Source: Lachnospiraceae bacterium
Lineage (GTDB): Bacteria > Bacillota > Clostridia > Lachnospirales > Lachnospiraceae
DNA length: 64,000 nt
NCBI GenBank assembly: GCA_015057555.1
Contig: SVEC01000013.1
Location: 1 to 64,000 of the forward strand
Direction of reading: 5' to 3'
Below are positions 1-64,000 of the stretch, piece by piece. How positions within the stretch are numbered: position 1 is the first letter of the stretch; each line of letters begins with the position of its first letter. The position numbers and the translations under genes were made by a program. The notes below the pieces were generated by a model that saw nothing but the letters and a program-made list of their open reading frames with translations, ran no database searches and was not told where the DNA came from.

Positions 1-8
1 GAACCACA

Positions 9-443
9 ATGAAGAGCTTTATGGCAAGCCCATCAAACATTGAAAGAAAGTGGTATGTAGTTGATGCTACAGGACATACATTAGGTCGTTTATCATCAGA
101 GATAGCTAGCATTTTAAGAGGAAAGAACAAGCCTACATTCACACCACACATTGACACAGGTGATTATGTAGTAGTAGTTAATGCTGATAAGATTAAGGTA
201 ACTGGTAAGAAGATGGCACAGAAGATTTACTACCATCACTCAGATTACGTTGGAGGCATGAAGGAGCAGACTCTCGCAGAGAAGCTCGCAAAGAAGCCAG
301 AAGATGTTATTTACCTTGCAGTTAAGGGAATGCTTCCAAAGGGACCACTTGGAAGACAGATGATCAAGAAGCTTCACGTATACGCTGGCCCAGAGCACAA
401 GCAGCAGGCACAGAAGCCAGAAGCTTTAGAGATTAAGTATTAA
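9..443 (+). CDS. rplM: 50S ribosomal protein L13
   Basis: L13 is an early-assembling protein of the large ribosomal subunit that binds 23S rRNA. The 144-residue product has the usual family length and the hallmark stretches '[15 protein letters not shown]', '[11 protein letters not shown]' and '[12 protein letters not shown]'. The chosen start gives the extended 'MKSFMAS' N-terminus common in Clostridia. A second ATG four codons in is possible, and the ribosome binding site lies outside the window. It is followed 17 bases later by rpsI, the near-universal rplM-rpsI operon, so the promoter is upstream of the window. Confidence 0.98.
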
Positions 444-460
444 TAAGGGAGGAAACATTC

Positions 461-856
461 GTGGCTAAGAGTACAAGATTTTACGGAACAGGTAGAAGAA
501 AAAGCAGTATAGCAAGAGTTTATCTCGTACCAGGAACTGGTAAGATAACTATCAATAAGAAGGACATGGACGAGTACTTCGGTTTAAATACACTTAAGGT
601 AATCGTTCAGCAGCCATTTGTAGCTACAGGCACAACTGGAAAGTATGACGCTCTTATTAAGGTACACGGCGGTGGATTCACTGGTCAGGCTGGTGCAATC
701 AGACACGGTATCTCAAGAGCTTTATTAGAGGCTGATAAGGAGTTCAGACCTGCACTTAAGAAGGCTGGTTACTTAACAAGAGATCCTCGTATGAAGGAGA
801 GAAAGAAGTACGGTCTCAAGGCAGCAAGAAGAGCACCACAGTTCAGCAAGAGATAG
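461..856 (+). CDS. rpsI: 30S ribosomal protein S9
   Basis: S9 is a small-subunit protein whose C-terminal tail reaches the P-site tRNA. The 131-residue product shows '[14 protein letters not shown]' at the N-terminus, '[21 protein letters not shown]' in the middle and the basic tail ending 'SKR' typical of S9. Translation starts at a GTG preceded by AAGGGAGG. It is cotranscribed with rplM, and a strong intrinsic terminator 30 bases after the stop closes the ribosomal operon. Confidence 0.98.
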
Positions 857-885
857 GATTATCTGCGGAATGCGGATGCAAAAAA

Positions 886-923
886 GAGTCAGAACGAATT
901 TATTCGTATCTGGCTCTTTTTTT
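886..923 (+). terminator. Intrinsic terminator of rplM-rpsI
   Basis: GAGTCAGAACGAAT pairs with ATTCGT-A-TCTGGCTC across a two-base loop (one bulge, one G-T pair) and runs into seven T residues. It directly follows rpsI. Confidence 0.92.
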
Positions 924-1364
924 GTGTCTGCGATTCCATAGGAATCTATAGATGACCGACTTGGAGCGAAGCGGAAAGGAGGCAGCTCGGGCATCGCAGA
1001 TATAACGGGGGAAGAATTAAAAAATTATAATTAATCAGTATATGAAGATGTCAAATCATAAATTCTAAGTGTTCGAATTTGAACACTTTAGACAGCTAGA
1101 AATATTATATAATTTTGTGTATATAGCAACACTTGGAGAAAAAATAATTACTCTGGTGGAAAAATGTCGTAAAATAGTCGGTTTTCAATATGGATTCTAG
1201 GCTATATTTGAGTAACTAGTTGAGATGGCATAAATGTAGTAGATATTAAGAATTAAAGAAAAAGTAAAAATATGTACTTTTTCGGGAATAATAGATTTTT
1301 CGACAGCATTTTCATCTAAAATGTGTACAAAGTATTATTACCATATAAGAGAGGAGGGATAACT
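924..1364. other. Gene-free junction between ribosomal operon and defence island
   Basis: No convincing gene lies in these 440 bases. The first 80 bases are GC-rich for this genome and are flanked by an inverted repeat, TCTGCGAT (927-934) and ATCGCAGA (993-1000), which could fold a small structure. The rest is very AT-rich. It contains a palindrome with arms AAGTGTTC and GAACACTT (1067-1088) and a weak hairpin AAAAAGTA/TACTTTTT (1259-1282). The abrupt composition change at about 1000 fits the edge of an inserted island, but no target-site duplication is visible. Confidence 0.5.
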
Positions 1365-1547
1365 ATGTTATACATAAGTAAAGAAGAATATGAGCTTATG
1401 GAGTATAAGTCTAAATTTATTCATAATATAAATGATAGTTTACAAAATTATTATAATTTATCATGTATAAATAAAAATAATGTTAAGCCATTTATATTTA
1501 AAACATTATTGGGTTTTATGCTTATAATAAGTTCTAGAACTTATTAG
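1365..1547 (+). CDS. Small hypothetical protein (60 aa)
   Basis: I do not recognise this product. The ATG at 1365 is preceded by GAGGAGGGA at good spacing, whereas the longer track start at 1323 lacks a ribosome binding site. The 60-residue protein begins 'MLYISKEEYELMEYK', is rich in Asn, Tyr and Lys, and ends in a hydrophobic stretch 'LLGFMLII', so membrane association is possible. A terminator follows six bases after the stop, so it is a monocistronic unit ahead of the restriction-modification operon. A conserved role is unproven. Confidence 0.5.
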   Translation: MLYISKEEYELMEYKSKFIHNINDSLQNYYNLSCINKNNVKPFIFKTLLGFMLIISSRTY

Positions 1548-1552
1548 ATAAA

Positions 1553-1588
1553 ACGGAGAGTAAATTGAAATATTTACTCTCCGTTTTT
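1553..1588 (+). terminator. Intrinsic terminator after small ORF
   Basis: A 13-bp perfect stem, ACGGAGAGTAAAT with ATTTACTCTCCGT, is followed by TTTT. It insulates the small upstream gene from the restriction-modification operon. Confidence 0.85.
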
Positions 1589-1610
1589 GTAAATATTCAA
1601 AATGAAGTTG

Positions 1611-1656
1611 AATTATTCAAAACTAATTTGAATAATTTAATAATGACTGGTATAAT
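1611..1656 (+). promoter_or_regulatory. Controller-gene promoter with overlapping palindromic operator
   Basis: A SigA-type promoter TTGAAT (1628-1633), 17-bp spacer, TATAAT (1651-1656) precedes the XRE controller gene. A perfect 11-bp inverted repeat, AATTATTCAAA (1611-1621) and TTTGAATAATT (1627-1637), overlaps the -35 box, and a third half-site AAATATTCAAA lies at 1591-1601. Restriction-modification controllers classically bind such paired sites on their own promoter, so autoregulation is inferred. Confidence 0.75.
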
Positions 1657-1693
1657 CATAATATACAATTTTTATATTAGTGAGGTTTAATAT

Positions 1694-1900
1694 ATGACAG
1701 TAAGCTATAATAAACTATGGAAAAAGTTGATTGACAACAACATGATGAAAAAGGATTTAAGAGAAGCAGCAGGTGTTACAACCAATGTTATGGCAAAAAT
1801 GGGAAAAAACGAACATGTTTCAACAGAAGTGTTATGTAAAATTTGTGAAGTGTTGAATTGTGAGATAGATGATATTATTGATATAAAAAAAGAGTACTGA
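1694..1900 (+). CDS. XRE/Cro-type transcriptional regulator, probable R-M controller
   Basis: This 68-residue protein is a stand-alone helix-turn-helix of the Cro/YozG-like type. The segment 'MMKKDLREAAGVTTNVMAKMGKNEHVS' corresponds to helices 2-4, and 'ICEVLNCEIDDIIDI' closes the fold. Small regulators of this sort commonly sit just ahead of cytosine methyltransferase genes and act as controllers that delay or balance nuclease expression. Here the gene precedes the methyltransferase by 59 bases, and its promoter overlaps a perfect palindrome. The DNA-binding fold is secure; the controller role is inferred from position and operator. Confidence 0.85.
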   Translation: MTVSYNKLWKKLIDNNMMKKDLREAAGVTTNVMAKMGKNEHVSTEVLCKICEVLNCEIDDIIDIKKEY

Positions 1901-1959
1901 TTATAGGTCGTATTAAAAGATATAATTATAATAAATATTTAAAGAAGATGAGGTAGGAT

Positions 1960-2967
1960 ATGTTTACAACAATAGAGTTATTTGCAGGAGCTGGTGGATT
2001 GGCGTTAGGAGTAGAAAAGGCAGGATTTAATACACTTGGGCTCGTAGAATTTGATAAGGATGCCTGTGATACATTAAGAAAAAATAGACCTGAATGGAAT
2101 GTAATATGTGATGATATAGCTAATATATCTGGGCAGGATTTGGAGAAGCTGTTTGGCGTTAAGAAAAGAGAACTAGATTTATTATCAGGTGGTGCCCCAT
2201 GTCAAGCTTTCTCTTATGCAGGAAAAAGATTAGGATTAGAAGATGCTAGAGGTACTTTGTTTTATCATTATGCAATGTTTCTAGAAAAATTACAGCCTAA
2301 AATGTTCTTGTTTGAAAATGTAAAAGGCCTATTAACACATGATAGAGGAAAAACATATGCGACAATACTGGGCATTTTCAAAAAAGCAGGTTATGAGATA
2401 CAAAAGGATGTATTAAATGCATGGGATTTTGGCGTTGCACAAAAAAGAGAAAGATTGATTACAATAGGTATTAGAAATGATTTAGTTGGAAAGATTAATT
2501 TTTCATTTCCAGAGGTTCATAAATATAAACCTGTGTTAAGGGATGTGTTGCAAAACGTTCCACAAAGCATAGGAGTTCCTTACGGTGAGACTAAAAGAAA
2601 AATATTTGAATTAGTTCCAGCAGGAGGATATTGGAGAGATATTGACCCTGAGATAGCAAAATCTTATATGAAGAGTTGTTGGAATATGGAAGGTGGAAGA
2701 ACTGGAATATTGCGTAGAATGAGCATGGACGAGCCATCGTTGACTGTATTAACATCACCATCTCAAAAACAGACAGAACGTTGCCATCCGTTAGAGGCAA
2801 GACCATTTACTGTTAGAGAAAATGCGAGATGCCAGAGCTTTCCTGATGAGTGGGAATTTTGTGGTAGTGTTATGTCACAGTACAAGCAGGTAGGTAATGC
2901 AGTACCAGTTAATTTGGCATATGAGGTGTCAAAGGAAATATATAAAGCATTGGAGGAAGAAAAATAA
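1960..2967 (+). CDS. DNA (cytosine-5-)-methyltransferase, type II R-M
   Basis: It transfers a methyl group from SAM to C5 of cytosine, protecting host DNA from the nuclease encoded next. The 335-residue protein carries the family motifs in order: motif I 'FAGAGGLALG' (8-17, SAM binding), motif IV 'GGAPCQAFS' with catalytic Cys81, motif VI 'ENVKGL' (119-124), motif VIII 'QKRERLITIGIR' (about 160-171) and motif X 'QVGNAVPVNLA' near residue 311. The region between motifs VIII and IX is the target-recognition segment. Its stop overlaps the start of the endonuclease gene (TAATG), indicating translational coupling. The partner's family suggests GGNCC-type specificity; the sequence alone cannot prove that. 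Confidence 0.95.
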   Translation: MFTTIELFAGAGGLALGVEKAGFNTLGLVEFDKDACDTLRKNRPEWNVICDDIANISGQDLEKLFGVKKRELDLLSGGAPCQAFSYAGKRLGLEDARGTLFYHYAMFLEKLQPKMFLFENVKGLLTHDRGKTYATILGIFKKAGYEIQKDVLNAWDFGVAQKRERLITIGIRNDLVGKINFSFPEVHKYKPVLRDVLQNVPQSIGVPYGETKRKIFELVPAGGYWRDIDPEIAKSYMKSCWNMEGGRTGILRRMSMDEPSLTVLTSPSQKQTERCHPLEARPFTVRENARCQSFPDEWEFCGSVMSQYKQVGNAVPVNLAYEVSKEIYKALEEEK

Positions 2968-3851
2968 TGGAGTGGAATTTGAAGTTTATATCTGAAGAAG
3001 ATTTTACAAAACATGTTAAGGCTACTATTGAAAAGTATGGTGAAAAACTTGAATCCTTTGATGTAAAGCGATTTAATAAAAACATAATTGACCCTATTAA
3101 GCTGATTTTTGATAAAACTGTATATCGTTCTACTTGGGATGAAATCGTGAGTAATGAAATATTCAGACAAAGAGATAAAGCTAATAACAATGACATTGGA
3201 TATTTTCATCAGAGAATATTTCAGTACATTACTAATTGCCGTGTTCCTGAAAATGGAAAAGAGGGAGGTTGGGATGTAATATACAATAATGATGATGGTG
3301 TGATTCTTCCAGGTGGAGATATGGTTTATAATATTTATGTAGAGATGAAAAATAAGCATAATACTATGAATTCAGCATCCGCTGGCAAGACATACATAAA
3401 AATGCAGAATCAATTATTGAAGGATGACGATTGCGCGTGTTTTCTTGTAGAAGCTATTGCTCAAAAGTCACAGAATATTAAATGGGAAACAACTGTTGAT
3501 AAGAATAAGGTATCTCATAGACGAATAAGAAGAGTGAGTTTGGATCAGTTTTATGCGCTGGTAACAGGTGAAGAAGATGCATTTTATCAAATGTGTATGG
3601 TGTTACCGGATATTATTGAAAAGGTTGTAAATAGTGGCGAAGGTATTAGTGTTCCAGAAGATACTGTATTAGATGAATTAAAAAATATAGCTACTCAGAT
3701 TGGCGAAGAATCAGAATCTCTGGCTATGGCAATGGCTGTTTATATGCTTGGATTTAATACTTACAATGGATTCAAGGATTATTTTAAAGGAGAAGATGTA
3801 CAAGATGATGCAATGCTAAAGAGATTGTATGCATATGCTAAACATTTGTAA
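2967..3851 (+). CDS. Eco47II/Sau96I-like type II restriction endonuclease
   Basis: The 294-residue protein resembles the Eco47II restriction endonuclease family (known members cut GGNCC) along its N-terminal two thirds: 'FISEEDFTKHV', 'NIIDPIKLIFDK', 'NEIFRQRDK.NNNDIGYFHQ' and 'NGKEGGWDV'. Likely PD-(D/E)XK residues are Asp103 in 'GGWDV' and Glu126/Lys128 in 'VEMKNKHNTMNS'. The start codon overlaps the methyltransferase stop, so the two are cotranscribed and coupled. It appears full length with no frameshift, so the system is probably active. The family assignment is from remembered motifs, and the recognition site is inferred. Confidence 0.82.
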   Translation: MEWNLKFISEEDFTKHVKATIEKYGEKLESFDVKRFNKNIIDPIKLIFDKTVYRSTWDEIVSNEIFRQRDKANNNDIGYFHQRIFQYITNCRVPENGKEGGWDVIYNNDDGVILPGGDMVYNIYVEMKNKHNTMNSASAGKTYIKMQNQLLKDDDCACFLVEAIAQKSQNIKWETTVDKNKVSHRRIRRVSLDQFYALVTGEEDAFYQMCMVLPDIIEKVVNSGEGISVPEDTVLDELKNIATQIGEESESLAMAMAVYMLGFNTYNGFKDYFKGEDVQDDAMLKRLYAYAKHL

Positions 3852-3920
3852 AGATCATGACATATATCAACTTAATGAAAGTAGATGATTGAATAATTTA
3901 GAATAAGGAGGGATTGTTAG

Positions 3921-4817
3921 ATGATAGACAAGAGCAAATTGATTTTACCAGTATATTTGAATGAGAACATAGTAATGGATATGTTAGCAATAATAGAAGA
4001 TGGTTTTTCTATGGTAAGTGAGATTAGTACTTCGTCCGTAGCTACTACAAATAAAAACGAAAAAGTAAATGCTACATTTGCAACAAGTGACTTATTGAGT
4101 AAACTGTTGAAGATTGAACTTGGGGCGGAATCAAATAAAAAATCGGAGGATGAAAATTCTACTAATAGTAAAACTGAAAAAATTCATACAAGTACATCAT
4201 TGTTGTCCAAATTTAGAAGTGAATTACTTGAACTGGGCTTAATGACAAGCACTTCTGATACAGGAGTAAACATTAATGAAATTGAAGCAGGCGATTTTAT
4301 TGAAGTGACAGGTGAGTTAATGAAAAATCCTATGGTAAATATCTTGGAAAAAGCAATAGATGTTTTTCGTATGGCTGATATTTTTTCTGACAAGCCTGAA
4401 TTGGGTTCAAAAAAGCAGACGTCAACAAAAAACACACAGGATGCAAAAATTGTTAAACAAATGAAAATGTTTTTAGATGAATTAAAAGTGACAGGAACAA
4501 TTGATTTTGTTATGAAAAATTGTAATAGTACAATTGTACTCTCAGCACAAGAACAGTATTTACAGAATGATAATATTTCTGAATTGCTTGGTGGAAAGTT
4601 TAAGGTGCTAGGTAAGGTTATCAAGGTTTGCAAACAGAGTGGGGATAGTATTAATTTATTGCGAAAAACAACATTAGATGTATTAAAAGATGAAGAATTA
4701 AAAACATTTACAGAAATTTTTGAAAATGCAGAATTAAAAAAGTTCAACTTGCCAGATGTAGAAGTAAAAATTGAAGCACCTGCAGCTATTGTAATTCCGA
4801 TTGCGATATATGTTTAA
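3921..4817 (+). CDS. DUF6414-like protein of the defence island
   Basis: The 298-residue product begins 'LILPVYLNENIVMDMLAIIEDGFS'. This opening resembles the family I know as DUF6414, proteins of unknown function frequently found in defence neighbourhoods; I could not search for it. Residues 50-95 are Ser/Thr/Lys-rich and low complexity. The middle has 'IEAGDFIEVTGELMKNP', and 'GGKFKVLGKVIKV' near 220 looks like a small beta-rich domain. No membrane segment or enzymatic motif is visible. It has its own AAGGAGG site, lies 69 bases after the endonuclease gene and is followed 28 bases later by the kinase gene. The three probably belong to one island and perhaps one transcript. Function unknown. 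Confidence 0.6.
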   Translation: MIDKSKLILPVYLNENIVMDMLAIIEDGFSMVSEISTSSVATTNKNEKVNATFATSDLLSKLLKIELGAESNKKSEDENSTNSKTEKIHTSTSLLSKFRSELLELGLMTSTSDTGVNINEIEAGDFIEVTGELMKNPMVNILEKAIDVFRMADIFSDKPELGSKKQTSTKNTQDAKIVKQMKMFLDELKVTGTIDFVMKNCNSTIVLSAQEQYLQNDNISELLGGKFKVLGKVIKVCKQSGDSINLLRKTTLDVLKDEELKTFTEIFENAELKKFNLPDVEVKIEAPAAIVIPIAIYV

Positions 4818-4845
4818 ACTCTTTTTGAAATGTGTTTGAAAGTGG

Positions 4846-6363
4846 GTGATAGAGTTGATTAGTGAAGATTCCTTGAAAAAGATTTCGCATATTTTTTGTG
4901 GAGATGAAGGAGATTTATATACATATAAAGGCGGACCAAAATTGGTTGAGTTTTTTAATAAATATTATGGTTCTAATGACAAATATGGACAAGGTTTTCC
5001 GTCGCGTTGGGTATATGTGTATGATAAGCTTGTACTATTGATCAACAGTAACCATTTTGATGGCTTTTTGGATATCATATTGAGTAAACAGTATTTGGTG
5101 GCAGAACAATCAATTACACAAGTTGAGGCTGCCGAAAAGATTGAAGTTATTTGGAGAGCGTTAAACAAAATTGTTGAGAGGGATCAATATAAAATTACTA
5201 CTAACAATGGTAAATATTATTTGGTAAGAGAAAGTGATGATTTAGTGCTTGTTGGGAGTGGCGGTTTTGCTAATGTATATCGCCAGAAATCAACTGGCGT
5301 TATTATAAAAAAACTTAAAGATGATTTTTTGACAGATAAAGGTATAAGGAGTAGGTTCAAAAGGGAGTACAATATCACAAAGTCGCTCCAAGGAACATTT
5401 GGAATCATTGATGTTTATGCATTTGATGAAGACGTGTGCTCGTATACAATGGAGCCGGCAGAAACAACATTAGAAAAATATATTAAAAACAATGATGTTT
5501 CTGAACAAATCAAAATCACATGTATTCGACAGATTTTACGTGTAATGACAGAAGTACATAATAGAGATATAATTCATAGAGATTTAAGTCCGAATAATAT
5601 TTTTATTATAGCAGGAGTGATAAAGATAGCTGATTTTGGATTGGGAAAAGATCTTAATGTGTTTACTTCTCATCAAACTATCCATACAAAGGCTATGGGA
5701 CAATACTATTATTGTGCACCTGAACAATTTATGATGTTACGTGAAGGCGACAAACGAAGTGATGTATATTCATTGGGTAGAGTAATCAATTATGTTATGA
5801 CTAAAGATCCTAGAAATTCACATCATGCATTTAGAAGTGTTTCTGAAAAGGCAACTAATGGAGATGCGGCTTATCGTTATGCTGATGCAGGTCAGCTGTC
5901 AATTTTTTTTGAGAAAGCTGTGACATATAGAAATCAAGCAGAGAATCAAGAAAGAATTGATTCGAAAATTAAAAGTAGAAAATTTGATGATGAGATAGAG
6001 AGTTATATATATAATCTAACAAATGAGGAAATTGCAAAAAGGATGCGATCGTATACAAATGGATTTTCGGATATGCTATTCCAATTTATGAAGCTGGATG
6101 ATTCGCATGCAGAGTTTGTAATTCAAAGTATAGATAAAGCGTACCAAATTGTAGGTGGACGAAGTTTTGAAGCATATGATGTGTATGCAATATTTGCAAA
6201 AAGAGTTTTAGAGGGTAAGTTTACATTTGTTGTAAAAGAGATTGCTGCAAATATTCTTAGATATGTTGCGTGGGATGTTAATAGATTTAGCGCCCAACAT
6301 ATGGTAGAAGAAATTATTGATGAGGGGATAGATCCTATGCTGGTGGACATTATTAGTAGTTAA
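4846..6363 (+). CDS. Eukaryotic-type Ser/Thr protein kinase with N-terminal accessory domain
   Basis: The kinase domain covers about residues 130-390: glycine loop 'VGSGGFANVY' (136-145), Lys155/156 in 'VIIKKL', catalytic loop 'HRDLSPNN' (244-251), 'ADFGLGK' (262-268) and 'APEQF'. All residues needed for phosphotransfer are present. The first 120 residues ('GPKLVEFFNKYYG', 'GQGFPSRWVYVYDKL') resemble an N-terminal module I associate with AbiJ-type and other phage-defence proteins; this is recollection, not a search. There is no PASTA region or membrane segment, unlike housekeeping PrkC kinases. Translation starts at GTG 4846 or, with a better-placed GGGTGA, at TTG 4855. Proximity to restriction-modification genes suggests an anti-phage role. 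Confidence 0.82.
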   Translation: MIELISEDSLKKISHIFCGDEGDLYTYKGGPKLVEFFNKYYGSNDKYGQGFPSRWVYVYDKLVLLINSNHFDGFLDIILSKQYLVAEQSITQVEAAEKIEVIWRALNKIVERDQYKITTNNGKYYLVRESDDLVLVGSGGFANVYRQKSTGVIIKKLKDDFLTDKGIRSRFKREYNITKSLQGTFGIIDVYAFDEDVCSYTMEPAETTLEKYIKNNDVSEQIKITCIRQILRVMTEVHNRDIIHRDLSPNNIFIIAGVIKIADFGLGKDLNVFTSHQTIHTKAMGQYYYCAPEQFMMLREGDKRSDVYSLGRVINYVMTKDPRNSHHAFRSVSEKATNGDAAYRYADAGQLSIFFEKAVTYRNQAENQERIDSKIKSRKFDDEIESYIYNLTNEEIAKRMRSYTNGFSDMLFQFMKLDDSHAEFVIQSIDKAYQIVGGRSFEAYDVYAIFAKRVLEGKFTFVVKEIAANILRYVAWDVNRFSAQHMVEEIIDEGIDPMLVDIISS

Positions 6364-6515
6364 TTTTGGAGACAAGTGAACCACTAATTAATCATTATAC
6401 AAGAAGTACTACCCCCTCAACCCCCAGTTGAATCCTCACCCCAAACTCCCTCATCCGGTTATTGCCCCACATCCATTTACTAAGCTATTATAAAGAAAAA
6501 AGGTTGGTGATTAAT
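6364..6515. other. C-rich spacer at the island edge
   Basis: This spacer contains an unusual run of C tracts (about 6410-6475; 'CCCCCTC', 'CCCCCAG', 'CACCCC') unlike the AT-rich sequence on either side. No gene, terminator or riboswitch I know is recognisable. It may mark the downstream boundary of the defence island or an untranslated leader of the next gene. Confidence 0.35.
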
Positions 6516-7766
6516 ATGCTTAACAGTATAAAAATTGGAAACTTTATAATGGCAAAGCGAAAGTCTTTAGGGATGACACAGCAACAGCTGGCGGACAAGC
6601 TAAATGTTTCATTTCAGGCAATCTCCAAGTGGGAGTGTGGAACAACATATCCAAATATTGAGATATTAAGGGACTTAGCTACTATTCTAGAAGTGTCAGT
6701 GGACGAAATTTTATCAGGAAGTGAAAAGGAAGTGGAAGGCCTATCATATAGCAAAGCGGGAATTGATATTACCTATACAGATACTATCAAAAAAGAGATG
6801 TCCAAGCACCTAGAAACCAAGGATAATCGTGTCCTAAATGGTTTAGGTCCATTTGCATCCTTGTATGATATTAAGTTCCCTAATATTGAGAATCCTGTGT
6901 TGGTATTAAAATCGGAAGAGCCAGGCTCCAAGCAAAAGCTTGCTATGGAGTATGGATACACCGAATCCATTTGTCACGATATGATTAACCATCTGGTGAA
7001 TGACATAGTGGTTATGGGGGCGAAGCCTCTGGCAGTATTAGATACCATAGTCTGTGGAAATGCAGAGAAAGACACCATCAGTGCATTGGTAAAAGGTGTA
7101 TCAGATGCCTGCAAGGAAAATGAATGTTCTTTGGTAGGTGGAGAGACATCCATCCAACCACTTGTTGTAGAATCAGGAGTATATGTTCTTACATCTAGCA
7201 TCGCAGGTATTGTTGAAAAGTCCAAGGTTATAGACGGCTCTGCAATTAAGGAAGGAGATGCTGTTTTAGCTATTGCCTCAAATGGACTACATACAAATGG
7301 ATACTCCCTAGTGCGATTACTTATGGATAAGATGCCACAGATTAAGCTGGATAAGATAGATGGATTAACATTTATAGAGCAGATTATGAAGCCACACACA
7401 CCATATTACAAATCAATCAAGGGCTTGCTTGGTGGAGAACTTATTCATGGTATGGCTCATATTACAGGTGGTGGAATAGAAGGAAATCTCTGTAGAATTA
7501 TTCCGGATGGTCTCAGTGCTAAGATTGATTTGTCCAAGATAAAAACATTAAATATATTTAAGTATATCAAACATAATGGCAATATAAGTGATGAAGAGAT
7601 GCTGCGAACCTTTAACTGTGGAGTAGGCTTCAATGTTGTGGTAGCCCAGAAAGTTAAAGCGCAGGTCATAGAGCATATAAGTAAGTTTTATGATTGCTAT
7701 GAGATTGGAACCATAGAAAAGGGAGATAGGAAGGTAGAATTTGAGAACAAGATATATTGGTTGTAG
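6516..7766 (+). CDS. XRE helix-turn-helix fused to a PurM-like (AIR synthase) domain
   Basis: Residues 5-68 form an XRE helix-turn-helix ('MTQQQLADKLNVSFQAISKWECGTTYP'). Residues 75-416 resemble AIR synthetase (PurM): 'AGIDITYTDTIKK', 'LNGLGPFASLYD', 'INHLVNDIVVMGAKPLAVLD', 'CSLVGGETS' and 'AIASNGLHTNGYSLVR'. PurM closes the imidazole ring in purine synthesis. However, the usual 'DGVGTK' is replaced by 'EEPGSK' and 'GGETAEMPG' by 'GGETSIQPL', so catalysis is doubtful. I infer a regulator whose PurM-like part senses a nucleotide or purine intermediate, or a divergent enzyme. The start at 6516 is chosen because GGTGA lies 5 bases upstream; the track start at 6462 sits in C-rich non-coding sequence. 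Confidence 0.82.
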   Translation: MLNSIKIGNFIMAKRKSLGMTQQQLADKLNVSFQAISKWECGTTYPNIEILRDLATILEVSVDEILSGSEKEVEGLSYSKAGIDITYTDTIKKEMSKHLETKDNRVLNGLGPFASLYDIKFPNIENPVLVLKSEEPGSKQKLAMEYGYTESICHDMINHLVNDIVVMGAKPLAVLDTIVCGNAEKDTISALVKGVSDACKENECSLVGGETSIQPLVVESGVYVLTSSIAGIVEKSKVIDGSAIKEGDAVLAIASNGLHTNGYSLVRLLMDKMPQIKLDKIDGLTFIEQIMKPHTPYYKSIKGLLGGELIHGMAHITGGGIEGNLCRIIPDGLSAKIDLSKIKTLNIFKYIKHNGNISDEEMLRTFNCGVGFNVVVAQKVKAQVIEHISKFYDCYEIGTIEKGDRKVEFENKIYWL

Positions 7767-7801
7767 TTCTGTAAAATTCAAAAATAATATTTTCGAATGC
7801 A

Positions 7802-7833
7802 TTGACAAATATTGATTGTTCATATACTATAAT
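7802..7833 (+). promoter_or_regulatory. Promoter of the type III toxin-antitoxin locus
   Basis: A consensus TTGACA (7802-7807) is followed by overlapping -10 candidates: TATACT (7823-7828) and TATAAT (7828-7833). Spacing to either is not ideal (15 or 20 bp). It lies about 25-30 bases before the first antitoxin repeat, where a type III antitoxin RNA should start. Confidence 0.6.
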
Positions 7834-7855
7834 TATAGAAACATTAGTTTCTATT

Positions 7856-7950
7856 GAGGCGTTTGTCAGAATAGCCTGGCTAAATAAAAACTGAAGAAAT
7901 TGTGAGGGGTTCGTCAGATGTACCTGTCTAAAAAAAGCTGAAGATATTGT
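7856..7950 (+). ncRNA. Type III antitoxin RNA, two tandem repeats (CptI-like)
   Basis: Two imperfect direct repeats of 48 and 47 bases (7856-7903 and 7904-7950) share GAGG.GTT.GTCAGA, .CCTG.CTAAA and CTGAAGA.ATTGT. They are followed at once by a terminator and then the toxin gene. This promoter, RNA repeats, leaky terminator, RNase order is diagnostic of type III systems. There the toxin cuts the repeat RNA into units that fold as pseudoknots and inhibit it. Two repeats of roughly 45 bases match the CptIN family known from Eubacterium rectale. The repeats diverge in the middle, so cleavage boundaries are estimates. Confidence 0.8.
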
Positions 7951-7956
7951 TTGATG

Positions 7957-7981
7957 AGGGAACCTTATGGTTCCCTTTTTT
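7957..7981 (+). terminator. Attenuating terminator between antitoxin RNA and toxin gene
   Basis: AGGGAACC-TTAT-GGTTCCCT is followed by a T-run. In type III loci this hairpin terminates most transcripts and keeps antitoxin RNA in excess over toxin mRNA. Confidence 0.9.
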
Positions 7982-7994
7982 ACTAGGAGGAGAA

Positions 7995-8465
7995 ATGGAA
8001 CCAAAGTTATGTTTTATTAGAGAATCGTATTTTAAGGATAATCAACATCTTGTTAAAATATTGGATTCAGGAAATGCAAGTAAGCAATCTAAAAGGACTC
8101 ATTTATGTGTCTTGATAGAAATGAACTCGAATAAATCTTATATTCCTTTGAGAAATAATTTGGGGGATGATGTGAGGAAATTTGGTAGGATAGGGCATTC
8201 TGTACCTTCGGACAAACGAAAAAATGCAGGTTTAGATTTTAGATATGCTCTTATTATAAACGATGAGTCTTATATAGAAATACAAAAGGACAAAAGAATA
8301 CCAGAATCACAGTATAGAAAAATAAAAAATGACTATGACGCGATAAGCAATGAGTTTTCAGTATATGTCAAAGGCTTTATAAAAGTGGCAAAGAAAAAAC
8401 GTATTGATAAAGAACCGTTATATAGAGTGTCTAGTCTTGTGAATTATACAAGTGAATTGCTATAA
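7995..8465 (+). CDS. Type III toxin, ToxN/AbiQ/CptN-like endoribonuclease
   Basis: The 156-residue product begins 'KLCFIRESYF' and contains 'KQSKRTHLCVLIEMNSNKSYIPLRNN' followed by a Lys-rich central part. This matches the layout of ToxN/CptN toxins: an N-terminal beta strand, then the 'yi.vvle.ng..yfiPL' core. These RNases cleave mRNA and their own antitoxin RNA and cause abortive infection or plasmid maintenance. The start at 7995 is chosen because AGGAGG lies four bases upstream; the longer track start lies inside the terminator. The upstream RNA repeats strengthen the assignment. Subfamily (CptN rather than ToxN) is inferred from the repeat number and length. Confidence 0.82.
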   Translation: MEPKLCFIRESYFKDNQHLVKILDSGNASKQSKRTHLCVLIEMNSNKSYIPLRNNLGDDVRKFGRIGHSVPSDKRKNAGLDFRYALIINDESYIEIQKDKRIPESQYRKIKNDYDAISNEFSVYVKGFIKVAKKKRIDKEPLYRVSSLVNYTSELL

Positions 8466-8506
8466 AAAAGGAGAAAAACAATGGTACTTAATCGAATTAA
8501 CCTCTC

Positions 8507-8569
8507 GGTGCAGTTATAAATCTGGCAACAGATGCATCGAGTAACAAAGTTGTTGTCAGTAGCTGCACC
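8507..8569 (+). other. Long imperfect hairpin between toxin and methyltransferase genes
   Basis: Outer arms GGTGCAG/CTGCACC (8507-8513, 8563-8569) enclose inner arms CTGGCAACA/TGTTGTCAG (8522-8530, 8551-8559). There is no T-run, so it is not a simple terminator. A 12-codon ORF with a ribosome binding site (8481-8519) runs into the first arm, as in a translated leader. Identity unknown: a cis-acting RNA leader for the methyltransferase gene or a mobility site are both possible. Confidence 0.45.
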
Positions 8570-8611
8570 TAAAATGGATACTAAAAATTCAAACAAAAAG
8601 GAGCAGTTAAT

Positions 8612-9373
8612 ATGAACAAAGAAGAATTAAAGAAAATATGGCAAACAGAAGAAAATATTGCCCACATAAAGGGTTGGGATTTTTCTCACATAGAGGGAAG
8701 ATATAAATCCTATGAGGATGAGCTTTCTTGGGATTATGAGACAATAGTAAAATCCTATCTTAAACCATACTCAAAAATCCTAGACATAGACACTGGTGGA
8801 GGAGAGGTATTATTATCCTTCAATCACCCATATCGCTTAACCACAGCAACTGAGGGCTATCCGCCAAATGTAAAACTGTGTCAGGAAGCCTTAGGTGCTA
8901 AGGGCATAAGGGTAATAGGTCTTACAGATTATGATAATACCCCATTTGAGGACGATGAATTTGACCTAATAATAAACCGTCACGGAGCTTATAATGCAAA
9001 GGAGCTTTATCGTATTCTAAAGCCAGGTGGAATATTTATAACACAGCAGGTGGGAGAGGATAATGACAGGGAGTTGGTAGAATTTCTGTTACCACAGTGT
9101 GAGAAAACATTTCCAGGGATGAATCTTGCGAATCAGCTAGACATTTTCCAACAAGCAGGCTTCAAAATCCTAGATAGTGGTGAGGAGTACAAGCCTATAG
9201 AATTCTACGATGTAGGAGCATTGGTGTGGTTTGCTAGAATCATACAGTGGGAGTTCAAGGACTTTTCTGTGGACAGATGCTTTGATAGATTGCTGGAAGC
9301 AGAAAGACAAATCCAGCAAGAAGGCTCTATTAAAGGGAATGTACATAGATATTTAATTGTAGCAAGTAAATAA
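8612..9373 (+). CDS. SAM-dependent class I methyltransferase
   Basis: The 253-residue soluble protein has a Rossmann-type methyltransferase core. Motif I is 'ILDIDTGGGE' (56-65), an acidic post-I position follows in 'TTATEG', and 'FDLIINRHGAYNAKELYRILKPGGIFITQQVG' carries motifs II-IV of the Methyltransf_11/UbiE type. The C-terminal third ('GALVWFARIIQWEFKDFSVD') is typical of Firmicute small-molecule methyltransferases annotated after UbiE. The substrate cannot be deduced. It has a good GGAG site, stands alone, and ends at a terminator shared with the convergent SDR gene. Confidence 0.85.
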   Translation: MNKEELKKIWQTEENIAHIKGWDFSHIEGRYKSYEDELSWDYETIVKSYLKPYSKILDIDTGGGEVLLSFNHPYRLTTATEGYPPNVKLCQEALGAKGIRVIGLTDYDNTPFEDDEFDLIINRHGAYNAKELYRILKPGGIFITQQVGEDNDRELVEFLLPQCEKTFPGMNLANQLDIFQQAGFKILDSGEEYKPIEFYDVGALVWFARIIQWEFKDFSVDRCFDRLLEAERQIQQEGSIKGNVHRYLIVASK

Positions 9374-9385
9374 ATTCACACAACA

Positions 9386-9413
9386 AATGCGCAGGGAATA
9401 ATCCCTGCGCATT
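9386..9413. terminator. Bidirectional hairpin between convergent genes
   Basis: A 12-bp perfect stem, AATGCGCAGGGA with TCCCTGCGCATT and an ATAA loop, lies between the convergent methyltransferase and SDR genes. Its palindromic form can serve both strands, although the T-runs are weak. Confidence 0.75.
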
Positions 9414-9433
9414 ATTCATATAACCTAAATCGA

Positions 9434-10234
9434 CTATGGTCTCATTCCAAGTCCACCCTCAAGAGTAAGAGTCTCACCTGTCATATACTTAAAGTCTGGA
9501 GATGCGAGCTGTACACATACACGACCGATTTCAAGCTCAGAATCACCGAAGTGACCAACTGGTGGAGTGTGAACATTCTTGTCAAATGCCTCTGGGTAAG
9601 CATTCTTAAACTGCTCAAGCTGAGCTGTCCAAGCAAGAGGACAAACAACATTTACATTGATGTTATCTCTAGCCCACTCAGTAGCAGCAACTCTTGAAAG
9701 ACCACGGATACCCTCCTTAGCTGCAGCGTATGCACACTGACCGAAGTTACCGAATAAACCTGCGCCTGAAGCGAAATTGATAACGCTACCCTGTGACTCC
9801 TTTAAGTATGGGTAGCAAGCCTTCATATAGTAGAAAGCTGCGTAAAGACCTGAGTACATAGCAAGATTGAACTGCTCTGTAGTGTGGTCAGCAAGTGTAA
9901 CACCTGAAGCTGAAGCCTGTGCATTGTTAATAAGTACGTCGATTCTGCCAAATGTATCCATAGTCTGCTTAACAACCTCACCTACAACTGCCTCATTATC
10001 TGAATTCTCGTTAACGTCAGCCTGAACGATTAAGACCTTGATACCGTATAATCTCTCAAGCTCCTCCTTAGCATCCTCAAGCTTCTTAACGTTACGTCCT
10101 GTAATAACGATGTTTGCACCTTCCTTAGCGTATGCAGTAGCGATACCATAACCGATAGAACCACATCTTCCGTCGCTAAGCACTGCACGTCCTGCACCAG
10201 TGATAATAACTGTCTTACCTGTTAAAAAACCCAT
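9434..10234 (-). CDS. Short-chain dehydrogenase/reductase (SDR)
   Basis: An NAD(P)-dependent oxidoreductase of 266 residues. The Rossmann entry is 'TGAGRAVLSDGRCGSIGYGIA' (13-33), with an unusual seven-residue-longer glycine loop ending 'IGYGIA', reminiscent of FabI-type SDRs. 'NNAQ' (103-106), Ser156, and the active-site pair Tyr169 and Lys173 in 'YAAAK' are all present. The C-terminal 'TGETLTLEGGLGMRP' is the usual SDR end. The start at 10234 follows AGGAGGA; the track's 45 extra N-terminal residues come from non-coding sequence. The substrate is unknown. It is transcribed divergently from the GGDEF gene. Confidence 0.88.
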   Translation of the reverse strand: MGFLTGKTVIITGAGRAVLSDGRCGSIGYGIATAYAKEGANIVITGRNVKKLEDAKEELERLYGIKVLIVQADVNENSDNEAVVGEVVKQTMDTFGRIDVLINNAQASASGVTLADHTTEQFNLAMYSGLYAAFYYMKACYPYLKESQGSVINFASGAGLFGNFGQCAYAAAKEGIRGLSRVAATEWARDNINVNVVCPLAWTAQLEQFKNAYPEAFDKNVHTPPVGHFGDSELEIGRVCVQLASPDFKYMTGETLTLEGGLGMRP

Positions 10235-10445
10235 AATTGTCCTCCTGTAAAATGTAATTGTAACTCGTCTTTTATTATAACACATTGAAAAAATTTTTAA
10301 ACCATAATATATTTGAAATGGTAGCAAAAATGGATGTAAAAAAGGAAAAAATGATGAAAAACATATCAAGAGATGATATAATATTTACACTAGTTTAGAA
10401 CCATACAAAATTTATACACTTTAGGATGAAGGGTGGTGCTGCACC

Positions 10446-11786
10446 GTGAAGAGAATTTGGGAATTTTTTGATAATTTAGATGAATTAGTATACGCTTCAG
10501 ATATGGATACCTATGAGATAGTATATATGAACAAAAAGCTACTGAGTGAATTCGGCTTCAAATCTGTGGACCAGGTTGTTGGTAGGAAATGCTATGAACT
10601 GATTCAGAATTGTCAGGCACCGTGTTCTATGTGTAATAATAAAATGCTAAAACCTGGTGAGTTTAAGGAGTGGAAATATTTCAATCCAGGTCTTAACAGA
10701 CACTATATGCTTAAGGATACTATGGTAGAGGAGGATGGACGCAGATTTCGTATAGAGATTGCCATAGATGTGTCGGACCAGGAAAAGCAAAAGGATATGA
10801 TTACTAATTATCATGATATGAGTGCCATAGTTAATGAGGGTATTAAGCTGGCATTGCATAATCCTAATCCTGACAAGACTATAGATATTATTTTGGAGTA
10901 TTTAGGAAAGGCTCTTCGTGCAGAGAGAACATATATATTTGAGAAAAGGTCTAATGGACATGATGATAATACCTATGAGTGGGTTGCCACTGGTGTTACC
11001 CCGGAGAAGGATAATTTGCAGAATGTTCCACCTGAGGCTTGCTCTAATTGGTATCAGGCCTTTAAAAAACAGGAAAATGTTATAATAGAGGACATAGATG
11101 ATATTCGAGAAGAAAATTACATGCAGTATGAGATTCTCAAGGCTCAGAATATAAAGTCTATCGTGGTGGCGCCACTATATGATGATAAGAAGATAATAGG
11201 CTTCTATGGTGTGGATAACCCTCCAGCTATGTACCTTGAGTATAGCTCAAATCTTCTCGAGATTGTAGGTCACTTTATGGAGTCATCCATCAGAAGACGT
11301 AACCTGTTAAAGCAGCTTAAGGAGGCGAGCTATAGCGATTATCTTACTAAGTTTGGTAACAGGCATGCCATGAATGATTACATAGAGCATTATCTTCCAT
11401 AGAATAAGTCCTTAGGTATTATATACTGTGATATTACAGGACTTAAGAGAGTAAATGACACTGAGGGACATGAGGCAGGTGATAAGCTTATACTTAATGC
11501 TTGCGGCAGTATGAAGAGAGTGTTAGGAAGATATAATCTGTATAGAGTTGGAGGAGACGAATTCATTTGCCTGTGTGTAGGTATTACTAATGACAAGCTA
11601 CAGCAAAGAATAGAGGCTCTAAGGGCAGATATGGAGGAGCGCTCAGTTGTTATGGCGGTAGGCTCAGCATGGTTCCCTGATGGATATGTGGATTTGGACA
11701 AAGCTATTAATCAGGCAGAGAAATGTATGTATGAGGATAAGCTTGCATATTATGAAGCTAACGGCATAGAAAAAAGATTAATATAG
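10446..11786 (+). pseudogene. PAS-GAF-GGDEF diguanylate cyclase interrupted by an in-frame TAG
   Basis: Two track ORFs (10446-11402 and 11511-11786) lie in the same frame and form one protein of about 446 residues, split only by a TAG at 11400-11402. Residues 1-115 are a PAS domain with a Cys-rich patch 'CQAPCSMC'. About 118-285 is GAF-like. From about 300 a GGDEF domain begins ('YLTKFGNRHAMNDYI'), hits the stop, then continues 'GIIYCDITGLKRVNDTEGHEAGD' to 'RVGGDEFICLC' with an intact signature. Diguanylate cyclases make cyclic di-GMP from two GTP. One nonsense change explains the break, so this is a young pseudogene, a readthrough gene or a sequencing error. The start is GTG. Confidence 0.85.
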
Positions 11787-11802
11787 ATATTTTATTACAA
11801 GA

Positions 11803-11859
11803 AAAATGTTAAAATTCTTACTATATTTTTAAATATAGGTCATGATTTTAACATTTTTT
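11803..11859 (+). terminator. AT-rich nested hairpin, probable terminator
   Basis: A 13-bp perfect outer stem (AAAATGTTAAAAT with ATTTTAACATTTT) encloses an inner stem CTATATTT/AAATATAG and ends in a T-run. It follows the interrupted GGDEF gene and precedes the glucanase gene; the TATAAT at 11867-11872 just after it may be that gene's -10 box. Confidence 0.6.
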
Positions 11860-11960
11860 CTCTTTGTATAATATATTTTGCCTATTCCATTTTATATAAT
11901 CGAACCATAAGCTAGATAACTAGCGAAATTTGGATGATATATTTATAAGGAGGAAAGGTA

Positions 11961-14408
11961 ATGAAGAAAAGTACAAAGATAATTCTTGCAGTTATGTTAG
12001 TTGTTTTGTTAGCAGTTGTTGCCTTGGTTGTAGTATTTCTTAACAACAAACCAGCTAAGACCACAGAAGCTACAGATACAGCTACAGAAGCAAACAGTGA
12101 AGACACCACTGAAGCGACTACAGAGGAAGTAACGGAGGAAGTAGTAATGGGAAATGATTTATCTTACGAGGGATATAATCTTGTATGGGAGGACAATTTC
12201 GATGCACCAGAGCTTAATAGAGATGACTGGAATGTTGAGCTTCATGAGCCAGGCTGGGTTAACGAGGAGTGGCAGGAGTATGTTGATTCCGAGGAGAACA
12301 TATTTATTGAGAACGGAAAGCTTGTACTTAGACCAGTAAAGACAACTGATGCAGAGGGTAATGATTATTATACCTCAGGTAGAGTAAATACTCAGAACAA
12401 GAAGGATTTTACATACGGAATATTTGAGGCAAAGCTTAAGGTGCCAGAGGGAGTAGGTTATCTTCCGGCATTCTGGCTCATGTCTACAGATGAGAATGTT
12501 TACGGACAGTGGCCAAGATGTGGTGAGGTTGATATCATGGAGGTTCATGGTAGTGAGACAACTACTAACTATGGAACTATCCACTATGGTAACCCACACA
12601 ACCAAAGCCAGGGCACATATACACTTGAGGGAGATACATTTTCAGATAGCTACCATGTATTTACAGTAGAGTGGGAGCCAGGAAAGATTAGCTGGTACTT
12701 AGATGGTAACTTATATCATACTGAGTCAGATTGGTATTCTATTACGGAGGGACAGGGTGAGCTTACTTATCCAGCACCATTTGACCAGCCATTCTACATT
12801 ATCTTAAATCTTGCAGTAGGTGGAAGCTGGGTTGGTTATCCAGATGAGACTACAGATTTTGAAAATGCTAGATATGAGATAGATTACGTAAAGGTTTATC
12901 AGAAGGATTCATACGATGAAAATGTAACAAAGCCAGAGAAGGAGGTTACATTTAGAGAGCCAGCTGAAGATGGTGAGTTACTTTTTAATCGTGATTTCTC
13001 AGAGGCTGAGGATTTAACAGATGAAGAGGTTTGGAAGTTCCTTCTTGCAGAGGGTGGAGCAGCAGAGGCTTCAATTGCTGATAACGAGATGACAATCACT
13101 GTTGATAAGTCAGGTTCATTAGAGTACAGTGTACAGCTTGTACAGCCTAACCTTCCTATTAGAAAGGGTGGAACCTACGAGATTACCTTCGATGCTTATG
13201 CAGTGGAAGAGGATAGAACTATGATAGTTGCAGTTACTGCACCTGAGGTTTCATGGATTAGATACTTCCCAGATACTACCCTTGACTTAACTACTGAGAA
13301 GCAAAGCTATAAATATCAGTTTGAGATGACCGAGGAAAGTGATCCACATGGTCGTCTTGAGTTCAACATGGGAGCAGTAACATCAACATCAGATATTAAG
13401 ATTAGTAATGTATCCCTTAAGGAGATTAGCTATGTAGAGCCAGTTGTAGATAACTCAAAGGTAGTTCTTGCAGACGGTAACTTTATCTACAATGGTAAGT
13501 TCCAGGAGGGCGAGAAGCGTCTCGGCTTCTGGGAGATTGATAATCAGGCAAATGCAGCACTTTCAAGCACAGATTGGTATGATGGAAGAAAGCTTAAGAT
13601 TGAGGGCTCAGGAATTTCAGCTGATACTCCACTTGTATTTGCACAGAGCGACCTTGCACTTATCACAGGAAACTTTGTATTCACAGCATACATTGAGGGT
13701 GAGGCTGGTAAGACTGTAAATGTAACTGTTGGCGGAGAATCCTTTGACATAGTATTAGAGGAAGGTAAGACAGTATATACTAGCAAGGTTGCCTTAGCTT
13801 CAGCTACAGACAAGAACTTCTCTATAAAGTTTGCAGAGCCAGGAGATTACCTCATTGACAATGTTAGCTTAGTAGAGGATAGCTTAATTAAGAACGGAAG
13901 CTTTAATGCAGGCTTATCAGGCTTTGAGCCTTATGCATATACTCCAGACAATGTTACTTGGGTAGTGGATAGTCTCACAGAGGATAACGCTGTTGACTTT
14001 ACTATTAACAAGACTGGTGGTATGGCTTGGCACATTCAGCTTAAGCAGAATGGTGTAGAGCTTGAGCAGGGACAGTGGTACAGACTTACTATGGATGCTA
14101 AGTGTTCTATGGACAGACAGATTATGTTTGCACTTCAGAAGGACGGAAGCAGAAATGATGATGACTGGACACCATATTCAGGTGAGAAGATTATCGACCT
14201 TACATCTGAGTATCAAACATACACTATCGAGTTCTTAATGGAGGATGAGACAGACCTTAATGCAGTTTTAAGCGTATCAATGGGAGCTGTTAACGGACCT
14301 ATTAAGGAACAGCATAGAGTATGCATTGACAATATCTTACTTGAGAAGATTGATGAGCCAGAAAATGCAGAGGAATTATTAGCAGAGCAGAATAAGGCAG
14401 AGGAGTAA
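11961..14408 (+). CDS. Membrane-anchored GH16 endo-beta-glucanase with three CBM4/9-like modules
   Basis: It hydrolyses beta-1,3- or mixed-linkage beta-glucan outside the cell. Residues 7-27 are a hydrophobic signal anchor, followed by a Thr/Glu-rich linker (30-65). The GH16 domain (about 67-317) has the catalytic signature 'GEVDIMEVHG', with Glu189 nucleophile, Asp191 and Glu194 acid/base, and the flanking 'YGIFEAKLKVP' and 'LPAFWLM'. Three beta-sandwich repeats follow (about 330-475, 490-635, 640-800), the first and third with a 'G.WY.LTMDA' or 'GGTYEITFDA' style typical of CBM4_9. The gene is followed two bases later by the phosphorylase genes, so extracellular cleavage and cytoplasmic phosphorolysis are co-expressed. 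Confidence 0.92.
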   Translation: MKKSTKIILAVMLVVLLAVVALVVVFLNNKPAKTTEATDTATEANSEDTTEATTEEVTEEVVMGNDLSYEGYNLVWEDNFDAPELNRDDWNVELHEPGWVNEEWQEYVDSEENIFIENGKLVLRPVKTTDAEGNDYYTSGRVNTQNKKDFTYGIFEAKLKVPEGVGYLPAFWLMSTDENVYGQWPRCGEVDIMEVHGSETTTNYGTIHYGNPHNQSQGTYTLEGDTFSDSYHVFTVEWEPGKISWYLDGNLYHTESDWYSITEGQGELTYPAPFDQPFYIILNLAVGGSWVGYPDETTDFENARYEIDYVKVYQKDSYDENVTKPEKEVTFREPAEDGELLFNRDFSEAEDLTDEEVWKFLLAEGGAAEASIADNEMTITVDKSGSLEYSVQLVQPNLPIRKGGTYEITFDAYAVEEDRTMIVAVTAPEVSWIRYFPDTTLDLTTEKQSYKYQFEMTEESDPHGRLEFNMGAVTSTSDIKISNVSLKEISYVEPVVDNSKVVLADGNFIYNGKFQEGEKRLGFWEIDNQANAALSSTDWYDGRKLKIEGSGISADTPLVFAQSDLALITGNFVFTAYIEGEAGKTVNVTVGGESFDIVLEEGKTVYTSKVALASATDKNFSIKFAEPGDYLIDNVSLVEDSLIKNGSFNAGLSGFEPYAYTPDNVTWVVDSLTEDNAVDFTINKTGGMAWHIQLKQNGVELEQGQWYRLTMDAKCSMDRQIMFALQKDGSRNDDDWTPYSGEKIIDLTSEYQTYTIEFLMEDETDLNAVLSVSMGAVNGPIKEQHRVCIDNILLEKIDEPENAEELLAEQNKAEE

Positions 14409-14410
14409 AA

Positions 14411-17110
14411 ATGGGTAAGGTCAAGTTTTTAGGCAATGATGGAACATTTTCCATAGACAAGCCAGAGAATTATAACTATTTGTATTTTCCTATAGCAGGC
14501 AAAAAGGGTATAAAGAACTGTGTAACTCCTAACTTGGGTGGAGATAGCAAGCTTGAACAAGAGTCATTTTTACTTGAGCCTGTAAGTGTGGAAAATCTTC
14601 ACAATAATCGCTCTACCAGAAACTTCTGGTGTAAGGTAGAGGGTAAGGGCTGTTGGTCAGTAGTAGGTGCTTCAGCTGAGGAAGAGGCTAAAAGATTTAC
14701 TGAAGAACAGGATGAAAGTAGCGTTACTGCAGGCCTTATGTGGCACATGCTAGAGAGAGAGTCTAAGAAATATAGTCTTAAGGCAGAGGTTACATCATTT
14801 GTTCCTGTTAATGACAATGTGGAAATAATGAGAGTAAAGGTTTCGAATGTGGGAAACGATGTAAGAGTCATCACTCCTGTTGTGGCAATTCCTATATACG
14901 GTAGAAGCGCTGATAACATTAGGGACCACAGAAATGTAACCTCTATGCTTCATAGAATTCATACAGAGGATGAAGGAATAGTGGTTAAGCCTACCATGTC
15001 CTTTGATGAGAAGGGACATAGAAGAAATCAACTGTCCTACTTTGTGGCTGCTGTAACAGGCTTTGGTGATAAGCCGGTAAGCTTTTACCCTACAGTGGAT
15101 TCCTTTGTAGGAGAGGGAGGAACCTTTATACATCCGAGAGCTATTTACAGTGATATGCCTAGTGTAGGAGCAGGCCATAAGGCAGAGGGTAAGGAAGCTG
15201 TAGGCGGAATAGAGTTTGAAAAGATTACATTGTTCCCAGGACAGAATACAGAGTATATTGTTGTTATGGGAATAACAGAGGAGGATAAACCTCTTAGTCA
15301 GATATTAGCTGATTACAATAACTCCTATAAGGTAGACTTTTGTCTTGATAGAGTAAAAAGTTATTGGCAGAAAACAGTAAATGTAAAATATCACACTGGT
15401 GATAGGGATTTTGATACCTATATGAGATGGGTTAGCTTTCAGCCATTTTTGAGAAGATTGTATGGCTGCTCCTTCCTTCCACATCATGACTACGGTAGAG
15501 GTGGAAGAGGCTGGAGAGATTTGTGGCAGGATTGTCTGTCTCTCCTTCTTATGGATCCTGGTGATGTTAGAAATATGATAGTTGCCAATTATGGTGGTGT
15601 TAGAGTTGATGGAAGTAATGCCACAATCATTGGACACAAGCCAGGAGAATTTGTAGCTGATAGAAATGGTATCAGTCGTGTTTGGATGGACCATGGAGTT
15701 TGGCCATATATTACGACAAAGCTTTATATGGACCAAACCGGTGATGTGGAGATTTTGGGAGAGAAGGCAACCTACTTTAAGGATCCACAGGCAAAGCGTG
15801 GTACAGATATTGACACAAGATGGATAGCTGATTATGGTATGCAGCAAAAGACATTGATTGATACTGTATACGAAGGAACTATACTAGAGCATCTTTTGGT
15901 GGAGAATCTTACTGCGTTTTATGAGGTGGGAGACCACAATATTATGCGACTTAGAGGTGCTGACTGGAATGATGCCCTAGATATGGCTGATGAAAATGGA
16001 GAAAGCGTTGCATTTACCTGTGCTTATGCAGGAAACCTTAGACAGCTTGCGGAAAGCTTGCTTGTGTACAAGGACAAGACTGGTAAGGCTACAGTAGAGG
16101 TTTTAGAGGAGCTAAAGGTTCTTCTTAAGGATGATACTGAGCTGTATGGTAGTGTAGAGAATAAAAAGGCAGCCCTTGAGGAGTATATGAATGCATGTAT
16201 CCATCATATTAGTGGAAACAAGATTAGCATTTCCATAGAGGAGCTTGCTGCAAACCTTACTAACAAAGCTGACTGGATTATGAATCACATTCGTAGCCAG
16301 GAGTGGATAGAGGGAAAGGACAATGAGGGCTGGTTTAACAGCTACTATGATAATAGCAAAAATGCTGTAGAGGGATACTTCCCTCAAGGAGTTCGTATGA
16401 TGCTTACCGGCCAGGTGTTTGCAACTATGAGTGGTACTGCTACAGATGAGCAGGTGACTAGAATATGCCATAGTGCAGATAAGTATCTCTATGAGGCAGC
16501 AGTTGGTGGTTATAGACTTAACACTAACTTCAATGAGCTAAAATTTGATATGGGAAGACAGTTTGGTTTTGCCTACGGTGAGAAGGAAAATGGAGCTGTA
16601 TTCTCTCATATGACAGTTATGTATGCAAATGCACTTTACAAGAGAGGCTTTGTAAAGGAGGGACACAAGGCTCTTCAAACCTTAGCGGATAAGGCTCTTG
16701 ATTTTGAAACCAGTAAGATTTACCCAGGCATACCTGAGTACTTTAATAATGAGGGACGAGGCCTATATCACTATCTTACAGGTGCAGCTAGCTGGTATAT
16801 GATGACTGTTATAACTGAGGTGTTCGGTGTTCATGGAGAAAATGGAGACCTTGTTATTACTCCAAAGCTACTAAGGAAGCAGTTTGACGAGGAAGGCAAG
16901 GCAAGTATAAGTCTATTATTTGCAGGTAAGGAGCTTGAGGTAACTATTAAGAATACATCTGCAAAGGAGTACCATGAGTACAAGATTGGGAGTGCAGACT
17001 GTGATGGAGTAAAGCTTAATATTGTAGATGGTATTAAGGTGGTTATGACCAAGGAGGAAGTAGATGCATTGATACCAGGAGTTCATAGGCTTACTGTAGA
17101 GTTAGTATAG
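14411..17110 (+). CDS. GH94-type beta-glucan oligosaccharide phosphorylase (laminaribiose/beta-1,3-oligoglucan type?)
   Basis: This 899-residue cytoplasmic protein has the GH94-style architecture: N-terminal beta-sandwich, linker helices, alpha/alpha barrel and C-terminal beta-jelly roll. 'GGRGWRDLWQDCLSLLL' and 'RGADWNDALDMADENG' hold the barrel motifs, with the catalytic acid Asp expected in 'ADWND'. 'EKENGAVFSHMTVMYANALYKRG' and 'LTGAASWYM' are further family signatures. Such enzymes cleave beta-glucosides with phosphate, giving glucose 1-phosphate without spending ATP. The length is near that of known GH94 laminaribiose phosphorylases (about 900), and the GH16 gene beside it favours a beta-1,3 substrate. 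GH149/GH161-like specificity is an alternative. No signal peptide. Confidence 0.8.
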   Translation: MGKVKFLGNDGTFSIDKPENYNYLYFPIAGKKGIKNCVTPNLGGDSKLEQESFLLEPVSVENLHNNRSTRNFWCKVEGKGCWSVVGASAEEEAKRFTEEQDESSVTAGLMWHMLERESKKYSLKAEVTSFVPVNDNVEIMRVKVSNVGNDVRVITPVVAIPIYGRSADNIRDHRNVTSMLHRIHTEDEGIVVKPTMSFDEKGHRRNQLSYFVAAVTGFGDKPVSFYPTVDSFVGEGGTFIHPRAIYSDMPSVGAGHKAEGKEAVGGIEFEKITLFPGQNTEYIVVMGITEEDKPLSQILADYNNSYKVDFCLDRVKSYWQKTVNVKYHTGDRDFDTYMRWVSFQPFLRRLYGCSFLPHHDYGRGGRGWRDLWQDCLSLLLMDPGDVRNMIVANYGGVRVDGSNATIIGHKPGEFVADRNGISRVWMDHGVWPYITTKLYMDQTGDVEILGEKATYFKDPQAKRGTDIDTRWIADYGMQQKTLIDTVYEGTILEHLLVENLTAFYEVGDHNIMRLRGADWNDALDMADENGESVAFTCAYAGNLRQLAESLLVYKDKTGKATVEVLEELKVLLKDDTELYGSVENKKAALEEYMNACIHHISGNKISISIEELAANLTNKADWIMNHIRSQEWIEGKDNEGWFNSYYDNSKNAVEGYFPQGVRMMLTGQVFATMSGTATDEQVTRICHSADKYLYEAAVGGYRLNTNFNELKFDMGRQFGFAYGEKENGAVFSHMTVMYANALYKRGFVKEGHKALQTLADKALDFETSKIYPGIPEYFNNEGRGLYHYLTGAASWYMMTVITEVFGVHGENGDLVITPKLLRKQFDEEGKASISLLFAGKELEVTIKNTSAKEYHEYKIGSADCDGVKLNIVDGIKVVMTKEEVDALIPGVHRLTVELV

Positions 17111-17130
17111 GTTGTAAAGGAGATAAATAT

Positions 17131-19542
17131 ATGCGATTTGGATATTTTGATGACGCAAATAGAGAGTACGTAATTACAAGACCAGATACTCCGGCGCCAT
17201 GGGCAAACTACCTTGGTTCTCCAGAGTATGGTGCAATAATTTCTAATAACGCTGGTGGCTACAGCTTTGCAAAGTCTGGCGCTAATGGAAGATTGCTTAG
17301 ATATATTTTTAATAATTTTGACCAGCCGGGACGTTACATTTATCTTAGAGATAATGACAGCAAGGATTACTGGTCAACAGCTTGGCAGCCGGTGGGCAAG
17401 GATTTAGAGCTTTACAAAAATGAGTGTAGACACGGTACTGCTTACACAAGAATGATAGCTGATTACAGTGGTATTCATTCAGAGGTGCTTTACTATGTAC
17501 CATTGGACGAGACTTATGAGGTGTGGAGCCTTAAGGTAACAAATAATTCGGATAAGCCTAGAAATCTTACGGTTACAGGATATTGTGAATTTACAAATAA
17601 TAGTAACTACGAGCAGGATCAGGTTAATCTTCAGTATTCTCAGTTCATAACTAGAACTGCATTTAATGATAATAGAATTGTTCAGTCAGTTCATGGAAAT
17701 CTTGATGCATTAGCTGAGGGTGAAGAGGTGGATGAGAAGAAGGTTACTCAGAGGTTTTTTGGATTGGCAGGAGCTAAAGTTTCTTCATACTGTGGCGAAA
17801 AGGAAAGCTTCCTTGGTCGTTACCATGGCTATGGAAATCCTGTAGGAGTGGAAAAGGGTGACCTTGGCAATGAGCTTAACTACAATGAGAATAGCTGTGG
17901 TGCACTTTCTACAGTTGTAACTTTAGAGCCAGGAGAGTCAAAGTATATGGCTTTCATAGTTGGTATGAAGTATGATGACGAGGCTGCAGCAATCATTGGA
18001 AAATATACTGATGTAGAGACTGATACAGATAGAGAGTTGGCTAAGCTTAAGGAGTACTGGCACGGAAAGCTGGAGCATTTCCAGGTTAATACACCAAGCC
18101 CAGAGTTTAATAGCATGATTAATACATGGAATGCATACAACTGCTTTATGACCTTTATTTGGTCAAGAGCTGCATCCTTTACTTATTGTGGTCTTCGTAA
18201 CGGATATGGCTACAGAGATACAGTTCAGGATATTCAGGGTGTTATTCACCTTGAACCAGAGATGGCAGCAGATAAGATTCGCTTTATGCTTTCAGCACAG
18301 GTGGATAACGGTGGTGGACTACCACTTGTTAAGTTTACTCACAATGCTGGACATGAGGATACTCCGGATGATGCTTCCTATGTTAAGGAGACTGGACATC
18401 CACACTATAGAGCAGATGATGCACTTTGGTTATTCCCTACAGTTTACAAGTATATTGCAGAGTCAGGAAATCTTGACTTTATAGATGAGGTAATTCCTTA
18501 TGCAAATAAGGATGAGGGAACTGTATATGACCACCTTAAGAGAGCTATTGATTTCTCAATGAATAGACTTGGAAGACACGAGATTCCTGCAGGTCTTTAT
18601 GCAGATTGGAATGATTGCTTGAGACTTGGTAAGGAGGGAGAGTCTACCTTTGTAGCATTACAGTTCTACTATGCTATGACAGTATTAAGAAAGTTTGCTC
18701 AGTATAAAAATGACGATGAGTACATTAAGTACTTGGATGAGCAGCAGGCAAAGCTTGGAGATATCATCAATAAAGAGTGCTGGAACCAGGATAGATTTAT
18801 TCGTGGCTTTACAGAGAGAGGCGAAGTTATAGGTAAGCGTACTGACCCTGAGGCCAATATCTGGCTTAATCCACAGAGCTGGTCAGTAATTAGTGGCCTT
18901 GCAACTGATGAGCAGGCTGATAAGGCTTTAGATGTTGTATACGAGAGACTTAACACAGAGTTTGGTGCAGTGCTTATGGACCCACCATATCATGCACATG
19001 CCTTTGAGGGAGCCCTTGCAGTAATTTACAACCAGGGTGTTAAGGAGAATTCAGGTATATTCTCACAGTCACAGGGATGGATTATCTTAGCAGAAGCATT
19101 GAGAGGTCACGGAGAAAGAGCCTTCCAGTACTTTATGGAAAATGCTCCATCAGCTCAAAATGATAAGGCTGAGATTAGAAAGCTTGAGCCATATTGCTAC
19201 GGACAGTTTACAGAGGGTAAGGACAGCCCACGCTTCGGACGTTCACATGTGCATTGGCTTACAGGTACAGCATCTACAGTAATGGTAGGCTGTGTTGAAG
19301 GAATTCTTGGTATGAGACCTGATTTCTACGGTATTAAGATAGCTCCTTCAATTCCAAAGGATTGGGAAAGCTTTGAGATATGTAAGGATTTCAGAGGAAA
19401 GTATATGCATATAGTTGTTAACAATCCTAACAAGAAGGAAAGTGGCTGTAAGTGTCTTAAGGTGAATGGTAAGGAGATGGAAGGAAATTATATCCCAGCA
19501 GATATATTAGAAGAATATAACGAGATAGAGCTTGTTATGTAA
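17131..19542 (+). CDS. Cellobiose phosphorylase (GH94)
   Basis: It phosphorolyses cellobiose to glucose and glucose 1-phosphate in the cytoplasm. The 803-residue protein starts 'MRFGYFDDANREYVITRPDTPAPWANYLG', closely resembling the N-terminus of Clostridium cellobiose phosphorylase. It has 'NGYGYRDTVQDIQGV', the catalytic-acid motif 'YADWNDCLRLG', and 'QSQGWIILAEA...GHGERAF'. The length equals the family norm of about 810. It lies 20 bases after the first phosphorylase gene in the GH16-phosphorylase-phosphorylase operon and ends at a strong bidirectional terminator. Together the two phosphorylases would handle both 1,3- and 1,4-linked disaccharides from cereal beta-glucan. Confidence 0.92.
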   Translation: MRFGYFDDANREYVITRPDTPAPWANYLGSPEYGAIISNNAGGYSFAKSGANGRLLRYIFNNFDQPGRYIYLRDNDSKDYWSTAWQPVGKDLELYKNECRHGTAYTRMIADYSGIHSEVLYYVPLDETYEVWSLKVTNNSDKPRNLTVTGYCEFTNNSNYEQDQVNLQYSQFITRTAFNDNRIVQSVHGNLDALAEGEEVDEKKVTQRFFGLAGAKVSSYCGEKESFLGRYHGYGNPVGVEKGDLGNELNYNENSCGALSTVVTLEPGESKYMAFIVGMKYDDEAAAIIGKYTDVETDTDRELAKLKEYWHGKLEHFQVNTPSPEFNSMINTWNAYNCFMTFIWSRAASFTYCGLRNGYGYRDTVQDIQGVIHLEPEMAADKIRFMLSAQVDNGGGLPLVKFTHNAGHEDTPDDASYVKETGHPHYRADDALWLFPTVYKYIAESGNLDFIDEVIPYANKDEGTVYDHLKRAIDFSMNRLGRHEIPAGLYADWNDCLRLGKEGESTFVALQFYYAMTVLRKFAQYKNDDEYIKYLDEQQAKLGDIINKECWNQDRFIRGFTERGEVIGKRTDPEANIWLNPQSWSVISGLATDEQADKALDVVYERLNTEFGAVLMDPPYHAHAFEGALAVIYNQGVKENSGIFSQSQGWIILAEALRGHGERAFQYFMENAPSAQNDKAEIRKLEPYCYGQFTEGKDSPRFGRSHVHWLTGTASTVMVGCVEGILGMRPDFYGIKIAPSIPKDWESFEICKDFRGKYMHIVVNNPNKKESGCKCLKVNGKEMEGNYIPADILEEYNEIELVM

Positions 19543-19547
19543 GTAAC

Positions 19548-19588
19548 GACGGGACATCGGAATAAATTCCGATGTCCCGTCTATTTTT
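19548..19588. terminator. Bidirectional terminator of the beta-glucan operon
   Basis: A 15-bp perfect stem, GACGGGACATCGGAA with TTCCGATGTCCCGTC and a TAAA loop, is followed by TATTTTT. It lies between the cellobiose phosphorylase gene and the convergent AraC gene. Confidence 0.92.
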
Positions 19589-20348
19589 ATATATGTGGAT
19601 TATCCTTTACTGTCCAGGTAGAACAGTAATTTAAATCTCTGAATTTCTTAGGTGTCATACCTACCATCTTCTTAAAGGCTTGAATGAAATGGCTTTGTGA
19701 AGAAAAGGATAGATAGTTAGCTATGTCTATTAAACTGTAATCGCAGTATTTGAGAAGATTCTGCGCCTTTTCAATCTTTTTATCTCTGATGTAATCGCTT
19801 ATAGACACTCCCAGCTCTTTTTTAAATAATCTGGATAGATAGCTGGTGGTAAGACCGGTGTAATTTGCCAAATCCTCTATAGTTATACGCTCCTTAATGT
19901 GCGCGTATATGTAATCAATACAGGCGGTGACTGGTTTAGAGGTTCCGTCCTTTTGGAGAAGTCGCATCTTACCGGTAAAGTCCAAAACCATGGCGTGGTG
20001 CAATTCTGAGATAGCATCCACGGTATATAGATTGTCCAGCTTTAGAATGTAGAAATCACTGAGACGATATGCCTGCTCCATCTCTAGACCGTTTTCCATA
20101 CATATTCTAGTAATTAGTGCAGCGGTAACTACAAAGTGATATTTCATATTTGTGAGAGGATCTCTTGACAAAATACCGGCACCGTTAGAATCGGTAAAAC
20201 GCTGCTCCTCGCAGTTTTTTCTAACGGTTTCAATATCTCCTGAGCTTACTGCATTAAAAAAAGCATATTCTTCATTGGTAGGTCGGTGATATTTATTATC
20301 TTCAGCGTCATCAGTTTCTTGCTTGTACCATTCCTTTTGAAAGCTCAT
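19587..20348 (-). CDS. AraC-family transcriptional regulator
   Basis: The 253-residue protein has a C-terminal AraC/XylS DNA-binding domain (about 145-245) with both helix-turn-helices: 'ITIEDLANYTGLTTSYLSRLFKKELGVSISDYI' and 'YSLIDIANYLSFSSQSHFIQAFKKMVGMTPKKFR'. The N-terminal 130 residues ('FFNAVSSGDIETVRKN', 'AALITRICMENGLEMEQAYRLSD') are the helical sensor type common in Firmicute sugar regulators, not a cupin. It converges on the phosphorylase operon and is divergent from the GH5 gene, so it probably regulates beta-glucan use. Its start follows GGAGGG. Confidence 0.9.
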   Translation of the reverse strand: MSFQKEWYKQETDDAEDNKYHRPTNEEYAFFNAVSSGDIETVRKNCEEQRFTDSNGAGILSRDPLTNMKYHFVVTAALITRICMENGLEMEQAYRLSDFYILKLDNLYTVDAISELHHAMVLDFTGKMRLLQKDGTSKPVTACIDYIYAHIKERITIEDLANYTGLTTSYLSRLFKKELGVSISDYIRDKKIEKAQNLLKYCDYSLIDIANYLSFSSQSHFIQAFKKMVGMTPKKFRDLNYCSTWTVKDNPHI

Positions 20349-20377
20349 AAAAACCCTCCCTTCGAAATATCAACAAT

Positions 20378-20493
20378 GTGATATTATATTATCACGAAAA
20401 TGATATTATTTCAATTGATATTGATATAAAACAAATAAAAATGGTAAAATAAAAGGGGTAAAGCAGATAATAAAAATGTCATCAAATTGATAT
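20378..20493. promoter_or_regulatory. Operator-like repeats between araC-type gene and GH5 gene
   Basis: This divergent spacer holds a palindrome GTGATA-N6-TATCAC (20378-20395), several TGATAT/ATATCA half-sites (20366-20425) and ATCAAATTGATAT (20481-20493). The last is identical to the core of a perfect operator upstream of the SPFH operon at 21692. No clean -35/-10 pair is visible, which would fit activator-dependent control by the adjacent AraC protein. Confidence 0.5.
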
Positions 20494-20553
20494 ATTGTGT
20501 GTATTATAAGTGCTATATTTTGATTAAAGTTTAAAACGCAGGAGGAAAAACCT

Positions 20554-21573
20554 ATGAAGTTGTATAGAGGAATAAATTTTGGAGGATATCTTTCACAGTG
20601 TGAGCATTCTTTGGAGCATTACAGAACATTTATATCCAAGGAGGATGTAAAGAAGGTTGCTGACCTCGGATTTGACCATATACGACTTCCTATAGATTAC
20701 GAGGTGCTAGAAACAAAGGAAGGAGACGAATATCTAGAAGGTGTAGCATATATAAATCAGTTTCTTCTTTGGTGTGAGGAATACAATATGGACGTTGTAT
20801 TAGATCTTCACAAAGCTTATGGTTACGACTTTAATGATGCAGGTGACCCATTTAAAAATAATCTTTTCTCTAATGAAGCACTTCAGAAACGTTTTGTGGA
20901 GCTTTGGGCTAGAATGGCTCAGAGATATGGGAATTTAAATTATGTTGCTTTTGAGTTACTTAATGAAGTGGTTGAGGAGCATGTGGCTGATGAGTGGAAC
21001 AAGCTTATTGATAAGGCTGTAGATGTGATAAGAAAATATGCACCAAATACTCCAATTATATACGGTGGAATTCAGTGGAACAGTGCCCGAACATTAAAGC
21101 TATTAACTAAGCCAGAATATGATAATATAATTTTTACATTCCATATGTATGAGCCCCTTATCTTCACGCACCAGAAAGCACCATGGATACCTAATATGCC
21201 TATGGATAAGACTATTGATTATCCAGCAACCATGGACTACTACAAAGAAGTGTCTAAGCGTATAGGCTACAAGGGCAAGGATGTAATCGTTTCTAAGTGT
21301 AAGGAAATGGGTAAGCCATTCCTTGTAGAGATGATAAAGGAAGCGGTAGATAAGGCTAAGGAAGCTGGTGTAAGACTTTACTGTGGCGAGTTTGGAGTTA
21401 TCGATAGAGCACCTGTGGAGGATACCTTAAGATGGTACAAGGATATCTTTGAAGTGTTTAAACAGTTTGATATTCACGCTGCTGTGTGGTCCTACAAGGA
21501 GATGGATTTCGGTGTGACAGATGAACATTACGCACCTATAGCTGATGAGCTGTTTGAGATAATGACGAAGTAA
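20554..21573 (+). CDS. GH5-family cytoplasmic glycoside hydrolase
   Basis: The 339-residue protein folds as a GH5 TIM barrel: 'GINFGGYLSQ', 'DHIRLPIDYEV', 'LDLHKAYGY', acid/base Glu in 'FELLNEVVEE' and nucleophile Glu in 'LYCGEFGV'. The C-terminal 'AAVWSYKEMDFG' is a conserved strand-8 motif. It has no signal peptide, so it should act on imported oligosaccharides, either as an exo-beta-glucosidase or an endo-acting enzyme on short glucans. Its location next to the AraC gene and GH94 phosphorylases supports a beta-glucan role. It is preceded by AGGAGG and ends at its own terminator. Confidence 0.87.
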   Translation: MKLYRGINFGGYLSQCEHSLEHYRTFISKEDVKKVADLGFDHIRLPIDYEVLETKEGDEYLEGVAYINQFLLWCEEYNMDVVLDLHKAYGYDFNDAGDPFKNNLFSNEALQKRFVELWARMAQRYGNLNYVAFELLNEVVEEHVADEWNKLIDKAVDVIRKYAPNTPIIYGGIQWNSARTLKLLTKPEYDNIIFTFHMYEPLIFTHQKAPWIPNMPMDKTIDYPATMDYYKEVSKRIGYKGKDVIVSKCKEMGKPFLVEMIKEAVDKAKEAGVRLYCGEFGVIDRAPVEDTLRWYKDIFEVFKQFDIHAAVWSYKEMDFGVTDEHYAPIADELFEIMTK

Positions 21574-21589
21574 ATATTGTGATTTGTTT

Positions 21590-21632
21590 AACTCTCAGAA
21601 GATTCCTGATGGAAAAATCTGGGAGTTTTTTA
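21590..21632 (+). terminator. Terminator of the GH5 gene
   Basis: AACTCTCAGA pairs with TCTGGGAGTT (one G-T) across an 18-base loop and is followed by TTTTTT. Confidence 0.8.
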
Positions 21633-21660
21633 TTTGGAATAAAAAAATACAAAATACCTA

Positions 21661-21710
21661 TTGACAAACTCGTTGACTAGATATATTATGATGATATCAA
21701 ATTGATATCA
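21661..21710 (+). promoter_or_regulatory. SPFH-operon promoter with perfect downstream operator
   Basis: TTGACA (21661-21666), a 17-bp spacer and TATTAT (21684-21689) form a near-consensus promoter. Immediately after the -10 lies the palindrome TGATATCAAATTGATATCA (21692-21710), with 9-bp arms around a single centre base. A repressor there would cover the transcription start. The ribbon-helix-helix protein encoded in the operon is a natural candidate for autorepression. Confidence 0.8.
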
Positions 21711-21736
21711 CAATGAATCAAGGGAGGAAAAATATT

Positions 21737-22771
21737 ATGAGTGAAGAAAGTAAAACCAAAACAAGTAACATCGAGGAAAGAGAAATCACTAAGGCTAATG
21801 GTGGTGCAGCTTTATTTGGAATAATCTTAGGATTGTTTGTATCAGTAGGACTTATTATTGCGGGAGCCACCTTGGTTGAAAGAAAGGGCGCTATAGGTGG
21901 AATTACCATTGTATTCGCATTAGTTCTTATGACAGTGCTTTGTATTATGTTCGCTGGTCTTAAGGTTATTCATCCTAACGAGGCAGCAGTTTACACATTT
22001 TTTGGTAAGTATTATGGAACAATTAAGAATGCAGGCTTTTATTACATTAATCCATTTGCAGTATGCTACAATCCATCAGCATCATCAGCATTTAATGAGC
22101 TTGCAACAGCATTTACCAAGCCTGCACTGACTGATAAGACAGAGTCAGGAGTTGGAACTAGTCCAAGTGCTAGTATATCTAAGAAGATTTCAACTAAGAC
22201 AAATACATTAAATAACAGAAAGCAGAAGGTTAACGATGCTCTTGGTAATCCTGTAATTATCGGTGCAGCTGTTATCTGGAAGATTGTAAATCCTACAAAG
22301 GCAGTATTCAATGTGGAGAATTACAACAAGTTTCTTTCAACACAGTGTGATGCTATTATAAGAAATAATGCAAGACTTTATCCATATGACGTTATGGATG
22401 AGAATTCAGATGAGAAAACACTTCGTGGCAGTGCCGTAGAGATTGCAGAGAGTATGAAGGCAGAGCTTCAGGAAAAGGTTGTTGAAGCAGGTATTGAGAT
22501 TAAGGATGTGAAGATTACTGACCTAGCTTACTCAGATGAGATTGCAGCGGCTATGCTTCAGAAGCAGCAGGCTAGAGCGATCGTTGCGGCTAGACAGGAT
22601 ATCGTAGAGGGTGCTGTAGGTATGGTTAAGATGGCTATCGACCAGCTTAATGAGGAAGAGGTTGTTGTTCTTGACGAGGAGAGAAAGGCAGCTATGGTTA
22701 GCAACCTTCTTGTAGTTCTCTGCGGTAGCAAGGAAGCACAGCCAGTTATTAACAGTAGCTCAATTTATTAA
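21737..22771 (+). CDS. SPFH/band-7 domain membrane protein
   Basis: SPFH proteins (stomatin, prohibitin, flotillin type) form large membrane-associated assemblies. This 344-residue protein has two N-terminal membrane helices ('[24 protein letters not shown]' region and '[17 protein letters not shown]'). They are followed by an SPFH domain from about residue 80 ('[20 protein letters not shown]') to about 270 and a helical tail ('[24 protein letters not shown]'). The start at 21737 is chosen because GGGAGG lies nine bases upstream; an ATG at 21713 lacks a site. It is cotranscribed with a ribbon-helix-helix gene 130 bases downstream, a recurrent pairing in Clostridia. The physiological role is unknown. 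Confidence 0.87.
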
Positions 22772-22832
22772 GATAATGGAGAACCATGAATCAGGGGGAT
22801 GAGCCTGGGGAGGCTTGGACCATATTTAGGGG

Positions 22833-22898
22833 ATGAAAAAAGTGTTGAAACTTGGAATATTACTATGTACAATCTGTATATTGATTGTAGGGAGGTGA
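22833..22898 (+). CDS. Possible 21-residue hydrophobic peptide
   Basis: A short ORF encodes 'MKKVLKLGILLCTICILIVGR', a single membrane-spanning peptide with basic ends. It lies in the otherwise unexplained spacer between the SPFH gene and the ribbon-helix-helix gene, and its stop overlaps the next gene's AGGAGGTGA site, suggesting coupling. The ribosome binding site (AGGGG) is very close to the ATG, so translation is uncertain. Confidence 0.35.
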   Translation: MKKVLKLGILLCTICILIVGR

Positions 22899-22902
22899 AG
22901 GC

Positions 22903-23160
22903 GTGAGCAAGGAACTTGATATGGATGCGAGGGAGAAGGAGCTTAAAGACCGCCTTCAGCGATTAAATCAGCTGGAAGAAGATATAAAGAATAAGGAAAA
23001 GCAGATGAAGGAGAAGGAAAAGGCCAAGAAACAGGTGCTTCTTCGTCTGGCACCAAGTCTGTGGGAGGACTTGGCAAAGTGGGCAGATGATGACTATCGT
23101 TCTATCAATGCCCAGATAGAATATCTCTTGGCGGAGTGCGTGAGAAAGCGTAAGGGATAA
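22903..23160 (+). CDS. Arc-like ribbon-helix-helix DNA-binding protein
   Basis: The 85-residue product has a charged coiled-coil N-terminus (residues 5-45, 'LNQLEEDIKNKEKQMKEKEKAK'). An Arc/MetJ-type ribbon-helix-helix follows ('KQVLLRLAPSLWEDLAKWADDDYRSINAQIEYLLAECV', 43-80). The beta strand 'QVLLRLAP' would insert in the DNA major groove as a dimer. It starts at GTG after GGGAGGTGA. The perfect palindrome on the operon promoter is a plausible target, making it an autoregulator; alternatively it helps organise the SPFH assembly. Confidence 0.82.
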   Translation: MSKELDMDAREKELKDRLQRLNQLEEDIKNKEKQMKEKEKAKKQVLLRLAPSLWEDLAKWADDDYRSINAQIEYLLAECVRKRKG

Positions 23161-23165
23161 TGGTT

Positions 23166-23196
23166 GCCACCAGGCATAATACCTGGTGGCGTTTTG
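23166..23196 (+). terminator. Terminator of the SPFH operon
   Basis: GCCACCAGG pairs with CCTGGTGGC across a seven-base loop, followed by GTTTTG. Confidence 0.85.
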
Positions 23197-23225
23197 TTGA
23201 CGAAATATGGTTTAAATGTTATATT
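23197..23225 (+). promoter_or_regulatory. SigA-type promoter of the following membrane-protein gene
   Basis: TTGACG (23197-23202), 17-bp spacer, TATATT (23220-23225), placed 30 bases before the next gene start and directly after a terminator. Confidence 0.7.
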
Positions 23226-23254
23226 AATTGCATTAAAGACAAAGGAGAATACAT

Positions 23255-23746
23255 ATGAAGTGTAGAGAGATTACAAAGGAAGAGACTAAGAATTTATTGA
23301 TTAAGGATGGGTTAGCGTATATTATTTTGGGACTTATTCTTATGAGCGTTGGTATAGTTTTGATGGTGAATTACGTGACTTATTCTTTAGATGCGGATAT
23401 TAGTAGGCGTGCAAATCGTAGCAATATAAAATTAATTCTTATTTTATTTTTCGCGGGATTAATTATGGTGGGAATTTTTTCTGAAAAGTATAAAGATATA
23501 AAAAAAGCTCAGGTTGCTATCTTGTCCATAGGGGCAATTGAAAATAGAGATAACAAGCTTATCGCAAATGTGAATATAGAGATAGATGGTCAGCCGCGAG
23601 TGATACAAGCTCCTGTTCTTAAATCAGCAGTTAAAGAATTAAAGGAGACTAGAGTGGCAAGGGTGTATATTGCAAATGACATAGCCTTTTTGGTGGATAA
23701 ATGCGACGAAGACGAGCTTAGACGTTTTAAATCAATGAATATATAA
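23255..23746 (+). CDS. Hypothetical membrane protein, two TM helices
   Basis: I do not recognise this 163-residue protein. It has a charged N-terminus (1-18) and two hydrophobic segments, 'LAYIILGLILMSVGIVLMVNY' (about 20-41) and 'IKLILILFFAGLIMVGIF' (about 58-75). A soluble C-terminal domain of about 85 residues has alternating beta pattern ('QVAILSIGAIENRDNKLIANVNIEIDGQ'). The last part could be a small cytoplasmic or extracytoplasmic beta domain. It forms a single-gene unit between its own promoter and terminator. Confidence 0.75.
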   Translation: MKCREITKEETKNLLIKDGLAYIILGLILMSVGIVLMVNYVTYSLDADISRRANRSNIKLILILFFAGLIMVGIFSEKYKDIKKAQVAILSIGAIENRDNKLIANVNIEIDGQPRVIQAPVLKSAVKELKETRVARVYIANDIAFLVDKCDEDELRRFKSMNI

Positions 23747-23800
23747 TTTTAATTAGTGTTTTAAGAGTATTTTGGGGAGATTATTGGCGCATAATAAAGT

Positions 23801-23832
23801 AGATGCTACAGAAAAAGTAGCATCTATTTTTT
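23801..23832 (+). terminator. Intrinsic terminator
   Basis: AGATGCTAC pairs with GTAGCATCT around AGAAAAA, followed by ATTTTTTG. Confidence 0.88.
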
Positions 23833-23857
23833 GTTATAAATGTGAAGGAGAATTATC

Positions 23858-24832
23858 ATGTGCACAGCAGCTACCTATAAAACCAAGGACCACTATTTTG
23901 GGAGAAACCTAGACCTAGAGTACTCATACAAGGAAACCGTAACCATAACGCCTAGAAACTTTAGATTTTCATTCCGAGGATTAAAGCCCTTAGAATGTCA
24001 CTATGCCATAATCGGAATGGCTTATGTGGTTGATAACTACCCGCTATATTATGATGGAACCAACGAGGAAGGGCTCAGTATGGCGGGATTAAACTTTCCT
24101 GATAATGCATTCTATCCACATTTTCAAGATGGCAAGGATAATGTGGCTCCCTTTGAGTTTATCCCTTGGATATTAGGTCAGTGTAAGAATGTGGATGAGG
24201 CTAGAGCTAAGCTTGAAAATATTAACCTGTACAATGAACCCTTTAGCGATGACCTACCTCTCACTCCGTTACACTGGATTATTGCAGATAGGGATGAAGC
24301 AATAGTTGTGGAGTCTGTAAAGGATGGGCTTAAAATATATGATAATCCGGTTGGAATTCTCACCAATAATCCACCATTTCCTTATCATATGATTAATATG
24401 ACAAACTATATGCGCCTTTCAAATGAAGAGCCTACCAACACATTTTCAGACAAGCTACCCATAAAGCCTTACAGCCGAGGCATGGGAACTATGTTTTTGC
24501 CAGGAGATTTGTCTTCAGCATCAAGGTTCGTTAAGGCTGCATTTACCAAGCTGAACTCTGTATCAGCAGATAGTGAAAAAGAGAGCGTAAGTCAGTTTTT
24601 TCACATTTTAAAATCTGTGGAAATGCAACGAGGACTAGTACACACAGGTCAAGGTAAGTATGAACTGACAATATATACCTCTTGTTGCAACACTGATAAA
24701 GGAATATACTACTATACTACCTATGACAATAGTCAGGTGGTGGGAGTGGATATGAACAGAGAGGAAATAAATGGAGATAAGCTTATAACTTACCCTTTGT
24801 TTGTGGAAAAAGATATGAAAATATTAAATTAA
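23858..24832 (+). CDS. Choloylglycine hydrolase family protein (bile salt hydrolase-like)
   Basis: An N-terminal-nucleophile amidase of 324 residues. After removal of Met1, Cys2 ('MCTAATY') becomes the nucleophile. Other family residues are visible: Arg and Asp in 'GRNLDLEYSY', Asn in 'MAGLNFP', Asn in 'LTNNPPF' and Arg in 'SSASRF'. Bile salt hydrolases release glycine or taurine from conjugated bile acids; penicillin V acylases and N-acyl-homoserine-lactone acylases share the fold. 'GRNLDLE' and overall length favour the bile-salt-hydrolase branch of gut Firmicutes, but substrate needs testing. Cytoplasmic, single gene. Confidence 0.88.
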   Translation: MCTAATYKTKDHYFGRNLDLEYSYKETVTITPRNFRFSFRGLKPLECHYAIIGMAYVVDNYPLYYDGTNEEGLSMAGLNFPDNAFYPHFQDGKDNVAPFEFIPWILGQCKNVDEARAKLENINLYNEPFSDDLPLTPLHWIIADRDEAIVVESVKDGLKIYDNPVGILTNNPPFPYHMINMTNYMRLSNEEPTNTFSDKLPIKPYSRGMGTMFLPGDLSSASRFVKAAFTKLNSVSADSEKESVSQFFHILKSVEMQRGLVHTGQGKYELTIYTSCCNTDKGIYYYTTYDNSQVVGVDMNREEINGDKLITYPLFVEKDMKILN

Positions 24833-24979
24833 TGTCTTTATGTTGGCATAAAGTGACAAATATAAATTTTTCTACAAAAAAACATTATGTTTTGCAAGTT
24901 CGCTTCCGATAAATCAAAGGATGTACAAAATTTTGTGATGTACTCATGGGGAAATATTAAGACACCAAGGAAAAGATTT

Positions 24980-26197
24980 ATGTTAAGAGCTATAGAATTA
25001 TTTGTATTCTGGTATCCAGCCATTATGTCAGTGGCTTGGATGGTTGGAGGAGTAATGTTTTACTTCTGCAATGAGAGAAGAAAACCATTGCCTCTATATG
25101 AGACACCAATGGTCTCTATTTTGGTGCCATGCTTTAATGAGGCGGAAACGGTAGAGAATACAGTGATGCAGCTTTCTAAGCTACAATATCCAAATTATGA
25201 GATAATAGCCATCAATGATGGTAGTAATGATAATACCTCTGAGGTAATCAAGGGATTGTTGGACAAATATGATAGGCTAAGATTTATAGATTTGAAAGAA
25301 AATAACGGTAAGGCAAATGCATTGTATCTGGGACTTCTTGCATCCAAGGGTGAGATACTTATGGGTGTGGACTCAGATGCCTACATAATGCCGGATGCTT
25401 TGAATTATATTGTGCCACATTTTACAAATCCCTATAATGGAGAGCGTGTAGGTGCGGTAACTGGTAATCCACGAGTTAGAAATAGAAGCTCTCTTCTAGC
25501 TAAGCTACAGCTTTGCGAGTATGCAAGTATAGTAAGCCTTATCAAGCGTACTCAGAGAATCTGGGGAAAGGTTATGACGGTTTCGGGTGTAGTTGTAGCC
25601 TTTAGAAAGCGTGCTCTAATGGACTGTCAGCTTTGGGACAGGGATATGATAACTGAGGATATTGGCGTAACCTGGAAGCTGGAAAAGAAATTCTGGGATG
25701 TTAGATATGAGCCAAATGCTCTTTGTATGATGCTGGTGCCAGAAACCATTAAGGGTCTTTATAAGCAGAGAAAACGCTGGACCAAGGGTGGTATGGAAAT
25801 TCTTAGAAGACATTACAATATCTTTGGTAGCTGGAAAACCCGTAGAATGATTATGGTTTACGTGGAGCAGATAGTTACCATAGTGTGGGCACTTTGTTGG
25901 TTACTGATGCTTATAATACTTCTCATTGGATGGTTTACCTTTGGGGAGTGGATGGCACTTCCGTATATTTGGAAGAGCTTGTTCCTATCCACAGTTTGTA
26001 TGATTCAGTTTGTGGTGGCTATGATACTGGATAGTCGTTACGACAAAGGTCTGCTCAAAAATGGAATAATTGCTATATGGTATCCATTTTTCTATTGGTA
26101 TATAAACGCATTGATAGTAATAACTACTCTCCCAGATCTATTCAGGAAAAAGAAAAAGCTGGCTACCTGGGATAGTCCGGATAGGGGGTTGAGCTAA
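24980..26197 (+). CDS. pgaC: Poly-beta-1,6-N-acetylglucosamine synthase, glycosyltransferase family 2
   Basis: A processive membrane glycosyltransferase that polymerises UDP-GlcNAc into exopolysaccharide. It aligns with E. coli PgaC by eye: 'FVFWYPAIMSVAWMVGG' (first membrane helix), 'ILVPCFNEAETV', 'INDGSNDNT', 'GVDSDAYI' (metal-binding DxD region), 'VGAVTGNPR', 'MITEDIGVTWKLE' and the product-tunnel motif 'QRKRW'. Several C-terminal helices follow, and the end 'DSPDRGLS' is nearly the PgaC C-terminus. The start at 24980 has AAGGA upstream; an in-frame ATG at 24887 without a ribosome binding site would add 31 non-hydrophobic residues. Its stop overlaps the pgaD-like start. No pgaB-type deacetylase is adjacent. 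Confidence 0.9.
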   Translation: MLRAIELFVFWYPAIMSVAWMVGGVMFYFCNERRKPLPLYETPMVSILVPCFNEAETVENTVMQLSKLQYPNYEIIAINDGSNDNTSEVIKGLLDKYDRLRFIDLKENNGKANALYLGLLASKGEILMGVDSDAYIMPDALNYIVPHFTNPYNGERVGAVTGNPRVRNRSSLLAKLQLCEYASIVSLIKRTQRIWGKVMTVSGVVVAFRKRALMDCQLWDRDMITEDIGVTWKLEKKFWDVRYEPNALCMMLVPETIKGLYKQRKRWTKGGMEILRRHYNIFGSWKTRRMIMVYVEQIVTIVWALCWLLMLIILLIGWFTFGEWMALPYIWKSLFLSTVCMIQFVVAMILDSRYDKGLLKNGIIAIWYPFFYWYINALIVITTLPDLFRKKKKLATWDSPDRGLS

Positions 26198-26754
26198 TGA
26201 AGGAAATGAATGAAAATTTTACTAATCCCCTACCGCAGAAGGTGGAATATGACCTGGAGGAGCATCTGATATATGGTAAGCAAAAGGGCTGGAAAAAGGT
26301 GCTGGAGTGGATATTAACTATCTGCGCCTGGACTTTGCTTTTATCCTATATCATATATTTGGTGTATGGAGTATTTGCAGTAGATAATGGTTGGTATCTG
26401 CCAGAGTTTACTATCTATAACAGAGAGATGATAATGGAGATAAGAAAGTATTTCTTCATTCTCTTTATAGTGTTGCTCATATTTATAGTGCTTTTAATAC
26501 TCTGGAAAAACTATAATCTAAGACGATTTGGTAAGCTACACAGAAGAAGATTTAGACCACCGGTAGAGAACAAAGAGTTGGCAGATATGTTTGAGCTTGA
26601 CGAGAAAATGGTGGAAAAGATGCAAAACGAAAGGTATATTCTCCTGGAAACCAATATTGTCCCAGAGGATTTGGGAATTGCAGGTAAAAATCCTAAGGAA
26701 GATAAATATGAGGATGAGATGGAAGAATATCACAAGCAGAAATATAATTTGTAG
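26197..26754 (+). CDS. pgaD: PgaD-like auxiliary subunit of PNAG synthase
   Basis: The 185-residue protein has two transmembrane helices ('LEWILTICAWTLLLSYIIYLVYGVF', about 34-58, and 'KYFFILFIVLLIFIVLLILW', about 84-104), followed by 'NYNLRRFGKLHRRR' and an acidic soluble tail. Two-helix topology plus the 'W..YN..RF....RR' motif is characteristic of PgaD, which stabilises PgaC and, in E. coli, joins it in cyclic di-GMP sensing. It overlaps the pgaC stop by one base (TAATG). The long C-terminal tail, about 60 residues after the motif, is larger than in E. coli PgaD. Confidence 0.78.
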   Translation: MKEMNENFTNPLPQKVEYDLEEHLIYGKQKGWKKVLEWILTICAWTLLLSYIIYLVYGVFAVDNGWYLPEFTIYNREMIMEIRKYFFILFIVLLIFIVLLILWKNYNLRRFGKLHRRRFRPPVENKELADMFELDEKMVEKMQNERYILLETNIVPEDLGIAGKNPKEDKYEDEMEEYHKQKYNL

Positions 26755-26762
26755 AATGAAAG

Positions 26763-26792
26763 TGCCAGGGATTATTCCCTGGCATTGTGTTT
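26763..26792 (+). terminator. Terminator of pgaCD
   Basis: TGCCAGGGA-TTAT-TCCCTGGCA followed by TTGTGTTT. Confidence 0.8.
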
Positions 26793-26874
26793 ATAAATGG
26801 GAGAAGAATTGCACATAATTAGATAATAGTGTAGAATACTTTAACAGGAATAGAAATCAATTGATAGGAGATAA

Positions 26875-27543
26875 ATGGGTATGAAAAAAGGAATAATATT
26901 TGATATGGATGGAACCCTTTGGGATTCTGCACAGGGAGTGGCGAAATCCTGGACCGAAAAGCTTCAGGAACTGTATCCTGATATGGGCGAGATAACTGAA
27001 AAAGACATAAAATCTGTAATGGGATTATCTATGGATAAGATAGCAGACATATTCTTTGGTATGCTTCCTGAAAAAGAAAAGAATGAATTGTTGGATACTT
27101 GTGGAGACTATGAGAATGATTATTTGAGAGAACATGGTGGAATTCTCTACCCTGATCTAGAGCAGGTTCTTGCAGAACTAAAAAAGGATTATCATCTATA
27201 TATCGTAAGCAACTGTCAGAGTGGATATATTGAGGCATTCCTTGATCACTATGATTTCTGGAAGTACTTTGAGGATATAGAGTGCTATGGTAACAATGAG
27301 CTTCCTAAGGGTGATAATATTGCAGGTATCATAAGGCGAAATGATGTAACAAACGCAGTTTATGTGGGGGACATACAGGGTGACTATGACGCTACTATGT
27401 CTGCAAAGGAGCAATTAAAGGACGAAGGTGTTAAGCTTGACTTTATCCTGGCAGATTACGGCTTTGGTGATGTGGATGCCAAGGTTAGGGAGATTGCAAA
27501 TCTTAAGGAGCTACCACAGGTTGTTTCGGATATATTGGACTAA
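26875..27543 (+). CDS. HAD-superfamily hydrolase (phosphoglycolate phosphatase-like)
   Basis: A 222-residue soluble phosphatase. Motif I is 'FDMDGTLWDS' (9-18; the first Asp is the nucleophile), motif II is in 'LYIVSNCQSGY', motif III Lys in 'LPKGDNI' and motif IV 'VYVGDIQGDYDA'. A helical cap of the beta-phosphoglucomutase/phosphoglycolate phosphatase type lies between residues 20 and 90. The physiological substrate is not predictable. TAGGAG lies four bases before the chosen ATG; an ATG two codons later is equally possible. The spacer after it contains no clear terminator. Confidence 0.87.
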   Translation: MGMKKGIIFDMDGTLWDSAQGVAKSWTEKLQELYPDMGEITEKDIKSVMGLSMDKIADIFFGMLPEKEKNELLDTCGDYENDYLREHGGILYPDLEQVLAELKKDYHLYIVSNCQSGYIEAFLDHYDFWKYFEDIECYGNNELPKGDNIAGIIRRNDVTNAVYVGDIQGDYDATMSAKEQLKDEGVKLDFILADYGFGDVDAKVREIANLKELPQVVSDILD

Positions 27544-27622
27544 AGTATAATAATTTCACTATAACATGCCGATACAATTATAAGAAAAGGATTTCTATAC
27601 GCATTTCAAGGAGGAGATGGCT

Positions 27623-28276
27623 ATGAATGTATCTAAGGTTAACAATTTTGCAGGCTTTATGAATACCTACGAGGCATACAAGATTCCTAAGGAGCATGAA
27701 TTGGTTAAGAATATTGCTGAACCTATGGAAACTGAGGATGGCTGTGTGTTGGTATTAACTGAGGAAGCCAGCAAGAGATTACAGCAGGATAAGGAAAAGG
27801 TAAGCGAGATGCTTATGGCGGATGTACAATTAGCATCTGCAAAGACTCAGGCAGAGGGCGCAAAAAAGTATGGCGAGGATATGGGAAAGCTGCTTACCGT
27901 ATTTAGACTTATGTGTCAGGGACACAATGTTCCACACAGTGATGAGAAAAAGCTGATGGAGTTTGATGACAAGATGTATCAGGCTGCGAAAAATGCCCAG
28001 ATGATGGCTCAGCTACGTGAGAAGCAAAAGCAGAAGAACGAAAAATCTCAGTGGGATGAGGAAGAGGAAGCTGAGTTTAGAGAGAAGATGGATGCACTTA
28101 ACCAGGACGTTGAGGATGCTACTCAGAATATGAGTGCTGGTTCTGCTGCATTTTCAGAAGCTCAGAAGGCTAATATAGTTCCTATAGAGACAAGCAGTGC
28201 CGATATAGCAGCTATTGACAGTGTCAGTAGCTTAGGCGGTGGCGTAGTAGGCGCTAGGGTAGATTTTACCATATAA
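27623..28276 (+). CDS. Hypothetical soluble helical protein
   Basis: I do not recognise a named family. The 217-residue product is hydrophilic, mostly helical, with a strongly charged segment 'QLREKQKQKNEKSQWDEEEEAEFREKM' around 135-160. It ends in a Gly/Val-rich stretch 'GGGVVGARVDFTI'. The N-terminus 'MNVSKVNNFAGFMNTYEAYK' has no signal peptide. The ATG at 27623 is preferred because GGAGG lies seven bases upstream; the ATG at 27617 abuts the site. It is probably a separate unit after the HAD gene. Confidence 0.75.
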   Translation: MNVSKVNNFAGFMNTYEAYKIPKEHELVKNIAEPMETEDGCVLVLTEEASKRLQQDKEKVSEMLMADVQLASAKTQAEGAKKYGEDMGKLLTVFRLMCQGHNVPHSDEKKLMEFDDKMYQAAKNAQMMAQLREKQKQKNEKSQWDEEEEAEFREKMDALNQDVEDATQNMSAGSAAFSEAQKANIVPIETSSADIAAIDSVSSLGGGVVGARVDFTI

Positions 28277-28353
28277 ATGGTTACTTAAAATTTAGTTGTA
28301 ATATTTTTTGGTAATGCTACAATGTAGTAAATAAATAATTAAGGAGGAACAAA

Positions 28354-28536
28354 ATGAAAAAGGAAGAAAGATTTGTAGAAACATATTCACAGGGTGGGGT
28401 TAGCGCTATTAAAATCTTTGTGGATAAAGAAACTGGAGTAAATTACTTATTTCATCACCAGGGTTACGCAGGAGGAATGACAGTTCTGTTAGATAAAGAT
28501 GGAAAACCTGTGATAACAGATGTAGAGAATATATAG
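28354..28536 (+). CDS. Small conserved protein, DUF6440-like
   Basis: The 60-residue product ('RFVETYSQGGVSAIKIFVDKETGVNYLFHHQGYAGGMTVLLDKDGKPV') matches my memory of DUF6440: a short, wholly beta-patterned domain with 'D..TGVnYlf...GyaGG.t.LlD.dGkp'. The function of that family is unknown. AAGGAGG lies upstream at good spacing, and a strong terminator follows about 70 bases after the stop. Confidence 0.8.
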   Translation: MKKEERFVETYSQGGVSAIKIFVDKETGVNYLFHHQGYAGGMTVLLDKDGKPVITDVENI

Positions 28537-28603
28537 AATGCTTTTAAAATAATAAAGGCGAAGGATTACTCTTGACTCGATTGCAATAGAGATTATGTTT
28601 TTT

Positions 28604-28640
28604 GGCTGTGCTAAGTTAACTTGCACAGCCTTTTTTGTTT
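28604..28640 (+). terminator. Intrinsic terminator
   Basis: GGCTGTGC-T-AAGT pairs with ACTT-GCACAGCC, followed by TTTTTTG and a further T-run. Confidence 0.92.
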
Positions 28641-28641
28641 T

Positions 28642-28693
28642 TTTACAAAAATTTACAAAAGGATACACAAAGGATACATCCACCCATTATATT
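28642..28693 (+). promoter_or_regulatory. Direct repeats and -10 upstream of the ABC operon
   Basis: TTTACAAAA occurs at 28642 and 28652 (10-bp period) and GGATACA at 28661 and 28672 (11-bp period). A TATATT -10 candidate lies at 28688-28693 with no recognisable -35. Helically phased direct repeats occupying the -35 region are typical of OmpR-type activator sites. The OmpR-family regulator encoded at 31988 is the obvious candidate. Confidence 0.55.
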
Positions 28694-28722
28694 AATCACA
28701 GTACAAGGGAAGGAGTGAGAAA

Positions 28723-29469
28723 GTGGATCAACTAAAAGACCAAGAAAAAAAGGTATTAGTAGAAGTGGAAGACCTTTACAAAATCTACAAGGTTGGGGAT
28801 GAAACAGTAAGAGCCCTAGATGGTGTAAGCTTCCAAATCTTCGAAGGGGAATTCATAGCCATAGTTGGTACATCAGGTTCCGGAAAATCCACATTGCTTA
28901 ATATGCTAGCTGGCTTGGAGCCACCTACAAAGGGCATGATAAAGCTTGGCAGTAAGCGAATGGACAGGATGAAGGAAAAACAGCTGGTAAGAATGAGAAG
29001 AAAGCATATGGGCTTTATCTTCCAGTCCTACAATCTTATAGGAACTATGGATGCCAAGGACAATGTGGCAATGCCTCTAATGTTTAGAGGAGTAGGCGCA
29101 AAGGAAAGGGACAAGCGAGCCAAGGAAACTCTAAAGCTGATGGGACTTGGAAAGCACATGAAGCATTTGCCAAGTCAGATGTCAGGAGGACAGCAGCAAA
29201 GAGTAGGTATTGCAAGAGCTCTTGTAACAAATCCTAAGATAATATTTGCAGATGAGCCTACAGGAAACCTTGATTCAGGAACTACTAAGGAGATACTGAC
29301 AATCCTTAGGGACACAGTTAATAAGAAGAATAACACCTTAGTGATGGTAACCCATGACAGAAACCTTGCTCAGGTGGCTGACAGAGTTATACATATAAAG
29401 GATGGAAAGATTAGAAAGATAGAAATAAACGATAACAAGAAGGAGATAATTGAGGATGAAGACTATTAA
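28723..29469 (+). CDS. ABC transporter ATP-binding protein, MacB/LolD type
   Basis: The 248-residue ATPase has Walker A 'GTSGSGKST' (about 49-57), Q-loop 'FQSYNLI', ABC signature 'MSGGQQQRVGIARAL' and Walker B 'KIIFADEP', plus switch His in 'VTHD'. It belongs to the MacB/LolD/FtsE group that drives mechanotransmission-type exporters instead of transport through a channel. GTG start with AGGAG upstream. It overlaps the next gene by 14 bases, and the permease follows, giving an ATPase, secreted accessory protein, permease operon. Confidence 0.93.
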   Translation: MDQLKDQEKKVLVEVEDLYKIYKVGDETVRALDGVSFQIFEGEFIAIVGTSGSGKSTLLNMLAGLEPPTKGMIKLGSKRMDRMKEKQLVRMRRKHMGFIFQSYNLIGTMDAKDNVAMPLMFRGVGAKERDKRAKETLKLMGLGKHMKHLPSQMSGGQQQRVGIARALVTNPKIIFADEPTGNLDSGTTKEILTILRDTVNKKNNTLVMVTHDRNLAQVADRVIHIKDGKIRKIEINDNKKEIIEDEDY

Positions 29470-30385
29470 GAGAACGAAGAAAATTTTTGCAATAATGATG
29501 TGTATGGTAATGCTGCTTGGCTTTACAGTTATAGCATCGGCAGAGACTACACCAAGACTTATAATCTCAGGATATACTACAGATAAGGATGAGATAAAAA
29601 GTGGAGATACATTTGAGATGACAATCTCTATACAGAATGTATCTAAGAAATCAGATATATCAAATATCAAGGTTACGCTTTCAACAGCAAATAATGAGAT
29701 AGTGCCAGCATCAGGCTCTAACACAATGTACATAGAAAAGATTGCTAAGGAAGAAATATATGAGCTTAAGGTTACTATGGAGGCCGGTGCTGACCTTGCT
29801 TCAAAGCCTTATGTAATGGATGTGAAGTTTTCCTATGAGGATAGATATGGCACACCAATAGAGGATGCAACAACTCTTGTGGTTCCAGTTATTCAGAATC
29901 AGAGAGTAAGTGTCGGCAGTCTTGATGTTCAGTCTCAGGCTATTATGGTTGGTGACGAGACAGATGTTTCATTTACAGTAAATAACCAGGGCAGAGGCGA
30001 AATCTTCAATGTTAACGCAAAGATTGTAGGTGAAGGAATTGAGGCAACAGAAGCTTTTGTAGGAAATGTGGCATCAGGTGGTATGGGCTATGTGGATATC
30101 ACTGTAACAGCTACTGATTATGAAACTGCTACAGGAACAGTACAGGCAATAATTACCTTTGAGGATAGCGTGGGAAATGAGAGCCAGATTACTCAGGATA
30201 TTGCCCTTGAGGTATTTGAGTATGTTGAGCCAGTGGAGGATTTTTCTGATGTAACTGTGACACCAGAGGCTCCAAGCCCTATATCCCCTGTAGTGATTAT
30301 AGCAGTAGTTGTATTAGTAATAGTATTAGTAGTTGTAATTAAGAAGAGAAAGCAGAAGAAGGAAGAGGAGCAGGATGAAATTTAG
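29456..30385 (+). CDS. Exported, membrane-anchored accessory protein (COG1361-like)
   Basis: The protein has a signal peptide ('KIFAIMMCMVMLLGFTVIASA', cleavage after ASA). Two immunoglobulin-like beta domains follow ('LIISGYTTDKDEIKSGDTFEMTISIQNVS' and 'VSVGSLDVQSQAIMVGDETDVSFTVNNQGRGEIFNVNAKI'). A C-terminal transmembrane helix with a basic tail ends it ('VVIIAVVVLVIVLVVVIKKRKQKK'). This resembles the COG1361/CARDB-like proteins often encoded between MacB-type ATPase and permease genes in Clostridia, probably acting as an extracytoplasmic adaptor. The start at 29456 (ATG) fits the AGGAG upstream; TTG 29450 is possible. It overlaps its neighbours on both sides. Confidence 0.83.
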   Translation: MKTIKRTKKIFAIMMCMVMLLGFTVIASAETTPRLIISGYTTDKDEIKSGDTFEMTISIQNVSKKSDISNIKVTLSTANNEIVPASGSNTMYIEKIAKEEIYELKVTMEAGADLASKPYVMDVKFSYEDRYGTPIEDATTLVVPVIQNQRVSVGSLDVQSQAIMVGDETDVSFTVNNQGRGEIFNVNAKIVGEGIEATEAFVGNVASGGMGYVDITVTATDYETATGTVQAIITFEDSVGNESQITQDIALEVFEYVEPVEDFSDVTVTPEAPSPISPVVIIAVVVLVIVLVVVIKKRKQKKEEEQDEI

Positions 30386-31694
30386 TGATATTTTAAAGCT
30401 AAGTATAGATAATCTTCGTCGAAGAAAATGGCGAACTGTCCTTACGGTTTTAGGTGTTACCATAGGAACCATATCCGTAGTGTTAATGCTTTCCCTTGGC
30501 TTTGGGCTTAAGGAAACCTTAAATGCTGAGCTTAATATGGGTGGTACCATCAATGATATTGTCATAGAGTATCAGGGTGAGGACGTGGATATGTATCTTA
30601 CAGATAGTAAGATAGAGGAGTTTAAAGAGTTAAGTCAGGTTGCCAAGGCTAGTCCGCAGCTGCAAGTAGCTCTTAGGGTAAATACAGGTAAATACGAAGG
30701 CACTATGTGGGTATCAGGTGTTAGCCAGGAGGATTTGGAAAAAATTCCTTTGGGACAGGGCGTATGTCCTAAGGAGGGAGAGGAATTCCAGATTATAGTT
30801 GGCAATATGCTTGTACTAGATTTCTGGGACGCGAAGACTGGTGAATGTCCTTATTGGGACAATAATGTAATTCCTGAAATAGATATGATGAATGACAGGA
30901 TGTATGCTAGTGTAATTAACTATGACGCTTATGATGGAGTTAATATAGATTCCGCAATGTCCAAGAGAAAACAGCTTAAAATAGCCGGTGTAGTTGAGGG
31001 CGACCCTGAAACCTATAATGCATATAGCTATAGTACATTTGTGGAAATAGAAACCCTAAAGGATTATTTAGAGAAGGAGTTTAGAGGGAAAAGGCTCCCA
31101 GAGCAGCCTGTTGATAAGAATGGAAATCCATATAAGGAGTGGATATATCCATCTGTTAAGTTGACTATATCAGATACAGGACTAGTAGAGGATACAGCAA
31201 CCTACTTTAGAGATATGGGATATAGAGTAACCAGCCAGAAGGAGTGGATTGAGGAAAACAATAAGGTTTTTGATATAGTCCAGCTTGTGCTTGGTGGTAT
31301 AGGAGCAGTGGCACTTCTTGTGGCAGCCATCGGTATAACTAATACCATCACCATGTCAACCTACGAGCGTCGCAAGGAAATTGGCGTGATGAAGGTTCTT
31401 GGCTGTGATATAGAGAATATCGGTGCTATGTTTGTATCAGAGGCAGGATTTATCGGCTTCCTAGGTGGAGCAGTTGGAGTTTTAATTAGCTACTTACTGT
31501 CTAAGGTTGTAAATATTGTAGGAGCCTCATTTATGACAGAAGCCATAGGGGTGGCAGGAAATCTTTCCTCCATACCACTTTGGCTACCATTTGTGGCAGT
31601 AGGCTTTACTATTCTAGTAGGTGTTGTGGCAGGATATTTCCCAGCCAGAAAGGCAACTAGAATCAGTGCACTTGCAGCAATTAGAAATGAATAG
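30375..31694 (+). CDS. MacB/FtsX-type ABC transporter permease
   Basis: This 439-residue permease has the MacB layout. TM1 near the N-terminus ('WRTVLTVLGVTIGTISVVLMLSLGFGL', 19-45) is followed by a large extracytoplasmic domain (about 50-300) and three C-terminal helices ('LVLGGIGAVALLVAAIGITNTI', 'FIGFLGGAVGVLISYLL', 'LWLPFVAVGFTILVGVVAGYFPA'). 'MSTYERRKEIGVMKVLGC' is the FtsX-domain coupling helix. It functions with the upstream ATPase. Such pumps export peptides, antibiotics or lipoproteins, and the substrate here is unknown. It overlaps the accessory gene by 11 bases. Confidence 0.92.
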   Translation: MKFSDILKLSIDNLRRRKWRTVLTVLGVTIGTISVVLMLSLGFGLKETLNAELNMGGTINDIVIEYQGEDVDMYLTDSKIEEFKELSQVAKASPQLQVALRVNTGKYEGTMWVSGVSQEDLEKIPLGQGVCPKEGEEFQIIVGNMLVLDFWDAKTGECPYWDNNVIPEIDMMNDRMYASVINYDAYDGVNIDSAMSKRKQLKIAGVVEGDPETYNAYSYSTFVEIETLKDYLEKEFRGKRLPEQPVDKNGNPYKEWIYPSVKLTISDTGLVEDTATYFRDMGYRVTSQKEWIEENNKVFDIVQLVLGGIGAVALLVAAIGITNTITMSTYERRKEIGVMKVLGCDIENIGAMFVSEAGFIGFLGGAVGVLISYLLSKVVNIVGASFMTEAIGVAGNLSSIPLWLPFVAVGFTILVGVVAGYFPARKATRISALAAIRNE

Positions 31695-31714
31695 CCACTT
31701 ATTGATATACGGAC

Positions 31715-31862
31715 GTAAGCTCCTATAGAGTCACGGCATCTCAAACACGCTTGCGCTCTGATGGCTCACGTAGCGGTACTAAGCTCGCCTGCGCTTTCGC
31801 TTGGCTTGCTAAGGACCGACGTGACCATATGGTTTTCGATACCATGCTCTATAGGAGCTTAC
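31715..31862. repeat. Intergenic structured element with 16-bp perfect terminal inverted repeats
   Basis: GTAAGCTCCTATAGAG (31715-31730) and its exact complement (31847-31862) bound a 116-base GC-rich interior with further partial pairings, for example CACGT..CGGT with ACCG.ACGTG. It carries no ORF. It lies between the MacB-like operon and the response-regulator gene. It may be a dispersed intergenic repeat (MITE or REP-like), a cruciform, or a large terminator/structured RNA. Confidence 0.7.
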
Positions 31863-31987
31863 TGTGTATTCGTATGGGAAGAATGTGCTTGAAGAATTAT
31901 CTCTCTTGATTTAGACTATATGTGACAGGTTTTGATGACAGTAAAGTTACTTGGTTCTAGCATATATGATAACAGGAGAGATAAAGT

Positions 31988-32665
31988 ATGGCATATAATA
32001 TACTTCTTGTGGAGGACGACAAATCCATAAGAGAGATAATTACAGATTTTTTTGCAGGAAAAAGCGAGGGAGAAATAAGTATTGAGACAGCCTGCGACGG
32101 TAATGAAGGACTAGATTATATCTATGAAAATGAGTACGACCTTATTATGCTAGATATAATGATGCCGGGAGCAGATGGTTTTGAGCTTTGCAGACGTGCT
32201 CGTAAGAAGAGCATAGTGCCTATAATATTTATTACAGCCAGAGGTAGAGAAGAGGATATTCTCTACGGATACGACCTAGGCTGTGATGATTACATAGTTA
32301 AGCCATTTTCCTTGGCGGAGCTTTATGCTAAGGTTAATGCACTTTTAAAGCGCTCTAAGGGACTGGTTGCAGGAAGTGATATAGTGTGTGGGGACATAAC
32401 TATTAATCCTGCAAGATTTACAGTTACCTCAGCAGGGGAAAGCATTGAGCTTCCACCTAAGCAGTATGCATTGCTTAAATTCCTTATAGACCATAAGGAT
32501 ATGGTGGTGGAGAGAGAAACTCTACTTACCAGAATCTGGGGATACGATTATGAGGGTAATGACAGAGTGGTGGACAACCATATAAAGAAATTAAGAAGTG
32601 CTCTTGGTGAGCCGGGAAAACAGATAAAGACGGTTATAACTAAGGGATACAAAATAGTGGGGTGA
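31988..32665 (+). CDS. OmpR-family response regulator
   Basis: The 225-residue protein has a receiver domain (residues 3-120) with acidic pair 'VEDD', phosphoacceptor Asp in 'LIMLDIMMPG', Thr in 'FITARG' and Lys in 'DDYIVKPF'. A winged-helix C-terminal domain of the OmpR/PhoB type follows (130-225, 'LPPKQYALLKFLIDHKDMVVERETLLTRIWG', 'DNHIKKLRSALGE', 'TKGYKIVG'). It overlaps the start of the histidine kinase gene by four bases. It sits downstream of the MacB-like exporter, whose promoter region carries phased direct repeats, so control of that exporter is likely. Confidence 0.94.
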   Translation: MAYNILLVEDDKSIREIITDFFAGKSEGEISIETACDGNEGLDYIYENEYDLIMLDIMMPGADGFELCRRARKKSIVPIIFITARGREEDILYGYDLGCDDYIVKPFSLAELYAKVNALLKRSKGLVAGSDIVCGDITINPARFTVTSAGESIELPPKQYALLKFLIDHKDMVVERETLLTRIWGYDYEGNDRVVDNHIKKLRSALGEPGKQIKTVITKGYKIVG

Positions 32666-34326
32666 GAATTATTAAGGCTAAGAGACAAAAAAGAAAGACC
32701 TTTAAGCAAATACTTATAAAGAAGCTTATAGCCACAGCGATTATTACTACTTTAGTTCTTCTTGTGTTAAGTTTGTTTTCATATCAGGCATTTATCTACA
32801 TAGCCACATCTGAATTTTATATTGAGGAATCCTATTCTGTGGAGGCTGTTACCCAGGTTTATGAGAAGTTAGAGGAAAAGGGTGTGGATATGAATTCTGA
32901 AGAAGGACGAGATATATTTCTAAAGAATTTAAAATTCCGTTTCTATTCAAATGATTATATGGCCACAGCAATTTTAGATGGAGAAACCTACCAGCCAATA
33001 TGGTCTGGTGAGCAGACAGCCATAGCTATAGTGTTAGTGGAGAACGAAGATGTAAATACCACGGGAAGCGTATATTACGAGATAGAGGGAGATATACCTC
33101 AGGAATATATAGATATGTATAATTATGTACAGGATGCATATACGTATGTGGAGGTTGGAAGAGAACCGGAAGAAGAGCTAGATGGTTTATATATAAATGA
33201 TGGACGTTTTAAATTTAGCAAATACACCCTTCGTGAATATGATAAGAAGGGTAAGGCTAAAATTACAGAATATGAATTGACTCCTACGGACCTAGAAGGA
33301 TATACCTTTGTGCCACAATCTGAGGCGAAGATTATGGTGGTAGGTCTTTTTGGCACTCCTAAGGATACTACCCTTTATAATCAGCTGGATTATTATATTA
33401 AGTATATAACTGAAAATAATCATAATGAGGGTTATTATTACGATAATATGCAGACCATAGGTTTCCTTGATATGGGTATGGCAAATAGCTCAAAGGTAAC
33501 TTTGCCAAATGGTGAAACCATAATAATATGCAAACAGTTATATGTGGATATATGGAAGGAATGGGGAAAGTACATAGTATTGGTATATGTTTTGGCATAT
33601 GTGCTTGCCCTAGCCATAGCAGCTGTAGTTGCCCGTATAAAATACCTTAAGCTTAAGTCAGCTTACGATATGGAGGACTACCGTATTACTATGACCAATA
33701 CTATGGCTCATGATTTAAAGAGTCCACTTATGTCCATATCGGGTTATGCGGAGAATCTAAAGGAAAACATCAATACTGACAAGAAGGAATATTACGCAGA
33801 TTCTATATTGGAAAATGTCACCTATATGAATGCTATAATAGGAAATGTGCTAGAACTTTCTAAGGTGGAAACTGCTACAGAAAAACTAAACAGAACTGAT
33901 GTAGTGGTTGAAGAGCTTATTGAAAGGCTGGCAAATTTCTACAAGGATGCTATGGAAGAAAAAACCTTAAAGCTAGAGGTAGAGGGAAGTCTTACCATTA
34001 AGGCTGACGAAAAGCTAATGCAGCAGGTGTTTGATAATCTTATTACCAATGCTATTAAGTATAGCAATGAAGGAACTACCATAAAGGTAGAGCTTTCCAA
34101 GAAGAGAAGGAAATCTAGGATCACATTTACTAACGTCAGCACAGAGGACATCGGCAAGGAAGCTGAAAACCTGTGGAAACCATTTGTGAAAGGTGATAAC
34201 AGTAGAAGTAATAAGCAGGGTACAGGTGTGGGCCTTGCTATAGTGAAGGATATAGTTGAGCTTCATGGCTACAGGCTGAAGCTTAGTTGCGAAGAAGGAA
34301 TATTTAAAGCTGAAATAAAATTATAG
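32662..34326 (+). CDS. Sensor histidine kinase
   Basis: The 554-residue kinase starts at GTG overlapping the regulator's stop. TM1 spans about 16-43. A large extracytoplasmic sensor region of about 255 residues follows to TM2 ('YIVLVYVLAYVLALAIAAVVARI', about 299-321). The H-box is 'MAHDLKSPLMSISGYAENL', with 'NLITNAIKYSNEG' (N-box) and 'GTGVGLAIVKDIVELHGY' (G-box). No HAMP domain is obvious. The unusually large, Tyr-rich external domain suggests direct ligand binding. It pairs with the response regulator upstream and ends at a strong terminator. Confidence 0.93.
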   Translation: MRIIKAKRQKRKTFKQILIKKLIATAIITTLVLLVLSLFSYQAFIYIATSEFYIEESYSVEAVTQVYEKLEEKGVDMNSEEGRDIFLKNLKFRFYSNDYMATAILDGETYQPIWSGEQTAIAIVLVENEDVNTTGSVYYEIEGDIPQEYIDMYNYVQDAYTYVEVGREPEEELDGLYINDGRFKFSKYTLREYDKKGKAKITEYELTPTDLEGYTFVPQSEAKIMVVGLFGTPKDTTLYNQLDYYIKYITENNHNEGYYYDNMQTIGFLDMGMANSSKVTLPNGETIIICKQLYVDIWKEWGKYIVLVYVLAYVLALAIAAVVARIKYLKLKSAYDMEDYRITMTNTMAHDLKSPLMSISGYAENLKENINTDKKEYYADSILENVTYMNAIIGNVLELSKVETATEKLNRTDVVVEELIERLANFYKDAMEEKTLKLEVEGSLTIKADEKLMQQVFDNLITNAIKYSNEGTTIKVELSKKRRKSRITFTNVSTEDIGKEAENLWKPFVKGDNSRSNKQGTGVGLAIVKDIVELHGYRLKLSCEEGIFKAEIKL

Positions 34327-34332
34327 GTATGA

Positions 34333-34365
34333 AGGTGCGAACTATATTAAATTCGCACCTTTTTG
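34333..34365 (+). terminator. Terminator of the two-component operon
   Basis: AGGTGCGAA pairs with TTCGCACCT across a ten-base loop and runs into TTTTTG. Confidence 0.9.
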
Positions 34366-34384
34366 TATGTTTCGTACCACAAAT

Positions 34385-34413
34385 TTGTATTTTTCATTCG
34401 TATTTGTTATTAT
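34385..34413 (+). promoter_or_regulatory. Candidate promoter of the DHH phosphoesterase gene
   Basis: TTGTAT (34385-34390), 17-bp spacer, TATTAT (34408-34413), about 34 bases before the gene and just after a terminator. Confidence 0.5.
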
Positions 34414-34446
34414 AGACTTATATGAACTCATAGGGAGGGTATACAA

Positions 34447-35964
34447 ATGAGATTAAAGGATTTAGAGGGCTTCAACCCTATAACTATACAGTGTCACAAT
34501 AATCCTGATGCAGATGCATTAGGCTCCGGTTACGGATTATATTGCTATTTTAAAAAGTTGGATAAAGATGTAAGACTGGTTTATAGTGGTCCCAGCCAAA
34601 TCACAAAATCAAATCTAAAGCTTATGGTTGAAAAGCTTGATATACCAATAGAATATATTGATCCATCAAAGGAAGAAAATTTAAAGGTTGATGGTCTTCT
34701 CATAACAACAGATTGTCAGTATGGGGCTGGAAATGTTACTAAGCTAGAAGCAGATGTAACCTCCACCATCGACCATCATCAGATAGAGATAGAGGGTGAT
34801 GATCTTACATACATTTATCCTGGCCTCGGAAGCTGTTCTACCTTAGTGTGGAAGCTGCTGAACGATGAGGGATATAAGGTTACGGATGAGGAAGGTTTAG
34901 GAACAGCCTTGTACTATGGTCTTTATACAGACACTAACCAATTCTCTGAGCTTTATAATCCACTGGATAAGGATTTAAGGGATGGTATTGAATATAATAA
35001 TAGTCTTATCACCTTATTCAAGAATTCAAATATAACATTAAGTGAGCTAGAAATAGCAGGTATAGCTATGCTACGATGTGGCTTTAATGATGAGCATGAA
35101 TTTGCTGTTATAAAATCACAGCCATGCGACCCAAATATTTTAGGTCTAATCAGTGACTTTCTTCTGCAGGTAGATCAGATTAAGTGTTGTGTAGTATATT
35201 ATGAAAATGCGGATGGCTACAAGCTATCAGTGAGAAGCTGTATAAGAGAGATAAATGCAGGAGAGCTAGCTGCATATCTTACTGAGGATATAGGTTCAGG
35301 TGGTGGTCACTACGAGAAGGCTGGTGGATTTATAAGCAAAAATTTATTTAAAAGAAAATTTGATTGCATACATGGAGAAGCATATTTTAATAACCGAATG
35401 AATGAGTATTTTCATTCCTATGACATAATTTATGCCAAGGACTATGAGGCGGATATTGCTAACATGAAGATGTACAAGAAAAAGAAGCTTCCATTAGGGT
35501 ATGTTAACACTTGGGAGATTCTTCCTATAGGGACACCTATTATGGTAAGAACCTTAGAGGGAGATATAGATCTGGTAGTAGAGGAAGACCTTGTAATAAT
35601 GATAGGAATTATGGGCGAGGTATATCCTAACAGATTAGATAAATTTAAGAGGTCATACACGCAAATTGATGCAGAGTATTCCTATAATACTATGACTGAA
35701 ACTGAGTATATTCCAACCATAAAGGTTAAAAGTACAGGTGTAACATTAAGACTTATTGACTACGCCAAGGTATGTATGCCAAGTGGAAGTGTGAAGATAT
35801 TTGCAAAGCCTATAGATAAGGGTGTAAAGGTATTTACAGCTTGGGATAAGGAAAAATATATGCTAGGTAAACCAGGAGATTATCTGGCAGTAAGAACTGA
35901 CGATTACCATGATGTGTATATTGTGGAGCAGGAGATATTTGGTAAGACCTACGAAGAAGTATAA
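34447..35964 (+). CDS. DHH/DHHA1-family phosphoesterase with C-terminal extension
   Basis: Residues 1-325 form a DHH phosphoesterase of the NrnA/GdpP-catalytic type. Metal ligands lie in 'CHNNPDADALGS', 'TTDCQ' and 'TIDHHQ', and the DHHA1 substrate-binding 'GSGGGHYEKAGGF' is at about 280-293. Such enzymes hydrolyse nanoRNA, pAp or linear/cyclic dinucleotides. The remaining 180 residues are an extra module not found in NrnA. It ends in a small beta domain around 'LGKPGDYLAVRTDDYHDVYIVEQEIF', whose 'PGDYL' recurs in other Clostridial proteins. No membrane segments. It lies 36 bases upstream of the TIR gene, perhaps cotranscribed. Confidence 0.85.
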   Translation: MRLKDLEGFNPITIQCHNNPDADALGSGYGLYCYFKKLDKDVRLVYSGPSQITKSNLKLMVEKLDIPIEYIDPSKEENLKVDGLLITTDCQYGAGNVTKLEADVTSTIDHHQIEIEGDDLTYIYPGLGSCSTLVWKLLNDEGYKVTDEEGLGTALYYGLYTDTNQFSELYNPLDKDLRDGIEYNNSLITLFKNSNITLSELEIAGIAMLRCGFNDEHEFAVIKSQPCDPNILGLISDFLLQVDQIKCCVVYYENADGYKLSVRSCIREINAGELAAYLTEDIGSGGGHYEKAGGFISKNLFKRKFDCIHGEAYFNNRMNEYFHSYDIIYAKDYEADIANMKMYKKKKLPLGYVNTWEILPIGTPIMVRTLEGDIDLVVEEDLVIMIGIMGEVYPNRLDKFKRSYTQIDAEYSYNTMTETEYIPTIKVKSTGVTLRLIDYAKVCMPSGSVKIFAKPIDKGVKVFTAWDKEKYMLGKPGDYLAVRTDDYHDVYIVEQEIFGKTYEEV

Positions 35965-36000
35965 AGCATTACCAAGTATATGAAGCCGAAAGGGGAAAAA

Positions 36001-38496
36001 ATGGCAAACGGTTTTAAATATGACGCATTTATAAGCTACAGACATGCGGATTTGGATAAATTTGTAGCAGAGAATTTACATAGAAAGCTGGAATCATATA
36101 AGGTTTCAAAAAAAGTAATTAGTAATGGTAGAGCTAGACGTAGCAAGATTGAAAGAGTCTTTAGAGATAAGGATGAGCTACCTATAACTAATAATTTGGA
36201 GGACCCTATAATTCAGGCACTTCAGCAGTCTGAGTATCTACTGGTAATATGTACTCCTAGATTAAAGGAGTCAGTGTGGTGCAAAAAGGAGATAGAGACC
36301 TTTATCAGTATGCATGGTAGAGATAAGATATTTGCAGTGCTAGCAGAGGGAGAGCCACAGGAATCTTTTCCAGAGGAAATACTCTACAGAGAGGGACAGG
36401 TACAGTATCCAGACGGAACTATAGGTTTGGGATTGATTCCAGCTGAGCCCCTAGCTGCTGACGTTAGAGGTAAAAGTAAAAAAGAAATCCTTAAAGCTAT
36501 GGATGTGGAGATGCTTAGGATTCTGGCACCTATGCTTGGAGTTGAATTTGATGACCTAAAGCAGAGACATAGAGAACGAAAGTTTAAAAAGATTATTACT
36601 GCCGCTGTGGCAGCAGCAGCTGTGTGTCTAGGAGTTGGTATAGCTAGTACCATAACGGCGCTACATATTAATAAGCAGAAGGAAAAGATAGAAGAGCAGT
36701 CCATAGAGATACAGGCTCAGGCTGATGAGATAGCTTCACAGTCAGATGCTATTCATACCCAGAATGAAAAGCTCATTGAGAATCAGGCAAAGAATTTGGC
36801 ACAGGAGTCCTTAGGATATCTTGAAAAGGGTGATAGACATAGAGCTATTGAAACTGCGATTGCGGCACTTACTGAATACGAAGGTATGCCTATGGTGTAT
36901 ACTCCAGAGGCTAGGTATGCATTGTTTAATAGCTTGTATCACTATGATATTGGTAACAAGATGAAACCTATATGCTGGTTGGAAATGCCAAGTCTGATAG
37001 ATGATTATGCCATATCTCCCAATAAAAACTTAGTAGCCTGTGTTGATATGACAGGAGAAATATGTATTTGGGATTTGTCGAAGCAAAAGAATATTATGGC
37101 GATTCCTGAGGTAGATGGTGTAAATATTATCTATGATGAAAATATAGCCTTTTATGATGATGAACATTTAATTTGCTTGCGAGGTGAGGATCAGCTGTGT
37201 AAGGTAAATGTTAATACAGGTGAAACAGTGTCCAGCATCACAGTGGAGGGCATGGATAAATTTTACAGTGATGATGGTAAATATGTTGCTGTGGAGGTGT
37301 TAGCTGGCTTTAATATTTATGATGTAAGTGGGGAACAGATTACATTTTCAGGTAATATTCCTTTAACTGAGGGTTATATGATAGATGAGGAACCATTGTA
37401 TTTCCAGGATGGTAAGCTGATATTTGTTGAAAGCCTAGTAGGTGATTTAGAGACTGATGTCAATGATGAGGAGGATATTCCTAGTAAGGTGATAATCAAT
37501 TTGTATGATTGCAATGTAATGGCGAAGCAGGCTAAGATACATGAAGATTATGATTCGGTTTCAGCTATCGCTTTTGATGGGGATAGCATATATTACAGTT
37601 CATATAATTTAGATGAAAAACTTGAATGTGTATTAAAAAGTTACCATGTAGAATCAGGGGAAGCTATGTGGGAACTTGATGAGTTTTTCTATGTTAGCAA
37701 TATACATTTACCAAAGGAAGATGATGGTAGGCTTCTTGTAGAAGAGAGCAATTGCATAAAATATGTGGATAAGGAATTAGGAAGTATTGTTATTAGGATG
37801 GAAATATCTGACTCTTTAGTATATGTGGAGGGGGTAGAAGGTACCAATGATTATATTGTGCTTTCTTCAGCAGGCAGATTAAGTAGATTATTTACTAATT
37901 CGGAAACAATTGTATTATATGATGATTCATTACAAAGACATATGGGAGATATAGAAATTTTCTGTGAAACTGGAAATGGCTATTTGCTTAAGCTTTTTGA
38001 TGACAACAAGGTAATATTTTACCAAGATACAGTAGGTAGGGATGTTCTGCCATATGAAGGTGAATACACAGAAAATTTAGGTATATTGGAGGAAGACATA
38101 GCCAAGGTTATCAGTGAATATGATTTTGATAAATCAGGAATATTAAATTGTATAATGTATACTGATGACAAGAAATACATGTTTGTATCCTATAATGACA
38201 ATACTGTGGAAATATATGATACCAACACAAAGGAACGACTTAATACATTGGACGATATTTCTTCTGCAATATGTGTGTATTATGGAACTGACAAGGAAGG
38301 AAATATGTATATAGGAAATTATACTTGGGGATACATTTTAGATAGTGAATGTAACCTGATTGGTGAGGTAGAGTATATGTCAGGTATAGATTCAGAGGGA
38401 GAGAAAATATTCGTTGACATTGATGATCAAAGATATATGTTCCCTATGTATTCTGTAGATGAGATGATACGAATGGGAATGGAGATTATAGATTAA
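36001..38496 (+). CDS. TIR-domain protein with transmembrane helix and propeller-like C-terminus
   Basis: The N-terminal TIR domain (about 5-150) has 'YDAFISYRHADLDKFVAENLHRKLE' and 'SVWCKKEIETF', where Glu97 matches the NADase catalytic glutamate position. A single membrane helix (197-221, 'IITAAVAAAAVCLGVGIASTITALHI') precedes a coiled coil (224-270, repeated 'I..Q..EI.SQ') and a TPR-like helical pair. About 500 residues of repeating beta pattern follow ('ICIWDLSKQKNIMAIPEV', 'VEIYDTNTKERLNTL'), resembling a WD40/PQQ propeller. Topology puts TIR inside and the propeller outside, which suggests an external sensor driving NAD cleavage or signalling. The start at 36001 follows GGGG; the track start seven codons upstream lacks a site. 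Confidence 0.85.
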   Translation: MANGFKYDAFISYRHADLDKFVAENLHRKLESYKVSKKVISNGRARRSKIERVFRDKDELPITNNLEDPIIQALQQSEYLLVICTPRLKESVWCKKEIETFISMHGRDKIFAVLAEGEPQESFPEEILYREGQVQYPDGTIGLGLIPAEPLAADVRGKSKKEILKAMDVEMLRILAPMLGVEFDDLKQRHRERKFKKIITAAVAAAAVCLGVGIASTITALHINKQKEKIEEQSIEIQAQADEIASQSDAIHTQNEKLIENQAKNLAQESLGYLEKGDRHRAIETAIAALTEYEGMPMVYTPEARYALFNSLYHYDIGNKMKPICWLEMPSLIDDYAISPNKNLVACVDMTGEICIWDLSKQKNIMAIPEVDGVNIIYDENIAFYDDEHLICLRGEDQLCKVNVNTGETVSSITVEGMDKFYSDDGKYVAVEVLAGFNIYDVSGEQITFSGNIPLTEGYMIDEEPLYFQDGKLIFVESLVGDLETDVNDEEDIPSKVIINLYDCNVMAKQAKIHEDYDSVSAIAFDGDSIYYSSYNLDEKLECVLKSYHVESGEAMWELDEFFYVSNIHLPKEDDGRLLVEESNCIKYVDKELGSIVIRMEISDSLVYVEGVEGTNDYIVLSSAGRLSRLFTNSETIVLYDDSLQRHMGDIEIFCETGNGYLLKLFDDNKVIFYQDTVGRDVLPYEGEYTENLGILEEDIAKVISEYDFDKSGILNCIMYTDDKKYMFVSYNDNTVEIYDTNTKERLNTLDDISSAICVYYGTDKEGNMYIGNYTWGYILDSECNLIGEVEYMSGIDSEGEKIFVDIDDQRYMFPMYSVDEMIRMGMEIID

Positions 38497-38704
38497 CGAG
38501 CCATGCATCTAACTCATGCTGCGCATGAGTTAGCACGCTTTGTCGCGATGCGCATAAAACTTTACGGACCAACGAGCCCTGCATCCAACCCATGCTTCGC
38601 ATGGATTGGCACGCTTTGTCGCGATATACATAAAATAAAGGAAGCACGTACTTGCAAGTGAACTTGCGTACGTGCTTCTTTTATTTTATGTGCATGGCTC
38701 GTTA
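38494..38704. repeat. Composite inverted/tandem repeat element joining two convergent gene ends
   Basis: TAACGAGCCATGCA (38494-38507) and its exact complement (38691-38704) bound the element, and each arm contains the stop codon of the flanking gene. Inside, two tandem 76-base-period units (from 38495 and 38571) share ACGAGCC.TGCATC and GCACGCTTTGTCGCGAT. Each unit has a stem of 11 bp with a three-base loop (38509-38533 and 38585-38609), and two base pairs differ by compensatory changes. A 20-of-21 copy of the minus-strand gene's 3' end also lies at 38558-38578. A long convergent terminator occupies 38629-38690. Confidence 0.85.
38629..38690. terminator. Long bidirectional terminator between TIR and CofE-like genes
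   Basis: CATAAAATAAAGGAAGCACG and its near-exact complement form a stem of about 23 bp with an inner GCAAGT/ACTTGC. A-tracts on one arm and T-tracts on the other provide U-runs for both strands. Confidence 0.9.
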
Positions 38705-39892
38705 GTCCGTAAAGTTGTCAAAATATCCCTGAATAAGAATAATTGGTGTACCCTTATCTCCGGAACCGCTTGTAAGGTCACAGAGTGAACCGATAAGGTC
38801 TGTAAGCTGTCTAGGAGTAGTTCCCTGAGAAGCCATATTTCCAACTAAGTTAGAATCCTTCTCCTTAATACTCTTAGAGATAGCTTCCTTAAGCTCTGCT
38901 CCGCTAAGGTTTGCGAAATCATTGTCAGCTAAGTACTTGAGCTTAAGCTCGTTAGGAGTTCCGATAAGACCACTTGTAAATGCTGGAGATACAACTGGAT
39001 CTGCAAGCTCCCAAATCTTACCCTGTGGATCCTTGAATGCGCCATCTCCGTAAACCATAACCTCTACGTGCTTGCCTGTCTTATCAAGGATATCAGCCTG
39101 AATTCCTTCAACTAAATCCTGACACTCTCTAGGGAAGAGCTTAATCTGATCCTCTGTTGACTTGTTAGAACCAAGTAAGCCATACTTAGTGTTGTAGCCA
39201 CTTCCATCAACAGAAGCAGTTAAGATGTCATCAAGACCACATACAACCTTAGCTCCGCCTTCTCTAAGAAGTCTCTTAGTTCTTACTCTTGTATGAATAT
39301 CACAGTTGATAATGCAATCTGCATAATCAAGGATAGCCTTAGCATTGTTGGCAAAGATAACCTCTACCTCAGCACCAGCCTCTGTAATAATATCTGAATA
39401 GTACTGAACATAATCAACACCAGTAAACTCATGCTTATTCTCGCCGAATAATTCACGATATCTCTCAAGTGTTAAAACATCTGTGTAAGGATTAATTCCT
39501 GCCTCGTCTAACTGGTCGAAAGTAAGGAGTGCATTTCCTACCTCATCACTTGGGTAGCTTAACATAAGAACAACCTTCTTAGCGCCCATTGCAATACCCT
39601 TTAAGCAGATTGCAAAACGGTTACGGGATAAGATTGGGAAGATAACACCGATAGTCTCTCCACCTAACTTAGCCTTAACATCAGCAGCAATGTCATTAAC
39701 TGAAGCATAGTTGCCCTGAGCTCTAGCAACGATAGACTCAGTAACTGCGATTACGTCTCTGTCTCTAAGTGAGAAACCTTCGCTCTCAGCAGCCTCTAAT
39801 ACACTTGTTACAGTGATATCTCTTAAGTCATCGCCCTGTCTAATAATAGGACCACGTATACCTCTTGATACAGTACCAACTTTTCTTTCCAT
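38702..39892 (-). CDS. Coenzyme F420:gamma-glutamyl ligase-like (CofE family) protein
   Basis: The 396-residue protein resembles the F420-0:gamma-glutamyl ligase family: 'GTVSRGIRGPIIRQGDDL' at the N-terminus, 'RDRDVIAVTESIVARAQGNY', 'SRNRFAICLKGIAMGAKKV' and 'VMVYGDGAFKDP'. CofE adds glutamates to F420, but Lachnospiraceae are not known to make F420, so this paralogue may ligate an amino acid to another acid. It is longer than archaeal CofE (about 250), with an extra C-terminal part containing 'GNMASQGTTPRQLTDLIGSLCDLTSGSGDKGTPIILIQGY'. The start has GGTGAAGGTG upstream. A single-gene unit. Confidence 0.8.
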   Translation of the reverse strand: MERKVGTVSRGIRGPIIRQGDDLRDITVTSVLEAAESEGFSLRDRDVIAVTESIVARAQGNYASVNDIAADVKAKLGGETIGVIFPILSRNRFAICLKGIAMGAKKVVLMLSYPSDEVGNALLTFDQLDEAGINPYTDVLTLERYRELFGENKHEFTGVDYVQYYSDIITEAGAEVEVIFANNAKAILDYADCIINCDIHTRVRTKRLLREGGAKVVCGLDDILTASVDGSGYNTKYGLLGSNKSTEDQIKLFPRECQDLVEGIQADILDKTGKHVEVMVYGDGAFKDPQGKIWELADPVVSPAFTSGLIGTPNELKLKYLADNDFANLSGAELKEAISKSIKEKDSNLVGNMASQGTTPRQLTDLIGSLCDLTSGSGDKGTPIILIQGYFDNFTD

Positions 39893-39971
39893 GGTATATA
39901 CACCTTCACCTTCTATTTAGAATACGTGTAGGTAGCACCTTTTTCAGTGCTATCGTAAAAAACACATTGAT

Positions 39972-40000
39972 ATTATACATTGTTGATGGGTACCTTGCAA
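39972..40000 (-). promoter_or_regulatory. Promoter of the CofE-like gene
   Basis: On the minus strand, TTGCAA (40000-39995), a 17-bp spacer and TATAAT (39977-39972) lie about 80 bases before the start codon. The rest of the 340-base gap to 40233 holds an AT-rich leader and a TATAAT at 40205-40210 with no clear -35, a possible promoter for the WXG100 gene. Confidence 0.65.
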
Positions 40001-40233
40001 GAAAAAAATGTGTCGATTTGGGTAAAAGTTAATTTACTACAGTAAAGTGATAGTGCAATAGCAAAACAAAGAGGATGAAATTACTAACAAGAGAGAGATT
40101 ACTATGTTGATTTTGCTGATTTGAGAAAGAATATAAGAAAAATATGATGGTTCGTAAGATAATACAAATATGAGAGAAGAAATCTGCTAGTATATGTGTA
40201 GTATTATAATAGAAGATGGAGGTGTAATAGGGG

Positions 40234-40524
40234 GTGATTTTAAAAGTTGATTATGAGGGTATTTCGAACGTTAAAACATCAATAGATTTACAGAGAGCGA
40301 ATTTTGATGAATTTTATGAGGCATTAAAAAATACAATATATAGTCTTCCTGATTATTGGGAGGGAAATGCTGCTGACGGATACATACAACAATTCAGTGA
40401 TTTGTCATCAAGTTTTGAGGCCATAGCGACGTTATTATATGATTTATCAACACAGCTTAGTAATATATCAACAAATTTTGCTTCAAATGATTCTGGAATG
40501 GCCAGTCAACTTGGTGCAAGCTAA
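40234..40524 (+). CDS. WXG100-family protein (type VII secretion)
   Basis: The 96-residue helical hairpin has the central turn 'YWEGNAADGYI', with the WxG motif as 'WEG' at about residue 46-48, and flanking amphipathic helices. WXG100 proteins are substrates or chaperone-like partners of the type VII (Ess) system. It starts at GTG after GGAGGTG. It opens a cluster of helical proteins, a polymorphic toxin and immunity genes. No EssC ATPase or membrane component is in the window. A terminator follows. Confidence 0.87.
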   Translation: MILKVDYEGISNVKTSIDLQRANFDEFYEALKNTIYSLPDYWEGNAADGYIQQFSDLSSSFEAIATLLYDLSTQLSNISTNFASNDSGMASQLGAS

Positions 40525-40542
40525 TTTCTAGATGAGGGAGAG

Positions 40543-40578
40543 ACAGCTTTGAATCGGAAGGTTTGGAGCTGCTTTTTT
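40543..40578 (+). terminator. Terminator after the WXG100 gene
   Basis: CAGCTTTG pairs (with G-T pairs) with the GGAGCTG arm, followed by CTTTTTT. Transcripts would stop here, leaving WXG100 mRNA more abundant than downstream genes. Confidence 0.65.
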
Positions 40579-40638
40579 ATAGTAATATTTTAAAATCCTA
40601 CATTGGTGATGATAACAATTACATAAGAGGTGAGGTGT

Positions 40639-41376
40639 ATGATACATACGAAGAGAGTATTGATTTTAGAAAATGATGCAACTGAAAGGAAGACATTGAC
40701 AGAGTTTGTTGAAAAACATAAGGATGTTCAGGTATATGCAACTGATAATATAGGTGAAGCAATGGAAATATCCTTGAGAAATAATATAGATTTATTTTTC
40801 GTTGATATTGTTCTGGATAATAATAGTTCTTATGAGATTCTAGGGATGGAATTTGCAAAAATGATTAGAAAGATATCCCAATATGCATTTACTCCAATTG
40901 TGTTCATAACCTGTTTAGATGATCCCAGTATGTCAGCATATAGAGATATTCATTGTTATAGTTACTTAGGAAAACCCATAGATTACGCTGAGGTTGAGAA
41001 AGTAGTCGATGATGCATTAAAGTATTCCAATTATAATTCGTATCATGATGAAAAGTTGTTTCTTAAAAAAGATGGAATTATTCATTCAATAAGAATGAAG
41101 GATATTGTATATGTGGAAAGTCATGGTGGCATGATGGTGATTCATTGCAAAAAGTGTGAGTTGACTTTGTTCTATACCAGTATTGATATGATTCTTGAAA
41201 AACTGAAATATGATGTTTTTTTGAAATGTAATAGAAGCATAGTGTTTAATACTGACTACTTAAAGTGTATTGATACAAAGCAAAATAAAGTAATACTTGT
41301 AGATGGATTGGGTGAGTTTAAGATAAGCAGAAAAATGAAGGAGTATATGTTAAGACACATAAAACAGGGTTCATAA
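40639..41376 (+). CDS. LytTR-family response regulator (orphan)
   Basis: A 245-residue regulator. The receiver domain (about 5-130) has 'ILENDATERKTL', phosphoacceptor Asp in 'LFFVDIVLDNN' and Lys in 'YLGKPIDYAEVEK'. The C-terminal LytTR DNA-binding domain (about 145-245) has 'FLKKDGIIHSIRMKDIVYVESHGGMMVIHC' and 'FLKCNRSIVFNTDYLKCIDTKQNKVIL'. It is a clear paralogue of the AgrA-like regulator at 45296, with no kinase gene next to it. It lies inside the toxin cluster and probably regulates it. The start at 40639 (ATG) follows AGAGGTGAGG. Confidence 0.9.
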   Translation: MIHTKRVLILENDATERKTLTEFVEKHKDVQVYATDNIGEAMEISLRNNIDLFFVDIVLDNNSSYEILGMEFAKMIRKISQYAFTPIVFITCLDDPSMSAYRDIHCYSYLGKPIDYAEVEKVVDDALKYSNYNSYHDEKLFLKKDGIIHSIRMKDIVYVESHGGMMVIHCKKCELTLFYTSIDMILEKLKYDVFLKCNRSIVFNTDYLKCIDTKQNKVILVDGLGEFKISRKMKEYMLRHIKQGS

Positions 41377-41455
41377 GCTTTTGATTCTGGTGGTTCTTTG
41401 TGTGATATGACTTTCTGGTAAGAGAGAAGTTAAAAATAGAGGTGGAGGACGAAGA

Positions 41456-41887
41456 ATGTTCGGTTTTGATGAAAAAAATAAAGAAGCTGAAGCTTATTAT
41501 ATAAATAACTATGCTAAGGACATAAGTGTATATAGTGGAAAAATAAGGGTATATACGGATTATATAGAACGTCTAAACACTGTATATGAAAAACTATCTG
41601 ATTTGTTGGAACGCTGGCATTGGGCACGAGAAGATGTAATAAGCATACATAATGAGGTGGAAGGAAAGTGGTATGGAGAGATTAAAGATAAGTATATGGA
41701 ATATTCAACGGACCAATTGTTTATGATAAATATGCTTGATTATAAAACAATGATGGAGACGGTTCAGATGGATATATATAACAAGATGGAGGAACTGAAA
41801 TGTAAAGTATCAGATTGTGAACAATACATACAGTCTCTCAAGTCGCAATACATGAAATACGTATGGGAGGAAATATACGGCTTTTAA
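41456..41887 (+). CDS. Small helical protein of the toxin cluster
   Basis: The 143-residue product is almost wholly helical and resembles DUF5082/YwqH-like partners encoded with LXG toxins: 'YYINNYAKDISVYSGKIRVYTDYIERLNTVYEKLSDLLERWHW' forms a long coiled coil, then 'EVEGKWYGEIKDKYMEY'. No signal peptide. Such proteins bind the N-terminus of type VII toxins to help targeting. The family link is by shape and context only. It has GGTGGAGG upstream. Confidence 0.65.
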   Translation: MFGFDEKNKEAEAYYINNYAKDISVYSGKIRVYTDYIERLNTVYEKLSDLLERWHWAREDVISIHNEVEGKWYGEIKDKYMEYSTDQLFMINMLDYKTMMETVQMDIYNKMEELKCKVSDCEQYIQSLKSQYMKYVWEEIYGF

Positions 41888-41972
41888 CATTGGAATATTC
41901 ATAAATGTGCAGATGTTATAAATACAGTAATTTGTGAACGTATCTTAAGCCAGAAAAGGAGGGTGATTATTA

Positions 41973-42296
41973 ATGAAGGATATATTAGTAATGGATACGG
42001 AAGCTTTTAAAGCCATGATTCAATATATAGATACTCAATTAATTATGCTTGATAATTTCAATGATAATAAGGAAACCATGAAAAATATGTTTGATGACAT
42101 AGAAGATTCTAAGGTGTTGTATGAATACAATCTAATGGTATCCAAGTTAATTAATATGGTTGATGACTATTACAAAATGGTGAAAAAGGCCGTAAATGCA
42201 TTATATACAATAGGAACAAATCTGAGTGACTATGATAGAACAGTATATGTTCATACGACTCTTACCAAAGATTACGATATGATAGAAAACGATTAA
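41973..42296 (+). CDS. Small helical protein of the toxin cluster
   Basis: An unrecognised 107-residue, mostly helical protein ('MIQYIDTQLIMLDNFNDNKETMKNMFDDIEDSKVLYEYNLMVSKLINMVDDYYKMV') of WXG100-like size but without a WxG turn. It lies nine bases upstream of the toxin gene with AGGAGGGTGATT as its ribosome binding site. Position and size match the two small partner proteins that accompany LXG-type effectors. Confidence 0.65.
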   Translation: MKDILVMDTEAFKAMIQYIDTQLIMLDNFNDNKETMKNMFDDIEDSKVLYEYNLMVSKLINMVDDYYKMVKKAVNALYTIGTNLSDYDRTVYVHTTLTKDYDMIEND

Positions 42297-42305
42297 GGAT
42301 AAATT

Positions 42306-43490
42306 ATGGGATATAAAATTGATTATAAAAAGTTAATAAAGCTAAGAAATAAGTTGGATGAACTTTTGAATGAGCTGGAAACAGATGCTAAAAATCTTAC
42401 AATCTTATCTGAATACATGTATGATTCCTGCTCTATAAATTGCAAAGCTGCAATGTCCGTAAAGGCATACGTCAAAGATGTCCATATCTCGGCGGTATCA
42501 CCCTATATCCTAAATGCCATAGATGTTGTGAGAACCATCACAACAGAGTATTTTTATGAAATGTATGAGATTGATAATGGGGAAGATAGTGTTATTCAGG
42601 AAGAACATCTGGAGAATCTGGAAGGGAAATTATACGGTTTAAAAAATAAAGCTTGTGAGATATTGTTTGAATTAGAAAAATATGCTGAAGCTATAAGTGA
42701 CATTATGGATGTTACAACGAAAAATGCAGAGGAGCTAGAACCATATTTTGATGAGCAAAAACTGATAGTAACAAAGCTAAAAAATGAATTCGCATTGTAC
42801 GAGTCGGAGAAATTGGAAGAGGCAAAGACTGCTCAAGAGGTAATTAATGGATTCTATACCAAAGTGTCCAACTATGGTAATGATAATTTGGACATAACTA
42901 AATACGATGGAGAATATTACATAGAACCTTTACCAACAGAAGGTCTTCCGGAAGTAGAGCAATTATATGACGAACTTGGCTATAACGATGAAGAAAATGC
43001 TATTGACACCCTTGGGGAAGTGGGTGGTATAATGAATAATACAATAGACGGAGCTAAGTATCATAATGGTAAATATACAGGTGGAAGAACGAAAGACGAA
43101 TTGGATGATTTAGCAAAGGATCCTTCTCATGCATATCGAATAGAATTGCAAGGACTAAAAGAACGTGAGATAGGCCTAGACTTGGAAGAACGAGGAGAAT
43201 TAGGTTATATAATTCGCGATGATGAACAAAATGGTGGGGCCGAATTTATAGATGTTACAACAGGTATAAAATGGGATATTAAAAGTTTTGAATCATATCC
43301 AAATGGTCACACTGATCCAAAAAAAGGAGCTTTTACAGTTTCAAATGCTATGAAAAAGATAAATAAAGAATTTGATAAGAACCATAATGTGATTATTGAT
43401 GTCAGAGAATTGACACCTGAACATATTGAAGAATTAAAAGATGCAATCGAAAGAGAGGGAGTATCTGATAGGATAATATGGTATCCGTAG
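42306..43490 (+). CDS. Polymorphic type VII toxin with restriction-endonuclease-like C-terminus
   Basis: Residues 1-200 are helical with LXG-like character ('YKIDYKKLIKLRNKLDELLNELETDAKNL'). A linker of about 80 residues follows, and the C-terminal 117 residues form the putative toxin. 'LKEREIGLDLEERGELG' followed by 'GAEFIDVTTGIKWDIKSFES' matches a PD-(D/E)XK nuclease pattern, with likely metal ligands Asp316 and Asp324/Lys326 and an upstream Glu. 'NAMKKINKEF...NVIIDVRELTPEHIEEL' completes the fold seen in contact-dependent toxins of the restriction-endonuclease group. DNA or tRNA could be the target. It is followed at once by a pentapeptide-repeat gene, the probable immunity. Confidence 0.75.
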   Translation: MGYKIDYKKLIKLRNKLDELLNELETDAKNLTILSEYMYDSCSINCKAAMSVKAYVKDVHISAVSPYILNAIDVVRTITTEYFYEMYEIDNGEDSVIQEEHLENLEGKLYGLKNKACEILFELEKYAEAISDIMDVTTKNAEELEPYFDEQKLIVTKLKNEFALYESEKLEEAKTAQEVINGFYTKVSNYGNDNLDITKYDGEYYIEPLPTEGLPEVEQLYDELGYNDEENAIDTLGEVGGIMNNTIDGAKYHNGKYTGGRTKDELDDLAKDPSHAYRIELQGLKEREIGLDLEERGELGYIIRDDEQNGGAEFIDVTTGIKWDIKSFESYPNGHTDPKKGAFTVSNAMKKINKEFDKNHNVIIDVRELTPEHIEELKDAIEREGVSDRIIWYP

Positions 43491-43498
43491 GAGGTATT

Positions 43499-44107
43499 AT
43501 GATTAAATTAAAAGAAACGGATTTTGGAAATGTAATTACAGAGCATAAAAAATGGATAGATTCTCTAGGAAGACAAGGAACCAGATTAAGTATTGACGAG
43601 ATTGATTTTAGTGAAACTAATATATCTGAAAAGCTTTTTGAACAAGCATACATTACAGGGTGTTCTTTTGATAATATAAATGCTAAGGACATCTCGTTTT
43701 ATTTAGCAAAATTATGTGCTTCGTCATTTAGAAATAGTAATCTAGAGAACGTAGACTTTACAAAAGCTGATTTATCGTATGTAGAGTTTAGTAACTCGAA
43801 ATTATATGATATAAATTTTAACAAATGTGAATGCATAGAGACCAATTTTGCAAAAGCAGAATTAACAAATGTTAAAATGACAGATGTTTTGCTTGATACA
43901 GTTGATTTGAGAGATACTAAAATAAGTAATATTGATGTAAGTAATTCCTCATTGGAGGCTGTTTTGGTTAAAGGAATGTCTCTGAAAAATGTTATAGGTT
44001 TAGATAAATTAATTAGAGTGAGTATCAATATAGGGGATGTAGATAAAACAATAATGTTATATGGTGAAGATGCCATACAATGGCTGGAAAGTAATTCCGA
44101 ACAATAG
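43499..44107 (+). CDS. Pentapeptide-repeat protein, probable immunity to the upstream toxin
   Basis: The 202-residue protein contains about 20 consecutive A(D/N)LXX-type repeats from residue 30 ('FSETNISEKLFEQAYITGCSFDN', 'SNLENVDFTKADLSYVEFSNSKLYDINF', 'AELTNVKMTDVLLDTVDLRDTKI'), forming a right-handed quadrilateral beta helix. Immediately after polymorphic toxins, such proteins serve as immunity factors. The ATG at 43499 with AGGAGG upstream is preferred over 43478, which overlaps the toxin gene. Bases 43960-44054 are duplicated exactly at 44623-44717. Confidence 0.8.
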   Translation: MIKLKETDFGNVITEHKKWIDSLGRQGTRLSIDEIDFSETNISEKLFEQAYITGCSFDNINAKDISFYLAKLCASSFRNSNLENVDFTKADLSYVEFSNSKLYDINFNKCECIETNFAKAELTNVKMTDVLLDTVDLRDTKISNIDVSNSSLEAVLVKGMSLKNVIGLDKLIRVSINIGDVDKTIMLYGEDAIQWLESNSEQ

Positions 44108-44176
44108 ATGTTGCATAATAAATTATATAGTAGGGAAATTGAAAATATCCCAGGATAGTGGAAGAAAGAATATTGT

Positions 44177-44584
44177 ATGAGCAATAAAGTTTACTATTTT
44201 ATTTTTGAAAATGAATATATGAATAACATAATAAATAGGCTGTGTGTGCTATTTGATGTATCTCAAACAGAAAATTCTAAAATTTACAAGGGGGAAACTG
44301 ATCAGGTATACGTATTGAATGCATTAGATGAAGGAATGGTATGTGTTTATGCAAATGACATGAGTTATATATATGAAATATATATCATTTGTACCCCGAT
44401 TCATCAATCTGAAATAGAAGAACTGTTGCGCTCCCTGTGTGATGAAATTGAGGAAGATTATGGAGAAGACAGGAGTAGATTTATAAATTGTATATCTCTA
44501 AAATCTGAGATTATGATGAAATGTTTTGAAATTGCAGAAAAATATGGGTATCGAGATATTGTTGAACGCCTTATAAATTGTTAA
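44177..44584 (+). CDS. Hypothetical protein, possible second immunity factor
   Basis: An unrecognised 135-residue acidic protein ('MSNKVYYFIFENEYMNNIINRLCVLFDVSQTE'), with mixed beta and alpha pattern, a Glu/Asp-rich middle ('EELLRSLCDEIEEDYGEDRSR') and a helical end ('CFEIAEKYGYRDIVERLINC'). It has no signal peptide. Genes of this size after a toxin/immunity pair are often orphan immunity genes. The start has GGAAGAAAG upstream. Confidence 0.6.
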   Translation: MSNKVYYFIFENEYMNNIINRLCVLFDVSQTENSKIYKGETDQVYVLNALDEGMVCVYANDMSYIYEIYIICTPIHQSEIEELLRSLCDEIEEDYGEDRSRFINCISLKSEIMMKCFEIAEKYGYRDIVERLINC

Positions 44585-44622
44585 TATTTTATAGTAATAC
44601 TATTATAATCCTTATAAGATGT

Positions 44623-44749
44623 TGTTTTGGTTAAAGGAATGTCTCTGAAAAATGTTATAGGTTTAGATAAATTAATTAGAGTGAGTATCAATATAGGGGA
44701 TGTAGATAAAACAATAACAGATTATGATAACTTAATTACAGAGTATTAA
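44623..44749 (+). pseudogene. Remnant of a pentapeptide-repeat immunity gene
   Basis: Bases 44623-44717 are identical over 95 positions to 43960-44054 of the intact immunity gene and keep its reading frame ('VLVKGMSLKNVIGLDKL'). After that, the sequence switches to a diverged copy of the gene's beginning (compare 44718-44756 with 43520-43558, 'TDYDNLITEY') and stops at TAA. This 3'-part-then-5'-part order suggests deletion within a former tandem array of immunity genes. It cannot encode a functional repeat protein. Confidence 0.8.
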
Positions 44750-44750
44750 A

Positions 44751-44783
44751 AATGGAATAACTTGAATGGTTATTCCATTTTTT
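44751..44783 (+). terminator. Terminator closing the toxin/immunity cluster
   Basis: AATGGAATAAC pairs with GTTATTCCATT across a seven-base loop, followed by TTTTG. Confidence 0.85.
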
Positions 44784-44899
44784 GTTAATAAATAATACCA
44801 CTAAGTGCATTCAAAATGTACCCAAAGTACACTGTAGGTTAATTTAACTTTCTAAATATTACAGTATAATGTATGGTATATAGACTATCAGGTGGTATT

Positions 44900-45292
44900 A
44901 TGTCAGATAAGAAGAGCTCACAAGAGAATATTGAAGCTGGATGTAGATTGAAGAAGGTCAGGGAGGAAATGCACCTAACACAGGAGGCGTTTGCTAGTAA
45001 ACTTGATATATCTGTATCAGCCTATAAGAAAATCGAAGGTGGAGAAAATGGAGTTTCTACAAAGGTTTTAAGACAGCTAAGAAGGATGAATATTTCTTCA
45101 GATTATATTTTGTTCGGTGAAATCACCCCAGTCGATAAGATATGGTATGAGGTGGATAATAGTACTGCCAAGGATAAGATGGAAATCTTTTTAAGACTAC
45201 TGTTAGAATATACAAAGGATGAGGTTAGCGGAGTGAAGTTGTCGAAGTCCCAAGTAGTACAGTTGATTTCATCAGTATTTGACAAAGGATAA
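44900..45292 (+). CDS. XRE-family helix-turn-helix regulator
   Basis: The 130-residue regulator has an XRE domain (about 12-75, 'CRLKKVREEMHLTQEAFASKLDISVSAYKKIEGGENGVS'). The C-terminal tail ('KMEIFLRLLLEYTKDEVSGVKLSKSQVVQLISS') probably mediates dimerisation. The start at 44900 follows CAGGTGG; the track's nine upstream codons cover the promoter region (TATAAT at 44865-44870). A TGTAC-N5-GTACA palindrome at 44817-44831 may be its operator. It precedes the AgrA-like regulator gene by three bases, so it belongs to the signalling operon. Confidence 0.85.
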   Translation: MSDKKSSQENIEAGCRLKKVREEMHLTQEAFASKLDISVSAYKKIEGGENGVSTKVLRQLRRMNISSDYILFGEITPVDKIWYEVDNSTAKDKMEIFLRLLLEYTKDEVSGVKLSKSQVVQLISSVFDKG

Positions 45293-45295
45293 AGC

Positions 45296-46024
45296 ATGAT
45301 GAGGAATATATTGATAGTTGAAGATAATGAAGTTCACATGAAGGCATTAGTCAAAATACTTTCAAGTATAGAGGATATACAGATTTTTAAAGCATATAAT
45401 AAGGCGGAAGCCAATTATATGCTTTCTTTGAATACATATAATGTGTTCTTGGTTGATATTATTCTAGATACGAAGAAACCTGGAGATGTTTCAGGAATTG
45501 ATTTTGTAAATAAGCTTAGAGGGTATAAGGAATACCAATTCACTCCAGTGATTTTTATTACATCTTTAGAAGATCCGAAGCTGTGTGCATATAGAGATTT
45601 GCATTGTTATCAATATATTGAGAAGCCTTTTGTTTCAGTTCAAGTAGAAAAAACTGTAAGGGAAGCTTTGAAATTTCCTATAAATAAGGTGAATAAAGAG
45701 AATGCTTATTTTAGAAAGGATGGAATACTATTTTCAGTAAAGATAGATACAATTACACATATTGTTGTAGGAAGAAACGGTGTAAAAATTTATACTGATA
45801 ATGATTGTTTGCAACTAGGCTATCAACCAGTGACTGAAATATTAAAGGAATTAGAGTCGGATGAATTTGTTCAGTGTAGCAGAGGAACAATAATTAATAA
45901 GAAGCATATAGAATATATTGATTATTCTAACAGATATGTAAAACTAAGAGGTGTTAAAGATACATTAGAGATAGGTCCGATTATGAAAAAGCACTTAAGA
46001 GATGGGTTGAAGGATAATGGATGA
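45296..46024 (+). CDS. AgrA-like LytTR response regulator
   Basis: The 242-residue protein has a receiver domain ('ILIVEDNEVHMKAL', phosphoacceptor Asp in 'VFLVDIILDTK', Lys in 'YIEKPFVSVQVEK') and a LytTR DNA-binding domain from about 145 ('YFRKDGILFSVKIDTITHIVVG', 'FVQCSRGTIINKKHIEYIDYSNRYVKL'). This is the AgrA/ComE class, which binds two 9-bp direct repeats with 12-13 bp spacing. It overlaps the AgrC-like kinase gene by eight bases. With agrB and agrD convergent next door it should complete a quorum-sensing circuit. Confidence 0.9.
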   Translation: MMRNILIVEDNEVHMKALVKILSSIEDIQIFKAYNKAEANYMLSLNTYNVFLVDIILDTKKPGDVSGIDFVNKLRGYKEYQFTPVIFITSLEDPKLCAYRDLHCYQYIEKPFVSVQVEKTVREALKFPINKVNKENAYFRKDGILFSVKIDTITHIVVGRNGVKIYTDNDCLQLGYQPVTEILKELESDEFVQCSRGTIINKKHIEYIDYSNRYVKLRGVKDTLEIGPIMKKHLRDGLKDNG

Positions 46025-47291
46025 GTTTGGGAAGCTATTTACTACTTTGCTTGAATGTATATCAATATTATTATGGTTGCATATTAGCTTTAGGAAGAGA
46101 ATCAAACAAAGCAGAGGAAAATTGTATTTTGTTATTATATATGTAGCCTATTATTATATTTTAAACCAGTTCAAAATAGGCATTATATTTGACATTATTC
46201 CTATTGTACTGGTGTTTGTTTGGGTTAAACTACAATTTCATGAGAGCTATATTACTTCAATTGTAAAATATATTATGTGCTTACTGGGAGTTGGATTAAT
46301 ACAAGCAATAACCTTTGCTGTGATAGGTTATTTAGATGAGGAGATTATTAAATTTGAAATTGGGCAGATATATATCACGGCAAGTATAATAAGTGTAATT
46401 ATATCCATGGTTATATATTTTTTACTTAAGAATAAGGGGTTTCAAATATTAAAACTAGATGAGTATTCGGTAGCAGTGCTGGTTTTTATAGCAGGGATAG
46501 TTTTGTTTATAAAATATGACTATGAAAAACAAGGCGGAATTTATAGTTATGTTTATATGATTTTATTTTTCTTATTAATGTTGTTTGTTATAATGATGTT
46601 CAAGGGATTGAAGGTTAAGCACAATTTAGAGCAAAAACAACAGGAGTTAGAAGCGAGAGAAAATTATGAAAATGCATATGAGAAGCTTTTAATGGAGCTA
46701 AGACGAAAGCAACATGATTATGACAATCAAATTGCGGCATTATATAGTTTGCAAATATTAGAAGATAATCAAGATAATTTAGGTAGCATACAAAAGGAAT
46801 ATGCTGAAGAACTTTTAACAAGAGAAAAATATGATGAGCTGATAATGAAATGTGATAATCCGATTTTAACAGGATATGTCTACACTTGTTGTATTGAGGC
46901 TGCTGGGTTAGGTATAAGGATAGAGCCTAATATTATATGTCAAAAAAATAATTCTAAGATAGCATTGCATCAGATAATTGAAATATTGGGTATCCTTATT
47001 AATAATGCCATAGAGTACTTGAAAGACAGTAATATATCTAACAAGGAAATTAATGTACAAGTATTTGGGGAGTCGAGCCAATTGCGTATTGTGGTGTCGA
47101 ATGTGGCTGAATACATAACTTATAATGAATTAGAAAAAATGTTTCAGATGGGGTATAGTACAAAAGGAGATGACAGAGGGATTGGGTTATATTCCTTAAA
47201 GCATATAGTTCAAAAGAATAAAGGCAAATTGATAGTTGATAATATATCAAAATCCAATAAGAATTGGTTAGAAATAGAAGTAGTATTTTAA
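46017..47291 (+). CDS. AgrC-like sensor histidine kinase (GHKL type)
   Basis: The 424-residue kinase has six or seven membrane helices within residues 10-196 and no extracytoplasmic domain, as in AgrC/HPK10 kinases that bind peptide pheromones. The cytoplasmic part has the phosphoacceptor His233 in 'RRKQHDYDNQI', 'LGILINNAIEYL' (N-box) and 'GYSTKGDDRGIGLYSLKHIV' (G-box). The first D-box is poorly marked, as is usual in this class. It partners the LytTR regulator upstream, and the agr peptide genes lie convergently just downstream. Confidence 0.9.
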   Translation: MDEFGKLFTTLLECISILLWLHISFRKRIKQSRGKLYFVIIYVAYYYILNQFKIGIIFDIIPIVLVFVWVKLQFHESYITSIVKYIMCLLGVGLIQAITFAVIGYLDEEIIKFEIGQIYITASIISVIISMVIYFLLKNKGFQILKLDEYSVAVLVFIAGIVLFIKYDYEKQGGIYSYVYMILFFLLMLFVIMMFKGLKVKHNLEQKQQELEARENYENAYEKLLMELRRKQHDYDNQIAALYSLQILEDNQDNLGSIQKEYAEELLTREKYDELIMKCDNPILTGYVYTCCIEAAGLGIRIEPNIICQKNNSKIALHQIIEILGILINNAIEYLKDSNISNKEINVQVFGESSQLRIVVSNVAEYITYNELEKMFQMGYSTKGDDRGIGLYSLKHIVQKNKGKLIVDNISKSNKNWLEIEVVF

Positions 47292-47327
47292 AAGGGAAGG
47301 AGATTTTTTAAGTCTCCTTCCCTTAGT
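47292..47327. terminator. Bidirectional terminator between agrCA-like operon and agrBD
   Basis: AAGGGAAGGAGA pairs perfectly with TCTCCTTCCCTT across TTTTTTAAG. It serves the kinase gene on the plus strand and agrD on the minus strand. Confidence 0.88.
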
Positions 47328-47328
47328 T

Positions 47329-47433
47329 TTATTCGTCAAAAGACGGATATTCAGGTTCTCCTAAGAACCAAAAGCTACTCCAATCATCCCATTTTGGTAT
47401 GAAGCTGTTGAAGATTGTTGTCCAGAAATTCAT
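47329..47433 (-). CDS. agrD: AgrD-like autoinducing peptide precursor (34 aa, serine in place of cysteine)
   Basis: This gene is too short for the ORF track. The product reads 'MNFWTTIFNSFIPKWDDW' then 'SSFWFLGEPEYPSFDE'. It has the three parts of AgrD: an amphipathic N-terminal leader, a short hydrophobic core, and the conserved acidic tail 'GEPEYP' recognised by AgrB. By analogy AgrB cuts after Leu24, giving a five-residue ring closed on Ser20 (S-F-W-F-L). No cysteine is present, so the signal should be a lactone, not a thiolactone. The AGGAGGTGA site overlaps the agrB stop codon, indicating tight coupling. Confidence 0.88.
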   Translation of the reverse strand: MNFWTTIFNSFIPKWDDWSSFWFLGEPEYPSFDE

Positions 47434-47437
47434 GCGT

Positions 47438-47956
47438 TCACCTCCTTTTGTATGCAACATAAAGTTGTAGTGTGTGTATTATAAGTAACCAGAAGCCTAT
47501 GTTTATAGGCTGATTGGTTTCTGTTGTTAAAAGAACCAATATAAAGATTCCGATTACCATAGCTTCCTTAATTCTTGCTCTAATAATGAAGTCCCTCGAT
47601 GCTTTAGGTCTTGTTGCTGCTTGAACAGGACTTAGATTACAAGTGATAAATCCACAAACCATACTAATAAGAATTGAATATGCTTTGGGTAAATATATTA
47701 AGGAACCAAGAATAATTCCAGACGATAGTAGCAACAAGCTTAAAAGAAAGCAAAATAGATAGGTTTTGCAATGTATACCACCACTATTTACTCTAAAAGC
47801 TACAAAGAAAAAAAGACCATAGAAGAATTCCTTGTGAAAACCAAGAGAATAAAAGATAAAAAAGAAAATAAGAGCTTTGCTTAGGTCAGATAAAGTCCCC
47901 TTCAGGTAGAAGAGGAGAATTGCTTTTTCGCGTTTGCTTAATTTAGCTGTTGACAT
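47438..47956 (-). CDS. agrB: AgrB-like peptide-processing membrane protease
   Basis: AgrB removes the C-terminal tail of AgrD and cyclises the peptide. The 172-residue protein has several membrane helices and the catalytic motif 'RVNSGGIHCKTYLFCF', where His and the Cys seven residues later match His77/Cys84 of S. aureus AgrB. 'RPKASRDFIIRARIKE' matches the conserved basic loop. The start at 47956 has AGGTGG five bases upstream; the track start three codons earlier lacks this. It is shorter than staphylococcal AgrB (about 190) but typical for Clostridia. agrD follows four bases after its stop. Confidence 0.92.
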   Translation of the reverse strand: MSTAKLSKREKAILLFYLKGTLSDLSKALIFFFIFYSLGFHKEFFYGLFFFVAFRVNSGGIHCKTYLFCFLLSLLLLSSGIILGSLIYLPKAYSILISMVCGFITCNLSPVQAATRPKASRDFIIRARIKEAMVIGIFILVLLTTETNQPINIGFWLLIIHTLQLYVAYKRR

Positions 47957-47987
47957 GATTACCACCTGCTTTGTATTTGATGGTGTT

Positions 47988-48064
47988 ATTGTATTAGGGA
48001 AAATGTCGAAAATATGATTTTATGAATGAATTAGAGTTTTGACGTACTAAACTTAATATTTGAC
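47988..48064 (-). promoter_or_regulatory. agrBD control region with LytTR-type direct repeats
   Basis: On the minus strand GTCAAA occurs at 48064-48059 and 48043-48038, exactly 21 bp apart, each followed by AT-rich sequence (GTCAAATAT, GTCAAAACT). This is the 9-bp-repeat, 12-bp-gap arrangement bound by AgrA-class regulators. A TACAAT -10 (47993-47988) lies downstream with a poor -35 (CATATT), as expected for an activator-dependent promoter. Autoinduction of agrBD is inferred. Confidence 0.55.
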
Positions 48065-48189
48065 TAGATAATAGTAGTTTATGGTGTGTTTGATATAAAA
48101 AAATATAAATTGGTTATAAAAAATGTTAGATTGTTTGATTTATTATATATAATAAAAGTTTATCTGATATTTAAGAATTTAGAAAAATA

Positions 48190-48248
48190 TAGAAACAAAG
48201 GGTTAAGTGTAATTCCTATAGGAACTTATACTTAACCCTTTGTTTCTA
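48190..48248. terminator. 59-base near-perfect inverted repeat at the end of the VanS-like gene
   Basis: TAGAAACAAAGGGTTAAGT and its complement form arms of about 27 bp around TATA with one bulge and one wobble. The minus-strand kinase gene's last codons and TAA stop are inside one arm. T-rich sequence follows on the minus strand, so it serves as its terminator. Confidence 0.85.
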
Positions 48249-49395
48249 GATGATAAAAACTCACTGTAAAGCAACTCCATTTACCCACCTGGCTACTTAC
48301 AGTTATATCTCCACCCTGACCTTCCACAATTCCCTTAGATAGAGAAAGTCCTATACCGATGCTGTTTTCATTAACCTCTGACTTGGCTCGGAAAAAACGC
48401 TTGAATATTTTAGACTGAGCTTCCGGCTGTATGCCCATACCGTAGTCCTTGATATGTATCATAGTCATAACGCTGGTTGACTCTACTGTTACATCTATGG
48501 AGCTGCCCTTAGGAGCATATTCTGTGGCGTTCTTAAGGATATTAGTAAGAGCTTCTGCTAACCAGTCTCTGTCGTGGTTCAGGAGGAGTGCTTCGTCGCA
48601 GCTTACATTTACAGTTTGATTTTTTGCCTCGCTTAGCATAGAAATGTTTTGCACCGCTAGCTGAATGGTTGGTAGTAGCTGCTCTTTTTTCATAATGAAC
48701 TCTATGGCTCCGGACTCAAGTCTTGCCAGCTTAAGGAGAGATAATATTAACCACTCCATACGGGAGAGCTGACCGCCCATAACATTTAACATTTCCTGCT
48801 TTTTCTCGTCGCTGACATTTGGATTGCACAGCAAATCTTGATATATGGTAAGGGTTGCCAGAGGAGTTTTAAGCTGATGGGAAATGTCTGCTATAAGGTC
48901 CTGTAGGAACTCTTTTTCCTTTAACTCCTTGTCTCTGCTCTGTTTTATAGCAGTAACCATCTTAGTGTATGTAAAGTAAAATTGGCTAATATCTCCCTCT
49001 GTAAAGCTACTAAAGTCAGGAGTATTATAGTCCCCCTCTAAAGCATCTTCTGAGTTTCTACGGATGGTCGCTATGGCATCCATTGGTACCTTATATAGCT
49101 TAAGACCAAAGAGATAGATTGTCACACCAAGTACTGTAAATATTCCGTAAGCAATAACAAAAAGCGTACGCTTATGCTCATTGATTTGGGAGCTATATTC
49201 TGCAGGTGAGTAGCTGATTTTACCGGTTTCTAACAAGGTGTCATAATCCTGTCCGGAGTTAATGATTTCCTGGTGATAAATCTCGTCTATGTGGTTTACA
49301 TAACTCTCGATGATAAAAAACAATGCTACACCACAAAGTATAAGCACCAATACATATTTAATTGTGTAGTCCCGCACCTCTTTGTTTCTAAACAT
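48232..49395 (-). CDS. Sensor histidine kinase of a VanRS-like pair
   Basis: The 387-residue kinase has TM1 (about 14-32), a 45-residue external loop and TM2 (about 78-98), then a HAMP-like linker. The H-box is 'DISHQLKTPLATLTIYQDLL', followed by 'LTNILKNATEYAPKG' (N-box) and 'IGIGLSLSKGIVEGQGG' (G-box). It ends inside a strong terminator hairpin. It is eight bases downstream of its response-regulator gene. The divergent ABC exporter operon is the likely target of the pair, as in antimicrobial-peptide detoxification modules. Confidence 0.93.
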   Translation of the reverse strand: MFRNKEVRDYTIKYVLVLILCGVALFFIIESYVNHIDEIYHQEIINSGQDYDTLLETGKISYSPAEYSSQINEHKRTLFVIAYGIFTVLGVTIYLFGLKLYKVPMDAIATIRRNSEDALEGDYNTPDFSSFTEGDISQFYFTYTKMVTAIKQSRDKELKEKEFLQDLIADISHQLKTPLATLTIYQDLLCNPNVSDEKKQEMLNVMGGQLSRMEWLILSLLKLARLESGAIEFIMKKEQLLPTIQLAVQNISMLSEAKNQTVNVSCDEALLLNHDRDWLAEALTNILKNATEYAPKGSSIDVTVESTSVMTMIHIKDYGMGIQPEAQSKIFKRFFRAKSEVNENSIGIGLSLSKGIVEGQGGDITVSSQVGKWSCFTVSFYHLETKG

Positions 49396-49403
49396 ATGCT
49401 TCC

Positions 49404-50081
49404 TTACTTATCTGATATCATATATCCCACACCTCTTACGGTGAAAATGTAATCCTTGTCATTACCAAGCTTTTCTCTAAGTCTCTTTATGTATACAGAC
49501 AAGGTATTGTCATCTACGAAATCTCCGTCAATATCCCACAGCTGCTCTAGCAAAGCACTTCTGGTTAGTGTTTGGTTTTTGTTCTTAATCAGTGTGGTGA
49601 AAAGTCTGAATTCGCTAGGAGTAAGATTTATAATCGCCCCATCCTTTGTAACCTTGTGACCAGCCAAATCTATGCGAAAGGCTCCGAAGGTCATAACCTC
49701 ACCGTTGGTATTATTAACCTGATTTCTTCTGATATTTGCCTTGATTCTTGATATTAGCTCTCTGACTCGAAATGGCTTGGTGACATAGTCATCTCCTCCC
49801 ACCTCTAGCCCCTGTATAACATTTACCTCCTGGTCGAGGGCAGTAAGAAATATGATAGGAAATGTATATCCCTCAGCTCTTACATTCTTGCAAAATGTAT
49901 ATCCGTCCCCGTCAGGGAGGTTAACGTCTAAAAGTACCAAGGAAAACTCTCCTTTGTTAAGCTGTTCCTTGGCATCCTTAAGGGTTGCTACATGGGTAAC
50001 CTGAAAGCCTTCTGTTTCTATGGCGAAGCTGGTTGCCATAGCAAGGGGCATATCGTCTTCTATAAGTAATAATTTGTCCAT
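49404..50081 (-). CDS. OmpR-family response regulator
   Basis: The 225-residue regulator has a receiver domain ('LLIEDDMPLA', phosphoacceptor Asp in 'LVLLDVNLPDG', Thr in 'FLTALD', Lys in 'VTKPFRVRE') and a winged-helix domain ('LTPSEFRLFTTLIKNKNQTLTRSALLEQLWD', 'DNTLSVYIKRLREKLG', 'VRGVGYMI'). The start at 50081 follows AGGAGC; the track's twelve extra codons precede the site. It forms an operon with the kinase gene and is transcribed divergently from the ABC transporter operon, whose promoter carries TTGTAAGA repeats. Confidence 0.94.
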   Translation of the reverse strand: MDKLLLIEDDMPLAMATSFAIETEGFQVTHVATLKDAKEQLNKGEFSLVLLDVNLPDGDGYTFCKNVRAEGYTFPIIFLTALDQEVNVIQGLEVGGDDYVTKPFRVRELISRIKANIRRNQVNNTNGEVMTFGAFRIDLAGHKVTKDGAIINLTPSEFRLFTTLIKNKNQTLTRSALLEQLWDIDGDFVDDNTLSVYIKRLREKLGNDKDYIFTVRGVGYMISDK

Positions 50082-50182
50082 AGTAAGCTCCTGTAATAAT
50101 TTCAAAATATAAACCATTGATTTTCTTTTTTATATTTTAACAGTTTTAGTAAGTTATTGAAATATTTATATGAGAAAATCTT

Positions 50183-50229
50183 TCTTACAAAATTGTAAGA
50201 CAAATATTCACGGGATTGTAAGATTGACA
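50183..50229 (+). promoter_or_regulatory. Probable response-regulator binding sites upstream of ABC operon
   Basis: A palindrome TCTTACAAAATTGTAAGA (50183-50200) is followed by another half-site TTGTAAGA (50216-50223) that abuts TTGACA (50224-50229). The matching -10 is uncertain (TATAAG at 50244, 14-bp spacer). The layout, repeats just upstream of the -35, suits activation by the divergent OmpR-type regulator. Confidence 0.65.
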
Positions 50230-50342
50230 TTTTATTATAAGGCTATAAGGTCAAACAGTGGGATTTATAAGTACTGATTTAATGACAAGCGGATGAGCAT
50301 ATCTTAATAAACAAGATTTATAAGAAAGGTTAGGGAAATGAT

Positions 50343-51023
50343 ATGGAAATAATAAAGACAAGCAAGCTTTGTAAATACTACGGTGAGGGAGAAAAGCAGG
50401 TAAAGGCAACTGATGAGATTGACCTTACTATAGAAAAGGGTGAATTTGTGGCCATAGTCGGTGCATCCGGCTCAGGTAAGTCTACCTTGCTTCATCTTTT
50501 GGGATGCTTAGACAAGCCTACCAGTGGAGATATATTTATCGATGGGGAAAACATTGCCAAGTTTAATGACGAGGCGCTAGCTATGACTCGTAGAAGAAAG
50601 ATAGGCTTTGTGTTCCAGTCCTACAACCTAATTCCAGTGCTTACAGTTAGAGAGAATATTGAGATGCCGGTTCTGCTTGATGGCAAGAAGCCGGACAAGG
50701 AGTACATAGATGACTTAATTGAGATGTTAGGTCTTACTAAGAGACAGAAGCATCTTCCTAACCAGCTTTCCGGTGGTCAGCAGCAGAGAGTTTCTATCGC
50801 AAGAGCATTGGCTAATAAGCCAGCTATTATATTTGCAGATGAGCCAACTGGAAACTTAGATAGAAAGAATGGCCTTGAGGTTGTGGAGACACTTAAGGCT
50901 TCCGCTAAAAAGTACCAGCAGACCTTGGTGCTTATTACTCATGAGATGAGCGTTGCCGGTGCAGCGGACAGAGTAATAGAAATATCAGACGGTAAGATAG
51001 TAAGTGACTCAAAGGAAGCGTAG
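50343..51023 (+). CDS. ABC transporter ATP-binding protein, MacB/LolD type
   Basis: The 226-residue ATPase has Walker A 'GASGSGKST' (about 40-48), Q-loop 'FQSYNLI', signature 'LSGGQQQRVSIARAL', Walker B 'AIIFADEPTGNLD' and H-loop 'LITHE'. It is the minimal-length type that partners FtsX-domain permeases; the permease gene begins nine bases later. With the divergent two-component genes, this resembles a peptide-antibiotic sensing and detoxification module, although the kinase's modest external loop differs from BceS. Confidence 0.94.
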   Translation: MEIIKTSKLCKYYGEGEKQVKATDEIDLTIEKGEFVAIVGASGSGKSTLLHLLGCLDKPTSGDIFIDGENIAKFNDEALAMTRRRKIGFVFQSYNLIPVLTVRENIEMPVLLDGKKPDKEYIDDLIEMLGLTKRQKHLPNQLSGGQQQRVSIARALANKPAIIFADEPTGNLDRKNGLEVVETLKASAKKYQQTLVLITHEMSVAGAADRVIEISDGKIVSDSKEA

Positions 51024-51032
51024 GAGGATACT

Positions 51033-53537
51033 ATGAGGAATTATAAGGAATTAGGAAATAAATACATAAAGCACAGAAAAAAGCGTGCAGTGCTGGTTGT
51101 TCTTAGTATGGTGCTTGCTACAATGCTACTTTACACCGTATCTACGCTTTTGCTTAATTATTGGAATGATACTAAGGAAGTTGAGGAGACATACAATAAC
51201 TATCATGCAGAGGTTATGAACCTAGATAAGGAGCAAAGAGATAAGGTTAGTAACTATGTTACTGTACGTAATGCTGATTTTGCCTATGTGGATGTAGAAA
51301 GTGCCTTTGAAGATTATTATGGACGTTCTATGACTATGATATATTATTTCGATGATATGGACCAGATTACATTTAACTTTAAGGTGGTTGAGGGAGGACT
51401 TCCAAAGTCATCTGATGAGATACTTGTGAGAAAGGATAACCTTCATCTCTTTAAGAATGATATCAAGGTGGGCTCAGTTCTTAAGACAGTGGTATATGAT
51501 GAGGAGGGAAATAGCTCACCAGGCAAAAGCTTTACTGTGGTTGGTATCATTGACTATGACTGTGTAAATGACCTTGAGGTGTATAACAGTATATTTTACT
51601 CTCTTGGAACTGAGGATATGACCATGTCAGCCTTTGTAAGATATGACAAGAGGGAAGACTGGAATAAGCTTACTTATAATCTGGCCAAGGATGTAGGTGT
51701 GGATGTAAGTAAGAACAACATATATTACATCAATGAGTTTATAGGAACATTTTATATGAACCCTAACTCACAGGGTACATCCTATGCAGCTATGTTCCTT
51801 ATGATTCTGCTTTTTGTAGGATATATAGCAATGGTTATGGTAAGAGGCCTTTTTACAGCAAATCTCTTCGACAATGTAAGAGAATTCAGCATACTGAAGG
51901 CTATGGGTGCCACTGACAAGAAGATTAAGGATATATTTAAGAGAGAGATTTACACTGAGGGACTTATTGCATTTGCAATAGGTGTAGTTCTAAGTCAGAT
52001 AGTATTTTTTATACTTGAGAATGTGGTTCATGTGTACGGCTTTAACTTTAGCTTTAGCTTGCCTGGTTTTGTAGTGGGATTCCTGTTCCTATATCTTACT
52101 ACAGCGCTTGCTATTATAGAGCCACTTAGTGTGCTTAAGAAGGTCCCAATAGTTGAGGGTATTAAGAGCAATTATGCAATTAATAATTCAAAGGATAAGA
52201 AAAGAGGTGGAAGACTCTTTAGAATCCTTGGCGTAGAGGGTGAGTATGCATATAAAAATATTAGACGAAACAGCAAGGGCTTTTGGAATGGTGTGGCAAC
52301 CTTTGCGGTTAGTGTGCTTCTTATAACAGCACTTATCACTGGTGGGGCAAATCTTGCGGAGATGATTGCCTTTGAAACTGGTGGCACTGACAGAGAGCTT
52401 ACTTATGATTACTGGACTAGAAGTGTACCGGTGGATGGGCAGCAGACCATAGATGAATGGCAGGAAACACTTTTAGGCAAGGATTTTATAGAGGATGTAG
52501 ACCCTGATTATAGTTATCTTACTTTTGGTAAGGATGGAGAAGCAGTAATTCAGTTTACTGAAGAGGCAAAAAATGGTATGAAGATATCCGGCTGGGGTCC
52601 ATCAGCGGATATTATGAGCGTAATTCTTTATACTGATGAGCAGTTAGAAAAGCTGGATAAGTATATGCTGGATGGGATTTCTGCTATGGAGTTGAAGCAG
52701 GGTGGAGCTATTATATGTAGTGGTTTTTCTTATTATGATGAGAAAACAGAAGATAATATAACTGTGCCACTTTATGAAGCAAAGGTTGGAGACAAGGTGG
52801 ATATAATTAATCCTAAATTTGTGGAAGATAAGAGTAGTCAGCTTGAATTAAAAGATGAGGCTACAGCCGAGCATTATATGCAGGTGGAAATTAAGGGAAT
52901 GTGCAGTCACCCCCTTGGTTATGGTGGTATAGGAACCTTAATTATGTCCTATGATTATGTGGTAAATGAGTTTGGTATAGATGTAAGTAAGTTTTTCGAT
53001 GGATTTTCGATTAAAGCTGACAAATCCTTCGAGATAACAGATATGCCGGCACTTGAGAATGCTATATATGTGGAGACAAAGCAGACTGATTATGAGGTTG
53101 CGAACGTGGCTATGTGGTTTGATGCTCAGATGGGTTCTATGAAGGTTATAGTGGCATGTATAGCAGGCTTCCTTCTTCTTATGGGTGTTATAAGCGTCCT
53201 TAACAATATGATTAACGAGCAGCAGGTGAGACGCCGTGAGGTTTCAATCCTAAGAGCTGTTGGAATGAGCAAGAAGAAGCTGAATAAGATGCTTATTCTA
53301 GAAAAGGTTATGATGGGCTTCTTCGCATGGATTATAGGCACTGTGCTTGGAGTGTTATTTGTGAGAGTATTGCTTATAGGAATTCTTTATATGAGTGAAG
53401 CACCTATGGTGTATAGTATAGGTGGATATCTTGTGACTGGTGCTGTGGTAATAGCAATTATGATGCTTATGTCCATGATAATAGTGGTTTCTATGGGCAA
53501 GATGGATATTACTGAGGGAATCAGAAATGCGGAATAA
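51033..53537 (+). CDS. FtsX-family ABC transporter permease
   Basis: The 834-residue permease has two FtsX domains. TM1 lies at about 17-40, three helices at about 245-375 include 'VREFSILKAMGATDKKIK', then a further external region, and the second set lies at about 705-825 with 'VRRREVSILRAVGMSKKKLN'. Two large extracytoplasmic loops (about 45-235 and 445-700) lie between. The length exceeds BceB (about 650) and resembles exporters of the LolE/MacB-like 'FtsX-duplicated' class. The substrate is unknown. GGAGGA precedes the ATG. Confidence 0.92.
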   Translation: MRNYKELGNKYIKHRKKRAVLVVLSMVLATMLLYTVSTLLLNYWNDTKEVEETYNNYHAEVMNLDKEQRDKVSNYVTVRNADFAYVDVESAFEDYYGRSMTMIYYFDDMDQITFNFKVVEGGLPKSSDEILVRKDNLHLFKNDIKVGSVLKTVVYDEEGNSSPGKSFTVVGIIDYDCVNDLEVYNSIFYSLGTEDMTMSAFVRYDKREDWNKLTYNLAKDVGVDVSKNNIYYINEFIGTFYMNPNSQGTSYAAMFLMILLFVGYIAMVMVRGLFTANLFDNVREFSILKAMGATDKKIKDIFKREIYTEGLIAFAIGVVLSQIVFFILENVVHVYGFNFSFSLPGFVVGFLFLYLTTALAIIEPLSVLKKVPIVEGIKSNYAINNSKDKKRGGRLFRILGVEGEYAYKNIRRNSKGFWNGVATFAVSVLLITALITGGANLAEMIAFETGGTDRELTYDYWTRSVPVDGQQTIDEWQETLLGKDFIEDVDPDYSYLTFGKDGEAVIQFTEEAKNGMKISGWGPSADIMSVILYTDEQLEKLDKYMLDGISAMELKQGGAIICSGFSYYDEKTEDNITVPLYEAKVGDKVDIINPKFVEDKSSQLELKDEATAEHYMQVEIKGMCSHPLGYGGIGTLIMSYDYVVNEFGIDVSKFFDGFSIKADKSFEITDMPALENAIYVETKQTDYEVANVAMWFDAQMGSMKVIVACIAGFLLLMGVISVLNNMINEQQVRRREVSILRAVGMSKKKLNKMLILEKVMMGFFAWIIGTVLGVLFVRVLLIGILYMSEAPMVYSIGGYLVTGAVVIAIMMLMSMIIVVSMGKMDITEGIRNAE

Positions 53538-53647
53538 GGGTTAAAAATAAATCTAAAATAATATGCAAAAATTTCCATTAGCTATAAACATTTTCCTTCA
53601 AAATGTCGAAATAAATATATGAAAATACACTTTGTAGGAGGACTACT

Positions 53648-53887
53648 ATGCAGTTAATATTTAGTTTACTCTTCGGCGGTATCGCTGGATGGCTTGCAGG
53701 CAAGATCATGGGTTCAAACTTTGGTGTTATCGTTAACATCATCCTTGGAATCGTTGGTGGAGCTGTTTGTGGAGCAATCTTTGGTCTTATCGGTATCTCA
53801 TTTAATGGAGTTATCGGTGGTCTTATCAGCGGTGTTGTTGGTGCTTGTGCACTTATCGCAGTTGGAAGAGCTATTAAGAAGGGCTAA
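53648..53887 (+). CDS. GlsB/YeaQ/YmgE-family membrane protein
   Basis: The 79-residue, very hydrophobic protein has three helices ('LIFSLLFGGIAGWLAGKIM', 'GVIVNIILGIVGGAVCGAIFGLI', 'GVIGGLISGVVGACALIAVG') and the family's 'GWLAGKIM.G...G...NI.LGI.GG' pattern. The family is often called transglycosylase-associated, but its members are probably stress-related membrane proteins. AGGAGG lies upstream. Single-gene unit with its own terminator. Confidence 0.9.
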   Translation: MQLIFSLLFGGIAGWLAGKIMGSNFGVIVNIILGIVGGAVCGAIFGLIGISFNGVIGGLISGVVGACALIAVGRAIKKG

Positions 53888-53897
53888 CACCTAAGAG

Positions 53898-53936
53898 AAT
53901 AAAAGCGGGACAGATGATGTCTCGCTTTTATTTTTT
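53898..53936 (+). terminator. Intrinsic terminator
   Basis: AATAAAAGCGGGACA pairs with TGTCTCGCTTTTATT (one G-T) around GATGA, followed by TTTTT. Confidence 0.92.
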
Positions 53937-53998
53937 GTCTTGAAGTTTAAGTGATTTTGTGGAATTATATAATATATAAATTTATGAGGGGATAACGA

Positions 53999-54718
53999 AT
54001 GAGTAAGATTCTTATAGTAGAAGACGACAATGATATAAATGGTATGATAAACGTGGCTCTGACCAGAGAAGGCTATGATTGTGTAAGTGCATATTCAGGA
54101 ACAGAAGGTATCTTAAGACTTGAGCATGATGACTACGACTTGGTGATACTTGACCTTATGCTTCCGGGAGTGGAGGGCAATGAAGTTCTAAAGAGAACTA
54201 GAGAAAAGAAGAACATTCCATTTATCGTGCTTTCCGCAAAGGATGAGCTTGATATAAAGGTTGAACTGCTTACCCTTGGTGCAAACGATTATATGACCAA
54301 GCCCTTTGAGATAAAGGAGCTACTTGCCAGAGTGCAGGTTCAGCTTAGAATGAGCAGCATTATGGCAGCAAATGGCACTGGGGGAACATTTGGTGCTGGC
54401 AGTTCTGCCACAGGAAGCATAGTAAAGCAAACTCTAGATTACAAGGAGCTTAGTCTAGACCTAAACAGTAAGTCCCTTGATGTAAATGGTAACACAGTAT
54501 CCCTTACTGCCCAGGAATATAAGATTATGGAGCTGTTCTTAAAGAATCCAGGGAAGGTGTTCTCTAAGAATGAGATATACGAGTACGCATGGGATGATTT
54601 CTACGTGGGGGAGGATAAGACCATTTATGTACATATCAGTAACATAAGACAGAAGATGAAGAAGTTTACGGAGAATGAATATATAGAGACTGTTTGGGGT
54701 CTTGGGTTTAAGCTTTAA
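53999..54718 (+). CDS. OmpR-family response regulator
   Basis: A 239-residue regulator. The receiver has 'ILIVEDDNDINGM', Asp in 'LVILDLMLPG', Ser in 'VLSAKDE' and Lys in 'YMTKPFEIKELLAR'. A Gly/Thr/Ser-rich linker ('ANGTGGTFGAGSSATGS', about 122-138) is unusually long. The winged helix follows ('LTAQEYKIMELFLKNPGKVFSKNEIYEYAWD', 'KTIYVHISNIRQKMKKF', 'VWGLGFKL'). It heads a regulator, ATPase, permease, kinase array. A terminator after it separates its mRNA from the transporter genes. Confidence 0.94.
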   Translation: MSKILIVEDDNDINGMINVALTREGYDCVSAYSGTEGILRLEHDDYDLVILDLMLPGVEGNEVLKRTREKKNIPFIVLSAKDELDIKVELLTLGANDYMTKPFEIKELLARVQVQLRMSSIMAANGTGGTFGAGSSATGSIVKQTLDYKELSLDLNSKSLDVNGNTVSLTAQEYKIMELFLKNPGKVFSKNEIYEYAWDDFYVGEDKTIYVHISNIRQKMKKFTENEYIETVWGLGFKL

Positions 54719-54779
54719 AATTATCTTTAAACTTTCTTTAACATTTATTGGTTTTATATTAAAATTTGTGTTGTATTAT

Positions 54780-54817
54780 GATATCAGCGAAGGGAAAACC
54801 GACGCTGATATTTTTTG
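54780..54817 (+). terminator. Terminator between the response regulator and ABC genes
   Basis: ATATCAGCG pairs with CGCTGATAT across a 13-base loop, followed by TTTTT. It lies 20 bases before the next gene's ribosome binding site, so downstream expression needs readthrough or an internal promoter. Confidence 0.85.
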
Positions 54818-54842
54818 GATTTTTCAAGAAGGAGAAATGACT

Positions 54843-55757
54843 ATGGAATATGTAGTTAGTACAAAGGGACTTACCAAGGTATACGGTAAGCACACCGCAG
54901 TAGACAACGTTAGCCTCCACATCAAGCGTGGAGAGATATACGGCTTCATCGGAAGAAATGGAGCAGGTAAGACAACATTTATGAAGATGCTTACAGGACT
55001 CGCAGCACCAACAGCAGGAGAGATTAGTCTCTTTGGTAGCACTGGTGAGGCTATGAAGAAGCAGACTGAGAGAGTTGGTAATCTTATCGAGGACCCAGGG
55101 TTATATCCTCAGTTTTCAGGATACCAGAATCTTAAGTGCAAGTGTCTTGCTCTTGGAGTTCACAAGGAGGGCTATATAGAGGAGCTTCTTGATATGGTAG
55201 GTCTTTCTAGTGCAGGTAAGAAGAAGGTTAAAAAATACTCTCTTGGTATGAAGCAGAGACTTGGAATAGCTATGGCGCTGGTTGGAGGACCAGACCTGCT
55301 TATACTTGATGAGCCTATCAATGGTCTTGACCCACAGGGTATTGCAGAGGTTAGAGATATTCTTCTTAAGCTTCGTGATGAGCAGAATATGACTATTATG
55401 ATATCAAGCCACATTCTTGAGGAGCTTTACAAGATAGCTGATACATTTGGAATAATCAACAAGGGTAAGCTTATTCAGGAGCTATCTAAGGAGGAGCTTA
55501 GTGCAAAATGTAGCGACTTTATAGAGCTTAAGCTTGATAGTGCATCAAAGGCTTGTCCTGTGCTTGAGGGTATGGGAATTACAAATTACAAGGTAATTGG
55601 CAATGATACCATTTACATCTATGACCAGGTTGATAATCTTGGAGCTATAAATAAGGCTTTGGCAAATGCAGGTGTTATGGTTAGCTTATTAAATGTGGTT
55701 CAGGAGAGACTAGAGGATTATTACTTAGAGCTAGTAGGAGGTGAGAAGAATGCTTAA
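54843..55757 (+). CDS. ABC transporter ATP-binding protein, antimicrobial-peptide exporter type
   Basis: The 304-residue ATPase has Walker A 'GRNGAGKTT', signature 'YSLGMKQRLGIAMALVG', Walker B 'LLILDEPINGLDP' and H-loop 'ISSH', plus a C-terminal extension of about 90 residues typical of BcrA/NatA-type drug exporters. The start at 54843 follows AAGGAG by eight bases; the track's 47 upstream codons run through a terminator hairpin and are not coding. The following permease gene overlaps it by eight bases. Confidence 0.93.
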   Translation: MEYVVSTKGLTKVYGKHTAVDNVSLHIKRGEIYGFIGRNGAGKTTFMKMLTGLAAPTAGEISLFGSTGEAMKKQTERVGNLIEDPGLYPQFSGYQNLKCKCLALGVHKEGYIEELLDMVGLSSAGKKKVKKYSLGMKQRLGIAMALVGGPDLLILDEPINGLDPQGIAEVRDILLKLRDEQNMTIMISSHILEELYKIADTFGIINKGKLIQELSKEELSAKCSDFIELKLDSASKACPVLEGMGITNYKVIGNDTIYIYDQVDNLGAINKALANAGVMVSLLNVVQERLEDYYLELVGGEKNA

Positions 55758-56742
55758 TCTTATAAGAATGAATAATTACAGAGTTAGACATATGACTTGT
55801 ATGTATGTGCTTGCTATAATAATTTGTCTTTTTTCAGTATTCTCAGTAACAACTATTGGCATGAGTGCAGATGAGATGGCAGAAGGAACATACGAGGATT
55901 ACGAGGGAATGGCTGAGGCTATGGAGGCTGGCTGGAATGAGGCTGAGATGGAAGCTGAAATGGAGGCTATGACAGAGGAAAATTCAGAGCATCAGATAGG
56001 AATTACTATCGATGGAGAAGATGTGGCAGGTGAGAATAGTGAAGCCTATGATGCAGGCTACCAAGCTGGACAGGAAATAGCTATGAACTTTGGTATATAT
56101 TCGAATCAGCCAATCCGTGCAGACGGTACAATAACCTCATATCTTGCATATCTCTATGAGGATGTGTCTAGTGGTATATTGCTTATATTTATGACTATTG
56201 CAGCAGTGCTTTTCTTTAATAGAGAGCAAAATAGTGGCTTTATAAAGAATATTGCTTCTAAGTCTACATCTAGATTAAGCATTTACTTTTCAAAGTTTAT
56301 ATCTATGATTTTATATTTGTTGTTTACATTCCTAGTGATGGCCATTGCAGAGTATGTTACACTTTTGGCGTACTATGACGGAGACCTTGTCTTTGGCAGG
56401 GATGTTATGGGAGATTTCCTTCCAAGGTTAGGTATACTTTTAATTCTTCACATAGCATTTATCAGTGGTGTTGTAATGGTTACAACTATTACTAAGAGTA
56501 GTACCATGGGTATTACAGTAGGTATGCTTGCCAATACAGGCTTCTCGGCATTTATAGTGTTAGCATTAAGAGCTTGGCTTGATTTTGATTTAAGCGATTA
56601 TCTTATTAATTACAATCTTACCAGAGTGAATCTTGATTCTGGTAGTGATGTGCTAAATCACGCACTTTTGGTTGGAATTATTACCATAATAGTTTATAAT
56701 GTGATTGGTTGCACTTGGTTTGCTAAGAGGGATATAGCATAA
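55750..56742 (+). CDS. ABC-2-type transporter permease
   Basis: The 330-residue protein has TM1 ('YVLAIIICLFSVFSVTTIGM', about 18-37). An acidic, Met/Glu-rich external loop follows (about 40-130, 'AEMEAEMEAMTEENSEHQIG'), then five helices from about 140 to the C-terminus ('GILLIFMTIAAVLFF', 'FISMILYLLFTFLVMAI', 'LGILLILHIAFISGVVMV'). It is the channel partner of the upstream ATPase, probably exporting a peptide or drug. The start at 55750 has AGGAGG nine bases upstream; GTG 55741 is an alternative. Confidence 0.88.
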   Translation: MLNLIRMNNYRVRHMTCMYVLAIIICLFSVFSVTTIGMSADEMAEGTYEDYEGMAEAMEAGWNEAEMEAEMEAMTEENSEHQIGITIDGEDVAGENSEAYDAGYQAGQEIAMNFGIYSNQPIRADGTITSYLAYLYEDVSSGILLIFMTIAAVLFFNREQNSGFIKNIASKSTSRLSIYFSKFISMILYLLFTFLVMAIAEYVTLLAYYDGDLVFGRDVMGDFLPRLGILLILHIAFISGVVMVTTITKSSTMGITVGMLANTGFSAFIVLALRAWLDFDLSDYLINYNLTRVNLDSGSDVLNHALLVGIITIIVYNVIGCTWFAKRDIA

Positions 56743-56797
56743 AGAATGTAGACCAGATGCAGTAGACTAAGCGGTTTGGACTAAGGAATTCGATGAT

Positions 56798-57769
56798 ATG
56801 AAGCTTGGAATTATACTTGTGCTTCTTATAGCACTTACTATCATCACAATAAAATACATATTATACAGGCGACAGGTTAAGGAAATCTGTCGCCAGATTC
56901 AGTTTGTCAGTGGGGAGGTTACTAACCATAAAATTAGAACTGACCTTAAGGACAAGGAGGTTGTGGAGCTGGCTAAGCGTATCAACGATATGTGTGAGGA
57001 CCAAAGCAAAAAGGAAAATGCACTTATAGGTAAGGACAGACGTCTTAAGGAAACCTTAACCTCCGTGTCCCACGATATAAGAACACCTCTTACCTCGTTG
57101 AAGGGCTACTTTGAGCTTCTTATGTCAGAAGAGGATACGGATAAAAAGCTTCAGTACGCTGGGGTTATGAGTGAACGTATGGATAATTTGTCTGATCTTT
57201 TGGATGAGCTATTTACCTACACTAAGCTTCAAAATCAGGATTACAAGCTGGAGATGGAAGAATGGGATATGACCAAGCTGGTGTTGGATACTATATTTTC
57301 ATTTTATGAGATATTCAAGGAGAAGGGTTATGAACCAGAGCTTGACATAGATGAGAAATCCTACAAGGTAATGTGTAATGATCTTGCAGTAAAACGAGTT
57401 ATATCAAATATTGTGAAGAATGCCCTTGTTCATGGTATGGGAGATATAAGACTTACCTATGGCGTAGAGGATATGATTAATGAGAAAAGCATTGATAAGA
57501 AAAGGACACATGAGGTTTCAATGCAAGAGACTGATACGCGCAGTAGGTGGGTAATCTTCACCTGCGAAAATTCTATCCCACACCCAGAGAACATGGATAT
57601 CACTCAGGTCTTCGAACGTTTCTATAAAGCGGACAAAGCCAGAAATGAAAAATCCACAGGACTAGGTCTTGCCATAGCCAAGGAGATGGTGGAGAAGATG
57701 GATGGAAATATAGAGGCCAAGCTGGTTGGAAAGAAATTTATAATTGAAATAAGGTTTCATGTGATTTAG
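56798..57769 (+). CDS. Sensor histidine kinase with a single membrane helix
   Basis: The 323-residue kinase has one N-terminal helix ('LGIILVLLIALTIITIKYILY', 3-23) and almost no extracytoplasmic part, as in intramembrane-sensing kinases that monitor a transporter. The H-box is 'VSHDIRTPLTSLKGYFELL', followed by 'ISNIVKNALVHG' (N-box) and 'STGLGLAIAKEMVEKMDG' (G-box). It pairs with the response regulator at 53999, and the ABC pair lies between them. This order suggests flux sensing through the transporter. Confidence 0.92.
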   Translation: MKLGIILVLLIALTIITIKYILYRRQVKEICRQIQFVSGEVTNHKIRTDLKDKEVVELAKRINDMCEDQSKKENALIGKDRRLKETLTSVSHDIRTPLTSLKGYFELLMSEEDTDKKLQYAGVMSERMDNLSDLLDELFTYTKLQNQDYKLEMEEWDMTKLVLDTIFSFYEIFKEKGYEPELDIDEKSYKVMCNDLAVKRVISNIVKNALVHGMGDIRLTYGVEDMINEKSIDKKRTHEVSMQETDTRSRWVIFTCENSIPHPENMDITQVFERFYKADKARNEKSTGLGLAIAKEMVEKMDGNIEAKLVGKKFIIEIRFHVI

Positions 57770-57801
57770 AGTAGAAAATTTTATTTTTTCTACTCTTTTT
57801 T
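57768..57801 (+). terminator. Terminator of the kinase gene
   Basis: AGAGTAGAAAA pairs with TTTTCTACTCT across seven bases, followed by TTTTT. The kinase stop codon (TAG) touches the stem. Confidence 0.88.
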
Positions 57802-57955
57802 ACATTATTTTTAAAATTAAAGGAATATTATCATATTTACCAGCATACAATGTATAAATTGGAGAAGAATACCTGGTTATTGTACAAGCCAGAGGAGGTC
57901 CTAGGTTGGTCGTAGTAATAGTAGCGTGATAATAAAGAATGTAAAGGAGGACATT

Positions 57956-59314
57956 ATGGTTATTTCAAACGGAATTAATACAAATGTTAACGCTACAGCT
58001 AATGCACAAAGGATGGTAACACAGAGTAAAAATGCACAGGCTTCAAATGCACAGGTGACAACATCACAAACAGCCAAAAGTAACACAGCGGGTAGTGAGG
58101 CCTTAGGAGTGGTGTTAAACCTAAGCAGCACTCTTTCCACCAGCATGAACAGGGCTGCAACTACATATTCATCATCTACAACTCTTAAGATGGGAAGCCA
58201 GGGGTCTGCGGTTAGAGTGCTTCAGACAAAGCTAACTGAGCTTGGCTATAATACCAAGGGAACTGATGGAATATTTGGCAATAACACTAGAAATGCAGTT
58301 ATTGAATTTCAGAGAGCTTATGGACTTGATGCAGATGGTATCGTAGGAAATGCAACAAGGAATCAGATTAATACTTGCTATACAAATCACTTAAACAATG
58401 TGCTTTCTGTGGGAAGTAGAGGAAGTAATGTAAAGAAGCTTCAGGAAAATTTGACAAAGCTTGGGTATAACACTCAGGGTACAGATGGAATATTCGGTAA
58501 TAACACAAAGTCTGCAGTTATGGCATTTCAAAGAGCGAATAATCTGTCGGTGGATGGAATTGTAGGAGCTAACACCCATAAGGCTATTAATGCAGCTCTT
58601 GAAAGATTAAAGAATAAGCCTGTTGATAACCCAGTAGATATAGACACAAGTGACTTAACAGCTAAACAGGCTAAAATGATAAAAAATCTTAAGAACGATA
58701 CATCTCTTGGTTTGACTTCAACAAAGAAGACTGCAATGCTGACAGCAGCTGAACGACTCTTAAGCGAGGGTTACGAGGTGGAATTTGTGGCAGGGGTATT
58801 AGGTAATATTCAGGCTGAGGGAACTCCTGGCGTGTTTGAAAGTTCAAATTACTCTTCTAATCCTGGTGCTAAGCCAAGTTATTTAAAATACATGGATAAC
58901 AATTTTAACTACCGCAGTGAGTTCTCCGGTAAGACTATCAGCCAGGTGGGTATAGATAAGGCTGTGGCTCTTCAGGAAAAGGCTGAAAATAGTGGCTTTG
59001 CAGGAAAGTTTGGATTGGGAATGATTCAGTGGACAGGTACTAGAACAACCGGATTACTTGAGGCTTACGAAAAATATTGTAGCTCAAATTATCCAACTGT
59101 TGAGGAATGTGCTAAAGCAGAAGCTAACTACATAGTGGACGAGCTTCAGGGCTCTTATAGCTATGTGTATAATAGCTGGAAGAAGGGAAATATGACTGCT
59201 CAAAGTGCCGGTGACATAGTTTGCAGAAAGTATGAGGTGCCTGCAAATATTAACTACCAGGCAAGTGTGCGCGGACAAAATGCAAATGCAATTTATAATG
59301 TAATGATGAAGTAA
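57956..59314 (+). CDS. Peptidoglycan-binding protein with phage-tail-lysozyme-like domain
   Basis: Two PG_binding_1 repeats (about 72-135 and 147-212) share 'GS.GS.V..LQ..LT.LGYNT.GTDGIFGNNT..AV..FQRA...DGIVG'. The C-terminal domain (about 245-452) resembles phage tail lysozymes: 'LLSEGYEVEFVAGVLGNIQAEGTPGVFESS', 'FGLGMIQWTGTRTTGLLEAYEKY' and 'CRKYEVPANINYQASVRGQNANAIY'. Glu in 'IQAEG' is a likely catalytic residue. The Asn/Ala/Thr-rich N-terminus ('ISNGINTNVNATANAQRMV') is not a Sec signal, so export is by another route or lysis. The start at 57956 has AGGAGG five bases upstream. No phage genes surround it. Confidence 0.85.
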   Translation: MVISNGINTNVNATANAQRMVTQSKNAQASNAQVTTSQTAKSNTAGSEALGVVLNLSSTLSTSMNRAATTYSSSTTLKMGSQGSAVRVLQTKLTELGYNTKGTDGIFGNNTRNAVIEFQRAYGLDADGIVGNATRNQINTCYTNHLNNVLSVGSRGSNVKKLQENLTKLGYNTQGTDGIFGNNTKSAVMAFQRANNLSVDGIVGANTHKAINAALERLKNKPVDNPVDIDTSDLTAKQAKMIKNLKNDTSLGLTSTKKTAMLTAAERLLSEGYEVEFVAGVLGNIQAEGTPGVFESSNYSSNPGAKPSYLKYMDNNFNYRSEFSGKTISQVGIDKAVALQEKAENSGFAGKFGLGMIQWTGTRTTGLLEAYEKYCSSNYPTVEECAKAEANYIVDELQGSYSYVYNSWKKGNMTAQSAGDIVCRKYEVPANINYQASVRGQNANAIYNVMMK

Positions 59315-59325
59315 ATACACAAATA

Positions 59326-59364
59326 AAAATGCGTAAACTCTTTTTAAGGAGCTTACGCATTTTT
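59326..59364 (+). terminator. Intrinsic terminator
   Basis: AAAAATGCGTAA pairs with TTACGCATTTTT, with an additional CTC/GAG inside. Confidence 0.88.
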
Positions 59365-59472
59365 AAATGGACTGTGTGCCTTGCTTTTTATAATTTCCTT
59401 TTTGAATCTATAAAATCATATTAGTTCTCCTAAAAATAAAATTACGAATTGAAAAAAATATTGAAGATAGTG

Positions 59473-59513
59473 TTGACAAGTGGTGTAATTAGGTGTATAT
59501 ATACACTATACAC
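59473..59513 (+). promoter_or_regulatory. Autoregulated promoter of the GntR operon
   Basis: TTGACA (59473-59478), a 17-bp spacer and TATATA (59496-59501) form the promoter. A perfect 14-bp palindrome GTGTATATATACAC (59493-59506) covers the -10 and a further TATACAC follows (59507-59513). The position predicts repression by the GntR protein encoded next. Confidence 0.75.
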
Positions 59514-59546
59514 ACTCGAGAGTTTAAAATTAAGAAAGGTATACCT

Positions 59547-59927
59547 ATGAACATTATAATTAGCAACACAAGTAGTGTTCCTATCTATGAACAGATTGAG
59601 CAGCAGATAAAGGATATGATTGTTTCCGGCAAATTGGAGGAGGGAGAGATGCTTCCTTCCATGCGTTTTCTGGCCAAGGAGCTTCGCATTAGCCTTATAA
59701 CTACAAAGCGTGCCTACGAGGAGTTAGAGCGAGATGGATTTATAGAAACTCGCGTTGGCATCGGTTGTTTTGTTAAGGCTAAGAATCAGGGACTTATCCG
59801 TGAGAAGGTTATGCAAGAGCTTGAGGACCATTTTGAAAATGCAGTGACCAGAGCAAAAGTTTGCGATATTCCTTTACAAGAGCTGATTGAAATTCTGACC
59901 ATCATATATGAGGATCACTCTAAGTAG
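59547..59927 (+). CDS. GntR-family regulator, YtrA subfamily
   Basis: The 126-residue repressor has an N-terminal winged helix ('PIYEQIEQQIKDMIVSGKLEEGEMLPSMRFLAKELRISLITTKRAYEELERDGFIETRVGIGCFV', about 11-75) and only a short helical tail, the YtrA type that controls linked ABC transporters. The start at 59547 follows GAAAGG; the track's extra 18 codons overlap the promoter. The ATPase gene begins 14 bases after its stop. A palindrome over its -10 box predicts autorepression. Confidence 0.92.
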   Translation: MNIIISNTSSVPIYEQIEQQIKDMIVSGKLEEGEMLPSMRFLAKELRISLITTKRAYEELERDGFIETRVGIGCFVKAKNQGLIREKVMQELEDHFENAVTRAKVCDIPLQELIEILTIIYEDHSK

Positions 59928-59941
59928 CGGAGGGATTAACT

Positions 59942-60829
59942 ATGGCGTTAGATTATAGCGTAGAGAATGCAATAGAGATTAAAAATCTTAATAAAAATTA
60001 CAAGGGCTTTAGCTTAAAGGATGTAAGCTTTAATGTTCCTAGCGGACAGGTTACAGGCTTTATCGGACAAAATGGTGCAGGAAAATCAACTACCATAAAG
60101 TCTATTCTGAATATGCTTAAGACTGATGGCGGGGACATAAAGGTTTTTGGAGCAGATAATTTAAAAAATGAATTTGATATTAAGGAGAATGTGGGAGTTG
60201 TCTTTGACGATATAGGTTTTCATCCAAATCTTAAGGCAAAGCATATTGATAAGATATTAAAGGGAATGTATAAGAACTGGGATTCAAAGGTGTTCTTTGA
60301 ATACTTAGAGAAGCTTGGTCTTCCCACTAAAAAGAAGGTGGGAGACTATTCCCGTGGTATGCAGATGAAGCTTCAGATTGCCACAGCGCTTTCACACCAC
60401 GCTAAGCTTCTTATTATGGACGAGCCAACAGGTGGTCTTGACCCTATAGTTCGTAATGAGATTCTTGATATATTTATGGAGTTTATTCAGGACAGTGAGC
60501 ATACAGTGTTTCTGTCATCACATATTATAACTGACCTTGAGAGAATTGCAGATAATATCGTATTTATACATAGGGGTAAGATTCTTCTCTCAGAGGATAA
60601 GGATACTATAGCTGAGCGTCACGGTATACTTAAATGTTCTAAGGAGCAGTTTGCTACAGTGGATGATGAGGATGTTATCGGCTATAGAAAGTCCTCCTTT
60701 GGTATAGAAGCTTTGGTAGGTGACCAGGAGAAATGTAAGGCTAAGTATAAGGGTATGCTTTGCGAGAAGACAAGTCTTGAAGAAATAATGTTGTTCTATG
60801 TAAATAATACTAACAACAGCGAAAACTAG
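59942..60829 (+). CDS. ABC transporter ATP-binding protein (YtrB-like)
   Basis: The 295-residue ATPase has Walker A 'GQNGAGKST', signature 'YSRGMQMKLQIATALSH', Walker B 'LLIMDEPTGGLDP', H-loop 'LSSH' and a C-terminal extension of about 80 residues. YtrA-regulated ATPases of this type work with ABC-2 permeases and respond to cell-wall-active peptides in Bacillus. Two permease genes follow in the same operon. Confidence 0.93.
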   Translation: MALDYSVENAIEIKNLNKNYKGFSLKDVSFNVPSGQVTGFIGQNGAGKSTTIKSILNMLKTDGGDIKVFGADNLKNEFDIKENVGVVFDDIGFHPNLKAKHIDKILKGMYKNWDSKVFFEYLEKLGLPTKKKVGDYSRGMQMKLQIATALSHHAKLLIMDEPTGGLDPIVRNEILDIFMEFIQDSEHTVFLSSHIITDLERIADNIVFIHRGKILLSEDKDTIAERHGILKCSKEQFATVDDEDVIGYRKSSFGIEALVGDQEKCKAKYKGMLCEKTSLEEIMLFYVNNTNNSEN

Positions 60830-60841
60830 GAGGTGTAGCTT

Positions 60842-61552
60842 ATGTTAGGATTAATTTATAAGGACCTGTTTCTTGTCAGGAGAAATATAATTATGGGCTT
60901 TTTGACCATAGCAGGTGTGGCACTATTTGCTTTGATATTTATACTTGGTATGAATGTAGGTAATTTTCAGGAGCTTAAAGAAGAGGAGTTTATATATAAT
61001 CTGTTTTATAAGGGATGTATCCTCTATGTATGCGGCGCTGGAATCACTGTGTCACTAACTAGCTCCTCTGCTATAGATCAGGACCATAAGGCAGAGTGGT
61101 ATAAGGTGCTATATTCTTCACCTATAAATATATGGAAGGAGATATTCTCTAGATATATTGTGGCATTTTTAGTCAACACTATAATGAGTATCTTCTCATC
61201 CATAATATTACCTATAATTTATATGGCAGGTAACGAACCTTACGGATTTAAGGAGTTTAAAACAGTTCTATATTGCTGGATGGCAGGACTTCTTATAATA
61301 CTTATCAGACTTCCTATAGATATTATTTTTTCAGCAAAGGTAAGTGTAGTTATATGCTGTTCAATGCTTGGAGTATTTCTTGTTGCTATTATGGCATGGC
61401 TTATGCATGAGGAAAATATTGAGGTGATATTTGAAACTGTAAAGGGCTGGTTTGATTGGATTTATAACCACGGAGCTCTTGTTGTTATAGGTGTGGTTAT
61501 AGCATCATTTTCTGCTTCGTATTTTGGTAAGAGAAATAGGAGGTGGGCGTAA
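60842..61552 (+). CDS. ABC-2-type permease
   Basis: The 236-residue protein has six predicted helices ('IIMGFLTIAGVALFALIFILGM', 'GCILYVCGAGITVSLTSS', 'YIVAFLVNTIMSIFSSIILPIIY', 'VLYCWMAGLLIILIRLPIDI', 'VSVVICCSMLGVFLVAIMAW', 'ALVVIGVVIASFSASYF'). It begins 'MLGLIYKDLFLVRRNI', the common start of this permease family. Its sequence runs parallel to the next gene's product ('MKGLLYKDLINGKAY'), so the two likely form a heterodimer served by the upstream ATPase. Confidence 0.88.
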   Translation: MLGLIYKDLFLVRRNIIMGFLTIAGVALFALIFILGMNVGNFQELKEEEFIYNLFYKGCILYVCGAGITVSLTSSSAIDQDHKAEWYKVLYSSPINIWKEIFSRYIVAFLVNTIMSIFSSIILPIIYMAGNEPYGFKEFKTVLYCWMAGLLIILIRLPIDIIFSAKVSVVICCSMLGVFLVAIMAWLMHEENIEVIFETVKGWFDWIYNHGALVVIGVVIASFSASYFGKRNRRWA

Positions 61553-62311
61553 ATGAAGGGATTACTTTATAAGGATTTAATAAATGGCAAGGCATATATT
61601 GGAGTTGTTGCTTTCTATCTGTTTTATGCCTTTATGACGGTGGATGTTGTAGGCTGGGACTTTAATGCAGCTGAAGATCTTGAGGCCAAGCTTGAGGTTT
61701 TGTCAGAATACTATCTTATGCTTGGTGGATGTGTATTTGTGGCATGTCTTTTGCCTATGGCTATGTCTACAGTTTTATGTACTCTGGATAATAAAACCAA
61801 GTGGACTAACTATGCTATAGCTCTTCCAGGTGGATATAAGAATGTGGTGGCAGAGAAATACATAATAGTAGTAATAGGTCATGTGATAGGTGTATTAGCA
61901 AGTCTTATCACCATATTTGCAATCAAGCATACCTTTGAGGTTGAGGTAGATGGAGTAATGATAGAGGATGTTGGTGCAAATGTATTCGTTATACTTATGC
62001 TGCTTATGTTAGGGATTTCTCTTATAGGTAATTCAATTCTTATTCCTTTTGCTACCAGGAACAAGCCGGGAGTGGTTAATGTAGTATTAACAGTATGTGC
62101 TGTAATTGCAATGTATGGATTGTTTGCTTATATAGCATTGGGAGATATTTCATTCTTCAAGCAGGAAAACCTTGTGCAAAGAATCGTTATGTGGATAGCA
62201 ACTCATAAAAAGCAGGTGTGGGGCACATGCTACGGACTTGTAGGAGCAGGAGTTGTAGCACAGATTGTGTCATATGTGGTAAGTGTTAAGAATTATCTTA
62301 AGTATGTGTAA
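61553..62311 (+). CDS. ABC-2-type permease
   Basis: A 252-residue, six-helix membrane protein that begins directly after the previous stop (TAAATG). It shares the '.LYKDL' start and helix pattern with that neighbour, including 'YYLMLGGCVFVACLLPMAMSTVL', 'YIIVVIGHVIGVLASLITIFA' and 'NVFVILMLLMLGISLIGNSILI'. It is probably the second half of the exporter. A terminator closes the operon about 30 bases later. Confidence 0.88.
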   Translation: MKGLLYKDLINGKAYIGVVAFYLFYAFMTVDVVGWDFNAAEDLEAKLEVLSEYYLMLGGCVFVACLLPMAMSTVLCTLDNKTKWTNYAIALPGGYKNVVAEKYIIVVIGHVIGVLASLITIFAIKHTFEVEVDGVMIEDVGANVFVILMLLMLGISLIGNSILIPFATRNKPGVVNVVLTVCAVIAMYGLFAYIALGDISFFKQENLVQRIVMWIATHKKQVWGTCYGLVGAGVVAQIVSYVVSVKNYLKYV

Positions 62312-62342
62312 TATTTTAATATAGAATAATAAGTTTTATTAA

Positions 62343-62385
62343 ACGGCTAAAAGTGGCGTAAATGCTTAACTTTTAGCCGTTTTTG
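62343..62385 (+). terminator. Terminator of the GntR-ABC operon
   Basis: ACGGCTAAAAGT pairs perfectly with ACTTTTAGCCGT, followed by TTTTG. The following 225 bases to the lipoprotein gene are AT-rich with no gene. Confidence 0.9.
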
Positions 62386-62610
62386 TGCCTATAAACCAAG
62401 TGACTTTTTTGACAAAAATAAAAATTTTTAAAAATTTTTTCAAAAAATAGGATATTTTTAAAATCACGTTCGTGTATATAGTGAAGGCGAGTAAATAGGG
62501 GATAAATAAGCCGGCAAGAATTCACTAGATTACTTAAGGAGTCATGATGATATAGTCGCAAGCATGACTCAAAGCAAAGAAAAAAAGCAAAATAGAAGGA
62601 GAATAAGATT

Positions 62611-63246
62611 ATGAAGAAGAGATTTTTTACAGGTTTAGTTTTAGGAGCAATGATGATGGGGGCACTTACCGGATGTGGAGAGACAAAGGATGTGGAGCAG
62701 ACTGATAAGAAGTCAGCTAATACAGAGGTAGTTGAGGAAGTAGATGTAGAGGCTGAGGATACTGAGGAAGTGTCAGTGGAAGTAACCACAGAGGCAAGCG
62801 AAAATGTACAGGCACCAGATGGTGATGACACTCAGGCAGTAGACCAAGCCACAGAAACAGATGATGTAGCAGATGATACAGCGGCAGACGAAGGAATCTA
62901 CGATTTGGAAGATGGTATAGTATATAGTATATGTCAGTCACCAGTGTTTACACAGGACCAGATGATGTATGGCGCTGAATATGTAATAGCTGCATTTGGT
63001 ACATATTTTCCAGAGTGTGAGCTTCTTAGTGTTACATACGATGACAGATTTTCAAGCTCACAGGATGAGATTAACAAGCAACAGTATGGTGATGCAGACT
63101 ATGTTGTATTCACAACAGATTTCACTGTTCCTGCAGACTATACAGATGGACCTCTTAACGCAGGTGAGACCTATGAGGAATATCAGTGGATTCTTACTAT
63201 GAATGATGCAGGACAGTGGGAGTTAGTTTCTTCTGGATGGCAGTAA
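62611..63246 (+). CDS. Secreted lipoprotein of unknown function
   Basis: The 211-residue protein has a lipoprotein signal ('FFTGLVLGAMMMGALTGCG', with lipobox LTGC and Cys22) and a strongly acidic, Glu/Asp/Thr/Val-rich linker (about 25-95). A compact domain of about 110 residues follows ('YGAEYVIAAFGTYFPECELLSVTYDDRFSS', 'YEEYQWILTMNDAGQWELVSSGWQ'). It is anchored on the outer face of the membrane. The C-terminal domain is not one I recognise; the end resembles small NTF2-like or DUF-type extracellular domains. AGAAGGAGAA upstream; single gene. Confidence 0.82.
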   Translation: MKKRFFTGLVLGAMMMGALTGCGETKDVEQTDKKSANTEVVEEVDVEAEDTEEVSVEVTTEASENVQAPDGDDTQAVDQATETDDVADDTAADEGIYDLEDGIVYSICQSPVFTQDQMMYGAEYVIAAFGTYFPECELLSVTYDDRFSSSQDEINKQQYGDADYVVFTTDFTVPADYTDGPLNAGETYEEYQWILTMNDAGQWELVSSGWQ

Positions 63247-63273
63247 AATATAATAATCAAATACAATTGGAAG

Positions 63274-63307
63274 GTGCATGGAACTTTGGTTCTGTGCACT
63301 TTTTTTG
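63274..63307 (+). terminator. Intrinsic terminator
   Basis: GTGCATGGAAC pairs with GTTCTGTGCAC (small internal mismatch) across TTTG, followed by a seven-base T-run. Confidence 0.82.
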
Positions 63308-63430
63308 TGCAAGTTTGTTTTCTGTTAAGAACTCGGTTTTGGTCAAAATATCTATACATTTTTTAACAAAGATGATATTATTTTCAAAGAAAAATCCATA
63401 AATTAGATAATTAAAAGGAGAAATGGAAAT

Positions 63431-64000
63431 ATGGAGAAGGAAAAAATTGGATGGTACGATAAGGTACAAAAGCCCATAAGAATAATCGCTATAATATTGA
63501 CAGCGTATTTTATATATATTCTTATAAATGAAAAGTCTGACATCCTATTATTTGAAGAAAACGTTAATTTGATTGATGATGCACTTCACGGATATGAACT
63601 TGGCAATATATTATGGCATGTGATGAGATATGCTAGAATTACATCCATAGTTTTGTTAGGACTGGCGTTTGTGGTTTTGGTAGAGGCAGAGTTTTACCAA
63701 TCCATAAAACATGATATATGGTACAAGTGTCAGACTATGGGTATAGGGCTATGTGCTTTTACCGGTTTGTTGTATCCCTTATCAATATTGATATTGGGAA
63801 ATTCAAAATTTGCTTTGGAAATGTACAGCTTCAATATTGTACCAATATATTTCTGCCTGGTTGCCTTTGCAGGAGTTATCTTTATCTGCAATATATTATA
63901 TTACAGGGGCAAGAAAGAGCTACATATTGAAACTGGTAAAACTACTAAAAATATAACCTATTATATCGTTGCATTAACATTTTTAGGAGCAAATATTTAT
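63431..64000 (+). CDS. Partial multi-pass membrane protein, runs off the window
   Basis: This open frame is missing from the track because it has no stop in the window. From ATG 63431 (AAGGAG ten bases upstream) it reads 190 codons without interruption, 'MEKEKIGWYDKVQKPIRIIAIILTAYFIYILI'. Further hydrophobic segments are 'ITSIVLLGLAFVVLVEAEFY', 'GIGLCAFTGLLYPLSILILG', 'IVPIYFCLVAFAGVIFICNILYY' and 'ITYYIVALTFLGANIY'. At least five membrane helices are present. The family is not recognised; the C-terminal part lies beyond 64000. Confidence 0.78.
   Translation, partial: MEKEKIGWYDKVQKPIRIIAIILTAYFIYILINEKSDILLFEENVNLIDDALHGYELGNILWHVMRYARITSIVLLGLAFVVLVEAEFYQSIKHDIWYKCQTMGIGLCAFTGLLYPLSILILGNSKFALEMYSFNIVPIYFCLVAFAGVIFICNILYYRGKKELHIETGKTTKNITYYIVALTFLGANIY

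Follow-up and report, generated by a model that had tools for sequence, protein, structure and literature searches.

We consider it likely that the locus described here is an Eco47II-type type II restriction-modification (R-M) operon that carries two exchangeable second-line defence genes behind its restriction endonuclease (REase) gene, one of which codes for a serine/threonine kinase of the Stk2 family. The locus lies in a window of 64,000 nucleotides (positions 1 to 64,000, forward strand, of contig SVEC01000013.1) from a Lachnospiraceae bacterium (GCA_015057555.1). Our reading is based on the observed genes, the match of the kinase to the Stk2 family, its intact catalytic residues, an insertion for which an empty site was found, a lack of co-occurrence between the two added genes and a variable gene slot behind the R-M core. 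Given that the kinase belongs to a known family, and that its pairing with the preceding gene was encountered nowhere else, we regard the locus as an ordinary defence cassette whose additional genes are exchangeable.

The cassette consists of five genes, all on the plus strand, that code for a helix-turn-helix (HTH) regulator, a C5-cytosine DNA methyltransferase (MTase), an Eco47II-family REase, a DUF6414 protein and a Ser/Thr kinase. An earlier note made from this DNA had described a type II R-M system, a DUF6414-like protein and a Ser/Thr kinase as occurring together, which agrees with the shared strand and with the Pfam matches obtained for each. The span it assigned to the system (1365-6363) holds for these genes, but not for the open reading frame at 1365-1547, whose 60-amino-acid product had no match in a Pfam search and does not clearly belong to the system. 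The MTase and REase genes abut, and they are followed by gaps of 69 nt between the REase and DUF6414 genes and 28 nt between the DUF6414 and kinase genes. Because this spacing is close and a terminator scan found no site between the cassette genes, their co-transcription as a single RNA is plausible.

The AT-rich inserted segment of ~5.4 kb, to which no strand is assigned, has approximate borders at about 1014 and 6414, and is located between rpsI (461-856), which with rplM (9-443) lies on its 5′ side, and a purM-like gene. Homology on the left to one genome of the same genus (G786) ends at window position 1013, while homology to another (G778, locus L136) breaks off at 855 and picks up again at 6415. 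The latter genome presents an empty site, with the purM-like gene next to rpsI and no part of the cassette present. The GC content of the cassette is 31.5% versus 37.5% for window positions 8612-64000, which is low but not unique, as comparably low values occur in 32 of 521 overlapping stretches of the same size in the window. Neither the kinase nor DUF6414 occurs in any of 36 further genomes that were sampled from the genus. These sequence comparisons support the view that the R-M, DUF6414 and kinase genes constitute a defence cassette, acquired horizontally and placed behind a ribosomal operon, in agreement with the defence island described in the earlier note. In a genome from another family, this Eco47II R-M core is likewise found downstream of rplM-rpsI (L153, 285-4102), which suggests that this spot is a recurrent landing site.

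Some features beyond the right border were also recorded. The purM-like protein (6462-7766; TIGR00878, over cut-off) carries an N-terminal Cro/C1 HTH domain, and this fused protein is conserved in L136 with 94% identity. Farther downstream (7855-8465) is a type III toxin-antitoxin-like locus composed of two 47-48-nt repeats, a hairpin-plus-T terminator and then a gene for a TenpIN-like toxin (NCBIfam NF047358, 74.8 bits, which is below the cut-off of 90). Since L136 lacks this locus, it has the appearance of another insertion, located between the purM-like gene and one for a SAM methyltransferase.

The first cassette gene (1694..1900, plus strand) encodes a small, controller-protein-like regulator of 68 amino acids with a Cro/C1-type HTH domain (PF13443, E = 2e-16). 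It is preceded on the same strand by two operator-like palindromes of the form ATTCAA-N7-TTGAAT (1595-1613 and 1615-1633), which are situated 20 bp apart, and by a predicted promoter-like site (1628-1656; TTGAAT-17-TATAAT, with TG before the −10 element), although sites of this kind are no more frequent than expected by chance in such an AT-rich region. In three other genomes, relatives of the regulator (47-71% identity) are located directly 5′ of this MTase, and this shared placement fits the expectation for a controller protein. The R-M operon is probably governed by its own C-protein-like regulator.

The MTase (1960..2967, plus strand) matches PF00145 (E = 2e-83) and the PADLOC MTase_II model (E = 2e-124), and the motifs PCQ, ENVKG and QKRER can be recognized by reading its sequence. 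The adjoining REase gene (2967..3851, plus strand) matches PF09553 (RE_Eco47II, E = 4e-89), and its product is 63% identical to annotated Eco47II-family enzymes from Lactobacillus iners plasmids. The locus has the arrangement that characterizes Eco47II-type systems, with a C5 MTase beside an RE_Eco47II endonuclease. We presume that the window enzyme recognizes GGNCC, which we take to be the site of the family; the window contains 39 such sites versus about 52 expected, a deficit too weak to support a claim of avoidance.

A variable gene slot lies behind this conserved type II R-M core. The MTase-REase core was found in eight other genomes of the class (REase identity 46-80%), none of which has DUF6414 or Stk2 behind it. 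The genes downstream of the core could be identified in three of the eight on the basis of homology to annotated plasmid genes, and they code for a TIR protein (L152; also PDB 8btn, E = 5e-5), a TrlF-family ATPase (L154) and a P-loop NTPase (L157). In L152, a weak kinase-like match (27%) occurs on the opposite strand, and the Lactobacillus iners plasmid copy has no same-strand gene directly behind the core. The window therefore resembles other Eco47II-family systems in its gene order and family membership, and in the upstream HTH gene that several of them possess, but it differs from the eight class genomes and the plasmid copy in that it alone carries DUF6414 and Stk2 behind the REase gene.

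The last gene of the cassette (4846..6363, plus strand; PF00069, E = 3e-27) codes for a kinase of 505 amino acids when counted from the listed GTG start, although its homologues indicate that a TTG at 4855 may be the true start. Judging from a PADLOC profile match, this kinase is an orthologue of Stk2, a staphylococcal kinase, and so falls in a family that is already known. The match to the Stk2 model (PDLC02375) has an E value of 5.4e-215 and a score of 713 bits, and extends over model positions 2-499 of 500. As with Stk2, the protein is about 500 amino acids long and has a eukaryotic-like kinase core without PASTA domains, whereas its position directly behind a DUF6414 gene, second in line after a type II R-M pair, is particular to the window. 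Relatives from 32 further loci are 45-70% identical and align over nearly the full length. KKP and PD-T4-6 are likewise Ser/Thr kinases of phage defence. However, PD-T4-6, the next-best PADLOC kinase model, scores just 123 bits, and KKP is a prophage-borne kinase-kinase-phosphatase set whose models give much weaker scores for the window kinase.

An AlphaFold2 model of the kinase (mean pLDDT 85) comprises a helical N-terminal module (residues 1-112, 4846..5181, with a helical domain at residues 7-112), a kinase core and an all-helical C-terminal module (residues 348-505, 5887..6360), all encoded on the plus strand. The nearest solved structures are kinase domains such as those of PknA, PknB and Stk1. 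The catalytic core (5308..5634) includes K155 (5308-5310), the HRD aspartate D246 (5581-5583), N251 and the DFG aspartate D263 (5632-5634), and these four residues are invariant in 33 homologues. The HRD aspartate had been numbered 245 in the earlier note, but it is residue 246 when counted from the GTG at 4846. The same note correctly described a kinase free of PASTA and membrane parts: there is no Pfam PASTA match, the NCBIfam PASTA-kinase model gives 104 bits versus a cut-off of 450, and no membrane segment is obvious in the predicted fold, in which the flanking modules are helical. Its comparison of the N-terminal module with abortive-infection proteins holds only in part. The helical domain is real, but the 25 Pfam matches found most often in the 33 kinase homologues include no abortive-infection domain, and we therefore reject an N-terminal Abi domain. 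No relatives of Stk2 or DUF6414 were found on viral contigs, and none were found in phage records.

The gene between the REase and the kinase (3921..4817, plus strand) had been noted previously as coding for a protein of unknown role immediately behind the nuclease gene, and this placement is correct. Its product matches DUF6414 (PF19952, E = 6e-33) with 115 bits, well over the curated cut-off of 25. Some DUF6414 proteins are the DolA component of Dodola (DolA/DolB), and both the DolA-branch and window proteins match the Pfam family. Two DolA-branch relatives in our sample match the PADLOC DolA model (E = 3e-81 and 2e-81), a DolB-cluster gene directly follows all six DolA-branch members, and one DolB-cluster protein scores E = 2e-132 to DolB. 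Several DolA-branch genes also reside in R-M operons (HaeIII-type, another type II, and with HsdS), as does the window gene. By contrast, the window protein clusters with a distinct, non-DolA branch, has no match to the DolA model at E ≤ 1 and lacks an adjacent gene for the DolB AAA ATPase, and the two branches showed no significant similarity when their profiles were compared. We therefore reject membership in Dodola, as there is no DolA match and no DolB, and the next gene is stk2.

Neighbours of the window-branch members are varied: one gene (L048) lies behind a type III endonuclease gene, while some others are beside housekeeping genes, for example that for threonine synthase. Elsewhere (L042, 4743-6717), a DUF6414 gene overlaps a YhcG-type gene (DUF1016/PDDEXK, PADLOC PDC-S02) in a defence-like setting. 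A single-protein scan of genome contigs yielded no DUF6414 relatives, a sequence search of the PDB yielded none (best E = 0.86), and a single-sequence structure model was unusable (pLDDT 32). We think it most likely that DUF6414 is a separate, interchangeable defence gene that the kinase does not require as a partner.

The earlier note had proposed that DUF6414 and the kinase form an independent, undescribed anti-phage system, whose genes should be found together in other genomes. In samples that hold one genome per species and include many fragmentary assemblies, 391 genomes of the class contain Stk2 in five cases and DUF6414 in 24, and both only in the window genome. A DUF6414 model applied to the 38 other Stk2 neighbourhoods detected no convincing member. 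Among 36 Stk2-bearing genomes, DUF6414 exceeds the cut-off in two, which is near the base rate (21 of 391) and hence no excess, and one of these two genes is then followed by a gene for a DolB-kind AAA protein. No second pair was found in the 38 loci, the 391 genomes, the genus or the Stk2-bearing genomes, which is the outcome that the earlier note had itself named as refuting its proposal. With no excess co-occurrence either, the pair is not a conserved unit in our sample, and most likely it is a chance combination of exchangeable genes, so far found in this genome only. This result, together with the identity of the kinase as Stk2, which is already known as a single-gene system, leads us to reject an undescribed two-gene system as the most likely reading. 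The adjacency of the genes on one strand and their 28-nt gap also fit a functional pair, in which DUF6414 would sense infection or restrain the kinase, and Dodola offers a precedent for a DUF6414 protein working with a second gene, as the DolB-cluster genes behind every DolA-branch member illustrate. Against these points, Stk2 is described as acting singly, and the closest Stk2 relatives have an SduA-like protein gene upstream instead; a genuine pair of this kind thus seems very unlikely. Nor does it seem at all probable that either gene is a decayed or non-defensive passenger, an idea to which the housekeeping neighbours of some DUF6414 relatives lend weight, but which is opposed by two intact reading frames, conserved catalytic residues and the match of the kinase to its whole family model.

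Other Stk2 loci bear on a different possibility. In phmmer comparisons with reference proteins whose names came from Pfam, PADLOC or record annotation, 19 of the 38 other loci have an R-M gene no more than four genes away from stk2. This figure is descriptive, as opposed to an enrichment test against matched controls, and includes a few gene fragments at contig ends. In 12 of the 38, an R-M gene is directly adjacent on the same strand. The stk2 gene is located between hsdS and hsdR or beside the HsdR gene in seven loci and after a type III Res gene in three, with further copies after a type IIG enzyme gene and near type II enzyme genes. In a tree of the kinases, the copies embedded in hsdS-hsdR group as a single clade, and the window kinase belongs to a starred set of four whose other members are all preceded by SduA. 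In five loci (L053, L056, L059, L067 and L084), an SduA-like (Shedu, DUF4263) gene is directly upstream of stk2, where the window has DUF6414. In another (L034, 4101-8380), stk2 is directly behind a gene for a MobL relaxase with Sel1 repeats, which suggests that this copy is carried on a mobile element.

The papers that we found do not describe a link between Stk2 and R-M operons, although defence genes embedded in such operons are known. DarTG2 occurs with RptR in a type I R-M system, and it has been suggested that the gap between hsdS and hsdR serves defence genes generally as a landing site (PMC12255303), while PrrC guards a type I R-M enzyme (PMC12322248). The window shares with these examples a second defence gene in or behind an R-M operon and a small regulator in front, but it differs in having a type II system, an Stk2 rider, a C-protein-like regulator and other operator-like sites. 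By analogy with PrrC, Stk2 in R-M operons might act as a guard that is set off by phage inhibition or evasion of the R-M enzyme. Its repeated placement with R-M genes of several types, in arrangements that tend to sort by Stk2 clade, is consistent with this idea. Because the hsdS-hsdR gap may receive defence genes in general, however, position alone proves little, and about half of the Stk2 loci have no nearby R-M gene. Moreover, the trigger reported for Stk2 is a protein from the replication module of a phage and not an R-M inhibitor. We therefore view a guard role as unlikely, and the fuller version for this locus, in which Stk2 would sense failure or inhibition of the neighbouring REase and kill the cell while DUF6414 provides an additional layer, as similarly unlikely.

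With a cassette of exchangeable genes as the preferred reading, the R-M enzymes would restrict unmodified DNA as a first line of defence. Stk2 has been characterized as a host-encoded, single-gene abortive-infection kinase (PMC11341870) that is triggered by phage proteins (PMC12926258, PMC12323379). The orthologue in the window would most likely serve as a second line, remaining inactive until its autophosphorylation is induced by an early phage protein, and then phosphorylating many housekeeping proteins so that the cell stops before the phage matures. DUF6414 would act as a separate, interchangeable defence gene behind the REase. Phage triggering, cell death and any DUF6414 role in the cassette are what we infer for this organism. 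A useful by-product of the analysis is the recurrence of Stk2 within or next to R-M operons (types I, II, IIG and III), together with one conserved type II R-M core that carries varied genes behind its REase. This pattern opens a guard or backup function of Stk2 to direct testing.
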